DNA from: Hymenobacter jeollabukensis
GTDB lineage: Bacteria; Bacteroidota; Bacteroidia; Cytophagales; Hymenobacteraceae
Direction of reading: 5' to 3'
Assembly (NCBI RefSeq): GCF_005771675.1
Contig: NZ_VAJM01000006.1
Location: 124,001-188,000 of the forward strand
DNA: 64,000 nt
Positions 1-64,000 of the stretch are shown piece after piece. The position numbers were made by a program, and so were the translations under genes. A model generated the notes under the pieces. The model saw only the letters and a list, made by a program, of their open reading frames with translations, searched no databases and was not told where the DNA came from. Numbering within the stretch: position 1 is the stretch's first letter; the number at the start of each line of letters is the position of its first letter.

Positions 1-188
1 TCGTCGCGGAAGCTGTGTCCGGGGCCGAAGCCAAAATCAGCGTTGAGGCCTTGCGCTTGGAAATGCTCATTGACCGTCCGGCCGCCCATGCCCTGCGCGG
101 CCGACTCAGCCACGCCACCGGGCAAACTGACCAGCATCAGCAGGGCGCCAGCCGCCCCAAGGGCACGCTTCACAGAAGTACAAATCAT
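1..188 (-). CDS. Secreted protein of unknown function, 3' end outside the window
   Basis: The first 62 codons of a minus-strand gene are visible, starting at the ATG at 186-188. They read as a typical signal peptide: a basic start (MICTSVKRA), a hydrophobic stretch (about residues 10-22) and an Ala/Gly-rich region (GGVAESAAQG). The mature part begins GGRTVNEHFQAQGLNADFGF. The gene starts 12 nt after the stop of the upstream MORN/TonB-C gene on the same strand, so the two may share a transcript. I do not recognise the family, and the rest of the protein lies beyond the window edge. Confidence 0.55.
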   Translation of the reverse strand, partial: MICTSVKRALGAAGALLMLVSLPGGVAESAAQGMGGRTVNEHFQAQGLNADFGFGPGHSFRD

Positions 189-200
189 GGGAGTATCGGA

Positions 201-1049
201 TTATTCCTCCCGGGCCGCCGTGCGCCGCGCGGGGTAATAGAAAAAGTCGCCCTCCAGCACGCTGCTCACCGGCTGGTCTTCGGCGGTGGCCGGGGCCAGG
301 CGCGGCAGCTTGCGCACGGCCTCCAGCGCGGCGGCGTTCAGCTGCGCGTCGTCGGAGGCCAGCACGCGGGCGCCCTGCACGTAGCCCAGGCTGTCGACCT
401 GAAACGCGACGTGGACCACGGCGTCGGTGGCGCGGGCGTAGGTTTTGGGCACAAACTGCGCGAACTGCTTCTGCAGGCTCTGAAACACCGCGGCCTGCCC
501 GGCACCCTTGCCGGCCAGCCTGGCGCTGCTGCGGTAGCCGGGGCACACGTCCAGCGCCTGCCCGTCGGGCCCAAAACACTCGCTCTTGACCACGGCGCCG
601 GCTTTGTTCTGCTGGTCGCGGCGCAGCTTGCCCGAGGCGTAGTAGGTTTTCATGGGGCCATCGGGCTTGCCGAGGCGGTAGCTCACCTCCTCGCGCAGCT
701 GCCCGTTCGGGTACCACTCGCGCACCCGGGCGTGGGGCACCTGGCCGGGCAGCTCGCCGGCGTAGCCCGCGTCGAGCAGGGGCTGGTGGCCCTGCACGGT
801 GAAGCGGCGCACGCGCCAGCGCACACCCAGGCTGTCGGCGCGGCGCAGGATGTCGTAGGCGTAGGCGCCCTCGGCCGAGGGCAGCGGCACCAGATTGCGG
901 TCGAGGTAGCGCAGGGCCACGCGCTGGCCCTCGAGCTGGTCGAGGCGGGTTACCACTTTCACCTGCGCGGTGGCCGCGCTGCTCAGCCCGAGGGCCAGCC
1001 CGGCCGCGCCGGCCAGGGCGGCGCGGCGTTGAACATGTAGAGTAGCCAT
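201..1049 (-). CDS. Secreted MORN-repeat / TonB C-terminal domain protein (paralog 1)
   Basis: This 282-aa protein has a signal peptide (residues 1-29, ending SSAATAQ). MORN/YwqK-like strands follow around residues 109-145, of the type REWYPNGQLREEVSY and KTYYASGKLRRD. Residues about 205-265 match a TonB C-terminal domain (VVHVAFQVDSLGYVQGARVL, then NAAALEAVRKLPRLAPA). Classical TonB has an inner-membrane anchor and a Pro-rich linker; this protein has neither, so direct ExbBD energy coupling is doubtful and a periplasmic or surface role is more likely. Two relatives lie at 1099-1938 and 3054-3839. The sequence TATCTTGC just upstream of the start resembles a Bacteroidetes -7 box. Function unknown. 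Confidence 0.75.
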   Translation of the reverse strand: MATLHVQRRAALAGAAGLALGLSSAATAQVKVVTRLDQLEGQRVALRYLDRNLVPLPSAEGAYAYDILRRADSLGVRWRVRRFTVQGHQPLLDAGYAGELPGQVPHARVREWYPNGQLREEVSYRLGKPDGPMKTYYASGKLRRDQQNKAGAVVKSECFGPDGQALDVCPGYRSSARLAGKGAGQAAVFQSLQKQFAQFVPKTYARATDAVVHVAFQVDSLGYVQGARVLASDDAQLNAAALEAVRKLPRLAPATAEDQPVSSVLEGDFFYYPARRTAAREE

Positions 1050-1098
1050 GCGGGCAAGATACGAAGGCCGCCCGCTAAGCCCAGGTTACGCTTTTCGC

Positions 1099-1938
1099 TC
1101 AGGGCTTGCGGCGCTTGGCCACGGCAGGGCTGTAGAGCACGAAGCCTTCGATGGGGTCGGGCGCGAGGCGACCTTCCAGGCGGGCCGGCTCGAAGCGCGG
1201 CAGGCGGCGGATGGCCTCCAGCACGGCCGCGTTCAGGGCCTCGTCGTCGCCGCGCAGGATGCGCGGGGCGGTGGCCCGGCCCAGCGTGTCGACGTAGAAC
1301 GCGAAGTACACGATGCCCTTGCCGGGCCGGGCGTAGCCAGCGGGCAGGTAGTGCGGGTAGTCCTGGCTGAGCTGCTGCTGCACGTCGGGGCTGCCGCTGG
1401 TGGGCTGGGCGAAGGTGTGGTAGGGCGGGCACTCGGCCGGGTCGCCGGTGGCGGTGTAGCACTCGGCCCGCACGGCTTTCTGCTTGTAATAGTCTACGAG
1501 GCGGCGCGTCTCGCCGTTGGGGTAATAGGTCTGCAGGCGGCCCTCGGCCATACCCTTGCGGTAGCTGGCCTGCTCGCGCAGCTGCCCCGAGGGGTACCAC
1601 TGCCGGCTCGGCCCCTCGGGCACGCCCCAGGGCAGCGCCCCGCCGAAGCCCAGGGCCAGCAGCGGGCGGCGCGTGGTCAGGTCGTAGCGGCGCACACGCC
1701 AGCTGATGCCGGCGCTGTCGAGGCGCTGCAGCACTTCGTAGCTGGCGGCGCCCGCGGCCGCGGGCAGCGGGGCGCCGGCCGCGTCGTAGTAGCGCAGGCC
1801 GGCGCGCTTGTCCTGCAGCTCGTCGAGCACGGCCACGACGGGCAGATCGGGCACGGGATTATTTTGGGCGCGGGCGGCCAGGGGCAGGGCGGCGAGGCAG
1901 GTCAGCAGCGGCAGGCGGAGGGTCGAGCGTAGGGCCAT
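1099..1938 (-). CDS. Secreted MORN-repeat / TonB C-terminal domain protein (paralog 2)
   Basis: This 279-aa protein has the same architecture as its downstream neighbour. A signal peptide ends near residue 24 (ALPLAARAQ). Two MORN-like strands follow (SRQWYPSGQLREQASY and LQTYYPNGETRRLVDYY), then a TonB-C-like domain (VYFAFYVDTLGRATAPRIL, NAAVLEAIRRLPRFEPA). Residues 30-95 also align with paralog 1 (LRYYDAAGAPLP versus LRYLDRNLVPLP), which suggests tandem duplication. It lies 49 bp upstream of paralog 1 on the same strand and probably shares its transcript. The TonB-C domain probably acts as a protein- or peptidoglycan-binding module rather than an energy transducer; this is inference. Confidence 0.75.
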   Translation of the reverse strand: MALRSTLRLPLLTCLAALPLAARAQNNPVPDLPVVAVLDELQDKRAGLRYYDAAGAPLPAAAGAASYEVLQRLDSAGISWRVRRYDLTTRRPLLALGFGGALPWGVPEGPSRQWYPSGQLREQASYRKGMAEGRLQTYYPNGETRRLVDYYKQKAVRAECYTATGDPAECPPYHTFAQPTSGSPDVQQQLSQDYPHYLPAGYARPGKGIVYFAFYVDTLGRATAPRILRGDDEALNAAVLEAIRRLPRFEPARLEGRLAPDPIEGFVLYSPAVAKRRKP

Positions 1939-2040
1939 AGGCGGGTGGAGCGGTGGTTGGGCAGGCCTATAAACGCAGCGCCCGCGCTTCCGTTGGGCGG
2001 AAGCGCGGGCGCGGGTAGTCGAACTGACCGGGGCAGCCGT

Positions 2041-2994
2041 TTAGGAGCGGCGCTGCGGGGGCCCACCGGCGGGGCCGCCGGCGGCGGGCAGCTGCTGCAT
2101 GGCCATCAGCTGCTGAATGCTTTTCTGCATGCCCTCGTTGGAGCCGTCGAGGAAAATCACGTTGCCCTTGCCCTGCTCGGCGAAGTGCTTGATGGCCTCG
2201 GTCCACATCGAAAAGTACACCAGGGAGGGGTCGAGGTTGTTTTCCGTCAGCTCCTGCACGGCGTGGGCCATGCCCTTGGTGACTTCCTCGCGGAACAGGG
2301 CCACGCCCTGCCCGCGCAGCTGGGCGGCCACTTTCTCGGCTTCGGCCGCAATCTTGATGGCGTTGCCCTCCGCCTCGGCGGCCTTGGTTTTGGTGATGAG
2401 CAGGGCCTGGCCCTCGTTTTCAGCGGCGGCGCGCAGGTTGCTGCTGGCCACCACCTTGGCCATGGAGCGGATGATTTCCTCGTCGAAAGTGATGTCGTTG
2501 AGCTGCAGATCGATCAGGTGGTAGCCCCAGCTTTCCAGCGTCGCGTCGAGCTGCTCCTTCACGTGGGCCACGATTTCGCCGCGCAGGCTGAGCACGGCCG
2601 CCTGCCGCTGGGTGGCCACGAAGGTGCGGATGCTGCCCTCCACGGTGCGCACCAGCGCCTGCATCAAACTCATTTCGTCGACGAACTTAAAGGCCACGTT
2701 CTTGATGGCTTCTTCCTCGTGGTTGAGCACCGCGTACACCAGCATGGCCTTGAAGTTCACGTTGGCCTGGTCGGAGGTAATGGCCTGGAACTGCAGTTCC
2801 AGGGAGCGGTTTTGAATGCTGATGCGCTTGTAGACGAACTCGATGAAGGGAATCTTGAAGTTCAGCCCCGGCCGCATGATGCGCTGGTACTTGCCGAAAA
2901 TGGTGATGACCGCCACGGTGCCCTGCTGCACCACGACGAAGGAGAGAAACAGAAGCAGCCCGAGCAGGAGCAGCGGAACCAGCAGAAAAGGCAT
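2041..2994 (-). CDS. SPFH/Band 7 (stomatin-like) membrane protein
   Basis: This 317-aa protein belongs to the stomatin/prohibitin/flotillin group. Residues 3-22 form one N-terminal hydrophobic helix (LLVPLLLLGLLLFLSFVVV). The SPFH domain follows, with the typical GTVAVITIFGKYQRIMRPGLN and a strand leading to SIQNRSLELQFQAITSDQ. A long Ala/Glu-rich coiled coil occupies about residues 190-250 (NLRAAAENEGQALL, AAEAEGNAIKIAAEAEKVAA). The C-terminus is Gly/Pro/Gln-rich (AAGGPAGGPPQRRS). Such proteins oligomerise on membranes and scaffold proteases or microdomains. No NfeD-like partner gene is adjacent. The start matches the onset of the TM helix. Confidence 0.88.
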   Translation of the reverse strand: MPFLLVPLLLLGLLLFLSFVVVQQGTVAVITIFGKYQRIMRPGLNFKIPFIEFVYKRISIQNRSLELQFQAITSDQANVNFKAMLVYAVLNHEEEAIKNVAFKFVDEMSLMQALVRTVEGSIRTFVATQRQAAVLSLRGEIVAHVKEQLDATLESWGYHLIDLQLNDITFDEEIIRSMAKVVASSNLRAAAENEGQALLITKTKAAEAEGNAIKIAAEAEKVAAQLRGQGVALFREEVTKGMAHAVQELTENNLDPSLVYFSMWTEAIKHFAEQGKGNVIFLDGSNEGMQKSIQQLMAMQQLPAAGGPAGGPPQRRS

Positions 2995-3053
2995 ACGGCG
3001 GGAATAAGGTGAGAGTGCGGCCGGAAAGTAAGCGGAATAAAACCAATCGGCCG

Positions 3054-3839
3054 CTACAGCCCCAGCTGGCGTATGGCTTTGATAACGCCGGGCGCCTTGA
3101 AGGTGATGGGTACCAGCATGGCCATGGGTACCCGCTCCCCGTCGACGCGGCCGGGCTCGAAGGCCGGCAGGGTGCGCACGGCGGCTACGGCCGCCGCGTC
3201 CAGCTCGGGGCTGATGCCGGACTGCACGCGCACGTCCGTCACGTCGCCGCGGGCCGTCACGTTGAAGGCCACCAGCACCTGCCCCTCGCCCACGTCGGTC
3301 AGGGACTTGGGGTACGTGAGGTGGGCCTGCAGGTAGCTGACCAAGGCCGTGTTGCCGCCGGGAAAGGCCGGCTCCTGCCGAAACGGAATGTGCGGCTCCA
3401 CCAGCTGGCCCTCGGGCGTGAAGTACTGGCCCTTGACCAGCCGGCCGTGGGCAAAGAGGTCGTTGCGCCGCAGGCTGCCGTCGGGGTAGTAGGTGCGCAG
3501 GTAGCCGTCGATTTTCCCGTCGTCGGAGCGGTACTCCAGCCGGGGCTGCCCGTCGGGGTACCAGGTGCGCACCGGGCCCTGCACCACGCGCCGGTCGGGG
3601 GCGCTGTAGCTGACCTCGGAGTAGAGGCGGCCGTCGGGGAAGAAAATCTGCGTCACCACGGGCGCCCCGGCCCGGGCGGGCAGTTTCACTTGGGTGTAGT
3701 GGGCATTGGCCGGCTTCACTTCCAGCAGATCGGTATCGTAGAAGCTCACCAGCGAGTCTTTGATGCAGTCCTGGGGCGCCTGGGCCCAGGCGGGAGCCGC
3801 GCCCAACAGGCCACCGGCAACGAGTAATAGCACTTTCAT
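3054..3839 (-). CDS. Secreted MORN-repeat / TonB C-terminal domain protein (paralog 3)
   Basis: The start chosen is the ATG at 3837-3839, which places a signal peptide (MKVLLLVAGGLLGAAPAWAQ) at the N-terminus. A start nine codons upstream (3866) is possible but would add charged residues before it. MORN-like strands are the most complete of the three paralogs (KLPARAGAPVVTQIFFPDGR, VRTWYPDGQPRLEYRS, LRTYYPDGSLRRNDLF, GQYFTPEGQLVE). The C-terminal ~90 residues form a TonB-C domain (GEGQVLVAFNVTARGDVTDV, ELDAAAVAAVRTLPAFEPGR). It is separated from the other two copies by the SPFH gene. No membrane anchor is present. Function unknown. Confidence 0.75.
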   Translation of the reverse strand: MKVLLLVAGGLLGAAPAWAQAPQDCIKDSLVSFYDTDLLEVKPANAHYTQVKLPARAGAPVVTQIFFPDGRLYSEVSYSAPDRRVVQGPVRTWYPDGQPRLEYRSDDGKIDGYLRTYYPDGSLRRNDLFAHGRLVKGQYFTPEGQLVEPHIPFRQEPAFPGGNTALVSYLQAHLTYPKSLTDVGEGQVLVAFNVTARGDVTDVRVQSGISPELDAAAVAAVRTLPAFEPGRVDGERVPMAMLVPITFKAPGVIKAIRQLGL

Positions 3840-3940
3840 AAACAATCGTTTGGGTAAAAATAACACCTCCAGGCCGGATGATTGTCGGCGGCAGCCGGAA
3901 GAAAAATAAGCGGCCTCGCCTTCGGGCTTCCGCCGGGCGG

Positions 3941-4531
3941 TCAGCGGCCCGGGCCGGCCGGCCCCGCCAGCAGCTCTTGCAGCGCGGCAGCTTCGGTTTC
4001 CAGGGCTTCGGCCCGCAGGCGCAGCAGGTGGTATCGGGCGCTCAGGTCGGAGCGGAGCGCCGGTTCGCGGATAGCCAGCCAGCGGTGCCGAAACCAGTTC
4101 AGCCAGGCCGCCCGGCTGACGCGGATATCGGGCCGGTCCGCGTCAGCCGGGCCGGGGTCGGGCGCCAGGGCGGCCCGCAGGGCGGGCAGCGCGGCGGCCC
4201 AGTGGCCGGCTTGTTGGGCCTGCTCCTCCAGGGGCCGCAGCTCCCGGCGCAGGCGGCGGGCGTGGTGCTGGCAGTAATCAAGGCGGGCTTCGAGCGGAGC
4301 CCGTTCGGGTGCCTCCAGTACCGGGGGCGGCGGCGCGGCGGTGGCCGCGTCGAGGGCGGCCATAAAGGGTTCCAGCCCGTCGAATACTGCCTGGTTCAGC
4401 CCCCGCTCCCCCGTACCCATGCGGCTCAGCAGCGTCGCATCAACGCCTACGTACTGGGCCAGCTCGTAGACTTTTAACCCAAAATGCGCCCCCAGACGCG
4501 AAAAGCGGGAGTGTGTAGCGGGACGGGCCAT
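3941..4531 (-). CDS. Small HTH-like (XRE-type) protein with a charged C-terminal region
   Basis: This 196-aa protein begins with a probable helix-turn-helix of the Cro/CI type in residues 10-55. SRLGAHFGLKVYELAQYVGV would be helices 1-2 and DATLLSRMGTGERGLNQAVF the recognition region. An Ala/Pro linker follows, then a helical Arg/Glu/Leu-rich segment (RRLRRELRPLEEQAQQAGH), probably a coiled coil for oligomerisation. I do not recognise a named family. The region just upstream of its ATG holds a regular array of inverted half-sites (4536-4659), the first only 5 bp from the start codon, so autoregulation is plausible but unproven. GC content matches the neighbours. Confidence 0.6.
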   Translation of the reverse strand: MARPATHSRFSRLGAHFGLKVYELAQYVGVDATLLSRMGTGERGLNQAVFDGLEPFMAALDAATAAPPPPVLEAPERAPLEARLDYCQHHARRLRRELRPLEEQAQQAGHWAAALPALRAALAPDPGPADADRPDIRVSRAAWLNWFRHRWLAIREPALRSDLSARYHLLRLRAEALETEAAALQELLAGPAGPGR

Positions 4532-4535
4532 AGCT

Positions 4536-4659
4536 TGTCAGGAATTTTGACTCAAGATGATGAATTCTTGACAACAGCTGTCATTAATTCCCAACAGACA
4601 TGCAGAATTCTTGACAGCGCTTGTCAAGAATTTTCGGCAATGAACTGTAATTCTTGACA
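4536..4659. promoter_or_regulatory. 43-bp-period dyad array upstream of the HTH gene
   Basis: Six 11-bp half-sites alternate in orientation with exact spacing. Right arms (TGTCAAGAATT type) start at 4536, 4579 and 4622; left arms (AATTCTTGACA type) start at 4563, 4606 and 4649. Each left-right pair is separated by 5 bp and each right-left pair by 16 bp, giving a strict 43-bp period and a dyad centre every 21.5 bp. The 4606-4632 site is a perfect 11-5-11 palindrome; 4563-4589 is near-perfect. The array covers most of the gap between the HTH gene (start 4531) and the 3' end of alaS (4779). It looks like a cooperative operator, but the binding protein is not known. Confidence 0.8.
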
Positions 4660-4778
4660 AGTCATGCGCACGCACAAATGCAAGGTGGCGTCCTCACATC
4701 GTTCAAACGGTCCTGAAACGCCAACGGCCCCGGACGTTGCCGCCCGGAGCCGTTGCTTGATTTAGTATCAGTCAGGAA

Positions 4779-7463
4779 TTAGCCCAGCAGCCCGCTCACC
4801 AGCCCTTCGGCCTTGCCGATGGCCGCGTCCAGCCCGGCCGCGTTCTTGCCGCCGGCGGTGGCGAAGAACGGCTGTCCGCCGCCGCCGCCCTGGATGTCCT
4901 TGGCCAGCTCGCGCACCAGCTGCGAGGCGTTGAGCTTGCCGCCTTTCGCCAGCTCGTCATCCAGCATCACGGCCAGCTGGGGCTTGCCGTCGATGTCGGC
5001 GCCGAGCACCAGCACCAGGTTTTCCGTCACCTGCCGCAGGCCGAAAGCCAGGGTTTTGAGCGCGTCGGCGGAGCGGGCGGGCACTTTGGCAGCCAGGAAG
5101 TTTACGCCGCCGAGCGGCTTCACCTGGGCGGCCAGCTGGTCCTTGAGCTGCCCGAGCTGCTGCTGCTCGGCCTGCTCCAGCTGCTTGCGCAGGGCGGCCG
5201 TTTCCTCGCTCAACTTCTGGATGGTGGTGGTCAGGTGCTGGGGGTTGCCCAGCAGCTCGCGCACCTGCGCCAGCAAATCCATCTGCTCGTCCACAAACTG
5301 CTCAGCCAGCTCGGCCGTTACGGCTTCGATGCGGCGCACCCCGGCCCCCACGGCCGACTCGCTCACAATCTTGAAAAAGCCGATTTCGCCGGTGTTCGGG
5401 GCGTGAATGCCGCCGCACAGCTCTACCGAGTAGTCGGCATCGAAGGTGATGACGCGCACCACGTCGGCGTACTTCTCGCCGAACAAAGCCGTGGCGCCCC
5501 GTTCCTTGGCCACCTGCAGCGGCACGGCGCGCTCCTCGCCCAGCGGAATCTGCTGGCGGATGCGCTGGTTGACAATCTGCTCCACCTCGCGCAGTTGGGC
5601 CTCGGTCACCTTGCTAAAGTGCGAAAAGTCGAAGCGCAGCAGCTTTTCATTGACCAAGGAGCCGCGCTGGGCCACGTGCGTGCCGAGCACCTGGCGCAGG
5701 GCCGCGTGCATGAGGTGGGTGGCCGAGTGATTCTTGCGAATCTGCTGGCGCCGGGCCTCGTCCACCTGGGCCGTCACCGGGGCGTCGATGTCCTGCGGGA
5801 GGTCCAGGGTGGTGTGCACGATCAGGTCGTTTTCCTTGCGGGTATCGATGACGCGCACCTTGGCCAGCGGCGTGAGCAGGTAGCCCGTGTCGCCCACCTG
5901 CCCGCCCGACTCGGCGTAGAACGGCGTCTGGTCGAGTACGATCTGGTACTCGGTTTTGCCCTTCTGCGTCACGGCGCGGTAGCGCAGGATGCGGGCCTCG
6001 GCGGTGGTAGCGTCGTAGCCCACGAAGCGCGGCTGCTCCTGCGACGGTTCCACGATGGTCCAGTCGCTCTGCTCCTGCTCGGAGGCGTTGCGCGAGCGGG
6101 CCTTCTGCTGCTCCAGCTCCTTCTTAAACTCCTCCTCGCTCACGGTCAGCCCCTTTTCGCGGGCCAGCAGGGCGGTCAAATCGAAGGGGAAGCCGAAGGT
6201 ATCCGACAGCTCGAAGGCTGACTTGCCGTCGACGTGGCCGCCGTGCTGGCGGAAGCCTTCTTCCAGGGCATCGAAGCGGCGCAGGCCGTTTTCGAGGGTG
6301 CGCAGGAAGGCAATTTCCTCCTCCTCAATCACGCGCGTGACGAACTTCTCCTGGGCTTTGAGCTCGGGGAAGATGCTCTTCATGTGGTCGGCCAGCACCG
6401 GCACGATCTTGTAGAGGAAGGGCTGCTTCTGGTTCAGCGACGAGAAGGCGTAGCGCACGGCCCGGCGCAGGATGCGGCGGATGACGTAGCCGGCCTTCAC
6501 GTTGGAGGGCAGCTGCCCGTCGGCAATGGTGAAGGCGATGGTGCGGATGTGGTCGGCAATGACACGCACCGCAATGTCGGTTTTCTCGTTTTCGGTGGCC
6601 GGCGGGGTGTTCACCGTGGCCGGGGCCGTGCCGTGGTACTCCACGCCGGCTTCCTTGGCAATGAACTGAATCAGCGGCTGGAACACGTCCGTGTCGTAGT
6701 TGGACTTCACGCCCGACACGGCCATCATCAGGCGCTCGAAGCCCATGCCGGTGTCCACGTTCTGCTGCGGGAGCTTGATGAGCGACTTATCGGCGCGGCG
6801 CTCAAACTCCATGAACACGTTGTTCCAGATTTCGACCACCTGCGGGTGGTCGGCATTCACCAGCTCGGCGCCGGGCTTGGCGGCCCGCTCCTCCTCGCTG
6901 CGAAGGTCGACGTGGATTTCGGTGCAGGGGCCGCAGGGACCGGTGTCGCCCATTTCCCAGAAGTTGTCCTTCTTATTACCTGGAAGAATCCGGTCATCCG
7001 AGGTGTACTGGCGCCACAGCTGCTGGGTCTCGGTGTCGGCGGCGGTGCCGTCGGCCTGGTCACCCTCGAAGTAGGTCACGTACAGGCGGTCCTTGGGCAG
7101 CTTGAACACGTCGGTGAGCAGCTCCCAGGCCCAGGCAATGGCGTCGGTCTTGAAGTAGTCCCCGAACGACCAGTTGCCCAGCATCTCGAACATGGTGTGG
7201 TGGTAGGTGTCGTAGCCTACCTCCTCCAGGTCGTTGTGCTTGCCGCTCACGCGCAGGCACTTCTGCGTGTCGGCAATGCGCTTGTAGGGGGCGGGCTTGT
7301 TGCCCAGGAAATAGTCCTTGAACGGGGCCATGCCCGAGTTGATGAACATCAGCGTCGGGTCGTCCTTCACCACGATGGGCGCCGAGGGCACGATGTGGTG
7401 GCCCTTGGAGGCGAAGAAGTCGAGGAACTGCTGGCGGACTTGAGTGGCGGATGGGAGCGACAT
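4779..7463 (-). CDS. alaS: Alanyl-tRNA synthetase
   Basis: AlaRS charges tRNA-Ala in the cytoplasm. From the start chosen here (ATG at 7461-7463, protein beginning MSLPSATQVRQQFLDFFASK) it is 894 aa, close to the usual 870-900. The ATG at 7487 would add eight residues (MKLRATPL) that are partly encoded by a hairpin and are unlikely. The class II catalytic core is present (HHIVPSAPIV, TLMFINSGMAPFKDYFLG). The editing domain carries the zinc/active-site motifs HSATHLMHAALRQ (HxxxH) and ELCGGIHAPN (CxxxH). A C-terminal Gly-rich segment (DIQGGGGGQPFFATAGG) belongs to the C-Ala/DHHA1 region. It is a single-gene unit with no same-strand partner close by. Confidence 0.98.
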   Translation of the reverse strand: MSLPSATQVRQQFLDFFASKGHHIVPSAPIVVKDDPTLMFINSGMAPFKDYFLGNKPAPYKRIADTQKCLRVSGKHNDLEEVGYDTYHHTMFEMLGNWSFGDYFKTDAIAWAWELLTDVFKLPKDRLYVTYFEGDQADGTAADTETQQLWRQYTSDDRILPGNKKDNFWEMGDTGPCGPCTEIHVDLRSEEERAAKPGAELVNADHPQVVEIWNNVFMEFERRADKSLIKLPQQNVDTGMGFERLMMAVSGVKSNYDTDVFQPLIQFIAKEAGVEYHGTAPATVNTPPATENEKTDIAVRVIADHIRTIAFTIADGQLPSNVKAGYVIRRILRRAVRYAFSSLNQKQPFLYKIVPVLADHMKSIFPELKAQEKFVTRVIEEEEIAFLRTLENGLRRFDALEEGFRQHGGHVDGKSAFELSDTFGFPFDLTALLAREKGLTVSEEEFKKELEQQKARSRNASEQEQSDWTIVEPSQEQPRFVGYDATTAEARILRYRAVTQKGKTEYQIVLDQTPFYAESGGQVGDTGYLLTPLAKVRVIDTRKENDLIVHTTLDLPQDIDAPVTAQVDEARRQQIRKNHSATHLMHAALRQVLGTHVAQRGSLVNEKLLRFDFSHFSKVTEAQLREVEQIVNQRIRQQIPLGEERAVPLQVAKERGATALFGEKYADVVRVITFDADYSVELCGGIHAPNTGEIGFFKIVSESAVGAGVRRIEAVTAELAEQFVDEQMDLLAQVRELLGNPQHLTTTIQKLSEETAALRKQLEQAEQQQLGQLKDQLAAQVKPLGGVNFLAAKVPARSADALKTLAFGLRQVTENLVLVLGADIDGKPQLAVMLDDELAKGGKLNASQLVRELAKDIQGGGGGQPFFATAGGKNAAGLDAAIGKAEGLVSGLLG

Positions 7464-7474
7464 GAGCGGCGTAG

Positions 7475-7493
7475 CGCGAAGTTTCACTTCGCG
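7475..7493 (-). other. Small hairpin in the alaS leader
   Basis: A perfect 8-bp inverted repeat (CGCGAAGT / ACTTCGCG) with a 3-nt loop lies 12-30 nt upstream of the chosen alaS ATG. The flanking GTAGCGCGAA also occurs in the palindromic repeat at 15733-15789, so this may be a fragment of the same repeat family. A role in alaS expression is possible, but no T-box-like features were seen. Confidence 0.45.
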
Positions 7494-7617
7494 TCTTTCG
7501 GTTGGTATCTTTAGAAGGAGCGGCGCGGCTAACTTGGCCGCCGCCGGTTTTTGGCTACTTTTCGGCTTCCGAAGCCGCCGCTGCGGCCCCGGAAAGCACT
7601 TCCGGCAAAGGTAGAAA

Positions 7618-7712
7618 GGTATTAGGTATTGGGTAATAGGTCGTGGGACATTGTTTCACGCCCCACCACCCAGCCTTTTTATCCTGATACCCACTACCCC
7701 CTACCTACTACC
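7618..7712. repeat. Imperfect inverted repeat of GGTA(T/G)TAGG type before the MerR gene
   Basis: The left arm reads GGTATTAGGTATTGGGTAAT and the right arm carries TACCCACTACC and CCTACCTACTACC, its imperfect reverse complement. The right arm ends only 5 bp before the MerR-family start codon, so the mRNA leader may fold. The low-complexity GTATTGG composition differs from the GC-rich surroundings and suggests an inserted repeat. The rest of the gap from 7488 holds nothing I can identify. Confidence 0.5.
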
Positions 7713-7717
7713 AGTCC

Positions 7718-8083
7718 ATGCCCTACAAAGAGCGCGACATCGAGAAGCAGTACTACACCATCGGCGAGGTGGCCGCGCAGTTCGACGTGGCCCCGTCGCT
7801 GATCCGCTTCTGGGAAACCGAGTTCGACGACCTGAAGCCGCGCAAGAGCAAGAAGGGCAACCGCCTCTACTCCCCCCAGGACATCGAGACCTTCCGCACC
7901 ATCTACCACCTGGTAAAGGAGCGCGGCTACACCATCCCCGGCGCCCGCGACATCATGAAGCAGCGCGGCCCCCAACTCAAGGAAAAAGTCGACGTGATTC
8001 ACTCCCTGGAGAAGGTGCGCAACTTCCTGGTGCAGCTGCGCAAGGAGCTGGACGTGGCGGGGAAAAATCAGCCGGGCGCGTGA
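7718..8083 (+). CDS. MerR family transcriptional regulator
   Basis: This 121-aa protein has a MerR winged HTH at the N-terminus (QYYTIGEVAAQFDVAPSLIR, then FWETEFDDLKPRKS and NRLYSPQDIETFRTIYHLVK). A dimerisation helix follows (PQLKEKVDVIHSLEKVRNFL, then VQLRKELD). It lacks the C-terminal Cys cluster of metal sensors, so no ligand can be assigned. Short MerR proteins of this type are common single genes in Bacteroidetes. Its TGA stop overlaps by one base with the ATG of the next, disrupted, reading frame, which implies translational coupling. Confidence 0.9.
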   Translation: MPYKERDIEKQYYTIGEVAAQFDVAPSLIRFWETEFDDLKPRKSKKGNRLYSPQDIETFRTIYHLVKERGYTIPGARDIMKQRGPQLKEKVDVIHSLEKVRNFLVQLRKELDVAGKNQPGA

Positions 8084-8416
8084 TGGAACGCCCCAGTCAG
8101 CCCGAGCGGAATACTGCCGAACCGTGGTGGTATGCGGTTCTCTCATTTTTTCTGGCTGCGATGACGGCAATTGCCGCCTTGGTTGTGGGCTTGGTTACCG
8201 GCTATTCAAACTCTGATGGCCGCGACCGGACCTCAATGGGAAGCCGTGGCTCCGCTATTCTGCACTCTATCCTTATTTTTTGGATGTTAGGCTGGCGGCC
8301 CTTGCGACTCACTGGCTTCGCAAGGGCAGATATGCCAGTGCGGCGGGTCTGTTCATAGGTTTGTTAATCTTTGTAATATTCTACCTGAGAATTTTAAGCG
8401 TTTATTACCGTGTCTG
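8083..8416 (+). pseudogene. Small membrane protein gene with an apparent frameshift
   Basis: The frame opening at the ATG at 8083 encodes a basic N-terminus and a TM helix (WYAVLSFFLAAMTAIAALVV) up to about 8220. It then becomes implausible and stops at 8358. The frame at position 0 (mod 3) is blocked upstream by a TGA near 8214, then reads KPWLRYSALYPYFLDVRLAA and a second TM helix (AGLFIGLLIFVIFYLRILSV), stopping at 8416 across the dprA start. Joining the two with a -1 shift between about 8214 and 8235 gives one coherent two-TM protein of ~110 aa. The region is more AT-rich than its neighbours. It could be a real frameshift mutation, a sequencing error or programmed shifting. Confidence 0.55.
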
Positions 8417-9519
8417 ATACCTCTCTCCTATCCGAAGTCGCCCTGACGCTGCTGCCCGGCATCGGGCCGCTGGTCACGCGCCAGCTGATTGGCTACCTGG
8501 GCTCGGCCCAGAACGTACTTAATGCCGGCCCCAACCAGCTGCTGAAAGTGCCCGGCGTGGGCCCGGCGCTGGTGCAGGTGCTGCGCAACAGCACCCAGGC
8601 CCTGCGCCAGGCCGAACAGGTGCTGCACCGGGCCGAAAAAGACGGCGCCCGCCTGCTCTACTACACCCGCCCCGACTACCCCGCCCGCCTGCGCCCCGTG
8701 CCCGACGCGCCGGTGCTGCTCTACTACCAGGGCACGGCCGAGCTGAACAACACCCGCACCCTGGCCGTGGTGGGCACCCGGCAGGCCACCGACTACGGCC
8801 GCGAGCAGACCGAAAAGCTCATCAAAGGCGTGGCGCCCTACCAGCCGCTCATCGTCAGCGGGCTGGCCTACGGCATCGACATCGTGGCGCACCGGGCGGC
8901 GCTGCAGGAAAACCTGCCCACGGTGGCCGTCATGGCTACGGGGCTGGACTCGATTTACCCGCCCGCCCACCGCCGCACGGCCGAAAAGATGCTGGAGCAG
9001 GGCGGCGGCCTGCTCACCGAATTCACCTTCGGCACCCCGCCCGACAAATACAACTTCCCCGCTCGGAACCGCATCATTGCCGGCCTCTGCGACGCCACCG
9101 TAGTAGTGGAAGCGGCAAAAAAAGGGGGCGCGCTCATCACCGCCGAGCTGGCCCAGGACTACAACCGCGAGGTGCTGGCCGTGCCCGGCCGGCTCGATCA
9201 GCCCGCTTCGGAGGGCTGCAACCACCTGATCCGCAGCCAGCGGGCCGCTATCTATACCGGGCCGCAGGACGTGGAGCAGCTCCTGAACTGGGACGGCGCC
9301 CTGCAGCCCGCCGCCGTGCCCGTCGGGCTGAATCCGGCCGACTTCACACCCGAGGAGTTCAGCCTGCTCGAAATCCTGCTGGCTCATAAGGAAAAGCAGA
9401 TCGACGAGTTGAGCTGGCAGGCTCAGCTGCCCATCAACCAGGTATCGACCTTGCTGCTGGGGCTGGAGTTTCGGGGCGTGGTACGGGCGCTGCCGGGCAA
9501 GAAATTCGCGCTGGTATAG
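8410..9519 (+). CDS. dprA: DNA-processing protein DprA
   Basis: DprA binds incoming single-stranded DNA during natural transformation and loads RecA. The 369-aa protein has an N-terminal helix-hairpin-helix part (LLPGIGPLVTRQLIGYLG and KVPGVGPALVQVLRN). The Rossmann-like core follows with the family motifs VVGTRQATDYGREQ, IVSGLAYGIDIVAHRAAL, FPARNRIIAGL and KKGGALITAELAQ. A C-terminal winged-helix DML1-like domain ends it (residues ~300-369, EEFSLLEILLAHKEKQIDEL). The start is GTG at 8410 (MSDTSLLSEVAL), overlapping the end of the upstream frame. It is followed by a 90-bp AT-richer gap before the next gene. Confidence 0.97.
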   Translation: MSDTSLLSEVALTLLPGIGPLVTRQLIGYLGSAQNVLNAGPNQLLKVPGVGPALVQVLRNSTQALRQAEQVLHRAEKDGARLLYYTRPDYPARLRPVPDAPVLLYYQGTAELNNTRTLAVVGTRQATDYGREQTEKLIKGVAPYQPLIVSGLAYGIDIVAHRAALQENLPTVAVMATGLDSIYPPAHRRTAEKMLEQGGGLLTEFTFGTPPDKYNFPARNRIIAGLCDATVVVEAAKKGGALITAELAQDYNREVLAVPGRLDQPASEGCNHLIRSQRAAIYTGPQDVEQLLNWDGALQPAAVPVGLNPADFTPEEFSLLEILLAHKEKQIDELSWQAQLPINQVSTLLLGLEFRGVVRALPGKKFALV

Positions 9520-9609
9520 TACTATTCCGAAGCTGTTGGATCAGCTTTTTGCCGTAATTTTCCGCCCGCTTTTCATTTTCCTCTTTTATCATTTTTTAGC
9601 AGACTGTTT

Positions 9610-12105
9610 ATGCAAACAGCTCGACTCATTGTGGTAGCGGGCCTGCTGGCCCTGTTTGGCCGCCCGGCCGTAGCCCAGACCCTCGACCCTACCTTTACCC
9701 CACTGACTGCGTACGCCGCCGGCACGGTGTACGCGGCCCTGGAGCAGCCCGACGGCAAACGCATCGTCAACGGCGCCTTCTCGCGCATCAACGGCACCCC
9801 CGTTAGCTCCCGGCTGGTACGCTTCAATGCCGACGGCAGCCTCGACAACGCGTTTCTGCAGAATGTGGGCGCGGCCACGGCCGTGCAGCGCATGCACCTG
9901 TTCAGCAACGGGCAGGTGCTGCTGATCGGCTTCGGCGGCTCGGCCATGACGGCGGGTGGCGTATCGCGCAGCGGGGGGCTGCTGCGCCTGAACGCCGACG
10001 GCACCGGCGACGCCAGCTTCGACGCCGGCTCGGGCCCGACCAGCCAGCAGTATAACGTTACGTACCTCGACGACGCGGCGGCGCTGCCCAACGGCAAGGT
10101 GGTGGCCGTGGGGCCTTTCGACCACTTCAACGGCGCCGCGACCAACAACATCGTGGGCCTGAACGCCAACGGCACGCTGGACCCCAGCTTCAATCCCGGC
10201 ACCGGCGCCAACGAAGAAGTACTAACCATCGTGCCGCTGCCCTCGGGCAAAATGCTGATCGGGGGCTACTTCACCAGCTACAACGGGTATAACTGCGACG
10301 GCCTGGCCCGCCTCAACGCTGACGGGAGCTTCGACACGAGCTTTACCGCCACTACCAACGGCGGGGTCGAGAACATCACGGTGCAGCCCGACGGCAAAAT
10401 TCTGCTGACGGGCTCGTTTTACCCCGCTACCACCAACGTTACCCTCATTCGCCTGAATGCCAACGGCACCTCCGACAACACCTTTACCGCACCAACCCAG
10501 GCCTACTTCCCCGCTTCCTATTACGGCGACGCCATCCAGGTGCAGGCCGATGGCAAGATTGTAGCGCTCGGCGGCAGCGGCGGCAGCCCGTACCTGACGC
10601 GCCTTACTGCCAATGGCGCCATTGATGCCTCCTACCAAGTGGGCAGCGGGCCGAATACCGTACCGTACTCGCTCACGGCGCTGGCCAACGGCGGCATGCT
10701 GGTGGCGGGCAATTTCAGCAACTTCAACGGTACGCTCGACCGCACCCTGATCCAACTCACCAGCGCCGGTGCCGTCGACGCCGCGTTCCAGCCGAAAATT
10801 CAAACCAATGCCGGCATCTACGCCGTGGCGCGCCAGGCCGATGGGAAGTACGTCGTCGGGGGCACCTTCACCGAAATCTACGGCCAGCCGGCCCGGCGCC
10901 TGGCTCGCATTAACGCCGACGGCTCGCTGGACCAGCCGTACGGCTATAACGCCGGGGGCCTGGATGCTACCGTCAACGACATCGTGCTGCAAAACGGGGC
11001 AGCCCTGGTGGCGGCCGGCACGCAGGTGCGCCGCTACCTGAGCACCGGGGCCATCGACAACACATATACCACCGGGGTAGCCAGCGGGACGGTGAACCGC
11101 CTGGTGCTGCAGCCGGACGGCCGCTTATTGGCTGGGGGTGGCTTCAGCATCTACAACAACCGCACTGCCCCCGGGCTGGTACGCCTCGACGGCGCTGGGG
11201 TTTACGATGCTACTTTCGCCCCGGTCACGACCGGCGCCAACTACATTATCCAGTTCCATAACATGGCGCTGCAGCCCGATGGCAAGCTGCTGGTAGCCGC
11301 GTACGCCCGCACGACCGGCTCGTCCACCTCGCGCGTCATGCGTCTGCTGGCCAACGGCACCGTTGACGCCAGTTTTACCGCCCTGCCCCTTACCAACACG
11401 AGCGGCGCCAACTCGTCGGGTTACCGCGCCAACGCCCTGGTGCTGCAGTCCGACGGTAAAGTTCTGCTGGGCGGTGCCTTCGGCGCCGTGGGTGGCACGG
11501 CCCGCGCCAACCTGGCCCGCCTGAACGCCGACGGCACCCTCGATTCCGGCTTCGTGCCCGCGACCCTCACCGGCACGGTCTTCAGCCTGGCCTCACAGCC
11601 CAACAACCGCATTCTGGTCGGCGGTACTTTCACCAGTACGGCCGGCCTACCCACGAACCTGGCCCGCCTGAACCCCGACGGCACGGCCGACGCCAGCTTC
11701 GCCGCTACCGCCGTGCCCAACGGCACCGTGCGTAGCCTGCTGGTGCAGCCCGACGGCGCCATCGTGGTTGGCGGCCTCTTCAACGCCCTGAGCGGGCAGT
11801 CGGACCACGCGCTGGCCCGCATTACGGCCCCGAACGTGCTGCACGCTGCCCTGCCCCAGGCCGTGGCCGACCGCACCCAGGCCTGGCCGGTGCCCGCCCG
11901 CACCACCCTGCACGTGAGCCTCGACCCGGCCGCCCGCGCCCAGACGCTGGAGCTGCTCGACGTGCTCGGCCGCCCGGTGCGCCGCCAGGCGTTGGGCACC
12001 GCCGCCGATGCCACCGTGGCCGTCGACGGGCTGCCGGCCGGCCAGTACCTGCTGCGCGTCAACTACGCCCAGGGCACGGTCTCGCGCCGCGTCAGCGTGC
12101 AGTAA
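9610..12105 (+). CDS. Delta-60 repeat (DUF5122) protein exported by the type IX secretion system
   Basis: This 831-aa secreted protein has a signal peptide (MQTARLIVVAGLLALFGRPA, cleaved after VAQ). About a dozen degenerate ~50-60-residue repeats follow, typical of the delta-60 / DUF5122 propeller family. They alternate VQPDGKILLTGSF or LPSGKMLIGGYF strands with RLNADGSFDTSFT-like strands. The last ~75 residues form a Por/T9SS C-terminal sorting domain (VPARTTLHVSLD, ELLDVLGRPVRRQ, DGLPAGQYLLRVNYAQG, RVSVQ). It is therefore probably exported across the outer membrane and either surface-attached or released. The ligand is unknown. It stands alone and is closed by a strong terminator. Confidence 0.92.
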   Translation: MQTARLIVVAGLLALFGRPAVAQTLDPTFTPLTAYAAGTVYAALEQPDGKRIVNGAFSRINGTPVSSRLVRFNADGSLDNAFLQNVGAATAVQRMHLFSNGQVLLIGFGGSAMTAGGVSRSGGLLRLNADGTGDASFDAGSGPTSQQYNVTYLDDAAALPNGKVVAVGPFDHFNGAATNNIVGLNANGTLDPSFNPGTGANEEVLTIVPLPSGKMLIGGYFTSYNGYNCDGLARLNADGSFDTSFTATTNGGVENITVQPDGKILLTGSFYPATTNVTLIRLNANGTSDNTFTAPTQAYFPASYYGDAIQVQADGKIVALGGSGGSPYLTRLTANGAIDASYQVGSGPNTVPYSLTALANGGMLVAGNFSNFNGTLDRTLIQLTSAGAVDAAFQPKIQTNAGIYAVARQADGKYVVGGTFTEIYGQPARRLARINADGSLDQPYGYNAGGLDATVNDIVLQNGAALVAAGTQVRRYLSTGAIDNTYTTGVASGTVNRLVLQPDGRLLAGGGFSIYNNRTAPGLVRLDGAGVYDATFAPVTTGANYIIQFHNMALQPDGKLLVAAYARTTGSSTSRVMRLLANGTVDASFTALPLTNTSGANSSGYRANALVLQSDGKVLLGGAFGAVGGTARANLARLNADGTLDSGFVPATLTGTVFSLASQPNNRILVGGTFTSTAGLPTNLARLNPDGTADASFAATAVPNGTVRSLLVQPDGAIVVGGLFNALSGQSDHALARITAPNVLHAALPQAVADRTQAWPVPARTTLHVSLDPAARAQTLELLDVLGRPVRRQALGTAADATVAVDGLPAGQYLLRVNYAQGTVSRRVSVQ

Positions 12106-12127
12106 ACACCTGCTTCACCGCTTTCCG

Positions 12128-12162
12128 AAAAAGGATGAGCCGGCGGGCTCATCCTTTTTTTT
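12128..12162 (+). terminator. Rho-independent terminator after the delta-60 repeat gene
   Basis: A 9-bp perfect stem (GGATGAGCC / GGCTCATCC) with a GGCG loop is flanked by an A-run and followed by eight T residues. It starts 23 nt after the stop codon at 12105, and its symmetry could also allow reverse termination. Confidence 0.9.
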
Positions 12163-12199
12163 CGTGGCGTGTGCGCCGACCGGGCTATTTTGCCGGCCT

Positions 12200-13024
12200 A
12201 TGTCCCTGGTTTTATTCGACGGTGCGCTGCTTCCGGCTGCCGACCTCGCCCTGCCGCTGCCCAACCGTGGCTTGCAGTTCAACGACGGCTTTTTCGAAAC
12301 GCTGGTGCTCCGCAACGGCCACCTGCGCTATGCGGCCGACCACGCGGCCCGCATGCGCTGGGCGGCCACCGCCCTGCATCTGCACCTGCCCGCGGCCCTG
12401 AGCACGCCCTCGGGCCTGGAACAAACCATGCGGCACCTGGCCGACGCCAATGACTTAACCGCGGCGTGCCGCCTGCGGCTGCAGCTTTGGCGCGGCGGCG
12501 GCGGGCTCTACGCCCCCGTGACGGCCGCTGCCCACTGGTTGGTCACGGCAGTGCCGTTCGAGGCTGGACCGACCACACCCGCCCGGGCGGCCTTCGCCGG
12601 CAGCATCCGCACGCATTTTTCGCCGGTGTCGTTTTGCAAGGGGCCCTACGCGCTGCATTATGTGCTGGCCGCCCAAGAGCGCGCCGCCCGGGGCCTCGAC
12701 GACCTGCTGCTGCTCGACGGGCAGGGTCACGTGGCCGAGGCAGTGGCGGCGGCGGTGTTCTGGCTACGGGAAGGGGTGTTGTACACGCCGGCCCTGGAAA
12801 GCGGCTGCGTGGCCGGGGTGCGGCGGGCCCACCTGCTGCGGGTGGCGCAGCAGCGGAGCCTGCCGTGTCAGATAGGTTTGTTTCCGGCCGAGGCGGTGCT
12901 GGCGGCCGAGGTGGCCTTTACGGCCAACGTCGCCGGTATCCGGCCATTGGCCAGCATTGGCGAAACGCCGCTGGCCACAATGCATCCGCTGCTGGAGGCG
13001 CTGCGGCGCTGGGAGGCCGTTTAG
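12200..13024 (+). CDS. Class IV aminotransferase (aminodeoxychorismate lyase / BCAT-like)
   Basis: This is a 274-aa PLP enzyme of fold type IV. Family features are the N-terminal LFDGALLPAADLALPLPNRG followed by QFNDGFFETLVLRNGHL, and HAARMRWAATAL. The catalytic Lys lies in FCKGPYALHYVLAAQERAAR, followed by GLDDLLLLDGQGHVAEAVAA and ALESGCVAGVRR. The length suits PabC (4-amino-4-deoxychorismate lyase, folate pathway) better than IlvE (~300-360 aa), but substrate specificity cannot be read safely. The start at 12200 matches the family N-terminus; the open frame extends upstream to 12008 without meaning. The -7-like TATTTTG lies close upstream. The 3' end overlaps the convergent gene at 13021 by 4 bp. 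Confidence 0.88.
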   Translation: MSLVLFDGALLPAADLALPLPNRGLQFNDGFFETLVLRNGHLRYAADHAARMRWAATALHLHLPAALSTPSGLEQTMRHLADANDLTAACRLRLQLWRGGGGLYAPVTAAAHWLVTAVPFEAGPTTPARAAFAGSIRTHFSPVSFCKGPYALHYVLAAQERAARGLDDLLLLDGQGHVAEAVAAAVFWLREGVLYTPALESGCVAGVRRAHLLRVAQQRSLPCQIGLFPAEAVLAAEVAFTANVAGIRPLASIGETPLATMHPLLEALRRWEAV

Positions 13025-13323
13025 GCGGCCGAAGCGCGCCGCCGGCGGCGCATGCGCAGCCAATCGGCTTGGAACTCCGCCAGGTCGGCTTCGGTCACGT
13101 CGTTGACGGTGAGAATTTCGGTGCGGGACTGCCGGCCAAGCTCCAGGGCGTACAACGCTATGAGCACCCGGTGGCGGCGGGGCAGCGGAGCGGAGTCAGC
13201 GAACAGGTGTGGGTTGGTGAATTTCACGGCGGTAGTGGAGTCTGCGCCGTTTGATTGGATTCTGGCGGACAGGTTTAATTTCCCCGGTGCAAAGATCAAG
13301 CCTTTTTTTGGAGTCATCATCAT
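13021..13323 (-). CDS. Hypothetical protein, 100 aa
   Basis: A short basic protein beginning MMMTPKKGLIFAPGKLNLSA. A central helical stretch (RRHRVLIALYALELGRQSRT, EADLAEFQADWLRMRRRRR) ends in a poly-Arg tail. No signal peptide or TM helix is evident and I do not recognise a family. It is transcribed toward, and overlaps by 4 bp, the aminotransferase gene. The DNA upstream is unusually AT-rich. One of the three Met codons near the start is presumed to be used. Confidence 0.5.
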   Translation of the reverse strand: MMMTPKKGLIFAPGKLNLSARIQSNGADSTTAVKFTNPHLFADSAPLPRRHRVLIALYALELGRQSRTEILTVNDVTEADLAEFQADWLRMRRRRRASAA

Positions 13324-13548
13324 ACTGGCCGCGTTTGTGTTCCGAAATTTATCCTACAACGCTACAAGCCGTGCAAATGATGCATCCATTTTAAAAAAAT
13401 ATGATTCTACCCCAAGAACATAAGCACCAAGCGCTGCTAAAAGCGCTTTTGATGATAGCTAATATTTTATTTTACAGAATCTTTTACACTGATATATTCG
13501 AAATATTGAGCTTAATATTCTAAACAAAGTACCAATCAAGAACAAGCA
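13324..13548. other. AT-rich gap with no gene
   Basis: About 225 bp with much lower GC than the window average, including runs such as TTTTAAAAAAATATG and TAATATTTTATTTTACAG. No open frame of note is present on either strand. On the minus strand, TTG-N22-TAAATTTC (13349-13380 region) could be the promoter of the 100-aa gene. Otherwise nothing identifiable is seen. Confidence 0.4.
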
Positions 13549-13585
13549 AGCCCCCGACAGCGACGCAAGGTGCTGACCGGGGGCT
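13549..13585 (-). terminator. Terminator-like hairpin downstream of thyA
   Basis: An 8-bp GC-rich stem (AGCCCCCG / CGGGGGCT) with an inner CAGC/GCTG pairing lies 34 nt after the thyA stop. The following minus-strand sequence (TGCTTGTTCTTG) is T-rich but interrupted. Confidence 0.6.
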
Positions 13586-13618
13586 CATCTGGGATAAAAA
13601 CCTGCTCGCCGAAGTTGC

Positions 13619-14413
13619 CTACACGGCCACCGGGGCCTTGATGGCCGGCCAGGGGTCGTAGTTTTCCAGCTTGAAATCCTCGTACCGGAAGCCGAACAGA
13701 TCGTTTACCTCCGGGTTCAGGCGCATCTGCGGCAGGGGGCGCGGCTCCCGGCTCAGCTGCTCCCGCGCCTGGTCCAGGTGGTTGGAGTACAGGTGGGTGT
13801 CGCCGCCGGTCCAGATAAACTCGCCGGGCTGCAGGCCGGTGACCTGGGCCACCATCAGCGTGAGCAGGGCGTAGCTGGCAATGTTGAAGGGCACGCCGAG
13901 GAACACGTCGGCGCTGCGTTGGTAGAGCTGGCAGGAGAGCTTGCCGTCGGCCACGTAGAACTGAAACAGGGCGTGGCAGGCGGGCAGCTTCATGGCCGGC
14001 AAGTCGGCCACGTTCCAGGCCGACACCACCATGCGGCGCGAATCCGGCTGATTTTTCAGCTGCTGCAGAATCTGGCTGATCTGGTCGATGTGGCCGCCGT
14101 GGCCGTCGGGCCAGCTGCGCCACTGGTAGCCGTAGACGGGGCCCAGGTCGCCGTTTTCATCGGCCCACTCGTTCCAGATTTTCACGCCGTTCTGCTGCAG
14201 GTAAGCCACGTTGGTATCCCCTTTCAGAAACCAGAGCAGCTCGTGAATAATACTTTTCAGGTGCGCTTTCTTGGTGGTAACCAACGGGAAGCCCTGGCTC
14301 AGATCAAACCGCATCTGGTAGCCAAAGACCGACATGGTGCAGGTGCCGGTGCGGTCGGTTTTGAGCGTTCCGGTGTCGAGAATGTGCTTGACGAGGTCGA
14401 GGTACTGCTTCAT
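13619..14413 (-). CDS. thyA: Thymidylate synthase
   Basis: ThyA methylates dUMP to dTMP using methylene-tetrahydrofolate. From the ATG at 14411-14413 the protein is 264 aa, the same length as the E. coli enzyme, and begins [20 protein letters not shown]. Landmarks are the phosphate-binding [20 protein letters not shown] and the catalytic Cys in [12 protein letters not shown] (family PCH; here ACH). Dihydrofolate/dUMP contacts lie in [20 protein letters not shown] and GDTHLYSNH. The frame is open upstream to 14530, but that extension is not conserved-looking. No dihydrofolate reductase gene follows directly, unlike many genomes. Confidence 0.97.
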
Positions 14414-14439
14414 GCGGCGGGTGAGGTTGGGGTAGTCGA

Positions 14440-14478
14440 CAAAAATAGGAAAAGCCGCCTGGGATGAAGGCGGCTTTT
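14440..14478 (-). promoter_or_regulatory. thyA -7 box next to a terminator-like hairpin
   Basis: On the minus strand a perfect 10-bp stem (AAAAGCCGCC / GGCGGCTTTT, 9-nt loop, 14450-14478) is followed by CC and then TATTTTTG (14440-14447). The latter fits the Bacteroidetes -7 box TAnnTTTG, and a TTC sits 18 nt before it. Transcription would start about 20 nt before the thyA ATG. The hairpin plus T-run could equally be a terminator or attenuator in a longer leader. Confidence 0.45.
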
Positions 14479-14657
14479 CGTTTGAAGCTCGATTTGTATA
14501 GTTTATTCTTCCCGCCGCAACTCCCGTCACTACTTTTGCGCTACCTGCCTTATCCTCGGTACAACTCCTACCCGCCCCACCGGGCTTTATCCCTGGTTTT
14601 TCCGCTACTTAGCTTTACCCGCCCAGCCCTTCTTCCAAACCCGACTCTCCCGCCGCT

Positions 14658-15725
14658 TTGCGAATACTTCTGCTCCTTCTCCTGCTTGTTCCGGTTGCAG
14701 CCTTTAGCCAGCATTTTCGCAAGGTGGTTCCCAAACGCGGCGACGTGATTTCGACGCTGCTGGTGCGCCACGGGCTGAATCCACGGTATTACGAGCGGGA
14801 GTTTGTGGCGCTGAACAAGCCGCTGCTGGGGCCGCGCAACAGCCTGCGGGCGGGCAAAGCCTACCGCCTGCCGCTGCGCAAGACGGCGGCGCAGCTGGCC
14901 GCGAAAAAGCCCACGGCGGCTAAAGCATCGACGGCCGCGCCGGCCGAAAAAGTCAAGGCGGTGAAGGGCCGCAGCGGCAGCACGGCCCTGCTCTTTGGCA
15001 AATACGGCCGGCCCTCGGCCAGCGACCAGGCCCTGGGCGGGGCCGTGTTCTACCTCATGTCGGGGCACGGCGGGCCCGACCCGGGCGCGGTGGGCCAGTA
15101 CGGCACCTACAAGCTGGCCGAGGACGAGTACGCCTACGACGTGACCATCCGGCTGGCCCGGGTGCTGATGGAGCACGGCGCCACCGTGCACATGATCGTG
15201 CAGGACCCCGACGACGGCATCCGCGACGAGGGCGTGCTGAAGATGGATTCGGACGAGCTGACCTACCCCAACCTGACCATTCCGCTGAGCCACGTGGCCC
15301 GCCTGCGCCAGTACACCAACGCCGTCAACCGCCTGCACGGGCGCTACGGCAAGAAAACCTACCAGCGCATGATTACCATCCACGTCGACAGCCGCTCGGC
15401 GGGCCTGAACACCGATGTGTTCTTCTACCACCACGAGAAAAGCGCCGTGGGCCTGCGCCTGGCCAAGAACATACATCAGGTGTTCAAGCGCCGCTACCTG
15501 CGCTACCAGCCCAACCGGCCCTACGTGGGCACCGTCTCGCCGCGCACCAGCCTGTACGTGGTGCGCAACAGCTACGCGCCTACCGTGTTCATCGAGCTGG
15601 GCAACATCCGCAACAGCAAGGACCAGCGCCGCTTCGTGCTGGCCCAGAACCGGCAGGCCCTGGCCAACTGGATCTGCGAGGGCGTCATCAACGACTACCA
15701 GCGCAAGACGCTGGAGGGGCAGTGA
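14658..15725 (+). CDS. N-acetylmuramoyl-L-alanine amidase (Amidase_3), periplasmic
   Basis: This zinc amidase cleaves the bond between MurNAc and the stem peptide of peptidoglycan. The 355-aa product starts at TTG 14658 with a signal peptide (RILLLLLLLVPVAAFSQ). A LysM-like or wall-binding segment follows (KVVPKRGDVISTLLVRHGLN, GPRNSLRAGKAYRLPL), then an Ala/Lys-rich linker. The Amidase_3 fold has zinc ligands His in FYLMSGHGGPDPGA, Glu in LAEDEYAYDVTIRL and His in TIHVDSRSAG; the catalytic Glu lies in TVFIELGNIRN. An in-frame ATG is absent near the signal peptide. A -7-like TACTTTTG lies at 14531. Confidence 0.9.
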   Translation: MRILLLLLLLVPVAAFSQHFRKVVPKRGDVISTLLVRHGLNPRYYEREFVALNKPLLGPRNSLRAGKAYRLPLRKTAAQLAAKKPTAAKASTAAPAEKVKAVKGRSGSTALLFGKYGRPSASDQALGGAVFYLMSGHGGPDPGAVGQYGTYKLAEDEYAYDVTIRLARVLMEHGATVHMIVQDPDDGIRDEGVLKMDSDELTYPNLTIPLSHVARLRQYTNAVNRLHGRYGKKTYQRMITIHVDSRSAGLNTDVFFYHHEKSAVGLRLAKNIHQVFKRRYLRYQPNRPYVGTVSPRTSLYVVRNSYAPTVFIELGNIRNSKDQRRFVLAQNRQALANWICEGVINDYQRKTLEGQ

Positions 15726-15732
15726 GGTAGCG

Positions 15733-15789
15733 TGCCTGTAGCGCGAACCGCAGGTCGACGTAGTCAACTTTTAGTTCGCGCTACAGGCA
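15733..15789. repeat. REP-like palindrome TGTAGCGCGAAC
   Basis: A perfect 16-bp inverted repeat (TGCCTGTAGCGCGAAC and its complement) encloses a 25-nt loop that includes AGGTCGACGTAGTCAACTTT. It starts 8 nt after the amidase stop and directly abuts the terminator that follows. The shared GTAGCGCGAA core near 7471 suggests a dispersed repeat family. Confidence 0.7.
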
Positions 15790-15825
15790 AACGGCCCCGC
15801 GTCAGCTGGTGACGCGGGGCCGTTT
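15789..15825. terminator. Bidirectional terminator between convergent genes
   Basis: A 16-bp perfect stem (AAACGGCCCCGCGTCA and its complement) with a 5-nt loop lies between the amidase gene (+) and the small Cys-containing gene (-). A-runs and T-runs on the two flanks make it suitable for both directions. Confidence 0.85.
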
Positions 15826-15843
15826 GCGTTGGGCAAAGGGTGC

Positions 15844-16074
15844 TTACTGCGCGACGGGCTTGGCGGCCGGGGCGGTGGAAGCGGCGGCCGAAGCACCTTT
15901 CTTCATGCAGCAGGCGGGGGTGCCGGCCGTGGCGCCTTTCGAAGCGCAATGGGCTTTCATCTCGGCCGAGCAGTTTTCTTTCTTCGCGCCTTTCTTGTCT
16001 TTGTCTTTGCCGTCGGTGGCGGAGGCGGTACCGACGAAGGCGAACAGGGCCAGGGCGAGCAGGGCGTTTTTCAT
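15844..16074 (-). CDS. Small secreted Lys/Cys-containing protein
   Basis: This 76-aa protein starts at the ATG at 16072-16074 with a signal peptide (MKNALLALALFAFVGTASAT). A highly charged segment follows (DGKDKDKKGAKKENCS), then four Cys residues in the mature part (NCSAE, HCASK, ACCMKK). The spacing could bind a metal or form disulfides. The tail is Ala/Pro-rich. I do not recognise a family. An in-frame ATG at 16107 would place a Pro/Phe-rich leader before the signal peptide and is unlikely. Confidence 0.6.
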   Translation of the reverse strand: MKNALLALALFAFVGTASATDGKDKDKKGAKKENCSAEMKAHCASKGATAGTPACCMKKGASAAASTAPAAKPVAQ

Positions 16075-16206
16075 GGGGCGGAAATGGAGAGGTGGAAAAG
16101 GAAACAAAAGCCGGAAAAGGGTGGTTGGCTCAGCGCCGGCCCTAATCTACGCAACGACTTCGATACCGCCGCCGGCCCCGCATAGTTCCCCCGCCTCTGC
16201 TACCCC

Positions 16207-18510
16207 GTGCTCCAACCCCGCTCCCTCAGCCTGCTCACCCTGGCCGCCCTGGCCCTGCTGGGCCTGCTGGCCCTCACCGGCCTGCTGCGCCTGCGCTTCA
16301 ACTACAATTTCAACGACTTCTACCCCACCGGCGACCCGGACCTGGCCTACTACCAGGACTACGCCCGGCGCTTCGGCAACGACAATGACTACGTGCTGGT
16401 GGGCCTGCAGGCCCCGGCCGGCCGCACCGTGTTCGACGCCGGCTTTGCCCGCCGCGTCGATGCGTTTACGCGCTTTGCCCAAGGGCAGCGCAACGTGCGG
16501 CAGGTGGTGTCGCCCACCACGGCCAGCAACCCCATCGTGGAGGGCCTGGGCGTGTTCAACGTGCCCTACCTGCACCTCGACCAACTCGGCCGCGACCCGG
16601 CCAGCCGCGCCCGGGACTCGGCCCTGATCTACCGCACGCCCGGGCTGGTGGGCAACCTCTTCGCCCCCGACGCGCGGGCCGTGGCCGTGGTGCTGCAAAC
16701 CACGCCCGACCTCAAGAAGCCGCCCGGCGACACGCTGCTGGCCGCGCTGCGCGGGGAGCTGCGCCGCCTGGGCATTGGGGACGAGCAGATTCACTTCGGG
16801 GGCAAGATGGTGGCGCAGTCGGTGTTTGTGGACCGGCTGCGGGTGGAAATGGCGGTGTTCGTGTCGCTTTCGGTGCTGCTGGTGATGGGGCTGCTCTGGC
16901 TCACGTTCCGGGCCTGGTGGGGGGTGGTGCTGCCCCTCTCGGTGGTGGCCGGGGCCACGGTGGGCGGACTGGCGCTGGTGGGCTGGTCGGGGGCGGGCAT
17001 CGACTTGATGACCGCCCTGCTGCCGGTGATGATGTGCGTGGTGGGCATTGCCGACTCGGTGCACCTGCTCACGCGCTACGTGACGGAAACCGGCGAAGGC
17101 ACCCCGACGGTGCCGGCCCTGCGCATCAGCATGCGGGAGTCGATGTTTGGCTCCGGGCTGTCGGCCCTGACGACTTCGCTGGGCTTTTTCACGCTCACGA
17201 CCAGCCACATCCGCCCCATTCACAACTTCGGGCTGTACACGGGCCTGGCGGTACTGATTGCCTACGCCCTGTCGTTTACCTTGCTGCCGGCCCTGCTGGT
17301 GCTGCTGCCGCGCCCGCAGCAGAAGTTCGGGGCCGGGCGCAGCTGGGACGGACCGCTGATGCGCCTGCTCGCGTGGGTGCTGCGCCGGCGGGCCCTCATC
17401 GTGGGCGCGGCGGCGGTGCTGGTGGTGGGCGCCCTGACGGCGGCCTCGCAGGTGCGCATCGAGTCGCGGCTGCTGGACGACTTGGCCGACGACGACCCGG
17501 TGCAACTGGACTTCCGCTTCTTCGAGCGGGAGTTTGCCGGCGTGCGCCCCTTCGAGCTGCACCTGCTCCCGCAGGGCGGGCGCACCGTCTACAGTCTCGA
17601 CGTGCTGCGCGAAACCGAGGAAATCGAAACCTACCTGCAACGCCAATACGGCCTGCGCTTCGTGGCCTCGCCGGTGACGGTGGTCAAGTCCCTGCGCAAG
17701 GCCCTGAATGGCGGGGCCCTGGAAGAGTACCGCCTCCCCGATTCGGAGGCCGAGCTGCAGCGCCTGCTGCGGCGGCTGCGGCCGTTTCGGAAGAAGCCCG
17801 AGTTTCGGGCCCTGGCCCTCGACGACGCCCGGCAGGGCCGCCTGACCGGCCGCATGCCCGACCCGGGCAGCACGACGGTGGCCCGCCTGAACCGGGGGCT
17901 GCAGCAATTCCTGCGCACCCACACCGACCCGGGCGTGCTGCGCACCCGCCAGACCGGCTCGGCCCTGCTCATCGACAAGAACAACCAGAACCTCACGCGG
18001 GACATGCTGCTGGGCATCGGGATGGACGTGGTGATGGTCACCATCATCGTGCTGGCGCTGTTCCGTTCCTTCCGCATGGTGCCGGTGGTGCTGATTCCCA
18101 ACCTGCTCCCTATCGTGGTGGTGGGCGGGGTGATGGGCCTGTGCGGGGTGCCCATGAAAGTCAGCACCAGCATCATCTTCACCATTGCCTTTGGCATTGC
18201 CGTCGACGACACCATTCACTTCATCACCAAGCTGCGCCTGATGCTGGGCAAAGAGCCCACGGTGGAAGCGGCCGTGCGCCACACCTACCGGCTGGCCGGC
18301 AAGGCCGTCATCGTCACCTCCCTCATCCTGGTCGGCGGTTTTAGCACCCTGCTCTTCTCCTCCTTCGACGGCACGTTCTACGTGGGCCTGCTCATCGGCC
18401 TGACGCTGCTCTTCGGCGTGGTGGCCGAGCTGACGCTGCTGCCCATCCTCATTCTGCATTTCTACAAGAAGCCCCGCGTGGGCCGGGCCCGACACGCGGC
18501 CACGCGGTAA
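16207..18510 (+). CDS. RND superfamily / MMPL-type exporter
   Basis: This 767-aa inner-membrane protein has two homologous halves, each with one TM helix, a large periplasmic loop and a five-helix bundle. TM1 is LTLAALALLGLLALTGLLRL. The first bundle starts near residue 215 (FVSLSVLLVMGLLWLTF) with VVGIADSVHLLTRYV. The second half begins near residue 395 (ALIVGAAAVLVVGALTAA), and its bundle carries IAFGIAVDDTIHFITKLRLM, the SSD/RND GxxxDD helix. It lacks the ~1000-aa size and docking domain of HAE1 pumps and so belongs with the MMPL/HpnN-like predicted exporters. The GTG at 16207 is the first in-frame start after a stop. Substrate unknown (lipid-like is inference). Confidence 0.88.
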   Translation: MLQPRSLSLLTLAALALLGLLALTGLLRLRFNYNFNDFYPTGDPDLAYYQDYARRFGNDNDYVLVGLQAPAGRTVFDAGFARRVDAFTRFAQGQRNVRQVVSPTTASNPIVEGLGVFNVPYLHLDQLGRDPASRARDSALIYRTPGLVGNLFAPDARAVAVVLQTTPDLKKPPGDTLLAALRGELRRLGIGDEQIHFGGKMVAQSVFVDRLRVEMAVFVSLSVLLVMGLLWLTFRAWWGVVLPLSVVAGATVGGLALVGWSGAGIDLMTALLPVMMCVVGIADSVHLLTRYVTETGEGTPTVPALRISMRESMFGSGLSALTTSLGFFTLTTSHIRPIHNFGLYTGLAVLIAYALSFTLLPALLVLLPRPQQKFGAGRSWDGPLMRLLAWVLRRRALIVGAAAVLVVGALTAASQVRIESRLLDDLADDDPVQLDFRFFEREFAGVRPFELHLLPQGGRTVYSLDVLRETEEIETYLQRQYGLRFVASPVTVVKSLRKALNGGALEEYRLPDSEAELQRLLRRLRPFRKKPEFRALALDDARQGRLTGRMPDPGSTTVARLNRGLQQFLRTHTDPGVLRTRQTGSALLIDKNNQNLTRDMLLGIGMDVVMVTIIVLALFRSFRMVPVVLIPNLLPIVVVGGVMGLCGVPMKVSTSIIFTIAFGIAVDDTIHFITKLRLMLGKEPTVEAAVRHTYRLAGKAVIVTSLILVGGFSTLLFSSFDGTFYVGLLIGLTLLFGVVAELTLLPILILHFYKKPRVGRARHAATR

Positions 18511-18533
18511 GGCCCCGGCCGACGGTTATACCC

Positions 18534-18907
18534 TTGCCGCGAATGGCGACAGCGTATCCGCACGGCCCGACCCTGCTGCCGCCGTTCGCGGCAGTAGGTA
18601 CTACGATGTATTTCCTACTGCCGCCATTCGCGGAAGCATGTACTACAGTGTAGTCCCAGCTGCCGCCGTTCGCGGCAGTATGTATTACGGCGTAGTCCCT
18701 GCCGCCGCCATTCGCGGCAGTATGCACTACGCCGTAGTTCCTGTTGCCGCCGTTCGCGGAAGCATGTACTACGACGTAGTCCTAGCTGCAGCCGTTCGCG
18801 GAAGTGTATCTGGCGCTTCCGACCCTGCTCCCGAATGATTCGGATATATGGTCGACGCTTCCGACCACGTTCCTGAATCATTCGGATGCAGGGTCGGAGG
18901 CGTCGAC
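18534..18907. repeat. Array of palindromes phased every 21 bp (42-bp period)
   Basis: Dyad-symmetric sites recur with centres 21 bp apart from 18543 to 18900. In 18534-18801 two palindromes alternate: type A CTGCCGC-CGTTC-GCGGCAG (centres 18543, 18585, 18627, 18669, 18711, 18753, 18795) and type B ACTACG-N-CGTAGT (18606, 18648, 18690, 18732, 18774). The phase then continues with unrelated sequences: CCGAATGATTCGG (18837, 18879) alternating with TGGTCG-N7-CGACCA (18858, relatives at 18816 and 18900). All three frames on both strands stay largely open across it, so a coding role is not indicated. No function is known to me. Confidence 0.85.
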
Positions 18908-19136
18908 TACGTCGCCGGATTTTTCGACCTGACTTGGGTAGAGCTGCCGGCCAGGTGGGTAGGCGGGGGACGGGTAGCCGGGGACGAAGTTGGTAGCCGA
19001 GTCGGGGGCCGGGGAGCGGCGGCCCTTCGTTGATGGCATCTGAGCGGTGGCGGGCGGTGTCGGCGGAGCTGCGGGAAGTGGCCTTTTTGGCCCAGTACCC
19101 AACCAGCGCGGCCGGCCTACGTACTTTTGCCCAGCT

Positions 19137-19721
19137 ATGAAATACCCCGTTTGCCTGCTGCTGGCCGCCACGCTGGCGTTTCCGTCCGTTGCCCAAACGC
19201 CCCCGCCGCCCGACGACGCGGTGCCCGGCCTGATCCGGGAGCGGGAGCAGCTCATCAAAGAATACGAGGCCGCCAGCGCCCAGCGCAACGCCTTTCTGGC
19301 CAACAAGCCTTCCAAGAAAGACCTGGAGGAGGTCATCGGCGCGCTAAAGGGCATCATCCGCAAGGATTCCGAAATCGTGCAGGCGCTGAAGGCCGGGGAG
19401 CTGCGCCGCCAGGCCAGCATCGTGGCCGAAAAGCAGCAGGCCGTGCAGCAGGCCACCGTGGCCCAGACCGACCAGACCTCCACCAAGGAGCGGTTCTACG
19501 ACCTGGAAAACCAGATTGCCAACCTGGAGCTGCGCGACAAGCAGCGCGAGAAAAAACTCCGCGAAGCCGAAGCCGCCGCCCACGACGCCCAATCGGGCCG
19601 CACCACGCCCCAGCTGCTGGCCGTGGGCCTGGCCCTGCTCAGCCTGGGCCTGCTGGGCTACGTAGCCAAGCTCCGCGGCCGGCTGAATGGCGCCCCCCGC
19701 CGCAGCCCTAAGCGCCGCTAG
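19137..19721 (+). CDS. Secreted or membrane-anchored coiled-coil protein
   Basis: This 194-aa protein starts at ATG 19137, with a -7-like TACTTTTG 8 nt upstream. It has a signal peptide (MKYPVCLLLAATLAFPSVAQ). A long charged coiled coil spans about residues 30-155 (LIREREQLIKEYEAASAQRN, IANLELRDKQREKKLREAEA). One TM helix lies at ~165-182 (LLAVGLALLSLGLLGYVA), and the tail is basic (RRSPKRR). The topology suggests a periplasmic rod anchored by its C-terminus. No family recognised. It lies downstream of the 21-bp palindrome array. Confidence 0.7.
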   Translation: MKYPVCLLLAATLAFPSVAQTPPPPDDAVPGLIREREQLIKEYEAASAQRNAFLANKPSKKDLEEVIGALKGIIRKDSEIVQALKAGELRRQASIVAEKQQAVQQATVAQTDQTSTKERFYDLENQIANLELRDKQREKKLREAEAAAHDAQSGRTTPQLLAVGLALLSLGLLGYVAKLRGRLNGAPRRSPKRR

Positions 19722-19736
19722 CGCCGGCTGGATACT

Positions 19737-19929
19737 CAGAACGTCATCCTGAGCGCAGCGAAGGACCTTCCTCGCACCCTGCACCGCCGCCGCCTACGAA
19801 GTGCAGACGCTTTTCCAATAATGCCGAAGCGCGGCCACCATAGCTCATACATTGGGCGTTGGTGGCTGCGCTTGGGCGTTGGTGCAGGGTGCGAGGAAGG
19901 TCCTTCGCTGCGCTCAGGATGACGTTCTG
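19737..19929. repeat. Large inverted-repeat element with perfect 49-bp arms
   Basis: Arms 19737-19785 and 19881-19929 are exact reverse complements over 49 bp and enclose a 95-bp loop. The arm core GTCATCCTGAGCGCAGCGAA recurs in elements at 23410 and 43482. It contains no gene, starts 16 bp after a stop codon, and could fold into a very stable hairpin RNA. The size and terminal symmetry resemble a miniature inverted-repeat element, but no target-site duplication was identified. Confidence 0.9.
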
Positions 19930-20020
19930 GAATAGCAGCAATGCGTTCAGCCACTTTGGCGGCGCCTCCGGCTGAACGAATTAGGTACCAGCCCGCCTCG
20001 CGGCCCCTACCTTTACGCCG

Positions 20021-20380
20021 ATGCTCGTGGTAGCCGCCGAATACCTGACGTACGCCGAGGCCGTGGGCCTCTACCACCGCCTGCACGACGAGGCCGCCAT
20101 CGTGAGCCTGGTGAAAAACTACGGCCCGGCCACCCTGCCCTTCGGCGACGGGCTGTATTTCCGCCTGCTCATCGAAGAAGCCGACGTGGGGGCGGCCCAG
20201 GCCATCGTGGAGGAGTTTGAGCAGCGCCGCACCGAGCGGGCCGCCGTGCGCTGCCCGCGCTGCGGCTCCTACCAGGTGTGGCCCGCCCCGGCCGGGGCCC
20301 GGCCCTGGTACAAGCGCCTGTTCTATGCCGGCACCACCCTCTACCACTGCCAGCACTGCGGCTACGACTTTTCGGCCTGA
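20021..20380 (+). CDS. DUF2007-like protein with C-terminal zinc ribbon
   Basis: This 119-aa protein has an N-terminal part resembling DUF2007 / putative signal-transducing (PII-like) proteins. It has an extended strand followed by helices (LTYAEAVGLYHRLHDEAAIV), an acidic YFRLLIEEADVGAAQAIVEE strand-helix, then a zinc ribbon with ligands CPRCGSYQV and CQHCGYDFSA. Both Cys pairs are intact. It is 90 bp upstream of the SWIM gene on the same strand and may lead that cluster's transcript. The TACCTTTA close upstream resembles a -7 box. Molecular role unknown. Confidence 0.75.
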   Translation: MLVVAAEYLTYAEAVGLYHRLHDEAAIVSLVKNYGPATLPFGDGLYFRLLIEEADVGAAQAIVEEFEQRRTERAAVRCPRCGSYQVWPAPAGARPWYKRLFYAGTTLYHCQHCGYDFSA

Positions 20381-20470
20381 GCCGCCCCCGCCGTTGGGGG
20401 CGGCGTGGCCGGCCGCTGCTATCTTGCCACCGCCTATGGCCGTAGCCCTTCTATCTATTCCCTGCTGCTG

Positions 20471-21832
20471 ATGTGGACCGAAGACCAGGCCCGCGCCCTC
20501 GTACCCGATGCCGGCACGCTCAAGCGCGGGCTGGAGCTGGCCACGCCGCCCAAGTGGCAGCACCTGGGCCAGACCGATACCGCCGCCTGGGGGGAGTGCC
20601 AGGGCAGCGGCGCCAAGCCCTACCAGACCGGCATCGACCTGACGGAGCTGGCGTTTAAGTGCTCCTGCCCCAGCCGGGTGTTTCCGTGCAAGCACGGCGC
20701 GGCCCTGCTGCTGCTGCTGGCCCGCCAGCCCCAGCTGTTCGGGCCCGCCCCCCCGCCGCCCTGGCTGAAGGAGTGGCTGGACAAGCGCCAGCAAACTCAG
20801 GCGAAGAAAGCGGCGCCCGCCGCCGCCCCGGCGGCCCCGGCCGAAGCGCCCGCGCCGGACGCGGCCCCGGAGCCGGCGCCGGGGGTGGCCGTGAGTGCGG
20901 CCCGGCTGGAGCGCATGCAGCGCGGGGCGGCTGAGCTGCAACATTGGCTGCACGATTTGATCGGGGCGGGCCTGGCCCAGACGGAGAAGCGGCCCGCCAG
21001 CTTCTGGGAAAACCAGGCTGCCCGCCTCGTGGATGACCAGCTACCGGGGCTGGCCACCGCCCTGCGCGAGCTGCCCGACCTGCGCCACCAGGGCCCCGAC
21101 TGGCCCGCCCGCCAACTGGCCCGCCTTGGTGAGCTGTACCTGCTGGCCGCCGCCTTCGGGCGCCTGGCCGAGCTGCCCGAGGCCCTGCGCGCCGACGTGC
21201 TGCAGCTGGTCGGGGTGAACGTGAAGAAGGACGACGTGCTCGGCCGCCAGCCCGCCGTGGCCGACAGCTGGCAGGTGCTGGGCCAGGTGACCAGCGAAGA
21301 AGACCGGCTGCTGGCCCGCCGCAGCTGGCTGTGGGGCCAGCGCACCGGCCGCTACGCCCTGGTGCTCGAATACGCCTTCGGTGGGCAGGCCTTCGGCACC
21401 GCGCTGGTGCCCGGCGGGCAGTACCGGGGCGAGTTGGCCTTCTACCCCGGCGCCCGCGCCCTGCGCGCCGTGGTGGGTTCCACCTGGACGTTCGAGGGCC
21501 TGCACGACGACCTGCTGGCCCCCGGCCTCGCCCCCGCCGAGCTGCTCGACGCCTACGCCACCGCCCTGGGCCAGCTGCCCTGGCTGCGCGAGTGGCCCGC
21601 CACCCTGGCCGGCGTGGTGCCCCGGCCCGGCCCCGACGGCACGGTGCAGCTCGGCCACCCCGGCAGCGGCGCGCTACTGCCCCTACACCCGGCCAGCGAA
21701 CTGGGCTGGGAGCTGCTGGCCGTCAGCGGCGGCTACCCCATCACCGTATTCGGCGAATGGGACGGCCGCGCCCTGCTGCCCATCACCTACACCGGCGCCG
21801 CCGCGCCCTCCACCCCGTCCGCCGCACCATGA
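20471..21832 (+). CDS. SWIM zinc-finger protein of the MoxR-VWA cluster
   Basis: This 453-aa protein starts at ATG 20471 (MWTEDQARALVPDAGTLKRG). The SWIM zinc finger lies around residues 60-80: CSCPSRVFPCKHGAALLLLL (CxCx6CxH). An Ala/Pro-rich linker (~110-140) and a largely helical region follow, ending in a beta-rich part (GQRTGRYALVLEYAFGGQAF). SWIM fingers bind DNA or proteins. The fixed neighbourhood with MoxR ATPase, DUF5682 and VWA genes matches E. coli yehQ near yehL-yehM-yehP (from memory). Its TGA overlaps the ATG of the DUF5691 gene, implying coupled translation and a complex. Confidence 0.85.
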   Translation: MWTEDQARALVPDAGTLKRGLELATPPKWQHLGQTDTAAWGECQGSGAKPYQTGIDLTELAFKCSCPSRVFPCKHGAALLLLLARQPQLFGPAPPPPWLKEWLDKRQQTQAKKAAPAAAPAAPAEAPAPDAAPEPAPGVAVSAARLERMQRGAAELQHWLHDLIGAGLAQTEKRPASFWENQAARLVDDQLPGLATALRELPDLRHQGPDWPARQLARLGELYLLAAAFGRLAELPEALRADVLQLVGVNVKKDDVLGRQPAVADSWQVLGQVTSEEDRLLARRSWLWGQRTGRYALVLEYAFGGQAFGTALVPGGQYRGELAFYPGARALRAVVGSTWTFEGLHDDLLAPGLAPAELLDAYATALGQLPWLREWPATLAGVVPRPGPDGTVQLGHPGSGALLPLHPASELGWELLAVSGGYPITVFGEWDGRALLPITYTGAAAPSTPSAAP

Positions 21833-23391
21833 ACCCTTCCTCCGACTGGCAACAGCTGCTGCAGCTGGCGCTGCTGGGCACCCGCCACGGCGGCGGGGCC
21901 CCGGTGCCCGCCCTGCCCGAGTTGCCCGCCCCGCCCGACGCCTCCCGCGAAGCCCAGGTGCTGCGCAGCGCCGGCGCGCTGGGGCTGCTGCACCGGGCCG
22001 GCTACCAGTCGGCCACTGCTACCGAGGCCCCGCCCGCCGCAGCCGGCCCCGAAACCCAGCCGACCCTCGGCCCCCAGGGGCAGGATGCGCTGCGGCAGCT
22101 GCTCGGCGGCCACCACGCCGAGGTGCTGCCCGACTACCTGCGCGAGCTGGCCCGCCACGGCCGCCGCGTGCCGCACCGCCTGCTGGTGTCTTTGCTCGAC
22201 CACGCCCACGGCCGCCCCGAGCTGCGCGAGGCCACGGCCGCCGTGCTCGGCGAGCGGGGCCGCTGGCTGCTGGGCCTGAACCCCGCCTGGGCCGCCCAGC
22301 ACGCCGCCACCGCCGCCGATGATACAGCTTGGGACAACGGCACGCCCGCCCAGCGCCGCGACTACCTGCTCGGCCTGCTCCCGCGCGACCCGACGCGCGC
22401 CCGCGCATTGCTGGCCGCCGCCCTGCCCCAGGAGCCGGCCCGGCAGCAGGCGGTATTGCTCGGCACCCTGGCCGCCCAGCCCGAGGGCCTGCTCGCCGCC
22501 GACGCCGCCCTGCTGGAGCCCTACCTAGCCTCCAAAAGCAAGGACGTGCGCCAGCAAGCCGCCAGCCTGCTGGTGCGCGTGCCCGGCAACTCCCTGGTGG
22601 ACCGTCTCTGGCAGCACGCCGCGCCCCTCCTCACCCTGAAAAAGCCGCTGCTGGGCGCCGCCCGCCTGGAAGTCAGCCTGCCCGAAGCCTGGGTGCCCGC
22701 CTGGCAGGCCAACGGCATCGAGCCCAAAGACGGCCGCTTCAGCGGCGAAAAAGCCGCCTGGCTGGGTCAGCTGCTGGCCCTGCTGCCGCCTACCTGCTGG
22801 GCCGCCCACTTCGGCCAGACGCCCGACCGGCTACTCGCCCTGGCCGCCGATGGCGAGTGGGCCGCCCTGCTGCTGACGGCCTGGCGCCACGCCCTGCAAC
22901 TGCACCGCGCCGCCGACTGGGCCCGCGCCTACCTCGTGCTGCAGCTGGAGCGCGACGACGTGCCCCCGCTGCCCACCGACGCGCTGGCCGAGCTGCTCAG
23001 CCCCGCCGAGCTAACCGAAATCCTGCTGGCCCAGCTGCCCCGCCAGCCCCGGCTCAGCCAGCCCGAGGCCCACTGGGAGCAGCTGCTGCTGAGTTTGCCC
23101 GCCCCCTGGCCCGCGGCCCTCACCGAGCAGGCCCTGCGCATCCTCGATAACACGCTGACGGTGCCCGCCGCGGGCCAGCGCTACGCCCTGCATTACCGCC
23201 TCACGCAGCTGCTGCGCCACATGCAGCTGGTGGTGCCGCCCGGGCAGTACGCCCGCTGCGCCGAGGTGCTCAGCCCGCTGCGCGAAGTGGAAACCAACCT
23301 CCACAACCCCATCAACCAGCTGCTCGACACGCTGTACTTCCGCCAGCAGCTGGCCGCCACCCTCACCGAGCCGCCCGGCGCGGACAGTTGA
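21829..23391 (+). CDS. DUF5691-type helical protein of the MoxR-VWA cluster
   Basis: This 520-aa protein begins MNPSSDWQQLLQLALLGTRH, a start typical of the DUF5691 family. It is rich in Leu/Ala helices with HEAT-like features (ALLEPYLASKSKDVRQQAAS, VDRLWQHAAPLLTLKKPLLG). The C-terminal part (YALHYRLTQLLRHMQLVVPP, NPINQLLDTLYFRQQLAATL) is likewise helical. No catalytic motif is visible, so a scaffold or adaptor role is likely. It overlaps the SWIM gene by 4 bp. A 336-bp gap holding an inverted-repeat element separates it from the MoxR gene. Confidence 0.75.
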   Translation: MNPSSDWQQLLQLALLGTRHGGGAPVPALPELPAPPDASREAQVLRSAGALGLLHRAGYQSATATEAPPAAAGPETQPTLGPQGQDALRQLLGGHHAEVLPDYLRELARHGRRVPHRLLVSLLDHAHGRPELREATAAVLGERGRWLLGLNPAWAAQHAATAADDTAWDNGTPAQRRDYLLGLLPRDPTRARALLAAALPQEPARQQAVLLGTLAAQPEGLLAADAALLEPYLASKSKDVRQQAASLLVRVPGNSLVDRLWQHAAPLLTLKKPLLGAARLEVSLPEAWVPAWQANGIEPKDGRFSGEKAAWLGQLLALLPPTCWAAHFGQTPDRLLALAADGEWAALLLTAWRHALQLHRAADWARAYLVLQLERDDVPPLPTDALAELLSPAELTEILLAQLPRQPRLSQPEAHWEQLLLSLPAPWPAALTEQALRILDNTLTVPAAGQRYALHYRLTQLLRHMQLVVPPGQYARCAEVLSPLREVETNLHNPINQLLDTLYFRQQLAATLTEPPGADS

Positions 23392-23409
23392 CGGGGTAGC
23401 GCACAATAG

Positions 23410-23591
23410 AACGTCATCCTGAGCGACGCGAAGGACCTTCCTCTAACCAAGCACCGCCGCCAACACCCAAGTACTGATGCTAGAACAGTTGCAGACCAAC
23501 TATACAACGCCCTTTACCTCAGGGTTCGTCGCTGGGACTTATCCGTTGGTGCAGGGTGCGAGGAAGGTCCTTCGCTGCGCTCAGGATGACG
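23410..23591. repeat. Inverted-repeat element inside the SWIM/MoxR cluster
   Basis: The left arm starts AACGTCATCCTGAGCGACGC and the right arm ends GCGCTCAGGATGACG. Arms are related but not identical to the element at 19737 (for example TCTAACCAAGCACC versus TCGCACCCTGCACC), so this copy has diverged. It lies between the DUF5691 stop and the MoxR start and may split the cluster into two transcripts. Confidence 0.85.
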
Positions 23592-23727
23592 GGCTGGTGG
23601 CGCGCTGGAATGCTCCTCACGACGTAACAAACCTCCTCCAAACCCAGCCCAGTCGCAGCCGGTAACCAGACCCAACGGTCGTCTTCGTCATCCGCCCTCC
23701 CTTTATTTACGCTTTACCTTCTCCGCC

Positions 23728-24828
23728 ATGGCCGCCACGCCCAACACCGATAACATCCTGCGCCCCCACGCCGAGGTGCAGTACGCCGAAGAACTAGCCG
23801 CCCTGCGCGCCGCCGACGACCGGCCTAAACCGCCCGGCTGGCAGCTCTCCCCCTGGGCCGTGGTGACCTACCTACTCGGCGGCCAGCTCGACAACGGCTT
23901 CGCCATCGAGCCCAAGTACATCGGGCAGCGGCGGCTGATGGAAATAGCCGTGGCCACCCTGGCCACCGACCGCGCCCTGCTGCTGCTGGGCGTGCCCGGT
24001 ACGGCCAAAAGCTGGGTATCGGAGCACCTGACGGCGGCCATCAGCGGGCACTCGAACCTGCTGATTCAGGGCACGGCCGGCACGTCGGAGGACGCCATCC
24101 GCTACTCCTGGAACTACGCCCGCCTGATTGCCGAAGGACCCTCGGCGGCGGCGCTGGTGCCCTCGCCCCTGCTCAAGGGCATGCAGGACGGGGCGCTGGT
24201 GCGCATTGAGGAGCTGACGCGCATCCCGGCCGACGTGCAGGATACCTTGATTACGGTGCTGTCGGAAAAGGTGCTGCCGGTGCCGGAGCTGGCCACCGAG
24301 GTGCAGGCCACGCGCGGCTTCAACGTCATTGCCACCGCCAACGACCGGGACAAGGGCGTGAACGAGCTGAGCAGCGCCCTGCGCCGCCGCTTCAACACGG
24401 TGGTGCTGCCCCTGCCCACTTCGGTGGCCGAGGAAGTGCAGATTGTGCAGAGCCGGGTGGAGAAAACCGGCCGGGCCCTGCAGCTGCCGCCCACCACGGC
24501 CGCCCTGGAGCAGATCAGCCGCCTGGTGACCATCTTCCGCGAGCTGCGCGGCGGCGTGACGGAGAACGGCAAAACCAAGCTCAAAAGCCCCAGCGGTACG
24601 CTTAGCACCGGCGAAGCCATATCGGTGCTCAACAGCGGCCTGGCCCTGGCCGCCTACTTCGGCGACGGCACCCTGCAGGCCGCCGACCTGGCCGCCAGCC
24701 TCACCGGCGCCGTGGTGAAAGACCCGGTGCAGGACCGCGTGGTGTGGCTGGAATACCTGGAAACCGTGGTGAAGGAGCGCGACGGGTGGAAAGATTTGTA
24801 CCGAGCCTGTCGGGAGGTGGTGGAGTAA
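23728..24828 (+). CDS. MoxR-family AAA+ ATPase (YehL-like)
   Basis: This 366-aa ATPase has Walker A LLLGVPGTAKSWVSEHL. A Walker B-like/sensor region follows (GALVRIEELTRIPADVQDTL, with EE), then sensor 1 in GFNVIATANDRDKGVNELSS and the arginine-finger region ALRRRFNTVVLPLPTS. MoxR ATPases remodel proteins together with VWA-domain partners, and such a partner is encoded at 27883. Length and neighbourhood match E. coli YehL. The start ATG 23728 follows a T/C-rich stretch containing TTTATTTACGCTTTACC. The next gene begins 14 bp downstream. Confidence 0.93.
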   Translation: MAATPNTDNILRPHAEVQYAEELAALRAADDRPKPPGWQLSPWAVVTYLLGGQLDNGFAIEPKYIGQRRLMEIAVATLATDRALLLLGVPGTAKSWVSEHLTAAISGHSNLLIQGTAGTSEDAIRYSWNYARLIAEGPSAAALVPSPLLKGMQDGALVRIEELTRIPADVQDTLITVLSEKVLPVPELATEVQATRGFNVIATANDRDKGVNELSSALRRRFNTVVLPLPTSVAEEVQIVQSRVEKTGRALQLPPTTAALEQISRLVTIFRELRGGVTENGKTKLKSPSGTLSTGEAISVLNSGLALAAYFGDGTLQAADLAASLTGAVVKDPVQDRVVWLEYLETVVKERDGWKDLYRACREVVE

Positions 24829-24842
24829 ACAGTAACGGTTTT

Positions 24843-25445
24843 ATGAACTTACTCCGCCTGCACAAAAACTTGCTGCCATTGCTGGCCTTGGCCGCGTTGT
24901 GCCTGTACACTATTCTGGTAACGCTTTTCAGTAAAGTGTACTACGAGGGAGCTTACTTCACCCGGACTTTTGACTTCCGCCATTACCTGGCTTTTGCCGC
25001 CGTGGCGCTGAACCTGGTTGTGTATTTCTGCGCACGACCCTGGTTTAAGTTCACGCTTATCGGTATGCTGTTGCCGGGGCTGCTGGATTTGCTCAGCTTC
25101 ACGCCGGACCGGATCAGCCTTGGCTTTGGCGTAACGGATGCGTTTCGGCTGAGCATTCAGCCGCTCTCATTGCTGTTCATCGCGGCTTATTACTTCCTCA
25201 ATCGCACCAGCTCCCGGCGCTTCTTGCGGGCTTATGTTCTGCCAGCTCCCACGCAGCAGCGGGCCACTCACTATCAGGAACAGGTAACACAGTTCAAGGC
25301 TACGTTGGGCCGGAAGCCGGATGACAGCTTGCGCCTGATGCTGCACGACGAAAAGCTGGTTGCTGCGGCGCGGGAAGCGGCAAAGCAACTGCTGCACGAA
25401 AGGGAAAACACGAAAAGTTCGATTTCCGGAAAGACTGAGAATTAA
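24843..25445 (+). CDS. Four-TM membrane protein inserted in the MoxR-VWA cluster
   Basis: This 200-aa protein starts at ATG 24843, 14 bp after the MoxR stop. It has four TM helices (LLPLLALAALCLYTILVTLF, YLAFAAVALNLVVYFCA, FTLIGMLLPGLLDLLSF, LSIQPLSLLFIAAYYFL). A ~70-aa cytoplasmic tail ends in helices (DDSLRLMLHDEKLVAAAREA, AKQLLHEREN). Codon use is less GC-biased than in the flanking DUF5682 and MoxR genes, suggesting separate acquisition. I recognise no named family. The tight spacing (14 and 34 bp) suggests co-expression, so it could be a membrane anchor or immunity-like part, but this is speculation. Confidence 0.8.
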   Translation: MNLLRLHKNLLPLLALAALCLYTILVTLFSKVYYEGAYFTRTFDFRHYLAFAAVALNLVVYFCARPWFKFTLIGMLLPGLLDLLSFTPDRISLGFGVTDAFRLSIQPLSLLFIAAYYFLNRTSSRRFLRAYVLPAPTQQRATHYQEQVTQFKATLGRKPDDSLRLMLHDEKLVAAAREAAKQLLHERENTKSSISGKTEN

Positions 25446-25479
25446 CCGCATCTCGACCCGCTAGCGGCTTCTGACCTAC

Positions 25480-27816
25480 ATGCCCACCGACCTGCGCCTC
25501 TTCGGCATCCGCCACCACGGCCCCGGCAGCACCGCCTCGCTGCTGCAGGCCCTCGACGCCTACCAGCCCGACATCGTGCTGCTGGAGTGCCCCGCCGACG
25601 GTGAAAAGGCCCTGGCCGAAGTAGCCAACGCGGCCCTGCAGCCGCCGGTAGCCCTGCTCGTCTACAACCCCAAGCAGCACCAGCAGGCCACTTTCCTGCC
25701 CTTCGCCTACTTCTCGCCCGAGTGGCAGGCCGTGCGCTGGTGCCAGCAACACGGCGCCCACCTGCGCGCCTTCGACCTGCCGATGACTCTACGCTTCGCC
25801 CTGCCCGACTCGGTGGAGCACCTGCCCGGCGAAGCTTTCCCAATAGAAATCCAAGAAGTACCCGCAGAAGAGGCCGACGAAGCTGCCCAGGCCGCCGAAA
25901 ACGAAGCCGCGCCGTCAGGCTCCCCCGCTCCCTCGGAGAGGGGGCCGGCCCCGGGGGGTGAGACTCCGTTGCGCCTCGACCCCATTGCCCACCTCGCCCG
26001 GCTCGACGGCTACGCCGACGGGGAGCGGTGGTGGGAAGCGCGCATCGAGCACTCGGCCGGCCACGCCGACGCCTTCGAGGTGGTGCTGCAGATGATGACG
26101 GCGCTGCGCGAGGAGCTGGCCCAGCCCGAATCGGCGGAAACCCTGCTGCGCGAGGCCTACATGCGCGAGACGCTGCGCAACACGCTCAAGCAGGGCTACC
26201 AGCGCGTGGCGGTGGTGTGCGGGGCCTGGCACGCGCCCGTGCTGCGCGCCGAGGAGCTGCCGGCCTACGCCAAGGACGACAAAGCCCGGCTCAAGGGGCT
26301 GAAGAAAGCGCCCACCGAAGCTACCTGGGTGCCCTGGACCTACGAGCGGCTGGCCCGGCAGTCGGGCTACGGAGCGGGCGTTTTGTCGCCGGCCTGGTAC
26401 GAGCTGCTGTTTGAGCAGCCCCACGCGCAGGTGGTGACGCACTGGATGGTGCGGGCGGCGCACCTGCTGCGGGCGCAACAAATCGATGCCTCGTCGGCCC
26501 ACGCCATCGAGGGGGTGCGGCTGGCGGAGGCGCTGGCGGCCGTGCGCGGGCTGGCCCTCCCGGGCATCGAGGAGCTGCAGGAAGCGGCGGTGAGCATCTT
26601 TGGGGGCGGTTACGCCGAGGCGCTGGAGCTGGTGCACCAGCAGCTGGTCATCGGTGAGAAGCTGGGCGAGGTGCCCGAGGAGCTGCCGGCCTCGCCGCTG
26701 CAGCAGGATCTGGCGCTGCAGCAGAAGGCCCTGCGCCTCAAGCCCGAGGCCGCCGCGAAAACCCTGGCCCTGGACCTGCGCAAGGACACCGACCTGGGCC
26801 GCAGCCACCTGCTGCACCGCCTGCAGCTGCTCGGGGTCCGCTGGGGACGGCCGCAGCGGGTGTCGGGCAAGAGCGGCACCTTCCACGAGGTGTGGGAGCT
26901 GCAATGGAAGCCTGAGCTGGTGCTGGCCGTGCTCGAAGCGGGTCGCTGGGGCAATACCATCCTCACCGCCGCCAGTGCCGCCGCCGGCCACCGCGCCCAC
27001 GAGGCCCAGGACCTGGCCCAGATCAGCCAGCTGCTGGAAGAAGCCCTGCGCGCCGACCTCGCCCCCGCCCTGCCGGCCCTGGTGGCCCGGCTCGAAACCA
27101 TCAGCGCCGGCACCCGCGACGTGGCCCACCTGCTGGCCGCCCTGCCCCCGCTGGTGCAGGTGCTGCGCTACGGCAACGTGCGGCGCACTGAAGCCGGGCA
27201 GGTTGTCCAGGTGGTGCACCACCTGGTGCCGCGCCTCTGCATCTCGCTGCCCCTGGCCACCACCGGCCTCGACGTGGACGCCGCCCGTGCCCTGCTGGAA
27301 CGCCTCGAAGCGGCCCACCAGGCCGTGGCCCTGCTGCCCGACGACGCCCAGCAGGCCGACTGGTACGCCGCCCTCAGCACCGTGGCCCGGCAGCCGGCCA
27401 GCAGCGGCCTGCTGGCCGGGGCCGCCGCCCGCCTGCTCTTCGACGCTCAGCAGCTGGCCCCCGACGACACCGCCCGCCTGCTCGGCCTGGCCCTGGCCCC
27501 CGCCCAGCCCACCGACTACGCCACCGCCTGGATCGAAGGCTTCCTGCGTGGCTCGGGCCTGCTGCTCATCCACAACCGCGTGCTTTTCGACCTGCTCGAC
27601 TCCTGGCTGGCGGGCCTGGCGGAAGACGTTTTCCAGGAAACCGTGCCCCTGCTGCGCCGCGCCTTCACCGATTTCAGCCCGCCCGAGCGGCAGCAGGTGC
27701 TGGCCCTGGCCGTCAGCGGCCCCGGCACCGGCCCGGCCACTCAGCTCGTCGAGGTGGATATGGAGCGCGGGCGGCGGGTGCTGCCGGTGCTGCGCGAGCT
27801 GCTGGGTGTGGCCTGA
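25480..27816 (+). CDS. DUF5682 protein (YehM-like)
   Basis: This 778-aa protein, near the ~760 aa I recall for E. coli YehM, opens with the family signature LRLFGIRHHGPGSTASLLQA and IVLLECPADGEKA. The early His pair and the acidic residue resemble the layout of TraB/EreA/ChaN-like enzymes, so an enzymatic N-terminal domain is possible. RVAVVCGAWHAPVL (about residue 250) is a second motif of that type. The rest is helical (HWMVRAAHLLRAQQIDASSA, RLLFDAQQLAPDDTARLLGL). Residues ~146-162 (SGSPAPSERGPAPGGE) are encoded by a repeat-like insertion. The VWA gene follows after 66 bp. Confidence 0.85.
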   Translation: MPTDLRLFGIRHHGPGSTASLLQALDAYQPDIVLLECPADGEKALAEVANAALQPPVALLVYNPKQHQQATFLPFAYFSPEWQAVRWCQQHGAHLRAFDLPMTLRFALPDSVEHLPGEAFPIEIQEVPAEEADEAAQAAENEAAPSGSPAPSERGPAPGGETPLRLDPIAHLARLDGYADGERWWEARIEHSAGHADAFEVVLQMMTALREELAQPESAETLLREAYMRETLRNTLKQGYQRVAVVCGAWHAPVLRAEELPAYAKDDKARLKGLKKAPTEATWVPWTYERLARQSGYGAGVLSPAWYELLFEQPHAQVVTHWMVRAAHLLRAQQIDASSAHAIEGVRLAEALAAVRGLALPGIEELQEAAVSIFGGGYAEALELVHQQLVIGEKLGEVPEELPASPLQQDLALQQKALRLKPEAAAKTLALDLRKDTDLGRSHLLHRLQLLGVRWGRPQRVSGKSGTFHEVWELQWKPELVLAVLEAGRWGNTILTAASAAAGHRAHEAQDLAQISQLLEEALRADLAPALPALVARLETISAGTRDVAHLLAALPPLVQVLRYGNVRRTEAGQVVQVVHHLVPRLCISLPLATTGLDVDAARALLERLEAAHQAVALLPDDAQQADWYAALSTVARQPASSGLLAGAAARLLFDAQQLAPDDTARLLGLALAPAQPTDYATAWIEGFLRGSGLLLIHNRVLFDLLDSWLAGLAEDVFQETVPLLRRAFTDFSPPERQQVLALAVSGPGTGPATQLVEVDMERGRRVLPVLRELLGVA
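25918..25965. repeat. Repeat-derived in-frame insertion in the DUF5682 gene
   Basis: The DNA contains CTCCCTCGGAGAGGGGGCC followed by CCCCGGGGGGTGAG. This resembles the element interior at 56239-56275 (CTCCCCTCTC...GGAGAGGAG...GGGGGTGAG). It encodes a Ser/Pro/Gly-rich linker and keeps the reading frame. Confidence 0.5.
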
Positions 27817-27882
27817 AACCTTTCGGCGGCACCGCTGCCCGGCTTGGTCTACTATCATTCTTTCGTTTTTAGCCGCTTTCCC

Positions 27883-29001
27883 ATGAGCACTACCACCCGC
27901 TGGAAGCTCGTCCTCGGCTCCGCCGCCGACGCCGACAACTCGGTTCAACTCTCGCCCGACTACGGCCGCATGGACGAAGTGCTGACCCAGCTCTACGACC
28001 AGCAGAACCAGGAGCGCAAGGGCGGCCTGGGCGGCTCCGCGCCCCGCGTGTCGCGCTGGCTGGGCGACATCCGGCAGTATTTCCCCTCCTCGGTGGTGGC
28101 CGTGATGCAGAAGGATGCCATGGAGCGCCTGGGCCTGAACCAGCTGCTGCTGGAACCCGAGATTCTGCGCTCGGTGCAGCCCGACGTGCATCTGGTGGGC
28201 CTGCTCATGTCGCTGGGCCGGGTGATGCCCGCCAAGGCCCGGCACACCGCCCGCGAAGTGGTGCAGCGCGTGGTGCGGGAGCTGGAGCAACGGCTGGCCA
28301 ACCCGCTGCGCCAGGCCGTGCAGGGTGCCCTGAGCCGGGCCGTGCGCAACCCTCGCCCCCGCTACGCGGAAATCAACTGGAACGCCACCATCCGCGCCAA
28401 CCTCAATCACTACCAGCCCGCGCAACGTACCATTATTCCGGAGCGGCTGGTGGGCTACGGCCGCCGCGGGCAGGCCCTCAAGGAAATCGTGCTGTGCGTG
28501 GATCAGAGCGGCTCGATGGCGGCCTCGGTGGTGTACGCGGGCGTGTTCGGGGCGGTGCTGGCCTCCATCAAAGCCGTGCGCACCCACATGGTCGTGTTCG
28601 ATACCAGCGTGGCCAACCTCTCGGAAGACCTGCAGGACCCGGTGGACTTGCTGTTTGGGGTGCAGCTGGGCGGCGGCACCGATATCGACCTGGCCCTCAG
28701 CTACTGCCAGCAGCTCATCACCCGCCCCACCGACACCATCCTGGTGCTCATCAGCGACCTGTACGAGGGCGGCAGCCCGGCCGGCCTGCTGCGCCGGGCC
28801 GCCGAGCTGCAGGCCAGCGGCGTGACCGTGGTAGTGCTGCTGGCCCTGAGCGACGAGGGCGCCCCGAGCTTCGACCGCACGGTGGCCGAGAAGCTGGCCG
28901 CGCTGGGCATTCCGTCCTTCGCCTGCACCCCCGATAAGTTTCCGGCGCTGATGGCGGCGGCCATTCAGGGCCAGGACGTGACGAAGGCACTTACTACCTG
29001 A
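27883..29001 (+). CDS. VWA-domain protein (YehP-like)
   Basis: This 372-aa protein is close to the ~378 aa I recall for E. coli YehP. The VWA domain lies at about residues 200-360 and has an intact MIDAS: CVDQSGSMAASVV (DxSxS), a Thr in LGGGTDIDLAL, and the Asp in LVLISDLYEGG. The N-terminal ~190 residues are helical (GGSAPRVSRWLGDIRQYFPS, VQRVVRELEQRLANPLRQAV). VWA proteins of this kind work with MoxR ATPases to assemble or activate a target. The chosen ATG at 27883 removes a hydrophobic 13-residue extension that an upstream ATG (27844) would add. Confidence 0.93.
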   Translation: MSTTTRWKLVLGSAADADNSVQLSPDYGRMDEVLTQLYDQQNQERKGGLGGSAPRVSRWLGDIRQYFPSSVVAVMQKDAMERLGLNQLLLEPEILRSVQPDVHLVGLLMSLGRVMPAKARHTAREVVQRVVRELEQRLANPLRQAVQGALSRAVRNPRPRYAEINWNATIRANLNHYQPAQRTIIPERLVGYGRRGQALKEIVLCVDQSGSMAASVVYAGVFGAVLASIKAVRTHMVVFDTSVANLSEDLQDPVDLLFGVQLGGGTDIDLALSYCQQLITRPTDTILVLISDLYEGGSPAGLLRRAAELQASGVTVVVLLALSDEGAPSFDRTVAEKLAALGIPSFACTPDKFPALMAAAIQGQDVTKALTT

Positions 29002-29031
29002 CCCACAACTGCTTTCGGCTCCACGCGACCC

Positions 29032-29589
29032 ATGAAAAAAGCCGCTACCTTTCTTCTGTTGCTCGTCGTTTGCCCGCTGCTGGCCGGACTCTACGGCGCC
29101 GTGAACGACCAGTTGACCTATACCCTCGCTCCGGAGTATTTCACGAAGTTCAAGTACCAGCAATTCGGGCTGGAACCGGCCTGGTTTGGCGGCGCCCGGC
29201 CCACGGTAGCCATTATCGGCTTTCTGGCGACCTGGTGGATGGGGCTGCTCGTCGGCTTCGTATTCAGCCTGCTGGCGCTGCTGCTACCCGATGCCCGCAC
29301 CATGCGCCGGGCCGTACTGCGCGCCGTGGGCCAGGCACTGGCCCTTACCGCCGCCGCGGGCGTACTCGGCGGGCTGTACGGGCGGCTGTACCTTGTCGAC
29401 GCAGGTGTGGAGTGGTGGCTGCCGGCCGACCTGGTAGACCGGGCCGCCTTTATCACCGTTGGCTCGATTCATAACTTCGGTTACCTGGGCGGGTTGCTGG
29501 GGCTGGTAGCAGGCCTGCTGACCATCCTGCGGCGACGGTCGGCACTGGCAACGGCCCCGCGCCGCTCAACGGAAACCCTTTCCGCGTAA
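29032..29589 (+). CDS. Multi-TM membrane protein of unknown function
   Basis: This 185-aa protein has four predicted TM helices: FLLLLVVCPLLAGLYGAV, IIGFLATWWMGLLVGFVF, LALTAAAGVLGGLYGRLYLV and FGYLGGLLGLVAGLLTIL. A basic/Ser-rich tail follows. Residues 30-50 form a soluble loop (YTLAPEYFTKFKYQQFGLEP), a pattern I associate with uncharacterised Bacteroidetes membrane proteins. It starts 31 bp after the VWA gene and ends 21 bp before the AraC gene, so it may belong to either transcript. Confidence 0.75.
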   Translation: MKKAATFLLLLVVCPLLAGLYGAVNDQLTYTLAPEYFTKFKYQQFGLEPAWFGGARPTVAIIGFLATWWMGLLVGFVFSLLALLLPDARTMRRAVLRAVGQALALTAAAGVLGGLYGRLYLVDAGVEWWLPADLVDRAAFITVGSIHNFGYLGGLLGLVAGLLTILRRRSALATAPRRSTETLSA

Positions 29590-29610
29590 CCCGGCTACTA
29601 CCCACTCCTC

Positions 29611-30477
29611 ATGACCCAGTCCATCCCGACGTACCGGCTTGAAAGCCTCTCCCCGCAGGACGAGGCCCAGGGCGTGTATTTCATCGACCAGCACACCCCG
29701 ACGGCCGGGCCGCCGCTGGGCCGGCCCTACCGCGGCAACTACTACAAAATCGGGCTGTGCCTGCGGGGCACGGCGACGCTGAAAGCTAACCTGGAAACCT
29801 ACGCCATCGGGCCGGGCAGCCTGATGGTCGTCACCCCGCACGTCATCAAGGAGTGGACGGATTTTTCGGCGGACCACGAGGGGCTGTCGGTGTTTTTCAC
29901 CCGGGAGTTTATCACGGCCAGCCACAACATCGACATCGGCAACTTTAACTTCCTGGAAAACGCCTCCACCCACGTGCTGCAGCTGACGCCCGGGCAGTTG
30001 GCGGAGCTGCAGGCCTCTTTTGAGTTTCTGCGGCAGAAATACCACGCGCCCCACGCCTACCGCGCCAGCATCGTCAAGAACCTCATCAACAACCTGCTCT
30101 ACGAGGTGGTGGCCGTCTACGACCAGCAGCGCGCCGCCCAACGCGCCGGCCTCTCGCGCGGCCAGCTGCTGGCAGCCGGCTTCAAGCAGCTGCTGGGCCG
30201 GCACGGCGTCACCGAGCGCAGCGTGAAATTCTACGCCGAGCAGCTCTGCATCACGCCCAAGCACCTGACCGACACGGTGAAGGACGTAACCGGCAAAACC
30301 GCCGGCGCGTGGATAGCCGAGGTGGTGGTGCTGGAAGCCCAGGCCCTGCTGCAGAACCAGCAGCTGACCGTGGCCCAGATTTCCGACCTGCTGCACTTCA
30401 CCGACCAGTCGGCCTTCAGCCGGTTTTTCAAGAAGAGCATCGGCCTCTCGCCCACGGCCTACAAGCAGGCCTGCTAA
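29611..30477 (+). CDS. AraC family transcriptional regulator
   Basis: This 288-aa regulator has an N-terminal cupin-like sensor (NYYKIGLCLRGTATLKANLE, YAIGPGSLMVVTPHVIKEW). The C-terminal AraC double HTH spans residues ~190-288 (FYAEQLCITPKHLTDTVKDV, TVAQISDLLHFTDQSAFSRF, FKKSIGLSPTAYKQAC). The second HTH carries the family signature. Its ligand is unknown. A 235-bp gap follows before the NmrA-like SDR gene on the same strand, a likely target because AraC/SDR pairs are common. Confidence 0.92.
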   Translation: MTQSIPTYRLESLSPQDEAQGVYFIDQHTPTAGPPLGRPYRGNYYKIGLCLRGTATLKANLETYAIGPGSLMVVTPHVIKEWTDFSADHEGLSVFFTREFITASHNIDIGNFNFLENASTHVLQLTPGQLAELQASFEFLRQKYHAPHAYRASIVKNLINNLLYEVVAVYDQQRAAQRAGLSRGQLLAAGFKQLLGRHGVTERSVKFYAEQLCITPKHLTDTVKDVTGKTAGAWIAEVVVLEAQALLQNQQLTVAQISDLLHFTDQSAFSRFFKKSIGLSPTAYKQAC

Positions 30478-30711
30478 GGACCGGAGCAGCACGGCCTCGT
30501 TGAGCGAGCAGTCACGGATGGCATTCCGATTTGCGGCCCTGCCGCCGACCCGCGCTTTCCGCCATTTAGCCCAATCTTGCCGCCGTCTGGCCCTTCCGCC
30601 CACTGCGCCGCGGCCAGACCTTTGTCGCAGAAACATTCCAGCTGTTTTCTGCCGCAACGCCAGGAGGCGGCGCCCGGAAAATGGCTACCACCAATTCCCC
30701 ATTCCCCAGCC

Positions 30712-31572
30712 ATGATTCTAATCACCGGCGCCACCGGCCACATCGGCGCGGCCGTCATCCAGCAGCTGCTGACCAAACTGCCCGCCAGCCAGATTGCCGC
30801 CCTCGTGCGCGACGAAGCCAAAGCCACCCACCTGCAAGCCCAGGGCGTGAGCCTCCGCGTGGGCGACTACCGCGACCCGGCCGCCCTCGACCGCGCCATG
30901 CAGGGCGTGGAAAAAGTGCTGCTGGTATCGGGCGGCGGCGAGGCCGACGGCCTGCAACTGCACCAAAACGTGGTGGACGCCGCCCGGCGGGCCGGGGTGC
31001 GCTGCCTGGCCTACACCGGCCGCGCCCTGCACGACCGCCACACCCTGACCAACGAGCTGATGAAGCGCCACTTCCTGACGGAAGACTACATCCAGGCCAG
31101 CGGCCTCGATTACGTGCTGTTTCGCAACATCCTCTACATGGACACGCTGCCGCAGTTCGTCGGGCCGAAGGTGCTGGAAACCGGCATCCACCTGCCGGCC
31201 GGCGAGGGCCGCGTGTCTTTCGCCCTGCGCCGCGAAATGGGCGAGGCCATTGCCAACGTGCTGGCGGAGGGTGACTGCGCCAACCGCATCTACACCTTCA
31301 CCAACTCGGACGCCTACTCTTTCCACGACGTAGCGGCCGCCCTCACCGAGCTGTCGGGCCGCGAGGTGCGCTACACCGACATCGAGCCAGCCGCATTCGT
31401 GGCCGGAATGCAAGCGCGCGGCCTGCCCGAGTTCGTGGTGAACCTCACCCTGGGCTTCATGACCGATATTAAGAATGGGCAGGAAAGCGCCGTTACCAGC
31501 GAGCTGGCCGAGGCGCTGGGCCGGCAGCCGGTTTCGCTGAAGGAAGGGCTGCGGGAGCTGATGGGGCTGTAG
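30712..31572 (+). CDS. NmrA/QorB-like NAD(P)-binding oxidoreductase
   Basis: This 286-aa atypical SDR has the Rossmann motif MILITGATGHIGAAVIQQLL at its extreme N-terminus, which fixes the start at ATG 30712. Family features include AALVRDEAKATHLQAQGVSL, RVGDYRDPAALDRAMQGVEK and VLLVSGGG. It lacks a classical YxxxK, as NmrA/QorB proteins do. QorB-type enzymes reduce quinones with NADPH; NmrA types sense the redox cofactor, and the two cannot be separated here. A terminator follows at 31582. The AraC gene upstream is the probable regulator. Confidence 0.88.
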   Translation: MILITGATGHIGAAVIQQLLTKLPASQIAALVRDEAKATHLQAQGVSLRVGDYRDPAALDRAMQGVEKVLLVSGGGEADGLQLHQNVVDAARRAGVRCLAYTGRALHDRHTLTNELMKRHFLTEDYIQASGLDYVLFRNILYMDTLPQFVGPKVLETGIHLPAGEGRVSFALRREMGEAIANVLAEGDCANRIYTFTNSDAYSFHDVAAALTELSGREVRYTDIEPAAFVAGMQARGLPEFVVNLTLGFMTDIKNGQESAVTSELAEALGRQPVSLKEGLRELMGL

Positions 31573-31581
31573 CCTGTTGAC

Positions 31582-31619
31582 AAAAGCCCGGTTCGACACT
31601 GGTTCGAGCCGGGCTTTTG
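31582..31619 (+). terminator. Rho-independent terminator after the NmrA-like gene
   Basis: AAAAGCCCGG pairs with CCGGGCTTTT, extended by TTCGA/TTCGA-type pairing with a G.U, around a 5-6-nt loop. The T-run after the stem is short (TTTT). Confidence 0.8.
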
Positions 31620-31704
31620 AGGGAAGTGGATTGTGGAATAAGCGGCGGGCGCGCATCTGATAGGTAGCTTCGGCCCTTACTTATTGCACCAAACCATGAC
31701 CTGA

Positions 31705-32268
31705 ATGCTTGCAACTACAGCTTTTTATTCCCGCTTGGCTATCCTTATTGGAATGACTTATTGCGGACTGGCAACTGCCGGGCTGGCGCAAACGCCACGT
31801 GAGGCACAAGGTCGCTACCGTGCCGCTTTCCGCTTCATCCGTCGCAGTCCGAAGTTTCAGGAGTTTGCAGGCAGGCATCCCAGAATAGCTGTGTATGACT
31901 CCATAGTGCCCATTTTTGGGATGGGTAACTTCTTTAAGGAGATTCGTACAGCCCGGCCCCACTCCCGTTTGACGGATGGGGAGCTTATCGATTCTCTAAC
32001 GCGGGCAGATGAGGCCCAACCGCCATCTTTCTATTCGCCCGCCGTGGCCCGAATTACCCGGCGAAGCCCTTTACCGAAAGGCACCGTTATGGTGGCATTT
32101 TCAGCTCGAAGCGAAGAGTTCGTGCTGGCCGAAGTAACACGTAATTGGTATGGTCCCGCACGCTTCGCCCGGGTTCAGATGTTTGACCAGTCTATACTTT
32201 ATTTAATCCGCTTCCCTTCCCAAGGCCAGCCCGAAATAATCCGGGCTATGGAGATATGCTATAACTGA
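31705..32268 (+). CDS. Secreted hypothetical protein, 187 aa
   Basis: A signal peptide ends near residue 29 (ILIGMTYCGLATAGLAQ). The mature protein is soluble, with the motifs AAFRFIRRSPKFQEFAGRHP, YSPAVARITRRSPLPKGTVM and ARVQMFDQSILYLIRF. No family recognised. Base composition is less GC-rich than in the flanking genes, which suggests a recently acquired or lineage-specific gene. It is a single gene after a terminator and 110 bp before the helicase. Confidence 0.65.
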   Translation: MLATTAFYSRLAILIGMTYCGLATAGLAQTPREAQGRYRAAFRFIRRSPKFQEFAGRHPRIAVYDSIVPIFGMGNFFKEIRTARPHSRLTDGELIDSLTRADEAQPPSFYSPAVARITRRSPLPKGTVMVAFSARSEEFVLAEVTRNWYGPARFARVQMFDQSILYLIRFPSQGQPEIIRAMEICYN

Positions 32269-32378
32269 GTCTTTCGCTCTATCCCAATCATTCCGCATTT
32301 CTCCCCGACCTTCGGCCGCACGTTTGCCGTTCAACGACTGTTGACCCGGTTTACACCCTGACAAGAAGCCCGAAGAAG

Positions 32379-34373
32379 TTGGCCGAAACCGCCCCCCATA
32401 CCCCTACCGACTCCGTTTACGAAGAACTCCGCCGCGTCCAGGCTTTGCTGAAGCTGGAGCAACAGGAGGATTTGGAGCAATACCGCCTGCGCAACGCCAA
32501 GAGTACCATTTCCGAGCGCGTGCACCGCGGCCTGAGCTGGTACCCCGTTAAGATTACCAAGGAAGACATCGGCTTCGGCGGCAAGCTGGTGCTGGAGCTG
32601 GAGCGCCCCGCCGGCCAGAGCCAGCAGCTGCACCTGTTTCAGGTGGGCAAAAACGCCGCGCTGTTCGGCAACATCCCCGGCCGCGGCGGCTCCGACAAGC
32701 CCACGCTGCAGGGCGTCGTCACGTCGGTGCGGCGCAACAAGATTACGCTGGCGACCAACAAGGAAGACCTGCCCGACTGGATTGACGAGGGCAAGCTGGG
32801 CATCGACCTGACCTTCGACGAGGTCAGCTACCGCGAGATGGAGTACGCCCTGCAGAAGGTGCAGGGCGCTTTCGGGCGGCTGCAGGAGCTGCGCGACACC
32901 TTGCTGGGCCACCGCCCGGCCGAATTCAAGCCCGAAGCCGAAGCGGAGAAACTGTACTACCCGAACCCGCTCAACGCCTCGCAGCTGGCGGCGGTGCAGC
33001 TGGTCATGGCGGCTAAGGACGTGGCCATCATCCACGGCCCGCCCGGCACCGGCAAAACTACCACGCTGGTGCAGGCCATCCTCGAAACCATCCGCCGGGA
33101 GCGACGGGTGCTGGTATGCGCCCCGAGCAACACGGCCGTGGATTTGCTCACCGAAAAGCTGGCCGAGCGCGGCGTCAACGTCATTCGCATGGGCAACCCC
33201 TCGCGGGTGTCGGACCTGCTGCTGGAGCACACGCTCGACGCGCAGGTGATGGCGCACAAGCACTACCCCGAGCTGCGCAGCCTGCGCCAGACGGCCGAGC
33301 AGTACCGCGAGGAAGCGGGCAAATTCAAGCGCAACTTCGGCTGGGAGGAGCGGCAGCAGCGCCAGCATCTGAAGGAGCAGGCCCACCAGATGCTGCAGGA
33401 GTCCGATCAGCTCGAAAAGTACATCACCGAGGATTTGCTGGAGAAGGTGCAGGTGATTACCTGTACGCTGGTGGGGGCCGCTAACCGCGCCATTCGCCAC
33501 CTCACCTACGAAACGGTGTTTATCGACGAGGCCGCCCAGGCGCTGGAGCCGGGCTGCTGGATTCCGATAACGAAAGCCGAGCGCGTGGTGCTGGCCGGCG
33601 ACCATTGCCAGCTGCCGCCCACCGTCAAGAGCGAAAAAGCCGCCGCCCAGGGCCTGCGCGAAACCTTGTTCGAGAAGTGCATTACCCGCCAGCCCGCCAC
33701 CGCCCGGATGCTAGAAGTGCAGTACCGCATGCACGAAGACATCATGCGCTTCAGCTCCGACCAGTTCTACGGCGGGCGCCTGGTGGCCGATGAGCGGGTG
33801 CGCCGCGCCGACCTGCACGCCTTCGACCTGCGCTTCCCGCCCGAGCCCGGCGCAGTGGAGTTTATCGATACAGCCGGCTGCGGCTTCTCCGAGCTGGGCA
33901 TCCTCGACTCGCCCTCGGTGGCCAACCCCGAGGAAGCCGACCTGCTGCTGCGCCGCCTGGTGGAGCTGCTGCAGGATTACCACCCCGTCGACCACGAGCA
34001 TCAGCCTCTGAGCATCGGCATCATCGCCCCGTACCGCGCCCAGATCAACTACCTCAAGGACCGCGTCGACGAAATTCCGGAGCTGCTGGAGCTGCAGACC
34101 AGGCGCCAGCTCAGCATCGGCACCGTCGACTCGTTCCAGGGCCAGGAGCGCGACATCATTGCCATTACGCTCACGCGCTCCAACGCCGCTTCCGATATCG
34201 GCTTCCTGGCCGATATCCGCCGCATGAACGTGGGCATGACCCGCGCCCGCCGCAAGCTGCTGATGACCGGCGACTCGGCCACGCTCAGTTCCAACAAGTT
34301 CTACCGCGAGTTCGTGAACTACGTGGAGGACATCGGCGCCTACCGCACGGCCTGGGAGTTCCAGGATTTGTAG
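32379..34373 (+). CDS. Superfamily 1 DNA/RNA helicase (IGHMBP2/Upf1-like AAA_11/AAA_12)
   Basis: This 664-aa helicase has an N-terminal OB-like region (EDIGFGGKLVLELERPAGQS, VVTSVRRNKITLATNKEDLP). Walker A is IIHGPPGTGKTTTLVQAIL, motif Ia is VLVCAPSNTAVDLLTEKLAE and motif II is FIDEAAQALEPGCWIPI. Motif III is VVLAGDHCQLPPTVKS; motifs V and VI are SIGTVDSFQGQERDIIAITL and MNVGMTRARRKLLMTG. This is the bacterial single-chain Upf1/IGHMBP2 type, presumably a 5'-3' helicase. No ATG fits the start; TTG 32379, preceded by GAAGAAG, is used. Confidence 0.93.
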   Translation: MAETAPHTPTDSVYEELRRVQALLKLEQQEDLEQYRLRNAKSTISERVHRGLSWYPVKITKEDIGFGGKLVLELERPAGQSQQLHLFQVGKNAALFGNIPGRGGSDKPTLQGVVTSVRRNKITLATNKEDLPDWIDEGKLGIDLTFDEVSYREMEYALQKVQGAFGRLQELRDTLLGHRPAEFKPEAEAEKLYYPNPLNASQLAAVQLVMAAKDVAIIHGPPGTGKTTTLVQAILETIRRERRVLVCAPSNTAVDLLTEKLAERGVNVIRMGNPSRVSDLLLEHTLDAQVMAHKHYPELRSLRQTAEQYREEAGKFKRNFGWEERQQRQHLKEQAHQMLQESDQLEKYITEDLLEKVQVITCTLVGAANRAIRHLTYETVFIDEAAQALEPGCWIPITKAERVVLAGDHCQLPPTVKSEKAAAQGLRETLFEKCITRQPATARMLEVQYRMHEDIMRFSSDQFYGGRLVADERVRRADLHAFDLRFPPEPGAVEFIDTAGCGFSELGILDSPSVANPEEADLLLRRLVELLQDYHPVDHEHQPLSIGIIAPYRAQINYLKDRVDEIPELLELQTRRQLSIGTVDSFQGQERDIIAITLTRSNAASDIGFLADIRRMNVGMTRARRKLLMTGDSATLSSNKFYREFVNYVEDIGAYRTAWEFQDL

Positions 34374-34403
34374 AGGCGGTTTGGGTGGCAGACGGTAGCA
34401 CCC

Positions 34404-34553
34404 CGCTGTCATTGCGAGGCGCAGCCGCTGCAATCTTTCCTCTAGCAGCAAAACGGTACAACTGGCAGAAACCGAAAATCCGTCAGCGGGTATTGCATCG
34501 ACGGTGCTACTAGAGGAAGGATTGCTTCGTCGTACCTCCTCGCAATGGCAGCG
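34404..34553. repeat. Inverted-repeat element with CATTGCGAGG ends
   Basis: CGCTGTCATTGCGAGG at 34404-34419 pairs with CCTCGCAATGGCAGCG at 34538-34553 with one mismatch. Inner arms GCAATCTTTCCTCTAGCAG and CTACTAGAGGAAGGATTGC extend the stem. It sits between the helicase stop and the FKBP gene. Its core differs from the GTCATCCTGAGC elements but the layout is the same. Confidence 0.85.
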
Positions 34554-34662
34554 GGCGCCGCTGCCGCGCTCCGGCTTTTCGCCCAACCAAACCGCCGCCC
34601 AACGCGTTATTTTCCGTTACTTGCCGCCAGTTTCACTTATTTCCCTCCCTAGCCACAGCCCC

Positions 34663-35175
34663 ATGCAGATTGCGGACCACAAGGTCGTGACCCTGACCTA
34701 CGATTTGAGCGTAACCAACGACGAGCAGGAAAAGACGCTCGTAGAAAAGGCCGAAGCCGACTCGCCGATGGTGTTCCTGTTCGGCATGAGCGGCCTGCCC
34801 GAGGAGTTTGAGCAGCAGCTGCAGGGCAAGCAGCCCGGCGACTCGTTCAGCTTCACCCTCTCGCCCGAACAGGGCTACGGCGAATACGACCAGGACGCGC
34901 TGGTGGACCTGCCCAAGCAGGTGTTCGAAGTCGACGGCCAGACCGACCCGGAGATGCTGCAGATCGGCAACTACCTGCCCATGTCGGACAACCACGGCAA
35001 CCACCTGCAGGGCAAGGTGGTGTACGTCGGCAACGACACCGTGAAAATGGACTTCAATCACCCGCTGGCCGGCATGACCATGCACTTCGACGGCCAGGTG
35101 GTGGACGTGCGCGAAGCCTCGCAGGAGGAGCTGGACCACGGCCACGTACACGGCGAAGGTGGGCACCACCACTAA
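34663..35175 (+). CDS. FKBP-type peptidyl-prolyl isomerase, SlyD-like
   Basis: This 170-aa cytoplasmic prolyl isomerase and chaperone has the SlyD layout. An FKBP half (VTLTYDLSVTNDEQEKTLVE, FLFGMSGLPEEFEQQLQGK, FTLSPEQGYGEYDQDA) is interrupted by an inserted-in-flap domain (~residues 75-125). The second FKBP part (TVKMDFNHPLAGMTMHFDGQ) carries the NHPLAG signature. A short His-rich tail (HGHVHGEGGHHH) could bind nickel, as in SlyD. The start at ATG 34663 gives the standard N-terminus. A terminator follows at 35200. Confidence 0.95.
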   Translation: MQIADHKVVTLTYDLSVTNDEQEKTLVEKAEADSPMVFLFGMSGLPEEFEQQLQGKQPGDSFSFTLSPEQGYGEYDQDALVDLPKQVFEVDGQTDPEMLQIGNYLPMSDNHGNHLQGKVVYVGNDTVKMDFNHPLAGMTMHFDGQVVDVREASQEELDHGHVHGEGGHHH

Positions 35176-35199
35176 GCCGCTACGACGTTAGCAGTACTG

Positions 35200-35228
35200 A
35201 AAACGGGGCCTCGCGGCCCCGTTTTTTT
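35200..35228 (+). terminator. Rho-independent terminator after the SlyD-like gene
   Basis: An 11-bp stem (AAAACGGGGCC and complement) with a TCGC loop is followed by T7. It also lies just before the 3' end of the convergent gene at 35250 and may serve both. Confidence 0.9.
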
Positions 35229-35249
35229 GTTGCTGATGGTACCGGGGCC

Positions 35250-36920
35250 CTAGGGCTTCAGGGCGTACACTCGCACAGCCCCACCGAGTACCTGCGGCTG
35301 CTCCAGCACCAGGGCCGAGCGGTCGGCAAAGGCCGACACGAACAACTGGTGGTAAGGGTACGGCGCGCCAGCGGCCCGGCGCAGGGCCGCCAGTTGGGCG
35401 TACACCGGTGCCCCGGTCGCCTCCCCTGGCCCGAAGGATTTGGTTTCGGGCCGGTTGCCCTGCCAGGGCTTGTAAACCCAGCTTCCCGAGGCAAATTTCA
35501 CGTTCGTGACCAGGATCTGCTGACTGGCTTTGCGCAGGAGCAGGCCGGAGCGCTGAAACGCCAGGTCCTGGTCGTAGTACAGACTGGCGTATCCGCCGTC
35601 ACCGGCGAAGCTGAGCACCGGGGCCTGGGTAAAGGGGTCGTAGAGGAAGTGCAGTCGGCGGTTTTGCCACATGCCCTCGTTGGCCTGATCCTGGGCTTTG
35701 ATTTCTTCTTTGCTATAGGCATGTAGGCCCTGCTGCTGCAGCTTGCCATCGGGCCCGAAGCGGTAGATGAACGAGCCCTGCCGGGTGGCGCCCCGCGCCA
35801 GCGTGGGCAGCGCGTACGGGCCGTACTCGCCGAACAGCAGCACGTCGCCGGTGGCGTAATCCAGGTAAAAGTCGCCGAAGATACCCGTGCTGATGTTCCA
35901 CTCGTCCAGGGTTTCGTCGTAGCGCTTCAGCGGGTCGAAGTTGGATTGGTGCGCGACGGTAATGGCCCGCGGCACGTGCGTCTGTTCCAGCAGGCTGGGC
36001 ATCAGCCCAGCCGAGTACACCGGACTGCTGCCCTTGGGCAAGGCCAGGGTAGTGGTGAAGCCGCCGGTAGCCGCGCCCGCGTTGTCGAGGGTCAGGACCT
36101 GATACTCCAGCGGCTGGCGCCCGAACGCCTCGCGGTTTTTGCTGCCCACGCGCCGGAACAGGTACGTTTGATTGGGTCGGTGGCCCAGGTAGGCCCAGTC
36201 GTTGTACACGCGCGCGGCGGCGGCCGGGGTTTCGGGCAGGGTCAGCGGCGTGCGTTGGATGGCGCGCGTCTGCAGGTCGTAACGCTCGGTGTAAAATGCC
36301 TGAGCGTCGCCCTTGCCTTCTTCCCGCACCAGCTCCACGTAGGCGCCGCCCTCGGCGTAGCGCCCCAGGGTGCGGACGGCCGTTTTGCGGGGCGGCGCCT
36401 CAAATACCACCCGCGTCAGCTCGCCCCCGCCCCCGAGGCGCTGCACCACTACACTGTTCTCGCTCAGGCCATTGGCGGCCAGCAGCTTCTTGGCGACGCC
36501 CAGGCGGATAGCTTCGACGGTGTAGACTTCGTTGCCGTCCGTAAACACGTCCATGGGCTCAAGCTGAACGGAGGCTTGCTGGCGCCGGAATTCCTCGTCC
36601 TTGCCCGGACCAATGACGTTATACCTCGGCAGCCGGGGGCTGTCGTAGTAGCCGGCGGTTTGCTGGTAGCGCGGCAGATCCTTCTGCCACAGCGTACGGC
36701 CGTCGGCGCCCAGCCCCACCGCGTGTACCTGGGGCGTGGCGGTGCTCACCATAAACACCACGGTGGTGCGGTTGGGCAGGCTTACGGCGGCGCTTAGGCC
36801 AGTTTGCGGGTCCAGGGTAATCGTTTGCACCGGCTGGGGCGCCGGCCCGTCTTCGGTTTGGGCCCGAAGGGTAACTGCCTGCAGGCCCAAGGTTGCTAGC
36901 AGAACATACTTATGCAGCAT
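35250..36920 (-). CDS. Secreted beta-rich (propeller-like) hypothetical protein
   Basis: This 556-aa protein starts at ATG 36918-36920 with a signal peptide (MLHKYVLLATLGLQAVTLRA). The ORF extends 29 codons further upstream without support. The body contains repeated strand patterns typical of propellers (VVFMVSTATPQVHAVGLGAD, NDWAYLGHRPNQTYLFRRVG, GDVLLFGEYGPYALPTLARG, YDPFTQAPVLSFAGDGG). It resembles in size and layout the two proteins at 46326 and 47936 (similar to a WD40-like secreted group), but no strong motif identifies a family. No T9SS sorting domain or lipobox was seen, so a periplasmic location is likely. Confidence 0.6.
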   Translation of the reverse strand: MLHKYVLLATLGLQAVTLRAQTEDGPAPQPVQTITLDPQTGLSAAVSLPNRTTVVFMVSTATPQVHAVGLGADGRTLWQKDLPRYQQTAGYYDSPRLPRYNVIGPGKDEEFRRQQASVQLEPMDVFTDGNEVYTVEAIRLGVAKKLLAANGLSENSVVVQRLGGGGELTRVVFEAPPRKTAVRTLGRYAEGGAYVELVREEGKGDAQAFYTERYDLQTRAIQRTPLTLPETPAAAARVYNDWAYLGHRPNQTYLFRRVGSKNREAFGRQPLEYQVLTLDNAGAATGGFTTTLALPKGSSPVYSAGLMPSLLEQTHVPRAITVAHQSNFDPLKRYDETLDEWNISTGIFGDFYLDYATGDVLLFGEYGPYALPTLARGATRQGSFIYRFGPDGKLQQQGLHAYSKEEIKAQDQANEGMWQNRRLHFLYDPFTQAPVLSFAGDGGYASLYYDQDLAFQRSGLLLRKASQQILVTNVKFASGSWVYKPWQGNRPETKSFGPGEATGAPVYAQLAALRRAAGAPYPYHQLFVSAFADRSALVLEQPQVLGGAVRVYALKP

Positions 36921-37126
36921 GTAAAAAGAGAAAATAAACAGGATTGAACGCGGCAATATCGCCACGCAGCCGGAGATTTGGACATTATTGCCCCCATCAA
37001 CCAACAACTTTCATAACGGCCTGCGGTGCTCCGCTGCCGTCTTCTGCAACCGCATTGGCACGCCACTACCCAGCGGGCCGGCTAGTTTTGCCTTCTCATC
37101 CATCTTCTCCCGCTTATTTCGCCCGT

Positions 37127-37825
37127 ATGCTCCGATTTGCCAGTTTGCTGCTGTTTCTCAGTCTTGCCACCTCCGCCCTGGCCCAACGCGTAGTGAGTGG
37201 CCGCGTGGTGGCCCAAACCACCAAGGAGCCCCTGGCCGAGGTAACCGTGCGGGTGGCAGGGCAGCCCGGGGCCGTCGTCACTGATAAGGCCGGGCGGTTT
37301 TCGCTGACGGTGCCCGCCGCCGAGACGCCCCTGTCGTTTTCGCACCTGGGCTTCCAGCCCGTGACGGTGCCGGCCGGGCAACTCGGCCCGGAAGTCGGCC
37401 TGGCCGAGCAGAGCTACCTGATCGGCGAGGTGCAGATCAGCTACGTGCAGCTGCAGAAGCTGCTGCTCCGCCAGTGGCGCATCGCGCCGGCTTCGCTCGA
37501 TGCCGCCGCCCGGCTCGTTACCGCCCGCACGCGCGCCAAATCCGGCGACAAGGCCGAAGTGCTGGAGAAAAACCCCGACGCCGTGCGCCGGATCATGGAG
37601 TCGGCCCGCTTCGATTTCCGGCCCGATGGCATCGTGAAAACCAAGATGATGGTGGTCAGCCACAAGCTGCGCTGGCAGCTGGACGAGGAAAACCGCACGC
37701 TCACCGTGGTGGACGAGGAAGGCGGGCAGCGTGCCATCAGGGTGCTGGAGCTGACGGCCGAGCGCATGACGCTGCTCAGCCCAGATCCCAACGCCCCGGA
37801 AATCACCTACGTGCCGGCGAAGTAG
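37127..37825 (+). CDS. Secreted protein with carboxypeptidase-regulatory-like domain
   Basis: This 232-aa protein starts at ATG 37127, with TAGTTTTG 37 nt upstream matching the -7 consensus. A signal peptide (MLRFASLLLFLSLATSALAQ) precedes a CarboxypepD_reg-like Ig-like domain (residues ~21-100: VVSGRVVAQTTKEPLAEVTV, KAGRFSLTVPAAETPLSFSH, LGFQPVTVP). This domain is common at the N-terminus of SusC-like receptors but here stands alone. The C-terminal ~120 residues are unassigned (LRWQLDEENRTLTVVDEEGG). Its stop is 6 bp from the convergent AcpH-like gene. Confidence 0.8.
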   Translation: MLRFASLLLFLSLATSALAQRVVSGRVVAQTTKEPLAEVTVRVAGQPGAVVTDKAGRFSLTVPAAETPLSFSHLGFQPVTVPAGQLGPEVGLAEQSYLIGEVQISYVQLQKLLLRQWRIAPASLDAAARLVTARTRAKSGDKAEVLEKNPDAVRRIMESARFDFRPDGIVKTKMMVVSHKLRWQLDEENRTLTVVDEEGGQRAIRVLELTAERMTLLSPDPNAPEITYVPAK

Positions 37826-37831
37826 GAGCGT

Positions 37832-38437
37832 CTATCCCTGAGTGCCGGTGGCCAGGTGAACCGCCGCCCGCAGCTCGGGCCAGAACTCCCGAAAATCTGC
37901 TTCATAGGCCGGCAGCTTGGCCAGAAACGCCGGCCCGCCCGTCGCCAGCACTTCGGCGCCCGGTACGCGCCGGCTCAGGCCCTGCAACGCGCGTTTCAGC
38001 CCTTCGGGGTAGGCGTAGCCGCTCAGCCAGTCGCCCTGGTGCATGTACGGCAGCATCTGCCGCAGGCGCTCGGGCAGCTCCTGGCGGCGCTGGAGCAGTA
38101 GCATATACATGCGCTGGGCAAATACTGGCAGCGGCTCCTGCGGGTCGTAATGATACCGGGCGAAGTCGCGGGCCAGCAGGTGGTCGTAGCCTACGTCGGC
38201 CACCACCCCGGCCCACTTGCCCAGGCCGGCGGCGCGCAGGCGGGCGGTGCTGCGGCGCACCACCGGGTGCTCGTCGGTGAAGCTGTCGATGAGGCGGTGC
38301 AGGCGGATGCCGCGCTGCACGGCAGGCGGATAGGCTTCGACGGCGGCGCGGCCGCGCACAGCTTCGGCGGCGAAGTTGCCGAAGAGCAGGTCTTCGTCGT
38401 GGGGACCGGAAAGGACGAGGTGGGCGAGGAAATTCAC
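37832..38437 (-). CDS. Acyl carrier protein phosphodiesterase (AcpH / DUF479 family)
   Basis: This 201-aa protein of the AcpH family, which in E. coli removes the phosphopantetheine arm from ACP, begins MNFLAHLVLSGPHDEDLLFG. It has GNFAAEAVRGRAA, the metal-binding GIRLHRLIDSFTDEHPVVRR and GVVADVGYDHLLARDFARYH. The HD-like metal residues (H, D, H) are intact. In Bacteroidetes the physiological target has not been established, to my knowledge. It is a single gene, convergent with the upstream carboxypeptidase-regulatory-domain gene. Confidence 0.88.
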   Translation of the reverse strand: MNFLAHLVLSGPHDEDLLFGNFAAEAVRGRAAVEAYPPAVQRGIRLHRLIDSFTDEHPVVRRSTARLRAAGLGKWAGVVADVGYDHLLARDFARYHYDPQEPLPVFAQRMYMLLLQRRQELPERLRQMLPYMHQGDWLSGYAYPEGLKRALQGLSRRVPGAEVLATGGPAFLAKLPAYEADFREFWPELRAAVHLATGTQG

Positions 38438-38592
38438 AACGGGGCGGCGCGGGTGACGGGGCCGGCGGCGAGGCCTGGCAGTTAACTACAATGTTTTCAC
38501 ACCAATAGTTATGCGGGCTGAACCCCGCGGCGCTGCGGCCCGTAAGCCGGGGTAGTTATTTCTCCCTGATTCCACACCAAAACACCCGCCCC

Positions 38593-39105
38593 ATGTCCGA
38601 GAAAACGCCCGTGACGCACGACCTCTCCAAGCTGTTCGAGAAAATCAAGGACGTGCGCATTGCCATGCTCACCACCGCCGACGAGCAGCACCAGCTCCAC
38701 TCGCGCCCGATGTACACCATCAAGCCCGAGCACGACGGCTCGCTGCTCTTCTTCACCGACGCCGACTCGGCCAAGGTGTTCGAGGTGCGCCGCGACGACA
38801 GCGTGAACCTGAGCTACGCCAACCCCGACGACAACGTGTACGCCTCCGTAACGGGCAAGGCCTCAGTGTACCACGACCAGGCCAAAATCAGCGAGCTGTG
38901 GTCGGAGCCGATGCGCGCCTGGTTCCCCAAAGGCAAGGAAGACCCGAGCATCCGCATCCTGAAAATCGTCATCGACAAGGCCGAGTACTGGGATTCGCCC
39001 AGCTCCGTCCTCTCCCAGGCCTACGCCTACGCCCGCGCCGTGGTGACCGGCGAAAAAAGCAAGGACGACGACGTGAACCAGCACGCGCAGGTAAAGGCCC
39101 GCTAG
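38593..39105 (+). CDS. Pyridoxamine 5'-phosphate oxidase family protein (general stress protein 26 type)
   Basis: This 170-aa FMN-binding split-barrel protein carries the family motifs IAMLTTADEQHQLHSRPMYT, GSLLFFTDADSAKVFEVRRD and VNLSYANPDDNVYASVTGKA, then SELWSEPMRAWFPKGKEDPS. It matches the COG3871-type general stress proteins, which bind flavin; true pyridoxine biosynthesis is unlikely because PdxH is larger and has other motifs. A terminator lies 33 bp after the stop. Confidence 0.9.
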   Translation: MSEKTPVTHDLSKLFEKIKDVRIAMLTTADEQHQLHSRPMYTIKPEHDGSLLFFTDADSAKVFEVRRDDSVNLSYANPDDNVYASVTGKASVYHDQAKISELWSEPMRAWFPKGKEDPSIRILKIVIDKAEYWDSPSSVLSQAYAYARAVVTGEKSKDDDVNQHAQVKAR

Positions 39106-39137
39106 CGGCTATTTTCAGCCTGACACCGATTATTGAG

Positions 39138-39167
39138 CGGGACGGAAGCCATTCCGTCCCGTTTTTT
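39138..39167 (+). terminator. Rho-independent terminator after the PPOX-family gene
   Basis: A 9-bp stem GGGACGGAA / TTCCGTCCC with a 4-nt loop is followed by GTTTTTTG. The next gene's predicted GTG start lies immediately after the T-run. Confidence 0.85.
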
Positions 39168-39911
39168 GTGGCCTTGTCCCGCCTCTTTTCGCTCGCACTG
39201 CCCTTGTCCGCCGCCACGCTTTCCATCATCACCGTTCGGCCCGAGGCCCGCCGCTGGGCCCTGGCCCGCATGGGCACCGTGCCCGCGCAGCTGCGCCGGG
39301 TGCCAGGCCTGGGCTTCTACAAGCTGCTCGGCTCCGGCTTCGACTTCGGCCTGCGGCCCAACTTGCAGCGCTACGGCTTCCTGGCCAGCTGGGCCGATGA
39401 GGCGGCGGCGCAGGCGTTTTTCGCCGGGCACCCCGTCTGGCAGGCCTATCAGCAGCGCAGCCAGGAGCTATGGACGGCTTACCTCGCGCCCCTGCAGGCC
39501 CACGGGCTCTGGGACGGCCAGGCACCGTTTCCCGCATCGGCTGATGGTGCTACCCCCGCGCCCGATGCCCCCGTGGCCGTGCTCACGCGGGCCAGCATCC
39601 GGCCGCTGCGGGCCTGGAGCTTCTGGCGGGCCGTGCCCCCGGTGAGCCGGACGGTTGCCGCCGCCCCGGGGCTGCTGGCCGCCATCGGGCTGGGCGAGCT
39701 GCCCGTTGTGCGGCAGGCCACGTTCAGCCTGTGGGAATCGGGGCGCCTGATGCAGCAGTACGCCTACGGCGCGCAGCACGAGGGCCGGCACCGCGACGTG
39801 GTGCGCCGCACCCGGCAGGAAGGCTGGTATTCGGAGGAGCTGTTTGCCCGCTTCGCCGTGCGGCGCACGGAGGGGCTCTGGGACGGGCGCAACCCGCTGC
39901 CGCTGGGCTAA
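39168..39911 (+). CDS. Spheroidene monooxygenase-like protein (CrtA family)
   Basis: CrtA adds a keto group at C-2 of acyclic carotenoids. The ~247-aa product contains the family patterns RRVPGLGFYKLLGSGFDFGL, RPNLQRYGFLASWADEAAAQ, ARFAFRRT-like FARFAVRRTEGLWDGRNPLP and a conserved SLWESGRLMQQYAYGAQHEG with HRDVVRRTRQEGWYSEELFA. The start is uncertain: GTG 39168 abuts the preceding terminator and TTG 39174 is an alternative; the frame remains open upstream. No other carotenoid gene is nearby. The candidate small RNA on the other strand ends 6 bp past its stop. Confidence 0.8.
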   Translation: MALSRLFSLALPLSAATLSIITVRPEARRWALARMGTVPAQLRRVPGLGFYKLLGSGFDFGLRPNLQRYGFLASWADEAAAQAFFAGHPVWQAYQQRSQELWTAYLAPLQAHGLWDGQAPFPASADGATPAPDAPVAVLTRASIRPLRAWSFWRAVPPVSRTVAAAPGLLAAIGLGELPVVRQATFSLWESGRLMQQYAYGAQHEGRHRDVVRRTRQEGWYSEELFARFAVRRTEGLWDGRNPLPLG

Positions 39912-39917
39912 GGGCAC

Positions 39918-40000
39918 AAAAAAAGAGCAGGCCACCCGTCACGGCACGACCCCACACCTGAAGTCGCGCCATGTTGCCGCATTTGACGGGCAGCCTGCTC
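39918..40000 (-). ncRNA. Candidate small RNA with its own promoter and terminator
   Basis: On the minus strand, an 83-nt unit begins GAGCAGGCTGCCCGTCA and ends TGACGGGTGGCCTGCTC followed by seven T. The ends form a nearly continuous 15-bp stem (GAGCAGGC/GCCTGCTC and CCCGTCA/TGACGGG), and an inner stem GGCGCGAC/GTCGTGCC closes a UUCAGGUGUGGG loop. A matching promoter ends 4 bp upstream. No sensible open frame is present. It lacks the SRP RNA tetraloop core and tRNA features, and I recognise no known RNA family. Confidence 0.7.
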
Positions 40001-40004
40001 ACGA

Positions 40005-40034
40005 CAAAGGTGCGACATCCGCCGGCCCCGCCAA
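40005..40034 (-). promoter_or_regulatory. Promoter of the candidate small RNA
   Basis: Minus-strand TTG (40032-40034), exactly 19 nt, then CACCTTTG (40005-40012) fits TTG-N19-TAnnTTTG with one mismatch. The predicted start coincides with the first base of the hairpin. Confidence 0.65.
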
Positions 40035-40181
40035 ACCGCATTTCTACGGGTTTTAATCAGTTATTTGTACGGAGTCCGGCCGAGCTCCGCGACGCACTTC
40101 GGCTTGTTTTTGCCCAATAAAGGCAATCCACCACGTGCCGCAACTACGTAGTAGCCGCACCCATTTCCGGTTTATTGGCCG

Positions 40182-40211
40182 TTGCAGTTTCTAAACTTAG
40201 CAGTAAATTTA
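40182..40211 (+). promoter_or_regulatory. Predicted sigma-A-type promoter of the 84-aa gene
   Basis: TTG at 40182-40184, 19 nt, then TAAATTTA at 40204-40211 fits TTG-N19-TAnnTTTG with one mismatch. The region is locally AT-rich. Transcription would start about 40 nt before the ATG at 40257. Confidence 0.55.
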
Positions 40212-40256
40212 CATTATATAGAATTGTGTCAAGGACCTGCCATTTTGTTTGCTGTT

Positions 40257-40511
40257 ATGACTTCCGATGAACTGGCCCAGGCCGGATTTCTCTCTGCCCG
40301 TTCAATAACGTCCGCTCCCCAGTACACCGAGGGCCGCCTTTATGTCCGCCTCACCTCGGCCGGCTCCCTGCGCATGTTCGTGCCTTTCGACACCAGCCAG
40401 GAAGTGGAGCTGTCGACCGGCAACCTGCTCCACCCCGACGTGCTTTACCGCGGTTCCGTGCGCGACGCGGTGGCCCTGGTGCAGTTGGCCCAGCACTGGA
40501 GTGAGTCCTGA
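40257..40511 (+). CDS. Hypothetical protein, 84 aa
   Basis: A small soluble acidic protein from ATG 40257 ([20 protein letters not shown]). Beta-strand-like segments follow ([40 protein letters not shown]), and the tail is helical ([15 protein letters not shown]). No signal peptide. The family is not recognised. It is preceded by a good promoter and lies 107 bp upstream of leuS on the same strand, so leuS could be partly read from the same promoter. Confidence 0.65.
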
Positions 40512-40618
40512 TTGGTCGCAACGCAACCAGGACAAACCCCGATTTTCCGGCTGGCCGCCGGCTTGCCGCCATTTCCGCGTATTTTCGCCGGCTCAACGCA
40601 TTTGATTCCGACGACCAT

Positions 40619-43402
<2,784 letters not shown>

Positions 43403-43424
43403 GCTGCTGACGTTTCAGGCAACG

Positions 43425-43458
43425 AAAAGCCCGCTGGTGTTGCACCAGCGGGCTTTTT
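43425..43458 (+). terminator. Rho-independent terminator after leuS
   Basis: A 15-bp perfect stem (AAAAGCCCGCTGGTG and complement) with a 3-nt loop, followed by TTTTT. It begins 23 nt after the leuS stop. Confidence 0.93.
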
Positions 43459-43481
43459 GCTTTCAGAACGATTGAAGACAT

Positions 43482-43705
43482 AACGTCATCCTGACGAAGG
43501 AAGGACCTTCCTCTCACCCTGCACCGGCGCCTGAATCCAGGCACTGAGGCTTGCCGTTGCGGCGAAAATGCAGAAGCGCAGCCGCCGTGGCCCGTACGAG
43601 GGCATTGGTAGCTGCGTTTTTGTCGTCCAGCCGATTAGCGTCCGCGCATTGGCATTAGTGTCAGTGCAGGTTTCGAGGAAGGTCCTTCGCTTTGCTCAGG
43701 ATGAC
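43482..43705. repeat. Diverged GTCATCCTGA inverted-repeat element
   Basis: The left arm reads AACGTCATCCTGACGAAGG with ACCTTCCTCTCACCCTGCACC. The right arm reads GTGCAGGTTTCGAGGAAGG and TCCTTCGCTTTGCTCAGG, then ATGAC. Arms match imperfectly. The ~120-bp interior has no gene. It fills the gap between leuS and the convergent YwnB-like gene. Confidence 0.8.
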
Positions 43706-43730
43706 TTTCTTGTTTCGTCGCTTTGCCGAC

Positions 43731-44381
43731 TTAATACGCCGCCGTAAACCGCTGCCGGCTGAACTGGTGCTTTTCCACCTCGTCGAGCACCGCCACGGCC
43801 AGGTCTTCGCCCGAGAGGATGCTGCGGCCCTGCTCGTTGAACACCGGGTTTTCGGTGCCGAGGCGGTACTGCCCGGTGCGGCCGGTGTCGATGCCCTGGT
43901 GCATCTCGATGGCGGGGCTCACGAAGGTCCAGTCGAGCTTGTCGTTCTTGCGCAGCTCCGTGAGGTAGTCGCGGGCGGCGGTGGCGCCGGGCTTGTACTC
44001 GGCCGGAAACTGCGGGCCGTCGACCAGCTGCGCGTCGCCGATGTAGAGGCTGCCGGCCCCGCCGATGACCACGAGGCGTGGCACGCCGGCCTGCTCGGTG
44101 GCTTTTTCGATGGCGCGGTTGCCGGCCAGCGAGTCTTCGTACAGGTTGGGGTTGGTCCAGCCGGCGTTGAAGGCGTTGACGACCACGTCATGGCCTTTCA
44201 ACTGCTCGGCCAGCTGCGCGGGCTGGTTCACGTCGCCCTGCACCACGGTGAGGTTGCTGGGCTGTTCGGTGATTTTGCTCGGGTCGCGCACGATGGCGGT
44301 TACCTGGTGGCCGCGCTGCAGGGCTTCGCGCAATAGGTTGGAGCCGACAAAGCCGGTGGCGCCGAGAAGGGCAATTTTCAT
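43731..44381 (-). CDS. NAD(P)-binding epimerase-like protein (YwnB type)
   Basis: This 216-aa atypical SDR begins MKIALLGATGFVGSNLLREA, giving the GxxGxxG Rossmann motif and fixing the start at 44379-44381. Further features are VTAIVRDPSKITEQPSNLTV, VQGDVNQPAQLAEQLKGHDV and VIGGAGSLYIGDAQLVDGPQ. It resembles B. subtilis YwnB, whose neighbour YwnA is an Rrf2 repressor, and the same pair occurs here. A TGTAAC-N7-GTTACA operator lies 40 bp upstream. The substrate is unknown; a role in thiol/electrophile or oxidative stress is inferred from such pairs. Confidence 0.87.
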   Translation of the reverse strand: MKIALLGATGFVGSNLLREALQRGHQVTAIVRDPSKITEQPSNLTVVQGDVNQPAQLAEQLKGHDVVVNAFNAGWTNPNLYEDSLAGNRAIEKATEQAGVPRLVVIGGAGSLYIGDAQLVDGPQFPAEYKPGATAARDYLTELRKNDKLDWTFVSPAIEMHQGIDTGRTGQYRLGTENPVFNEQGRSILSGEDLAVAVLDEVEKHQFSRQRFTAAY

Positions 44382-44420
44382 GGGTTCAGGAATTAGAGTT
44401 GGTGTTGCAAAGGAACAACC

Positions 44421-44445
44421 TATTGTAACCACAATTGTTACAATA
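44421..44445. promoter_or_regulatory. Predicted Rrf2 operator before the YwnB-like gene
   Basis: Perfect palindrome TATTGTAAC-N7-GTTACAATA (9-bp arms). It shares TGTAAC-N7-GTTACA with the site upstream of the Rrf2 gene. It lies 40 bp before the ATG, a position suited to repression. Confidence 0.75.
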
Positions 44446-44460
44446 AGCGACAAAAAAATT

Positions 44461-44907
44461 TCAGCCCACCCCTACCGCGGCCTTGGCGGCAATATCCAGG
44501 GCCACCTGCTGCAGACTTACCGCGGCCAGCTGCTGCTCCAGCGCGGTTTGGGCCCGTTGCAGGGTCTTGTTCAGCGCCGCCTGGATATTGCGGCCTACCG
44601 GGCAGGCCGGGTTGGGCTGCTCGTGGATGCTGAACAGCTGCCCGGCTTCCACCACTTCGGTGGCGCGGTACACGTCAAGCAGGCTGATGGCGGCGGGCTG
44701 GCGCGAAAGAAAGGTACCGCCCGAGGCGGGGCGCACTTCCACCAGCCCGGCCTTCTTCAGCTGCCCCAGGATGCGGCGGATGACCACCGGGTTGGTGTTG
44801 ACGCTGCCCGCCATACGCTCCGAGGTCAGCAGCCCGTCGGTGGGGCGGTGCGTGGCCAGCAGGGCCAGCACGTGCACGGCGACGGAAAAGCGGCTGCTGA
44901 TCTGCAT
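44461..44907 (-). CDS. Rrf2 family transcriptional regulator (YwnA-like)
   Basis: This 148-aa protein starts at 44905-44907 (MQISSRFSVAVHVLALLATH). It has the Rrf2 winged HTH (LLTSERMAGSVNTNPVVIRR, ILGQLKKAGLVEVRPASGGT) and a dimerisation helix. Only one Cys (NPACPVGRNI) is present, so it cannot bind a [2Fe-2S] cluster like IscR or NsrR, which use three; this fits the YwnA/CymR-like cluster-free subgroup, and that single Cys could sense thiol stress. Two operators with the same consensus flank it. The frame remains open far upstream without support. Confidence 0.92.
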   Translation of the reverse strand: MQISSRFSVAVHVLALLATHRPTDGLLTSERMAGSVNTNPVVIRRILGQLKKAGLVEVRPASGGTFLSRQPAAISLLDVYRATEVVEAGQLFSIHEQPNPACPVGRNIQAALNKTLQRAQTALEQQLAAVSLQQVALDIAAKAAVGVG

Positions 44908-44947
44908 GGGTGGAGGAGAGTGAGGGCCGACACGGGCCGGCGTTGCA

Positions 44948-44970
44948 ACTGTAACCAAGCGGGTTACAGT
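44948..44970. promoter_or_regulatory. Predicted Rrf2 operator before the Rrf2 gene
   Basis: Perfect palindrome ACTGTAACC-N5-GGTTACAGT (9-bp arms), 41 bp before the Rrf2 start, with the same TGTAAC-N7-GTTACA core as the site at 44421. It suggests autoregulation. Confidence 0.75.
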
Positions 44971-44990
44971 AATGTTCCACGGGAGCGGAT

Positions 44991-45353
44991 TTACTCTTTT
45001 TCGGCTTCGGCCAGCTCGGCCTGCACGGCGCGGGGCAGGGAGGCACGCACCAGGTCGTAGGAGTGGTCGATAAACTCGCGCAGCTGCCGCACCGTGACGC
45101 CGGTTCCGATGAGCACCGTGTTCCAGTGCTTCTTGTTCATGTGGTAGCCGGGCAGCACGAAGTCGTGCTCCTCGCGCAGCTGGGTGGCGCGCTCCGGGTC
45201 GCACTTCAGGTTCACGCTACTGAAGTCGTCAATGCTGGTGAGGGCGTAGATTTTGCCGCCGACTTTAAACACCAGCGTGTCGGGGCCGAAGGGCGTTTCC
45301 TCACTGGTGCCGGGCTTGGCGAGGCAGTAGTCGCGGAATTCTTCGATGTTCAT
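44991..45353 (-). CDS. YjbR/MmcQ family DNA-binding-like protein
   Basis: This 120-aa protein of the YjbR/CyaY-like fold begins MNIEEFRDYCLAKPGTSEET and contains PFGPDTLVFKVGGKIYALTS, NLKCDPERATQLREEHDFVL, PGYHMNKKHWNTVLIG and LREFIDHSYDLVRASL. The family has a DNA-binding-like surface but no established function. It is complete. The next gene downstream is the Rrf2 gene, 83 bp away on the same strand. Confidence 0.93.
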   Translation of the reverse strand: MNIEEFRDYCLAKPGTSEETPFGPDTLVFKVGGKIYALTSIDDFSSVNLKCDPERATQLREEHDFVLPGYHMNKKHWNTVLIGTGVTVRQLREFIDHSYDLVRASLPRAVQAELAEAEKE

Positions 45354-45376
45354 GAGGGCAACGAACGGCGGGGCAG

Positions 45377-45556
45377 TTAGCGCAGGATGACGAACTTGAA
45401 GAGCATGTAAATCAACCCGGCCAGGAACATCAGCATCGATATCTTATTGATGGTGTGCATGGTGCGCAGGTTGAAATTGGTGTGGCGGTTGGGGTCTTTC
45501 TTGCGGAAGAAATAGCCGAACACCGGGCCGAAGTCGAATAAGCCTTTGGTACGCAT
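45377..45556 (-). CDS. 59-aa single-TM membrane protein conserved in Bacteroidetes (DUF6728-like)
   Basis: A short gene: the ATG at 45554-45556 opens a 59-codon frame ending in TAA at 45377-45379. The protein starts MRTKGLFDFGPVFGYFFRKK and continues DPNRHTNFNLRTMHTINKIS. It ends in one TM helix (MLMFLAGLIYMLFKFVILR). I recall similar FGPVFGYFFRKKD proteins annotated as DUF6728 in Bacteroidetes, but could not check. Its stop is 23 bp upstream of the YjbR gene start. Function unknown. Confidence 0.8.
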   Translation of the reverse strand: MRTKGLFDFGPVFGYFFRKKDPNRHTNFNLRTMHTINKISMLMFLAGLIYMLFKFVILR

Positions 45557-45687
45557 GAGACAGAATCAGTGGAGCCGTGGAAAAGCGAAGGTAGCAAAAC
45601 CCCGGCGCCGGCCGCCGGCGCGTGGGGTCCTTGGTAACAGCGCAGCGGGGCGGATAGTTGCCGTACCGCCCGCTCGCTTGGTCACCG

Positions 45688-46215
45688 TTACACCGACGCA
45701 AACTCCGGCGGGTAGCGCACCGTGCCCGCCGCCCGGGCCAGCGCGCCGGGCCGCAGCTCCAGGGCCATAAAGGCCTTGTCCGGTACCTCAAACGGGGCCC
45801 GGACGCCCCACAGGCTGGCCGGGGCGAAGCCGAAGCGCGGGTAGTACGCCGGGTGGCCCAGCAGGATGACCGACTCGTGGCCCCTGCTCCGGCCGGCCGC
45901 CAGTCCCGCCTCCACCAACTCGGCCCCGATGCCCCGGCGCTGCTGCGCGGGCTGCACCGCCACCGGCGCCAGGGCCAGGCTGGGCCTCGACGCGCCGCCT
46001 TCTACCGATTCAATGTCGATGGGCGTCAGCAGGATGTGGCCCACCACTTCGCCGCCCAGCGTGGCTACCAAGGCCAGCTCGGGGGTGTAGTCGGGGCGCC
46101 GGCGCAGCTGCTCCACCAGATGCGCCTCGCCGGGGCCGGGAAAGGCGGCGCGCAGCAGCGTGGCCACGGCGGGATAATCGGCGGGCGTTTCGGGGCGGAT
46201 CAGCAGGTCGAACAT
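45688..46215 (-). CDS. GNAT family N-acetyltransferase
   Basis: This 175-aa acetyltransferase has a GNAT fold. Motif A contains the acetyl-CoA pyrophosphate loop VQPAQQRRGIGAELVEAGLA (Q/RxxGxG/A). Earlier come PETPADYPAVATLLRAAFPG and LALVATLGGEVVGHILLTPI; the later HPAYYPRFGFAPASLWGV is typical of the YhbS-like COG3153 group. The acyl acceptor is not known. Start at ATG 46213-46215. Confidence 0.93.
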   Translation of the reverse strand: MFDLLIRPETPADYPAVATLLRAAFPGPGEAHLVEQLRRRPDYTPELALVATLGGEVVGHILLTPIDIESVEGGASRPSLALAPVAVQPAQQRRGIGAELVEAGLAAGRSRGHESVILLGHPAYYPRFGFAPASLWGVRAPFEVPDKAFMALELRPGALARAAGTVRYPPEFASV

Positions 46216-46261
46216 GGGACGCGGGGAATGGACGGCCGGAAAGTACGGTTTCTACCACGGC

Positions 46262-46300
46262 AAAGGCCCCGGCGCCGACAAAGGTGTCGGCACCGGGGCC
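46262..46300 (-). terminator. Strong hairpin downstream of the propeller-like gene
   Basis: A 16-bp stem with one mismatch (GGCCCCGG and GCCGACA arms) and an AAGG loop lies 26 nt after the stop of the gene ending at 46326. On the minus strand it is followed by only TTT, so termination efficiency is uncertain. Confidence 0.7.
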
Positions 46301-46325
46301 CTGGTTGAGCACCCGCGGGACGCGC

Positions 46326-47909
46326 TTACTGCAGCGCCACCGTTTGCAGGCGCAGCATCTTGCGGCCGGGCTCGTAGCGGTAGAGCAGCACTTTGCCGGG
46401 CGTGGCGGCCACGAAGCCGGTCAGCGGGTCCTGGCGGAAGTACACCGGCTGGGGCGGCGCCTCGCCGTACACGAACTTGTTCACGACCTCGGCGGTGGTG
46501 TTCAGGTTCTTGCGAAACAGGTCGATGCCCTGCTGCAGCTCGTTGGTGGGCTGGGGCGGCGCGGGCGGGTCGGGCAGCTTTTCCAGCGAGGAGGCGGCGC
46601 GTACGGCCGTGCGCGTGGGCACGTTGGCCAGCACCGTGGCGTAGGCGTACTCCTGCTGACCCTCCACCCCGGTGTAGAGCAAGTAGGGTTCGGCCTGCTT
46701 GCCCACCACGTTGCGGTAGTGGCTGTAGCGCAGCTCATCGGCCGAGCTGCCGGCCTTGAAGGTGCGCGCCACCGGGTAAATCCCGCTGGGCTTGCCCGTG
46801 GCGTCGAAGTTCAGCACGACGAACGGGCCGGGCTGCGAGGCGCCGCCGGGCTGCACCGAGGTGCTGTACTCCCCGATCAGCTTCGCGTCGTTGCCGGTGG
46901 TAGTGATGAGCTCGTGTAGGGGCAGGTAGCCGCGGCGCGACTGAATGCGCGGGCCCAGCGAGGGGTCGTTCAGGCTTTTGCCAAGGTCGGCCCAGCTGGT
47001 GAGCACCGGCGCGGCGGCCGAGCCGTCGGGCTTGTAGGTGGTCAGAAACACGCCCTGGGCGCTGTCGACGCGGGTGGCGCGGCTGTTGAAGTACAGGCCG
47101 GTGGTGGCCACGCGGCCGTCGGCCAGGGGCAGCAGCTGCTCGGGTAGCATGGTCAGGCCGTCGCGGCGGGTGGGCGTGCGGTAGAGCACCCGGCCGCTGG
47201 CGCGGTCGATGCCGAGCACGGAGAAGTCGGTGATGGTGCGCTGGGTTTTGAGGTTGCGGTTCACCACGTAGGTATCCGACAGCACCAGCGTAATCACGTC
47301 CTTGCTCACGGCCACCTTCAGCGGCACGTGCTGGCGCAGATCCTTCGGGAAATACATCTGCGACCATTCCGGCTTGAGGTTGGCGTCGAGCACGGTGATG
47401 GCGTAGCCGGTGGTGTCGTTGCGGTAGGGCTGCACCAGGCACACGCCGTCGGTGGGCGTGCCCACCACCAGCGGGGCGCCGGCCGGGGCGCGGCGGGTGT
47501 CGGGCAGGGCCTCCAGCTCGCGGCCGAGCTGGGCGCCGGTCTGCGTGTTGAAGGAATACAGGGCCAGGCCGGCGCCGCCGCGGCTGTGGAAGGCCAGCGT
47601 GTAGGTGGCCTTGCCGGGCAGCGTGGCCAGCGGCACGGCGCCCACCGGCACCGGCAGGGCGTACTGGTACTTCACTTTCAGCTCGGGGTCGAGCACGCGC
47701 ACGGCGTAGAGGTCGTGGCCGTCTTCGCCGGCTTCGCTGCGGTACAGGGCCATGTAGCCCTTGCCCTCGATGGGCAGCAGCTGCGGCTGGCCGGGCACGC
47801 CCTTTATGGAGAGTTGTTGCTGGGCCTGGGCGCGGCCGGGCAGCAGCAGGCCCGCCGCCAGGGCCAGGGTGAGCAGCCCGCCGAGGGGCCGCTGGGGGAA
47901 AGTCGTCAT
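46326..47909 (-). CDS. Secreted beta-rich (propeller-like) hypothetical protein
   Basis: This 527-aa protein, from ATG 47907-47909, has a signal peptide (residues ~10-30, LLTLALAAGLLLPGRAQAQ). Repeated strand pairs follow (MALYRSEAGEDGHDLYAVRV, YTLAFHSRGGAGLALYSFNT, RVLYRTPTRRDGLTMLPEQL, VATTGLYFNSRATRVDSAQG), consistent with a propeller. Residues ~430-470 form an Ala/Pro-rich segment (LPDPPAPPQPTNELQQG). The tail ends GRKMLRLQTVALQ, recalling the downstream-coded neighbour's YDKAARTLHLQVLDV. An ATG seven codons upstream is possible. It is 26 bp from the paralogous gene and co-directional. Function unknown. Confidence 0.65.
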   Translation of the reverse strand: MTTFPQRPLGGLLTLALAAGLLLPGRAQAQQQLSIKGVPGQPQLLPIEGKGYMALYRSEAGEDGHDLYAVRVLDPELKVKYQYALPVPVGAVPLATLPGKATYTLAFHSRGGAGLALYSFNTQTGAQLGRELEALPDTRRAPAGAPLVVGTPTDGVCLVQPYRNDTTGYAITVLDANLKPEWSQMYFPKDLRQHVPLKVAVSKDVITLVLSDTYVVNRNLKTQRTITDFSVLGIDRASGRVLYRTPTRRDGLTMLPEQLLPLADGRVATTGLYFNSRATRVDSAQGVFLTTYKPDGSAAAPVLTSWADLGKSLNDPSLGPRIQSRRGYLPLHELITTTGNDAKLIGEYSTSVQPGGASQPGPFVVLNFDATGKPSGIYPVARTFKAGSSADELRYSHYRNVVGKQAEPYLLYTGVEGQQEYAYATVLANVPTRTAVRAASSLEKLPDPPAPPQPTNELQQGIDLFRKNLNTTAEVVNKFVYGEAPPQPVYFRQDPLTGFVAATPGKVLLYRYEPGRKMLRLQTVALQ

Positions 47910-47935
47910 CGAAAACAGAGGATTAGACACGCGGA

Positions 47936-49543
47936 TTACTTCAGCCCGGGCACGTCGAGCACCTGCAGGTGCAGGGTACGGGCGGCTTTGTCGTAGTGCG
48001 AATAGAGCAGCTTGCCGGGGGCGTGGGGCAGCACGTCGTCGTAGGCCAGGTCCTGGTTGGGGGCGGCCACTTCGTGCTCAAACTCGCGCACCGTCAGCTC
48101 GCCGCGGTCCTTGTCGGCGGGCACTACGGGCTGGTCCAGGTAGAGGCGCGAGAACATATCGTCGCGCTTGTCGGTCAGGGCCACGGAGTTGACATACTGC
48201 AGGTTCTGGTGCCAGTTCAGGTACACCAGCCGGGGCGTGGCGCCGGGCGCCAGGAAGCGGTAGCTGTACATCGTGCGCTGGGACCAATCCTCGGGCCCAC
48301 CGCCCACGCTGTGGTTCTGGTAGAGCTTGTAGGGCTTTGGAATGCGGCGGATGTTCTCGATTTTGCCTTGGGCGTCGAGGTCGAGCACCACGAAATCGAG
48401 GATGTAGCTGCGGGTGTTGCCGATGCCGAAGCCGCCCATCGAGCCGAAGCTGCTGTTGCTGTTGGTGGCCGCCGCCGGGGCCGACTTCACGCCGCCGGCC
48501 CGCTCGTAGTCGGCGTCGTTGTAGCCGAAGTTCTTGTAGGTTTCGCCCACCAACTGGTAGCCGCCGCCGGGCTTTTCCAGGATTTCGTGCAGCTTGATGC
48601 CCGGGTAGTTGCGCACGGTGAACACGGCCACGCTGGAGCGCGAGTTCAGCTTCTGGCCCAGCTCCTCGGTGTAGGGCGTGGTGCTCAAAAACTCCTGCTT
48701 GCCCTCGGGCGAGAGGCCCATGGTGAAAAAGCCGCCGCGGGGCGGGGCGTCGGGCTTTTCGGTGTACACGGCCGGGCGCGGCGACTTGTCGGCGTAGGGC
48801 CCGGCCAGCAGCAGGCGGCCGGCCTTGTCGACGCGGGCAATGTTGGGCAGCACTTCGTTGGGCGCCGCGGGCAGGGCCGGCCGGGCTTTTTCGGCCCCGG
48901 TGGCCCCGTCGAGGCAGGCGACTTCCCAGCCGGCTTTCGAGTACTCATCGATGGCGTAGACGTGGGTGTCGTCGGCGGCGAAGCGGCGCAGCTGGTACTT
49001 GCCCTTTTCGGGGGCGAAATCCTTCTGCCACTTGGGCTTGAAGTCGGCGCCATAGCGGGCTACTGAGTAGCCCTTCTTGTCGGCATCGATGGGGTAGGCC
49101 AGGTAAAAGTCACCGGCGGTGCCGGCCGGCTCCAGGGCGGTGATGCTGCCGAACACGTCGGCCAGCGGCACGTGGATGTCCTGGGTTTTCTGGCCGGCGG
49201 CGTTGAACTGCAGCAGGGTGCCGTCCTTGCCGTTGTAGAAGCAGAACACGGTGTTCGTCCCCACGGCGCGGGCGGTGAGCAGCTTGCCATTGCGGCCCAG
49301 GCGCACGTCGGTGGTCGAGAGCTTTTTCAGGTCGCGGCCGTAGAGCTCCAGGTGGAACAGATCGTACACGTTGCGCTCCTGGCGCATGGTGTAGTAGAGC
49401 TGCCCGTCGGCCGATTTGAAGCCGGTAAACGACCAGGCTTCTACGTCGGGAATGGTGACATCCTGCGCCACGGCGGGCCCGGCGGCCAGCAGCGCCAGCA
49501 GCAGCCCGCGGCTCAGGCCGCGGCGCGTAAAGCGGGTATTCAT
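47936..49543 (-). CDS. Secreted beta-rich (propeller-like) hypothetical protein, paralog of the next gene
   Basis: This 535-aa protein, from ATG 49541-49543, has a signal peptide (RGLLLALLAAGPAVAQ). Strands continue with SADGQLYYTMRQERNVYDLF, NTVFCFYNGKDGTLLQFNAA, GDFYLAYPIDADKKGYSVAR and FAADDTHVYAIDEYSK. Around residues 380-405 lies a Ser/Asn/Gly-rich loop (SNSSFGSMGGFGIGNTRSY). The last 80 residues (VYLNWHQNLQYVNSVALTDK, KLLYSHYDKAARTLHLQVLD) align in style with its neighbour. I recognise no named family. The pair probably forms an operon that ends at the 46262 hairpin. Confidence 0.65.
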   Translation of the reverse strand: MNTRFTRRGLSRGLLLALLAAGPAVAQDVTIPDVEAWSFTGFKSADGQLYYTMRQERNVYDLFHLELYGRDLKKLSTTDVRLGRNGKLLTARAVGTNTVFCFYNGKDGTLLQFNAAGQKTQDIHVPLADVFGSITALEPAGTAGDFYLAYPIDADKKGYSVARYGADFKPKWQKDFAPEKGKYQLRRFAADDTHVYAIDEYSKAGWEVACLDGATGAEKARPALPAAPNEVLPNIARVDKAGRLLLAGPYADKSPRPAVYTEKPDAPPRGGFFTMGLSPEGKQEFLSTTPYTEELGQKLNSRSSVAVFTVRNYPGIKLHEILEKPGGGYQLVGETYKNFGYNDADYERAGGVKSAPAAATNSNSSFGSMGGFGIGNTRSYILDFVVLDLDAQGKIENIRRIPKPYKLYQNHSVGGGPEDWSQRTMYSYRFLAPGATPRLVYLNWHQNLQYVNSVALTDKRDDMFSRLYLDQPVVPADKDRGELTVREFEHEVAAPNQDLAYDDVLPHAPGKLLYSHYDKAARTLHLQVLDVPGLK

Positions 49544-49826
49544 GCAGTCGATAAGTGAAGGAAGAAATGAAGTGAATCTATCCGCTGACCAGGCCACCGC
49601 AGCACGGGCGCAGGTAGCGGAACTTACTGAGGTAAAGATACTACCGGCGTTGGCTTATTCCGCGCTGGTTGACCGATGCCCGGCTGAAATAGTATACTGG
49701 GGCTGCTGGGTGCAGGCTGCCGCCGGGGCTTCGCTTGACTAGCTGCCCGCCCTTGCCGGCCGCCGCGTGCAACGCAGCAGCGCCGGTGGTTTCTTTGCCT
49801 CCTGCAACCTTCTCCCCTTATTCCCC

Positions 49827-50297
49827 ATGCGCCTCCTGCTTCTCCCCTGCCTGCTGCTGGCCGCCCCGGCTGCCCTGGCCCAAACCAATGCCGCCGCTAC
49901 CCCGCCCGCCGAAACCGAGGCCGTGAAGGCCACCGTCACCCGCTTTTTCGAGGGTTTGCGCAAGGGCGACAGCGCCGTGGTGCGCAGCACTCTGGCGCCC
50001 ACCGTGGTGCTGCACACCATCAGCACCCGCGGCGGCAACGTGCAGGTAATCAACGAAAGCCCCAAGGAGTTTCTGAAAGCCGTGGGCACTCCGCACAAGG
50101 ATGTATGGGATGAGCGCATCAGCTTTGAGCGGGTGCTCATCGACGCGCAGCTGGCCAGCGTGTGGACGCCCTACCAGTTCTACGCCGGCGCCACCTTCAG
50201 CCACTGCGGCTACAACTCCTTTCAGCTGGTGAAGCTGCCGCAGGGCTGGCGCATTGCCTACGTCATCGATACGCGCCGCAAGGACGGCTGCAAGTAA
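49827..50297 (+). CDS. Secreted NTF2-like (lumazine-binding-like) protein
   Basis: This 156-aa protein, from ATG 49827, has a signal peptide (MRLLLLPCLLLAAPAALAQ). A cone-shaped NTF2/SnoaL-type fold follows: helix VKATVTRFFEGLRKGDSAVV, strands LAPTVVLHTISTRGG and QVINESPKEFLKAVGTPHKD, and the terminal sheet SVWTPYQFYAGATFSHCGYN with SFQLVKLPQGWRIAYVIDTR. This matches the 'putative lumazine-binding' (Lumazine_bd_2) group by eye. Two Cys (SHCGY, DGCK) could pair in the periplasm. No catalytic residue can be named. It is convergent with the LytTR operon. Confidence 0.8.
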   Translation: MRLLLLPCLLLAAPAALAQTNAAATPPAETEAVKATVTRFFEGLRKGDSAVVRSTLAPTVVLHTISTRGGNVQVINESPKEFLKAVGTPHKDVWDERISFERVLIDAQLASVWTPYQFYAGATFSHCGYNSFQLVKLPQGWRIAYVIDTRRKDGCK

Positions 50298-50315
50298 GCC
50301 CCGCCGCCCCCGTCC

Positions 50316-51020
50316 CTACTTCAGTGCCTCGCCGACCTGCTGGCGATACATGCGCCCGATGGGTACCTCCTGCCCGGCTACTTCCAGGTGGCTCGGGCTG
50401 TAGGTGCGCACTTTGTCGAGAGCCACGATGAAGGAGCGGTGGACCCGCAGAAAATTACTGGCCGAGAGCTTTTCCTCCATGCTGTTGATGGTCTGCTTGA
50501 CGACCAGGGCCGGCCCCGCGGCGCAGTGAATCTTCACGTAGTCTTTCAGGCCCTCCACGTACAGCACCTCGCGCAGCACCACTTTCACCATCTTCCGGTC
50601 GATGCGGAAGTACAGAAAGGCGTCGGAGTTGACCCCGGCCGGGGCTTCGGGGGGCGCGGGCGGGGCCTCGGTTTTGGTGGCTTTAGCCACGGCTTTCAGA
50701 AACCGCTCCAGCGACACGGGCTTGAGCAGGTAGTCCACCGCGCTGAGCTCAAAGCCCTCGTAGGCGTACTCGCGGTAGGCCGTGGTGAAGATAACCTGGG
50801 GCGGGTGCGGCAGGCTGCGCAGAAACTCCGTCCCGAGCATCTTAGGCATCTTCACGTCGAGAAACAGCAGGTCGACGGGCTGCTGTTGCAGGGCAGCAAA
50901 GGCCTGCAGGGCATTTTCGCAGGTGCCGACCAGCTCCAGGTGGGCCACTTCCCGCACGTAGGCGGTCAGGACTTCCAGGGCCGGCGGCTCGTCGTCGACC
51001 AGCAGGCACTTTAGTTTCAT
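50316..51020 (-). CDS. LytTR-type response regulator
   Basis: This 234-aa regulator has a CheY-like receiver (CLLVDDEPPALEVLTAYVRE; phosphoacceptor Asp in LLFLDVKMPKMLGTEFLRSL; Thr in VIFTTAYREYAYEGFELSA; Lys in DYLLKPVSLERFLKAV). An Ala/Pro linker precedes a LytTR DNA-binding domain (residues ~135-234: FLYFRIDRKMVKVVLREVLY, YVKIHCAAGP, FLRVHRSFIVALDKVRTY, EVPIGRMYRQQVGEALK). The ATG overlaps the stop of the upstream kinase gene (ATGA). Targets are unknown; LytTR proteins usually bind paired 9-bp repeats. Confidence 0.95.
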   Translation of the reverse strand: MKLKCLLVDDEPPALEVLTAYVREVAHLELVGTCENALQAFAALQQQPVDLLFLDVKMPKMLGTEFLRSLPHPPQVIFTTAYREYAYEGFELSAVDYLLKPVSLERFLKAVAKATKTEAPPAPPEAPAGVNSDAFLYFRIDRKMVKVVLREVLYVEGLKDYVKIHCAAGPALVVKQTINSMEEKLSASNFLRVHRSFIVALDKVRTYSPSHLEVAGQEVPIGRMYRQQVGEALK

Positions 51021-52135
51021 AGCAGTTGCGGTTGAAGCGTGGCGGCGGCGGCCACGGGTTGCGGCTGGCCGGGGGCCGGCAGGGGCCGGGGCACCAGCGG
51101 CAGCTGCAGAATAACGAGGAAAGTATCGGGCTCGGGCACGAGCTGCAGCCGGTACTGCCCGGCGTAGTGGTGCTCCAGGCGCTGCCGCACGCGCCGCAGG
51201 CCCGCGCCTTCCGTCCAGCCCACCGCGTCGGGCGGCTGGCTGTTGATGACTTTGAGCACGAGCTGCCGCTGGCGCGCCACCAGGTCGATGCTGATCCAGG
51301 CGCAATCCAGGGCCGGGGCGGTGCCGTGGCGGAAGGCGTTTTCCAGAAAGGGCAGCAGCAGCAGCGGCTCGATGGCGTAGTCCTCGAACGAGCCGCTGCA
51401 GTTGAGCGACACCTCCACGCGGCGGCCCAGCCGGAGCTGCTCCAGGGCCACGTAGCGCCGCATCATGGCCACTTCGTCGGCCAGCGGCACGGTGTCGTGG
51501 GGGCTTTCGTAGAGCATGTAGCGCAGCAGCTCGGCCAGGTGCAGCACCGCCCCCGGCGACTCGGGGCCCTTGGCGGCCGTGAGGTGCTGCAACGACCGGA
51601 GCGTGCCGAACAGAAACGCCGGTTGCAGCTGAGCCTTCAGCAGCTGCAGCTCGGTGCGCAGGCGCTGCTGCCGCAGCTGCTGGCGCTGGCGGCGCTGCGT
51701 TTCCCACTCGCGGGTGATTTTCACCGTCACGGCAATGCCGGCCGTCAGCAGGGTGATGAAGAACGTGTAGTTCAGGTGCCAGTAATCCACTTTGTGAAAC
51801 GCCGGATCAATGCGGGTATGAAACAGCCCGGGCAGCACCCCGAGGTCGAAGAAAATGACCGTCAGCATCGTCAGCGGGGCGCAGGCAACTACCCACGCGG
51901 CCAGCAGCAGCAACGTGAGGGGCCGCCGCTGGCGCAGCAGCCGGGGCAGCAGCCAATACAGCAGCGGGTAGGTGGCCAGCAGCGAGGCCGGCAGCTGGTT
52001 GAAAAACAGGCCCAGCACGTACAGCCGGGTGCCGTTGCCCCAGTGCGCGGGCAGCTGGATGATCAGGGAAAAGGCCAGCATGGCCGCCCAGAACAACCCG
52101 TGCCGGACGAGCCAGTGTCGCAGCGCGGTGCTCAT
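51017..52135 (-). CDS. LytS/YpdA-like sensor histidine kinase lacking the phosphoacceptor His
   Basis: This 372-aa membrane kinase has four N-terminal TM helices (FWAAMLAFSLIIQLPAHW, LLATYPLLYWLLPRLL, LTLLLLAAWVVACAPLTML, YTFFITLLTAGIAVTVKI). The His_kinase region reads LLKAQLQPAFLFGTLRSLQH, where family members read AQINPHFLFNTL: the phosphoacceptor His is replaced by Ala and the following Asn by Gly. The ATP-binding N-box (FLENAFRHG) and the glycine-rich GAGLRRVRQRLEHHYAGQY are kept. It may be a pseudokinase partner of the upstream kinase (52132), with which it shares an ATGA overlap. Confidence 0.9.
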   Translation of the reverse strand: MSTALRHWLVRHGLFWAAMLAFSLIIQLPAHWGNGTRLYVLGLFFNQLPASLLATYPLLYWLLPRLLRQRRPLTLLLLAAWVVACAPLTMLTVIFFDLGVLPGLFHTRIDPAFHKVDYWHLNYTFFITLLTAGIAVTVKITREWETQRRQRQQLRQQRLRTELQLLKAQLQPAFLFGTLRSLQHLTAAKGPESPGAVLHLAELLRYMLYESPHDTVPLADEVAMMRRYVALEQLRLGRRVEVSLNCSGSFEDYAIEPLLLLPFLENAFRHGTAPALDCAWISIDLVARQRQLVLKVINSQPPDAVGWTEGAGLRRVRQRLEHHYAGQYRLQLVPEPDTFLVILQLPLVPRPLPAPGQPQPVAAAATLQPQLL

Positions 52136-53325
52136 GCGGATGCCGGGCTGGCAGTGGCTTCCAGCAACCGGGCCAGGGCCGGCCGCCGGCGCCGGCCCGT
52201 CAGCAGCCGGGCCCGCCGGCGCGGCGCAGTGGCCTCACCCAGCTCCCGCAGGGGCAGGCGCAGCTGCACGGTAAAGGTGTCGGGCAGCGCCTCCACCACC
52301 AGCTGGTGCTGCCCGGGGTAGAGCAGCTGCAGGCGCTGGCGCACGTTGCGCAGGCCGATGCCACCGGCTCCGGCGGGACCATCGGCGTTTTTCGTGTTGT
52401 GAATGGTGCAGCGGAGGTAGCCGGGCTCCAGCACCAGCCGGATATCGATGCGGGCGGCCCCCAGCTGCTCAGCGGAACCATGCTTGAAGGCGTTTTCGAC
52501 CAGCGGCAGCAGCAGCAGCGGCGCCATGCCCGCCCGGGGCGGCATGGCGGGGGCCTCGAACCCCACCGTCAGGCGCGGGCCGTAGCGCAGCTGCTCCAGG
52601 GCCACGTAGTTGCGCAGCAGGGCCAGCTCGTCGCGCAGGTCCACCAGCGGCGCGTGGCCCTGCTCCACCACAAAGTGCAGCAGCCCCCGCAGCCGCTCCA
52701 CCACCCGCGGCGCCTCGTCGGACTGCCGGAGCGTGAGGGCGTAGAGGTTGTTGAGGGTATTGAAGAGGAAATGCGGGTGAATCTGGGCTTGCAGCAGTTG
52801 CAGCTCCGCCTGGTAGGTTTCCTGCTGGAGCTGCTCGTTGGCCAGCTCCTTGCGGCGCCAGCGGCGGTAGCCCCACAGCCCGGCGGCGGCCCCGGCCGTC
52901 AGCAGCAGGGGCAGGTGCAAGGCCGGCGACAACGCCATCTGCGCATCCGGGGGGCCGGCCGCCATGGCCGCCCGCAGGGGCAGCAGCCCCCAGTGCCAGC
53001 CAGCGTAGGAAAGCAGCGCCGTCGCACCCAGCCACCCCAGCGCTAGTAGCAGCAGGCGGCCGTAGCGGGGCTGCTCGGCCCACAGCTCGGGCAGTACCCC
53101 GTAGAGCAGCGCGTAGGTGGCCGGCGCGAAGGTACCCAGCACCACCAGCAAGGCATACAGAAGGGCCAGCCCGAGGTGGTCGACGAACGTGCAGTGGTAA
53201 TACAGCAGCACCGTTTCCAGCAGCACAATGGCCAGCCAGAACAGCCCGTGGCGCAGGCCGCGCCGCGCCTCAATCGTCCGCAGCGCCTGCCGCAGCGTCT
53301 GTGTTAGTGCCTGAGCCATATCCAC
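52132..53325 (-). CDS. LytS/YpdA-like sensor histidine kinase (intact)
   Basis: This 397-aa kinase has four N-terminal TM helices (LFWLAIVLLETVLLYYHC, ALLYALLVVLGTFAPATYAL, LLLLALGWLGATALLSYAGW, LHLPLLLTAGAAAGLWGY). It has a coiled linker (RRKELANEQLQQETYQAELQ), the intact His_kinase motif LLQAQIHPHFLFNTLNNLYA, the N-box VENAFKHG, and the G-box GGIGLRNVRQRLQLLYPGQ. It is first of a three-gene operon (kinase, His-less kinase, LytTR regulator) with two ATGA overlaps, so all three are likely made in similar amounts. The signal is unknown; no periplasmic sensor domain is evident. Confidence 0.94.
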   Translation of the reverse strand: MDMAQALTQTLRQALRTIEARRGLRHGLFWLAIVLLETVLLYYHCTFVDHLGLALLYALLVVLGTFAPATYALLYGVLPELWAEQPRYGRLLLLALGWLGATALLSYAGWHWGLLPLRAAMAAGPPDAQMALSPALHLPLLLTAGAAAGLWGYRRWRRKELANEQLQQETYQAELQLLQAQIHPHFLFNTLNNLYALTLRQSDEAPRVVERLRGLLHFVVEQGHAPLVDLRDELALLRNYVALEQLRYGPRLTVGFEAPAMPPRAGMAPLLLLPLVENAFKHGSAEQLGAARIDIRLVLEPGYLRCTIHNTKNADGPAGAGGIGLRNVRQRLQLLYPGQHQLVVEALPDTFTVQLRLPLRELGEATAPRRRARLLTGRRRRPALARLLEATASPASA

Positions 53326-53579
53326 CGGTTGCGTTGAGCCCAGTTGAATATACCGATTCCGTCGTCGTTAAACCGCTTGTTATCTGTTTTATAGACTAAA
53401 TGCAATACTTCATCGACCAACGGCAGAATCGGCGGTTTATCGACCCACGCCTACCGTATTTCCCGGCGCGGGCGTCGCCGGGCGAATAGACCGGCGCGGG
53501 CTGATTGGGTGGGCCATCTTTAGGTCAGTCAGCGGCTGGTTCCCTGATGCGTGTTTCACCCTTAGCCTACCCCAACGCC

Positions 53580-53921
53580 ATGAAAACGTCCCTGCTTGCC
53601 GCCTGCTTCTGCCTGCTGATGCCGGCCTTCGCCCTCGCCCAGCAAGCCCCGCACAGCGGCTACTGGAACCTGGAAACCAACCTCAGCACCCGCGACTACA
53701 CCATCGTGCGCTTCTACAACGACCAGGACGAGCTGCTGCGCGAGGAGCGCCTCGACGCCCTCTGCCTCAACCTAAGCCAGGGCACGCCGCTGTGCCGCCG
53801 CACCGCTCGCCTGCTCAACACCACCCTGGCCCAGGTGCTCCACGACCCGGCCAGCCCCACCCAACTGGCCGCGCAGCTGGGCCAGAACCGCCGCATCCAG
53901 CGCGTGTACGCCGTGCGCTGA
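53580..53921 (+). CDS. Small secreted hypothetical protein
   Basis: This 113-aa protein, from ATG 53580, has a signal peptide (MKTSLLAACFCLLMPAFALA, cleaved before QQAPHS). The mature part is soluble with strands (SGYWNLETNLSTRDYTIVRF, YNDQDELLREERLDALCLNL) and helices (RRTARLLNTTLAQVLHD). Two Cys (ALCLNL, PLCRR) could form a disulfide. No family recognised. It is divergent from the kinase operon, with 254 bp between them. Confidence 0.7.
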   Translation: MKTSLLAACFCLLMPAFALAQQAPHSGYWNLETNLSTRDYTIVRFYNDQDELLREERLDALCLNLSQGTPLCRRTARLLNTTLAQVLHDPASPTQLAAQLGQNRRIQRVYAVR

Positions 53922-53950
53922 GTCTGGCCCGAGCCAGTTCTCAATCGACC

Positions 53951-54271
53951 TCAAAAGGCCGGAATGCGCCGCACGGGCGAGTCGTCGGCTTTCCAGCAAT
54001 CCAGCTCGTACAGCTCGCCGGCCGTGTCGAGGTACAGGGCCACGAACACCGGCACGCCGTCTTCGTCCAGAAACTGCGTGCGGCCCACGATGTCGCCCAG
54101 CCGGCGCTCGGGCGTGGCGCTGACAAAGCGCAGGCTGCCCACGCCGGCGGGGTTGATTTCGGCCACGGCGGCCTCGTGCAGCCCGGCCAGCAGGCGCTCG
54201 GCCTGGGTCTGGCCGCGCAGCAGGTAGATGAGCAGGCCCAACTCGGGCAGGTTCAGCGGACGTTGGGGCAT
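53951..54271 (-). CDS. DUF6984-like small protein
   Basis: This 106-aa protein begins MPQRPLNLPELGLLIYLLRG and continues RLLAGLHEAAVAEINPAGVG, SLRFVSATPERRLGDIVGRT, EDGVPVFVALYLDTAGELYE and LDCWKADDSPVRRIPAF. The alternation of acidic strands ending in ELD-WK-DDSP-RIP recalls the DUF6984 family, as far as I can remember. An ATG at 54310 would add 13 residues and is less likely. No signal peptide. It lies 65 bp downstream of the HAD phosphatase on the same strand. Confidence 0.7.
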   Translation of the reverse strand: MPQRPLNLPELGLLIYLLRGQTQAERLLAGLHEAAVAEINPAGVGSLRFVSATPERRLGDIVGRTQFLDEDGVPVFVALYLDTAGELYELDCWKADDSPVRRIPAF

Positions 54272-54336
54272 ACCGAAGGACTTTGCCTTGGCATACGCAG
54301 CCCGCGCCAAAGGGTGGCACTCCCTACCTGCCGCGC

Positions 54337-54999
54337 TTATTCGACGCCCAAGGCCTGAATCTGCGCTGCCGACAGCTGCCCCAGCTCCGACACCACGAAA
54401 TGCGCGTGGTGCAGGTCCTGGCCCGTGGAATGCTCGCTGCGGTAGCCGATGCAGAACATGCCCGCCGCCCGGGCCGCCGTCACCCCGTTGGCCGAGTCTT
54501 CGATGACCAAACAGTGCTGCGGGGGCATGCCGGCCAGCTCGGCCGCGCGCAGAAAAATGGCCGGATTGGGCTTGGACTGCGGAAAGTCCTCCCCGCTCAC
54601 CATGTTATTGAAGTACGGGTAGAGCTCGAAGCGCGTGAACACCCGGTTGATGGTTTCGTGCGAGGCCGAGGAAGCCAGCTGCAGCGGCATGCCGGCGCGG
54701 TGCAGGTCGAGCACCAGGTCGAGGGCGCCGGGCAGCAGGGTCAGCGTGGTGTTGGCTTCGAAAGAGACGCCGAACAGCTCCCGCTTGCGCCGCACCAGCT
54801 CGTGCACTTCCTGGGTCAGGCCGTATTCCTGCTTGAGGCGCTGGTACATGTTGGTGGTCGAGGAGCCGAGGAAGGTGGCGTACTCGGTGTCGGAAATCAG
54901 CAGGCCCAGCTCGGCGAAGTGGCGGAAAAAGGCGTCGTGGTGCAGCGGCTCGGTGTCGACGAGCACGCCGTCCATGTCGAAAATGACGGTGCGAATCAT
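54337..54999 (-). CDS. HAD superfamily phosphatase (beta-phosphoglucomutase-like)
   Basis: This 220-aa haloacid-dehalogenase hydrolase, subfamily IA with a helical cap, has motif I VIFDMDGVLVDTEPLHHDAF (nucleophile and acid Asp), motif II LQLASSASHETI, motif III SKPNPAIFLRAAEL (Lys) and motif IV CLVIEDSANGVTAARAAG. The E-D-S-x-x-G pattern and the DGVLVDTE start fit beta-phosphoglucomutase/sugar-phosphatase members; the substrate is not determined. A second HAD gene lies at 55503 beyond the palindrome array, on the same strand. Confidence 0.93.
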   Translation of the reverse strand: MIRTVIFDMDGVLVDTEPLHHDAFFRHFAELGLLISDTEYATFLGSSTTNMYQRLKQEYGLTQEVHELVRRKRELFGVSFEANTTLTLLPGALDLVLDLHRAGMPLQLASSASHETINRVFTRFELYPYFNNMVSGEDFPQSKPNPAIFLRAAELAGMPPQHCLVIEDSANGVTAARAAGMFCIGYRSEHSTGQDLHHAHFVVSELGQLSAAQIQALGVE

Positions 55000-55118
55000 G
55001 CGCTAGTGGCAGTGGTGGAAGCGCGGCAAAGGTAGACGACAGTCCCGCATCCGGCCACTACCTGCCAACGGGAAGGGTAGCACTGGCTTTTATCCAAATC
55101 CACCTTTGATTGTCGCAG

Positions 55119-55363
55119 GTCGTCGCGACGAGTAGGCCGTTGTCAGCGCGCAAGACCCTACTTGTCACGACGAGTACCGATTTGCTAACGAGCAACTAGC
55201 TTCTTGTCACGACAAGATCCTAGTTGTCAACGTGCGGAGGGCTTCTCGTCGCGACAAGTGTCTAGTTGCGAACGAGCAAATGCCTTCTTGTCGTGACAAG
55301 AACCTATTTGCTAATGAGCAAAGACCTTCTTGTCCGGACAAGCCAGTCGTTGCAAAGACGCGG
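55119..55363. repeat. Second array of alternating palindromes (42-bp period, 21-bp phase)
   Basis: Type A sites (CTTGTC-NN-GACAAG) start at 55119, 55161, 55203, 55245, 55287 and 55329. Type B sites (TTGC-N6-GCAA type) start at 55140, 55182, 55224, 55266, 55308 and 55350. Both series have an exact 42-bp period and their centres alternate every 21 bp. Changes in one arm are often matched in the other: 55119 has TCGTC/GACGA, 55287 has CTTGTC/GACAAG. No gene is present in 55000-55450 apart from this. It resembles in layout, not sequence, the array at 18534. Confidence 0.85.
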
Positions 55364-55399
55364 GGGCCTTCTTGGCGGAACACGCCCCGTTATAAATGA

Positions 55400-55435
55400 G
55401 CAAGGCCCCGCTGAGCCAGGTCAGCGGGGCCTTGC
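55400..55435. terminator. Terminator-like hairpin before the second HAD gene
   Basis: A 15-bp perfect stem (GCAAGGCCCCGCTGA and complement) with a 6-nt loop lies 68 bp beyond the stop of the HAD gene at 55503. No T-run follows on the minus strand (the flank reads TCATTTATAAC), so it may be partial. Confidence 0.6.
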
Positions 55436-55502
55436 GACGAAGACCTAGCGGGCCTACCACGCATTGGTCAGACGAAGCCCGGTCGGCGGTCGGCCCGGCG
55501 GG

Positions 55503-56153
55503 CTACAGCAGCTGCCGAAAAAACGGGTCGCGGAAGTCCGCGGCGAAGTGCAGCACGTTGTCGAGGTAGTCGAACTCGGCTACCTGGTGGGTGGTGGTCA
55601 GCACGACGCAGCTCATGCCGGCGTTGCGGGCGGCTTCGGCGCCCTTGGGCACGTCCTCGAACACCACGCAGTCCTGCGGCTGTACGCCCAGCGCAGCGGC
55701 GGCTTTGAGGAATGTTTCGGGGTGGGGCTTGCTCTCCGTCACGTCGTCGGCGCTGACCACGGCCTGCACGTACTGGCGGATATCGAGCCCGTCGAGCACG
55801 AAATCGATGTTGAAGGGAATAGCCGCCGAGCCGATGGCCACCGGAATGCCCTGGGCCTTGGCCGCCCGCAGAAACGCCAGCAGCCCCGGCAGCAGCTGCA
55901 AGTGGGGCCGGTACTCGGCCTGGTACCGCTCCTCCTTGCGGCGGGAAAGTTGGTCCATTTCGGCGGGGCTGAACCGCTCCGGCCCGAACATGCGCACCAG
56001 CACCTCCTGGTTTTTGCCGTACATCTGCGGCTTCACCTCCTCGTAGGTGAACTGCCCGCCCAGCTCCTCGTTGAAGAGCCGCTGCCAGGCGCGGGTGTGG
56101 TAGTCCATGTCGTGAATCATGGTCCCGTTCAGGTCGAAGAGGAAGGCTTTCAA
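55503..56153 (-). CDS. HAD superfamily phosphatase (subfamily IA)
   Basis: This 216-aa hydrolase has motif I KAFLFDLNGTMIHDMDYHTR; the second Asp is replaced by Asn (DxN instead of DxD), a change seen in some HAD members but relevant to the general acid. Motif II is IPVAIGSAAIPFNIDFVLDG, the Lys is in ESKPHPETFLKAAAAL, and motif IV is CVVFEDVPKGAEAARNAGMS. The cap domain is helical (FNEELGGQFTYEEVKPQMYG). The substrate is unknown. It resembles the HAD gene at 54337 in fold but is not a close copy. Confidence 0.9.
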   Translation of the reverse strand: MKAFLFDLNGTMIHDMDYHTRAWQRLFNEELGGQFTYEEVKPQMYGKNQEVLVRMFGPERFSPAEMDQLSRRKEERYQAEYRPHLQLLPGLLAFLRAAKAQGIPVAIGSAAIPFNIDFVLDGLDIRQYVQAVVSADDVTESKPHPETFLKAAAALGVQPQDCVVFEDVPKGAEAARNAGMSCVVLTTTHQVAEFDYLDNVLHFAADFRDPFFRQLL

Positions 56154-56183
56154 TACGGTTGGGGGTTATGTGGGTGACGTATC

Positions 56184-56327
56184 CAGAACGTCATGCTGAG
56201 CTTGTCGAAGCATCTCTACCGCTTCGTCAGATAGTACCCGCTCCCCTCTCTTTTGGAGAGGAGTTGGGGGTGAGGTTCTCGGCCGCCAACGAAGCGGTAA
56301 AGATGCTTCGACAAGCTCAGCATGACG
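56184..56327. repeat. Inverted-repeat element with GTCATGCTGAGC ends
   Basis: The left arm AACGTCATGCTGAGC, TTGTCGAAGCATCTCTACCG pairs with the right arm CGGTAAAGATGCTTCGACAA, GCTCAGCATGAC. The interior carries a palindrome CCTCTC...GGAGAGG and GGGGGTGAGGTTC (56239-56275) that also appears inside the DUF5682 gene. It fills the gap between the HAD gene and ispG. Confidence 0.88.
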
Positions 56328-56352
56328 GCCTTTTTGCGCGAATAAGTCTTAC

Positions 56353-58449
56353 CTACACCCCTACCGGCTCCTCCACCGCTACCGGCTCCACCCAGCGGCC
56401 ATCCTCGCGGATGAGGTTGATCAGCTCGTCCACGGCCGCTTCTTCGGGCACCGACTTCTTGATGACTTCCTGGCCGCGGTAGAGGGCAATTTTGCCCCGG
56501 CCCACGCCCACGTAGCCGTAGTCGGCGTCGGCCATTTCGCCGGGGCCGTTCACGATGCAGCCCATGATGCCGATTTTGACGCCCTTCAGGTGGTCGGTGC
56601 GGCGGCGGATCATGGCGGTGGTTTCGGGCAAATCGAAGAGCGTACGGCCGCAGCTGGGGCAGCTGATGTACTCCGTCTTGCTCATGCGCGTGCGCGCCGC
56701 CTGCAGAATGCCGAAGCTGAGCTGGTTGAGCGCGTCGAGGCGGGCCAGCCAGGTTTGCTGGTCGGCGTCGGGCAGCTTTTCGGTGCTGAGCACCACCCCG
56801 TCGCCGAGGCCGTCGAGCAGCAGGCCGCCCACGTCGGTGGCGGCGTAGAGCTGGGTTTGCTCGGGCGCCTGGTCGGGGTACTGGCGGTTGATGATGACGG
56901 GATTGGTCACGCCCAGGTTCAGCAGCCGGAAGAAGGCTCGGCGGATTTCGGGCATGGCGTGGGCGTTGTCGGTGTAGAGGATGACAACGGCCGTCTTATC
57001 GGCCCGCAGCTGGTCGATGGCGGCTGAGGTCAGCGAGTCCAGGTTGTGGAACACGAAGTTGGCCTCCGAATGCTTGGCGGCGGCCACGGCATATTCGCTC
57101 TGGGTCAGCACCGGGAAATGGTCGGCGCGCTGGCCGCCGTCCAGCCAGGCCGAGTAGTCGACCAGTTCCTTGAGGCCGTTGGGCAGCATGAACGGAATGG
57201 GGCGCTGGCCGGTGTAGATGTAGTCGGCCCCGAGGTCGTTCATCTGGAACTTGTCGAGGAAGGCCGAGTACAGGTGCCCCACGCAGCGCAGGTCGTTGTA
57301 TTCCACCTGCGGCAGGCGCGAAATATCGGCCAGCACCCGCGGCACGTTCGTCCCGCCGATGTTCAGCACCTCGTGCGTCGGGCGCCGGTGGTACTGGTAC
57401 GGGTCGATGGGGATTTGGGAATTAATAATTAATAATGAAGAATTAATTCTTAATTCTTCCGTTTCAGCCGCGCCGTTTTTCGACCCATTATTAATTATTA
57501 ATTCTTCATTATTAATTAAACCCAGAATGGGTTTCGCCTCGGCGGCCCGATTCGTGTACCGGTCGATGAGCATGCGGGCCACGGGGGCTTCGGCTTCGGG
57601 GGGCTCGGTAAGGCTCACGCGCACGGTGTCGCCCAGGCCGTCTTCCAGCAGCGTGCCGATGCCCACGGCCGACTTGATGCGGCCGTCCTCGGCTTCGCCG
57701 GCTTCGGTTACGCCCAGGTGCAGCGGGTAGGGCTGCAGGCCCTCGGCGTCGAGCTTCTGCACCAGCAGGCGGTAGGCCTGCACCATCACCTGCGTGTTCG
57801 AGGCCTTCATCGAGAGGACCACGTCGTAGTAGTTCTCGTCCTCGCAGATGCGCAGAAACTCCAGCGCCGATTCCACCATGCCCAGCGGCGTATCGCCGTA
57901 ACGGCTCAGGATGCGGTCCGACAACGAGCCGTGGTTGGTGCCGATGCGCATGGCCGTGCCGTACTGCTTGCAGATCTGCACCAGCGGCCGAAACCGCTCC
58001 CGGATACGCTCAATCTCGCCCTGGTACTCCGCGTCGGTGTACTCGATGGTCTGGAACTTCTTCTTGTCGACGTAATTGCCGGGGTTCACGCGCACTTTCT
58101 CCACGATGCGGGCGGCCAGCTCGGCGGCGTTGGGCGTGAAGTGAATGTCGGCAATGAGCGGGACGTTGCAGCCGCGCTTGCGCAGCTCCTTCTTAATTTC
58201 GAGCAGGTTCTGGGCCTCCTTCATGCTGGGGGCCGTGATGCGCACGTATTCGCAGCCGGCCGCCACCATGCGCAGCGTCTCCTCCACCGAGCCCATCGTG
58301 TCCATGGTATCGACGGTGGTCATGCTCTGCACCCGAATGGGGTGGTGCCCGCCGAGCGGCAGGTCGCCGATGTTGACGACGCGGGCCTCGCGGCGCTTGT
58401 ATTCGGTGAGGCTGGGGCAGTAAATCTTGGATTCCGAGGAGGTGCTCAT
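56353..58449 (-). CDS. ispG: (E)-4-hydroxy-3-methylbut-2-enyl-diphosphate synthase, Bacteroidetes large form
   Basis: IspG reduces MEcPP to HMBPP in the MEP isoprenoid pathway, using a [4Fe-4S] cluster. The N-terminal TIM barrel is seen in VQSMTTVDTMDTMGSVEETL, IADIHFTPNAAELAARIVEK and RIGTNHGSLSDRILSRYGDT. A large insertion domain of the Bacteroidetes/plant type spans roughly residues 310-580. The C-terminal Fe-S domain has ligands in ISCPSCGRTLFDLPETTAMI (two Cys) and GIMGCIVNGPGEMADADYGY (Cys and Glu). At 698 aa it is longer than usual, partly because of an AT-rich ~36-residue insertion (57416-57521) between barrel and insert. Start MSTSSESKIYCPSLTEYKRR. Confidence 0.96.
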   Translation of the reverse strand: MSTSSESKIYCPSLTEYKRREARVVNIGDLPLGGHHPIRVQSMTTVDTMDTMGSVEETLRMVAAGCEYVRITAPSMKEAQNLLEIKKELRKRGCNVPLIADIHFTPNAAELAARIVEKVRVNPGNYVDKKKFQTIEYTDAEYQGEIERIRERFRPLVQICKQYGTAMRIGTNHGSLSDRILSRYGDTPLGMVESALEFLRICEDENYYDVVLSMKASNTQVMVQAYRLLVQKLDAEGLQPYPLHLGVTEAGEAEDGRIKSAVGIGTLLEDGLGDTVRVSLTEPPEAEAPVARMLIDRYTNRAAEAKPILGLINNEELIINNGSKNGAAETEELRINSSLLIINSQIPIDPYQYHRRPTHEVLNIGGTNVPRVLADISRLPQVEYNDLRCVGHLYSAFLDKFQMNDLGADYIYTGQRPIPFMLPNGLKELVDYSAWLDGGQRADHFPVLTQSEYAVAAAKHSEANFVFHNLDSLTSAAIDQLRADKTAVVILYTDNAHAMPEIRRAFFRLLNLGVTNPVIINRQYPDQAPEQTQLYAATDVGGLLLDGLGDGVVLSTEKLPDADQQTWLARLDALNQLSFGILQAARTRMSKTEYISCPSCGRTLFDLPETTAMIRRRTDHLKGVKIGIMGCIVNGPGEMADADYGYVGVGRGKIALYRGQEVIKKSVPEEAAVDELINLIREDGRWVEPVAVEEPVGV
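57416..57521. repeat. AT-rich palindromic element inserted in frame in ispG
   Basis: Inside ispG, a 20-bp sequence TAATTAATAATGAAGAATTA (57426-57445) recurs as its exact reverse complement at 57499-57518. The stretch is almost pure A/T in a GC-rich gene. It encodes about 36 residues of low complexity (LGLINNEELIINNGSK, then RINSSLLIINSQ) and keeps the frame. It resembles Rickettsia palindromic elements in behaviour, by analogy only. Confidence 0.85.
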
Positions 58450-58549
58450 GCGCGGGGTAACGTAGTCGGGGCAAAAACCGCATTCCGGGCGGCAAAGTTG
58501 CCAGCGGGCAAAGGTACGAGGGTTTGCGGGTGGCGGAATGCTATCCGAA

Positions 58550-58645
58550 CATCATGTCGAGCCCCGCGAGGCATCTCGCCGGATGGTAATTCCGTCGTTG
58601 AGGTTACTATCGTCATGTCGAACTGTCCCGACCAGCTCGACACGA
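58550..58645. repeat. Degenerate repeat fragment upstream of the 155-aa gene
   Basis: GAACATCATGTCGAGCCCCG and GCATCTCGCC, then CGTCATGTCGAACTG, recall halves of the GTCATGCTGAGC-type elements (56184), but the arms no longer pair well. No gene is present between the ispG start and 58673. Confidence 0.35.
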
Positions 58646-58672
58646 CGTGCCTTTATGCTGACCTTAGCCCCC

Positions 58673-59140
58673 ATGCCCACTCCGCCCATCCACCTCGACC
58701 GGCACACCGGCCAACTGCATTTCAGCGCCGGCGTCATCACCGACACCACGACCCCGGCCGAGCTGCCCCGGCTGTTACCCACGGCCACCATCACGCCCTA
58801 CGATATGGGCAACGGCTGGCAGCAGTACCACGTGCGGCTGGAACAGGATGCGTGGCGGGCCAATCTGGTATTGTGGCTGGTCGGCCGTTATTTCGTGCAG
58901 TGGCAGTTGGCCTTCTACCCCGTCGACACGCGCCCCCGCACCTGGGCCGACTGGAACGAGGCCGCCGAGCGGCAGCAGGCGCAGGAGTTTCACCAGTGGC
59001 TCAGCACGCAGCTAGGCCCTTCGGACGGCAGCTGGCAGTTCGACTGGGGCGAGGTGTGGGTGGGCTACGACGCGCGCAGCGGCGGCAGCAGCATCGGGGT
59101 GCGCTACGGCGGCCCCGCGCCTACTCCCCGGCCCGCTTGA
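58673..59140 (+). CDS. Hypothetical soluble protein, 155 aa
   Basis: The start ATG 58673 gives MPTPPIHLDRHTGQLHFSAG; an ATG at 58655 would add six residues. The protein is rich in Trp and aromatic strands (PYDMGNGWQQYHVRLEQDAW, RANLVLWLVGRYFVQWQLAF, YPVDTRPRTWADWNEAAERQ, SWQFDWGEVWVGYDARSGGS), suggesting a small beta-sheet fold with one helix. No family recognised. It ends 20 bp inside the convergent NAD(P)-binding gene. Confidence 0.65.
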   Translation: MPTPPIHLDRHTGQLHFSAGVITDTTTPAELPRLLPTATITPYDMGNGWQQYHVRLEQDAWRANLVLWLVGRYFVQWQLAFYPVDTRPRTWADWNEAAERQQAQEFHQWLSTQLGPSDGSWQFDWGEVWVGYDARSGGSSIGVRYGGPAPTPRPA

Positions 59141-59780
59141 AGACGTCTTCCAGGGTATCGACCTGCACGCCCACTTCCTCGTCGAAGCTGGCGTTGATCA
59201 TGGCCCGGGCCACCGTGCGGCCGTGGACGGGCCGGTACTTGCGCAGCAGCGGCAGCTGCCCCAGCAGCGCCGCCGCGCCGATGGCCAGCTTTTCCAGCCC
59301 TCGGGAATTTTCGCGCGGCCCGGCCAGCACGCCCGGCTGCAGAATGCGCGTGCGGGCGAAGGCCAGCGTTTGCACGTCGCGCTCCAGCTCGCCCTTCATG
59401 CGGTTGTAGAAGATGCCCGAGTCCTTATCGGCCCCGGCGGCCGAGACCAGCACGTAAGTATCCGTGCCGTTGCGGGCCGCGTGCTCGGCCGTCTGCAGCT
59501 GGTAGGTATGGTCGACGCGGTACTGGGCTTCCTGGCTGCCGGCCTGCTTGAGCGTGGTGCCCAGGGCCGAAAACAGCACGTCGCCCTGCAGTAGCTCCTG
59601 CCACTCGCTGGGCTTGTCGAAGTCGACGATGTGCTCTTCGAGCTTGGCGGGGTTGTGGTAGCCGGTGGGGCGGCGGGTAAATACTTTCACGCGCTCAAAG
59701 CGCGCATCCGTCAGCAGCTGGCGCAGCAGGTATTCGCCCACCAGGCCGGTGGCGCCGATAACGAGGGCCGTTTTCTTCAT
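59121..59780 (-). CDS. NAD(P)H-binding oxidoreductase (HTATIP2/TIP30-like SDR)
   Basis: This 219-aa atypical SDR has the Rossmann motif KKTALVIGATGLVGEYLLRQ at the N-terminus. Further features are VKVFTRRPTGYHNPAKLEEH, DVLFSALGTTLKQAGSQEAQ, YVLVSAAGADKDSGIFYNRM (YNRMKGELE carries the YxxxK) and RTRILQPGVLAGPRENSRG. It matches the Oxidoreductase (HTATIP2) COG0702-like group. Reaction unknown. It is the last gene of a same-strand redox group with the MarR and quinone oxidoreductase genes and overlaps the + gene ending at 59140. Confidence 0.9.
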   Translation of the reverse strand: MKKTALVIGATGLVGEYLLRQLLTDARFERVKVFTRRPTGYHNPAKLEEHIVDFDKPSEWQELLQGDVLFSALGTTLKQAGSQEAQYRVDHTYQLQTAEHAARNGTDTYVLVSAAGADKDSGIFYNRMKGELERDVQTLAFARTRILQPGVLAGPRENSRGLEKLAIGAAALLGQLPLLRKYRPVHGRTVARAMINASFDEEVGVQVDTLEDVFKRAGE

Positions 59781-59853
59781 GCGGGTACGGTCAGGTTCAA
59801 CGGGCGGCAGTCGTCGCTGCCCGTTGACGTGTACTGCCGGGCTGCGCCCGGGG

Positions 59854-60540
59854 TTACCGTTCCGTCTTGGCCGGCTGGCGCAGCGGCTCCCACTGCAGCA
59901 GCAGCTCCTCGAAGCTCTCGGGGCGCGGGGCCAGGAAAATGGGCAGGTGAAACCGGTCGAGGCGCCGCAGCAGATACAGCAGCTGCTGGCGCTCCTCCGC
60001 GTTCAGGTCGCCCGACACAATCTGCGCGGCCTGCGTCATGCGGCCCACCACCTGCCGCAGCACCGCGTGGCCTTCCGGCGTCACGGTGAGCTGCTTGCGG
60101 CGGCGGTCGGTGGCGTGGGCCTGCTCGGCAATGAGCCCGTTGGCCAGCAGGCGCTTGATGACTTCGGTGCCCGAGGCTTTTTCGTGCACGTTGCGGGTAA
60201 TCAGCTCGGTTTTGCTCAGCGGCTGGGCGCGGTAGAGGCTGGCCAGGTAGGCAAAGTCGTCGATGGTGAGCAGCGGCGTGCCGGCCAGGGCCAGGCGGCT
60301 GTACACGCGGGCGTAGCGGTTCATGAACACCACCAGCTTGCTGATCTGCACCTCCACGGTTTCGTGCGAGCGGTGCATCTCGTCGGCGTGCGGCTCGTGG
60401 GCGGCGGGCGTCAGCACGGCCCGGGCATGCAGCCACGCGGCAAAATGCGCCAGCTTGGCCGGGGCACTGTGGCTGACTTGCTGGTGCTGCTCATAGGCTT
60501 CGACCTGGTCGAGCAACTGCTTCAGCAACGAGTAATCCAT
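59854..60540 (-). CDS. MarR family transcriptional regulator
   Basis: This 228-aa protein starts at ATG 60538-60540 (MDYSLLKQLLDQVEAYEQHQ). The MarR winged HTH is at about residues 95-175: LLTIDDFAYLASLYRAQPLS, KTELITRNVHEKASGTEVIK, RLLANGLIAEQAHATDRRRK, QLTVTPEGHAVLRQVVGRMT. N-terminal (1-60) and C-terminal helices are longer than in typical 150-aa MarR proteins. The neighbours are two redox enzymes on the same strand, which are likely targets. No clear palindromic operator was found in the flanks. Confidence 0.9.
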   Translation of the reverse strand: MDYSLLKQLLDQVEAYEQHQQVSHSAPAKLAHFAAWLHARAVLTPAAHEPHADEMHRSHETVEVQISKLVVFMNRYARVYSRLALAGTPLLTIDDFAYLASLYRAQPLSKTELITRNVHEKASGTEVIKRLLANGLIAEQAHATDRRRKQLTVTPEGHAVLRQVVGRMTQAAQIVSGDLNAEERQQLLYLLRRLDRFHLPIFLAPRPESFEELLLQWEPLRQPAKTER

Positions 60541-60712
60541 GGCGGACGAGGTGAGCGAAACCACCGCCCGGCAACGTAGGCGGCGGCAAAAAAGAGAGTA
60601 GCGCGGCTTGCAGAGCTGCAAAACCGCCCCATAAGCCGGCGTACGGGCACAGCCCCGTCGCGTTTGCATTCGGGCAATAAATATTCGCCAAGGCTGATGC
60701 CCGGGCCTCGGC

Positions 60713-61687
60713 TTAACGATTCACGCGCAGCACAATCTTGCCGATGTGGGCACTGCTTTCCATGAGTCGATGCGCCAGTTCGGCTTCGCGGAGGGCAAAC
60801 TTACGGAATAGCACCGGCTTGAACTGCTTGTTGGTCAGCAGCGGCCACACGTGGCGCTCCACCTCGGCGGTCAGCGCGGCCTTGAAATCGGCCGAGCGCG
60901 GGCGCAGGGTGCTGCCGGTGATGGTCAGGCGGCGGCGCATCACTTCCAGGGCGCTGAACTCGGCCTGGGCGCCCTTCATGGCGTTGATGAACACCAACCG
61001 GCCGTCGTCGCGCAGCAGGCGCAGGTTTTTGGCCGTGTAGTCGCCCCCGATCATGTCGAGCACCACATCGACGCCCCGCACCCGCAGCTCGGCCTCGAAG
61101 TCCTCGGTGTGGTAGTTGAAGCAGCGGGTGGCGCCCAGGGCCTCGCAGGCGCGGCATTTTTCGTCGGAGCCAGCCGTGGCGTACACCTCCGAGCCCCGCA
61201 GCCGGGCCAGCTGAATGGCCGTCACCCCGATGCCGCTGCTGCCGCCGTGCACCAGCAGCGTCTCGCCGGGCTGCAGGGCGCCGCGCTGAAACACGTTGTG
61301 CCACACGGTCAGCACGGTTTCGGGCAGGGAGGCGGCCTCCGTCATGCGCCAGCCAGCGGGCACCGGCAGGCAGTGGCGGGCGTCCACCACGGCGTAATCG
61401 GCGTAGCCGCCGGCCGTGAGCAGGGCACACACTTCGTCGCCCACCTGCCAGCGCGTCACGCCCGCGCCCACTTCCGTCACCACGCCGGCTATTTCCAGGC
61501 CCGGCACCGTGCCCGCCACCTCGCCCGCGCCGCCGTATTTGCCCTGGCGCAGCAGCACGTCGGGGCGGTTGACGCCGGCGGCCAACACCTGCACTAGCAC
61601 CTGGCCGGGGCCGGGCTGCGGGGCGTCGAGGTGCTGAAGCTCAAGAACTTCGGGGCCGCCGGGGCGGCTGATGACAATGGCGTGCAT
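60713..61687 (-). CDS. Zinc-type NAD(P)H-quinone oxidoreductase (QOR/PIG3-like MDR)
   Basis: This 324-aa medium-chain dehydrogenase/reductase has an N-terminal GroES-like domain (HAIVISRPGGPEVLELQHLD, VLVQVLAAGVNRPDVLLRQG). Its Rossmann domain has GETLLVHGGSSGIGVTAIQL, VDVVLDMIGGDYTAKNLRLL and GRLVFINAMKGAQAEFSALE. The catalytic-zinc Cys of alcohol dehydrogenases is absent, placing it in the zinc-free quinone reductase (TP53I3-like) group that reduces quinones with NADPH. The start gives a standard N-terminus. It is probably controlled by the adjacent MarR protein. Confidence 0.93.
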   Translation of the reverse strand: MHAIVISRPGGPEVLELQHLDAPQPGPGQVLVQVLAAGVNRPDVLLRQGKYGGAGEVAGTVPGLEIAGVVTEVGAGVTRWQVGDEVCALLTAGGYADYAVVDARHCLPVPAGWRMTEAASLPETVLTVWHNVFQRGALQPGETLLVHGGSSGIGVTAIQLARLRGSEVYATAGSDEKCRACEALGATRCFNYHTEDFEAELRVRGVDVVLDMIGGDYTAKNLRLLRDDGRLVFINAMKGAQAEFSALEVMRRRLTITGSTLRPRSADFKAALTAEVERHVWPLLTNKQFKPVLFRKFALREAELAHRLMESSAHIGKIVLRVNR

Positions 61688-61854
61688 GCTAGGTCAGGTC
61701 AGTGGAAAGGGCGTACGTCAGGCCGGGGTATACGGCATGGCCGCGCAATAGAACGATTCTGCGCCCTCCGCGCAAGCTTCCGCGTCTCCTGCGGGCTAAT
61801 TCCGTTGCCGCCGGCCGCGTCACCTTTCCCCGGCTTTTGCGTTTCTTGGCATTG

Positions 61855-62367
61855 ATGAAAGCCCCCGCCATCTTCCCCACCCTGCTCGACGCCACCCGCG
61901 CCCTGGGTTTGCGCGCCTGGCAAACCGGCCCGCTGTTCCGCAAAGCCTTCCGCTCGGCCGCCGAATCGGTGCAGGAAGTGCTGCGCGCCGAAGTGCAGAA
62001 GGGCAATGCCCGGGTGGTGGCCGACTTTCTGACCGACAAGGCGGCCCCGGCCGTGAAAGCCCTGCTGCTGGAGCGCATGACCATCCGGCTGCTGGCCCGC
62101 CTGGGTTTGCGCGGGGTGCTGGCCTCGAACGTGGTCGGCTGGATTCTGCCCTTCGTGGTGGAGAAAATCGTGCGGGCCGTGCTCAAGACCGAAGCCGCCG
62201 CCAAGCTGCAGCAACACCCCACCGTCACGAACGTGCGCCAGACCCTCGACGAGCTCAAAAACCGCCTGCGCCGGGCCGTGGCGCCAGACTTCGGCTCCAA
62301 AGCCGAGGTACTGGAGCACGACCTGCCGGAGCTGCCGGCCGCCGCACCAACGGCCGGGGCTATGTAG
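61855..62367 (+). CDS. Helical hypothetical protein, 170 aa
   Basis: Start ATG 61855 (MKAPAIFPTLLDATRALGLR). It is mostly amphipathic helix (VVADFLTDKAAPAVKALLLE, RLGLRGVLASNVVGWILPFV, EKIVRAVLKTEAAAKLQQ), with one weakly hydrophobic segment around residues 88-105 that might touch the membrane. A charged tail follows (EHDLPELPAAAP). No family recognised. It is divergent from the quinone reductase gene and 34 bp upstream of the glycine-rich-domain pair. Confidence 0.65.
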   Translation: MKAPAIFPTLLDATRALGLRAWQTGPLFRKAFRSAAESVQEVLRAEVQKGNARVVADFLTDKAAPAVKALLLERMTIRLLARLGLRGVLASNVVGWILPFVVEKIVRAVLKTEAAAKLQQHPTVTNVRQTLDELKNRLRRAVAPDFGSKAEVLEHDLPELPAAAPTAGAM

Positions 62368-62400
62368 CGTACAAAGCTCGTCCGCCCACCACGCCGCCCC

Positions 62401-62901
62401 ATGCGCCCCGACCACCTCGCGCTCTGGCAGAAAATCGAGGCTTTCGAGCTCGACGACCCGCACGCGGCCCTCACCTTTACCGACCGCCTGGCCCGCGAAA
62501 ACGGCTGGCCGCTGAGCTTTAGCCTGCGCGCTGTGCACGAGTACAAGCGCTTCATGCTGCTGCTCTGCGTGGCCGAGCACCTGCTCACGCCCTCCGACCA
62601 GATCGACCAGGTCTGGCACCTGCACCTGCTCTACACCCGCTCCTACTGGGACGACTTTTGCCGCGACACGCTGGGCCGCGCCATTCACCACGGCCCTACC
62701 CGCGGCGGCAGTCAGCAGCAGGCCCAGTTTACCGACTGGTACGCCCGTACCCAGGAACTGTACGCCCACACCTTCGGCCACGCGCCGCCCGCCGACCTCT
62801 GGCCCGACAGCCCCACGCGCTTCGGCGACATCAACTTCCAGCGCGTCAACCTCGGCCGCTACTGGCTGCTGCCCAAATTCCGCTTCTTCCGTCGTTTCTG
62901 A
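62401..62901 (+). CDS. Glycine-rich-domain-containing-protein-like (GRDP-like)
   Basis: This 166-aa protein matches the GRDP-like family by its N-terminal helix AALTFTDRLARENGWPLSF and the metal-like pattern YKRFMLLLCVAEHLLTPSDQ, IDQVWHLHLLYTRSYWDDFC. The family is named for eukaryotic proteins where this domain precedes glycine-rich repeats; here that tail is supplied by the next gene. The TGA overlaps the next ATG by one base, so the two are translationally coupled and probably interact. The C-terminus is basic and aromatic (YWLLPKFRFFRRF). Function unknown. Confidence 0.85.
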   Translation: MRPDHLALWQKIEAFELDDPHAALTFTDRLARENGWPLSFSLRAVHEYKRFMLLLCVAEHLLTPSDQIDQVWHLHLLYTRSYWDDFCRDTLGRAIHHGPTRGGSQQQAQFTDWYARTQELYAHTFGHAPPADLWPDSPTRFGDINFQRVNLGRYWLLPKFRFFRRF

Positions 62902-63728
62902 TGCAGCTGGCCCGTTTCTCTCCCGCCGAAATCCTCATTCTGCAGCGCATGGCCCAGGCGCCCGTGCGCCACATGCTGCGTCTCACCTTCGCCGACCTCG
63001 TGCTGCGCGACGTGTTGCGGCTCGAAAACCGCCCTTTCCAGGCCTCCCCCTACGACCCGCCCGCCCCCTGCTACTACGTGCGCCCCGGCGACGCCTGGCT
63101 GGCCCACCGGCCCCGGCCCCACGAGCTGCCGCTGCTACAGGTGCTGCCCGAGGCCCGTCAGATGATATTGCTGCGGCACTACGTGGGCGTGCTGCTGGAA
63201 GAGCTGCCTGCCCCGCCCAATTTCCGCCAGCTGGTGACCGAAGCGCCGGGCCTGCAGGGCTGCGTGCGGCGCAACGGCTGGCACAAGCTCGTCCAGTCGT
63301 TTGCGCTGACCGACCAAGGTATCGACCTAGGCATAATACTGCGACAGGAAACGGAGGCGCTTATGGCGCAGGTAGCCGCCGGTGACCCGGATATGGTTCA
63401 GCTGCTGCCGCCGCTCTACGGCAGCGCGCTGCTGGCCGGTATGGCCCCGCCGCCAGAGCTGCACCTTTTCGACCAGGAGCTTCTGCGGGCGTTGCGGGCG
63501 CAGCGCGAGCAGCGTTTCAGTTCTTCCGACTGGGCTGCCGGCATTGGCGGCTGCGGCGGCCACAGCTCCAGCGACGGTTCCGACAGCCCCGGCGGCGGCG
63601 GGGCGGACTTTGGCGGCGGCCACTCCGGCGGCGGCGGGGCCAGTGGGGACTTCGGCGGCGACAGCGGCTGCTCCTCGGGCTGCTCCGGCTGCAGCGGCAG
63701 CGGGTGCGGGGGCTGCGGTGGCGACTAA
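62901..63728 (+). CDS. Protein with Gly/Cys/Ser-rich C-terminal tail (TIGR04222-like)
   Basis: This 275-aa protein, from ATG 62901 (overlapping the previous stop), has a ~200-residue N-terminal helical part: ARFSPAEILILQRMAQAPVR, DLVLRDVLRLENRPFQ, ALTDQGIDLGIILRQETEAL and ELHLFDQELLRALRAQREQR. The last ~65 residues are almost only Gly, Ser, Asp and Cys (GIGGCGGHSSSDGS, SGCSSGCSGCSGSGCGGCGG), with eight Cys in pairs, suited to metal binding or disulfides. The layout recalls TIGR04222-type proteins, but those have TM helices and this one appears soluble. Function unknown. Confidence 0.75.
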   Translation: MQLARFSPAEILILQRMAQAPVRHMLRLTFADLVLRDVLRLENRPFQASPYDPPAPCYYVRPGDAWLAHRPRPHELPLLQVLPEARQMILLRHYVGVLLEELPAPPNFRQLVTEAPGLQGCVRRNGWHKLVQSFALTDQGIDLGIILRQETEALMAQVAAGDPDMVQLLPPLYGSALLAGMAPPPELHLFDQELLRALRAQREQRFSSSDWAAGIGGCGGHSSSDGSDSPGGGGADFGGGHSGGGGASGDFGGDSGCSSGCSGCSGSGCGGCGGD

Positions 63729-63736
63729 CCGGTCAA

Positions 63737-63775
63737 CAAAAAGCCCGGCCGCCAGAACTGGCAGACCGGGCTTTG
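63737..63775 (+). terminator. Hairpin after the Gly/Cys-rich gene
   Basis: AAAGCCCGG (63740-63748) pairs with CCGGGCTTT (63766-63774), with a weak inner stem (GCCAG/CTGGC). It starts 9 nt after the stop; the T-run is short (TTT). Confidence 0.7.
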
Positions 63776-63805
63776 GTCGTCGGCACGTAAAACCGACTAA
63801 AAATG

Positions 63806-63847
63806 AAAAAACCCGCCGGCTCCCGCACTTGCTGCGGGGCCAACGGG
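63806..63847 (-). terminator. Rho-independent terminator for the glutamine synthetase gene
   Basis: On the minus strand, paired arms CCCG-GGC-CCGCA and TGCGG-GCC-CGGG form a stem with small mismatches and are followed by six T. It lies about 65 nt after the stop at 63911. Confidence 0.75.
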
Positions 63848-63910
63848 CTTAGTGGCGAACCGGTCGAACTGCATTCCCACCCGAATTCGAACCGGTTGCA
63901 CCGGCGGCTG

Positions 63911-64000
63911 CTAATGCAAGAAGAGCAGCTCGCGGTATTTTACTAGGGGCCAATCTTCGTCGGCCACTAGAAGTTCCAATTTGTCAACCTGCCGACGAAT
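63911..64000 (-). CDS. Glutamine synthetase type III, C-terminal end only
   Basis: The last 29 codons of a minus-strand gene are visible, reading IRRQVDKLELLVADEDWPLV then KYRELLFLH and a TAG stop. The pattern D-x-LE-x-x-V-x-D-x-x-WPL-x-KYRE-x-LF matches the C-terminus of GSIII (GlnN) enzymes, as remembered, which ligate ammonia to glutamate in Bacteroidetes. The rest lies beyond the window. A terminator follows at 63806. Confidence 0.75.
   Translation of the reverse strand: MRRQVDKLELLVADEDWPLVKYRELLFLH

Follow-up and report, generated by a model that had tools for sequence, protein, structure and literature searches.

The window analysed here is a stretch of 64,000 nucleotides from the genome of Hymenobacter jeollabukensis, which comprises 6.18 Mb in 27 contigs. 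The intergenic region between two plus-strand genes contains an array of dyad-symmetric sites, referred to as the focal array, and a second array occurs elsewhere in the window. The features concerned are as follows.

16207..18510, plus strand: upstream gene, MMPL family protein (Pfam); the focal array starts about 22 bp past its stop codon.
18533..18910, no strand: focal array, with dyad centres on the grid 18543 + 21k.
18554..18574, no strand: grid unit k = 1, a third unit type (GTATCCGCACGGCCCGACCCT) with weak dyads.
18571..18812, no strand: block 1, type A (CTGCCGC-CRTTC-GCGGCAG) and type B (ACTACG-N-CGTAGT) dyads in alternation.
18814..18902, no strand: block 2, two 42-bp units with CCGAATGATTCGG and GGTCG/CGACC dyads, in register with block 1.
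19122..19129, plus strand: TACTTTTG, immediately before the downstream start codon.
19137..19721, plus strand: downstream gene, 194 aa, no Pfam match at E 0.001.
55090..55413 (approximate; core 55152-55342), no strand: second window array, period 42, with CTTGTCNNGACAAG and TTGCTNNNNAGCAA-like dyads at 55167.5 + 21k.

TACTTTTG at 19122..19129 resembles TAnnTTTG, the -7 element of Bacteroidetes. The same TACTTTTG letters occur at that place in H. edaphi and in Hymenobacter sp. 15J16-1T3B, the latter having no array at this locus, just a short gap with TACTTTTG before the start codon. Past the downstream gene, long inverted copies of AACGTCATCCTGAGCGCAGCGAAGGACC are present at 19740-19925, and a similar GTCATGCTGAGCTTGTCGAAGCAT pair is found at about 56190 and 56310.

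The initial annotation described an array of dyads on a 21-bp grid in this intergenic region, and both its coordinates and its grid proved to be correct. Self-similarity at lag 42 spans 18533-18844, and block 2 continues in phase to about 18902-18910. Of 8 complementary pairs possible at offsets 2-9, sixteen of the 18 grid centres (18543-18900, k = 0-17) have 4-7. The remaining two, k = 1 (18564) and k = 13 (18816), show just 2 each, which makes the original count of seventeen or more centres a slight overestimate. The third unit type appears again at k = 13 (18806-18826, GTATCTGGCGCTTCCGACCCT), also with weak dyads, a likeness judged by eye. Mean complementarity was 0.654 for the best 17-centre grid, compared to 0.344 +/- 0.018 (maximum 0.434) in dinucleotide shuffles of the segment. 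None of 2000 shuffles reached 0.654, which answers the concern, raised at the outset, that shuffled sequences might show equal phase continuity. In a scan of the whole window for six dyads at spacings of 12-60 bp, the focal array scored 7.49 with a best spacing of 21, and the array near 55125-55342 scored 7.49 with a best spacing of 42, whereas 20 shuffles of the window gave no score above 6.26. One further peak (4132, spacing 12, score 6.26) was at noise level. When the columns of the repeat unit were permuted as the null, dyad content of the focal array alone gave p = 0.027. A blastn search of the genome with the focal array as query returned 4 matches, every one inside the focal array, and Rfam yielded 0 matches in the window at the gathering score.

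Any 42-bp repeat identical to its reverse complement has two dyad classes 21 bp apart; thus, the alternation of types A and B adds no evidence. What does count, being independent of period 42 plus symmetry, is that the register persists where the palindrome changes. Scored alone, block 1 (18574-18806) had its best dyad phase at offset 0 of the 42 half-base phases by a wide margin (0.74 vs 0.47), and block 2 (18814-18908) chose the same offset by a small one (0.53 vs 0.44). The claim that a second palindrome pair follows in the same phase is borne out to that extent.

H. edaphi is close to the window's genome, with DNA beside the focal array being 93-95% identical, and it carries an array (L025) behind the same MMPL gene. 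In L025, CCGAATNATTCGG centres occur at 12337, 12505 and 12547, as in block 2, and GTCGAAATTTTCGAC centres occur at 12379, 12421 and 12463, where the window has block 1. All of these centres are exactly 42 bp apart, so that the related genome does not refute the claim of a constant phase. Block 2 and the sequence after it have 83% identity to the orthologous H. edaphi intergenic region, and block 1 has no match there; the A/B block of the window instead matches another H. edaphi location, array L193, at 73% identity. Palindromes are swapped between the sister species while the step is held.

The second window array has the step of the focal array, different palindromes, and a relative at G000:C2:995-1231. 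The corresponding intergenic region of H. edaphi is 72 bp long and lacks an array, versus 503 bp in the window (55000-55502). Presence or absence of an array thus differs between sister species, as would be expected of a neutral satellite. A strong hairpin, GGCCCCGCTGA/TCAGCGGGGCC, is found at the edge of this array (55404-55433). Elsewhere in the window, a short intergenic region between two minus-strand genes (4532-4696) has several TGTCAAGAATT-like dyads about 43 bp apart, which could be operator sites.

Such arrays are not confined to the window. Across about 1.58 Mb of the same genome, a period of 21 or 42 was found in 19 of 47 locally repetitive intergenic regions. H. edaphi and other Hymenobacter also carry such arrays, samples of six genomes of the genus were poor in them, and a pattern based on TGTTTT recovered further 21-bp arrays in other family members, some with L155-like units. 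Together, these intergenic arrays form a genuine class whose step is nearly always two helical turns. Spacing kept despite sequence change, as first proposed for the focal array, is equally true of its H. edaphi counterpart, the second window array and further arrays of the genome. Dyads, in turn, are not the defining feature they were taken for. Significant dyads (p < 0.03, column-permutation null) were detected in 10 of 22 arrays of this genome and in 12 of 30 arrays overall; of the 22, two have lag 43 and one has lag 41, and among the 19 with lag 21 or 42, eight are dyadic. Significant symmetry is lacking in, for example, L022, L106, L141, L155 and L157, which are direct repeats. With only 10 of 22 dyadic, the common feature is the step and not the palindrome. 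In pooled intergenic sequence of this genome from which the arrays had been removed, a weaker excess was still present at lag 21 (9.6) and lag 18 (6.8), so the pooled autocorrelation does not come from arrays alone.

A shared step could have a neutral origin, in which an ancestral 21-bp minisatellite family spread and diverged, with its step inherited and kept by unequal exchange or whole-unit slippage, and with no function. Profile comparison of 27 arrays is in keeping with this, as 36 of 351 pairs were similar at p <= 0.02 where 7 were expected (orthologous pairs counted in). Strong pairs were the window array at 18533 with L193, the window array at 55090 with L009, L022 with L157, and L155 with L054 of H. 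psychrophilus; the L155 unit also resembles units of other Hymenobacter. The frequent best repeat periods of 42, 84 and 126, the last also found in block 1 as 3 x 42, include the higher-order periods expected of a satellite. These periods point to duplication of larger blocks and do not bear out growth by 21-bp half-units, as had been suggested. Because array relatedness means that part of the shared step may be inherited, the neutral origin keeps a good share of our belief, though we consider it somewhat unlikely. The remaining 315 pairs, which lack similarity at p <= 0.02, count against it. The description of the palindromes as unrelated is right in part, since units are shared by some arrays.

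The constancy of the step weighs more heavily against a neutral origin. A leave-one-out profile scan was run over the entire intergenic region of 27 arrays with lag 21, 42 or 63, two of which were dropped for having too few core units. All 142 matches in the 25 arrays, some of which are orthologous to each other and hence not fully independent, fell on the 21-bp grid: 132 were in register, and the other 10 were displaced by half of a 42-bp unit. Neighbouring units differ by about a third (~32% of positions; 1286 differences in 117 pairs). For non-array intergenic regions compared with H. edaphi, the ratio of gap openings to substitutions was 0.158 when aligned locally (274 to 1731) and 0.375 when aligned globally (1169 to 3117). 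The lower of these rates predicts on the order of a hundred length changes in the arrays, allowing for shared descent of the differences, and no unit was off-grid. The transition fraction of 0.48, versus 0.53, fits ordinary mutation. In L009, the dyads are kept and the linkers randomised, which likewise speaks against neutrality. The chief weakness of the fixed-step argument is detection bias: the step stays at whole helical turns as the sequence diverges, but the detection of arrays relied on ungapped repeats and thereby favoured perfect spacing, a bias offset only in part by the off-grid scan. There are also exceptions to the step, namely L146 (period 41), L271 of another genome of the family (G100:C23:489301-490300; mixed 19-21-bp steps, with units of 20 and 21 bp giving period 41, around GTCCGG motifs), the tail of L249 (one 41 and one 20), and 22-bp steps in at least two of the 42 rows listed for genus g2. 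Among the matches listed for that genus, at least 15 rows at seven or more loci have steps of 21 and 21, by a count made by eye.

Conservation along the 21-bp unit was considered as a signal at the level of DNA. In 27 arrays, the largest harmonic of conservation was at 10.5 bp (0.172 vs 0.10 expected, p = 0.0005), followed by 21 bp (0.143). With blocks of 3, 4 and 5 columns kept intact, the 10.5-bp harmonic gave p = 0.007, 0.0135 and 0.027; among the 16 arrays placed in the non-dyadic class, it was weak (p = 0.0135, 0.06 and 0.08). A protein bound to a single face of the helix would leave a 10.5-bp harmonic of this sort.

Of the readings considered, selection for phase has the best support. 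We put at roughly one in two the probability that the arrays are phase-selected platforms for a putative DNA-binding protein that grow by whole-unit duplication. Arrays would lengthen and shorten through duplication of whole units, and selection would purge other changes of length because the protein would sit on a single face of the helix, with two turns to each step. It would bind symmetric units as dimers and read arrays lacking symmetry as direct repeats. The arrays would probably serve as a local nucleoprotein scaffold or a boundary between adjacent genes. Against such a platform, the many sequences would require either one sequence-tolerant protein or several proteins. The stronger statement, that the step is under selection with the repeat sequence nearly free, the arrays being sequence-tolerant, phase-reading scaffolds that are renewed locus by locus through duplication and are characteristic of the genus, is offered tentatively.

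As a special case of the phase-selected platform, the protein may be gyrase or another wrapping protein, with the arrays serving as strong sites by analogy with E. coli BIME-2. The precedent is the 130-bp motif of E. coli gyrase, with its 10.75-bp GC periodicity, and the cuts that the enzyme makes in BIME-2 (PMC6379681). The intergenic location of the arrays and their two-turn step are compatible with this candidate. G+C power at 10.5 bp exceeded that of column permutations in 30 arrays (Fisher p = 0.003, a signal carried by few arrays), but it was no stronger than that at other harmonics of 21. A role for gyrase or another wrapping protein seems quite improbable.

A role at the level of RNA, in which transcribed arrays act in termination or insulation, the C-rich ones as Rho loading sites and the dyadic ones as hairpins, was weighed against the transcriptional context. 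Seventeen of the 22 arrays of this genome lie between tandem genes, 3 between convergent and 2 between divergent genes. The preference is modest, since 122 of the 197 intergenic regions of at least 300 bp are also tandem (19 convergent, 56 divergent). Related pairs of tandem-flanked arrays had the same sense in 11 cases and opposite senses in 4; the related L155 and L054 are in opposite sense. Rho utilisation sites have C over G in the transcript and evenly spaced YC dimers. Tandem-flanked arrays with a GC skew of at least 0.2 in size comprised 10 C-rich and 1 G-rich on the gene-sense strand (background -0.04 +/- 0.10), the limit having been fixed after the data were seen, with L141 (+0.18) and L268 (+0.14) just under it; L249, L269, L270 and L271 were excluded from this count on account of an unknown flanking gene or a divergent gene pair. 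Of eight C-rich arrays that were folded, seven fold less in sense than in antisense, L135 being the opposite. There is thus some sign that C-rich arrays are linked to transcription. The focal array is nearly unskewed (-0.07), however, and YC dinucleotides lacked a 10-11 nt spacing in 14 sequences (p = 0.63 for cyclic autocorrelation at lag 10). Arm mismatches in tandem-flanked dyadic arrays had no excess of G:T over A:C (23 vs 22), and the two strands of these arrays have similar fold strength (fold z). Pooled covariation in dyads was positive (1170 pairs vs 1098, z 5.6), a value inflated by the choice of centre, and no compensatory change was seen in the window array (z -2.9 and 0.0). The chain of RNA hairpins entertained in the initial annotation is not supported, given the mismatch counts, the similar folding of both strands and this lack of compensatory change. 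Nor does RNA function alone explain a step that is precise to 1 bp across hundreds of bp, and we regard an RNA-level element as unlikely.

Since 21 bp corresponds to seven codons, protein-coding heptad repeats were considered as well. One frame of L022, translated by eye, gives a heptad-like peptide. Against coding, differences between units were spread evenly over the three codon phases in 26 arrays (chi-square p = 0.37), 39 frames were open where column permutation predicts 30.7, and 6 of the 26 have stops in all six frames. Coding is not supported, and we give it almost no credence.

Known bacterial repeat classes are, to our knowledge, defined by a common sequence. REPs have a sequence common to all copies across the genome; the Hymenobacter arrays have a common step and mostly not a common sequence. 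The focal array is both intergenic and palindromic, as REPs and BIMEs are, with dyads in 10 of 22 arrays for the class. Membership by a genome-wide palindrome was rejected, as blastn matches were confined to the focal array and the arrays are only partly related. Plasmid iterons and ARG boxes are sites placed every two helical turns on one face of the DNA, sequence-specific for one protein and few per genome. The Hymenobacter arrays share this placement but are many and of many sequences. Cyanobacterial STRR are abundant short intergenic tandem repeats. Heptamer repeats (TAACTGA) are likewise abundant, occur also in some Bacteroidetes, and have one fixed 7-bp sequence (PMC4679880). Enterobacterial BIME-2 resembles the present arrays in being an intergenic palindromic array and a possible platform for gyrase or nucleoid proteins (PMC6379681). 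The F-plasmid centromere parS/sopC has twelve tandem repeats of 43 bp, and ParB binds its ten 16-bp inverted repeats (PMC6238139). It is a tandem array hundreds of bp long, whose units lie about four helical turns apart and each carry a dyad, and the focal array likewise has tandem units with a dyad each. Unlike sopC, which is one locus of one sequence with its own partition genes, the Hymenobacter arrays are many and chromosomal, each with its own sequence and a 21-bp sub-step. Neither parA nor parB was found by Pfam among the four genes immediately flanking both window arrays (MMPL family, no match, and two HAD-like hydrolases).

In searches of open-access papers directed at repeats of this kind, neither phase-selected arrays nor a 21-bp duplication process was found described. 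What sets the Hymenobacter class apart is a step length common to the base pair in nearly all arrays. That sequence changes from array to array while 21 bp stays nearly constant suggests that spacing, rather than sequence, matters to the cell, and the initial interpretation as a whole is partly supported. If phase selection holds, a DNA-binding system would read helical register instead of sequence, and the many arrays per genome would be a natural test set; if the arrays are neutral, they would point to a duplication process with a built-in 21-bp unit.

Heptamer runs also occur in this genome, apart from the 21-bp arrays, which sets the latter off from heptamer repeats and STRR. Runs of TTGTCAG at L007:8457 and L024:9797 start immediately at stop codons and stop short of a hairpin that has a T run, and besides these two, the genome has seven other lag-14 matches.
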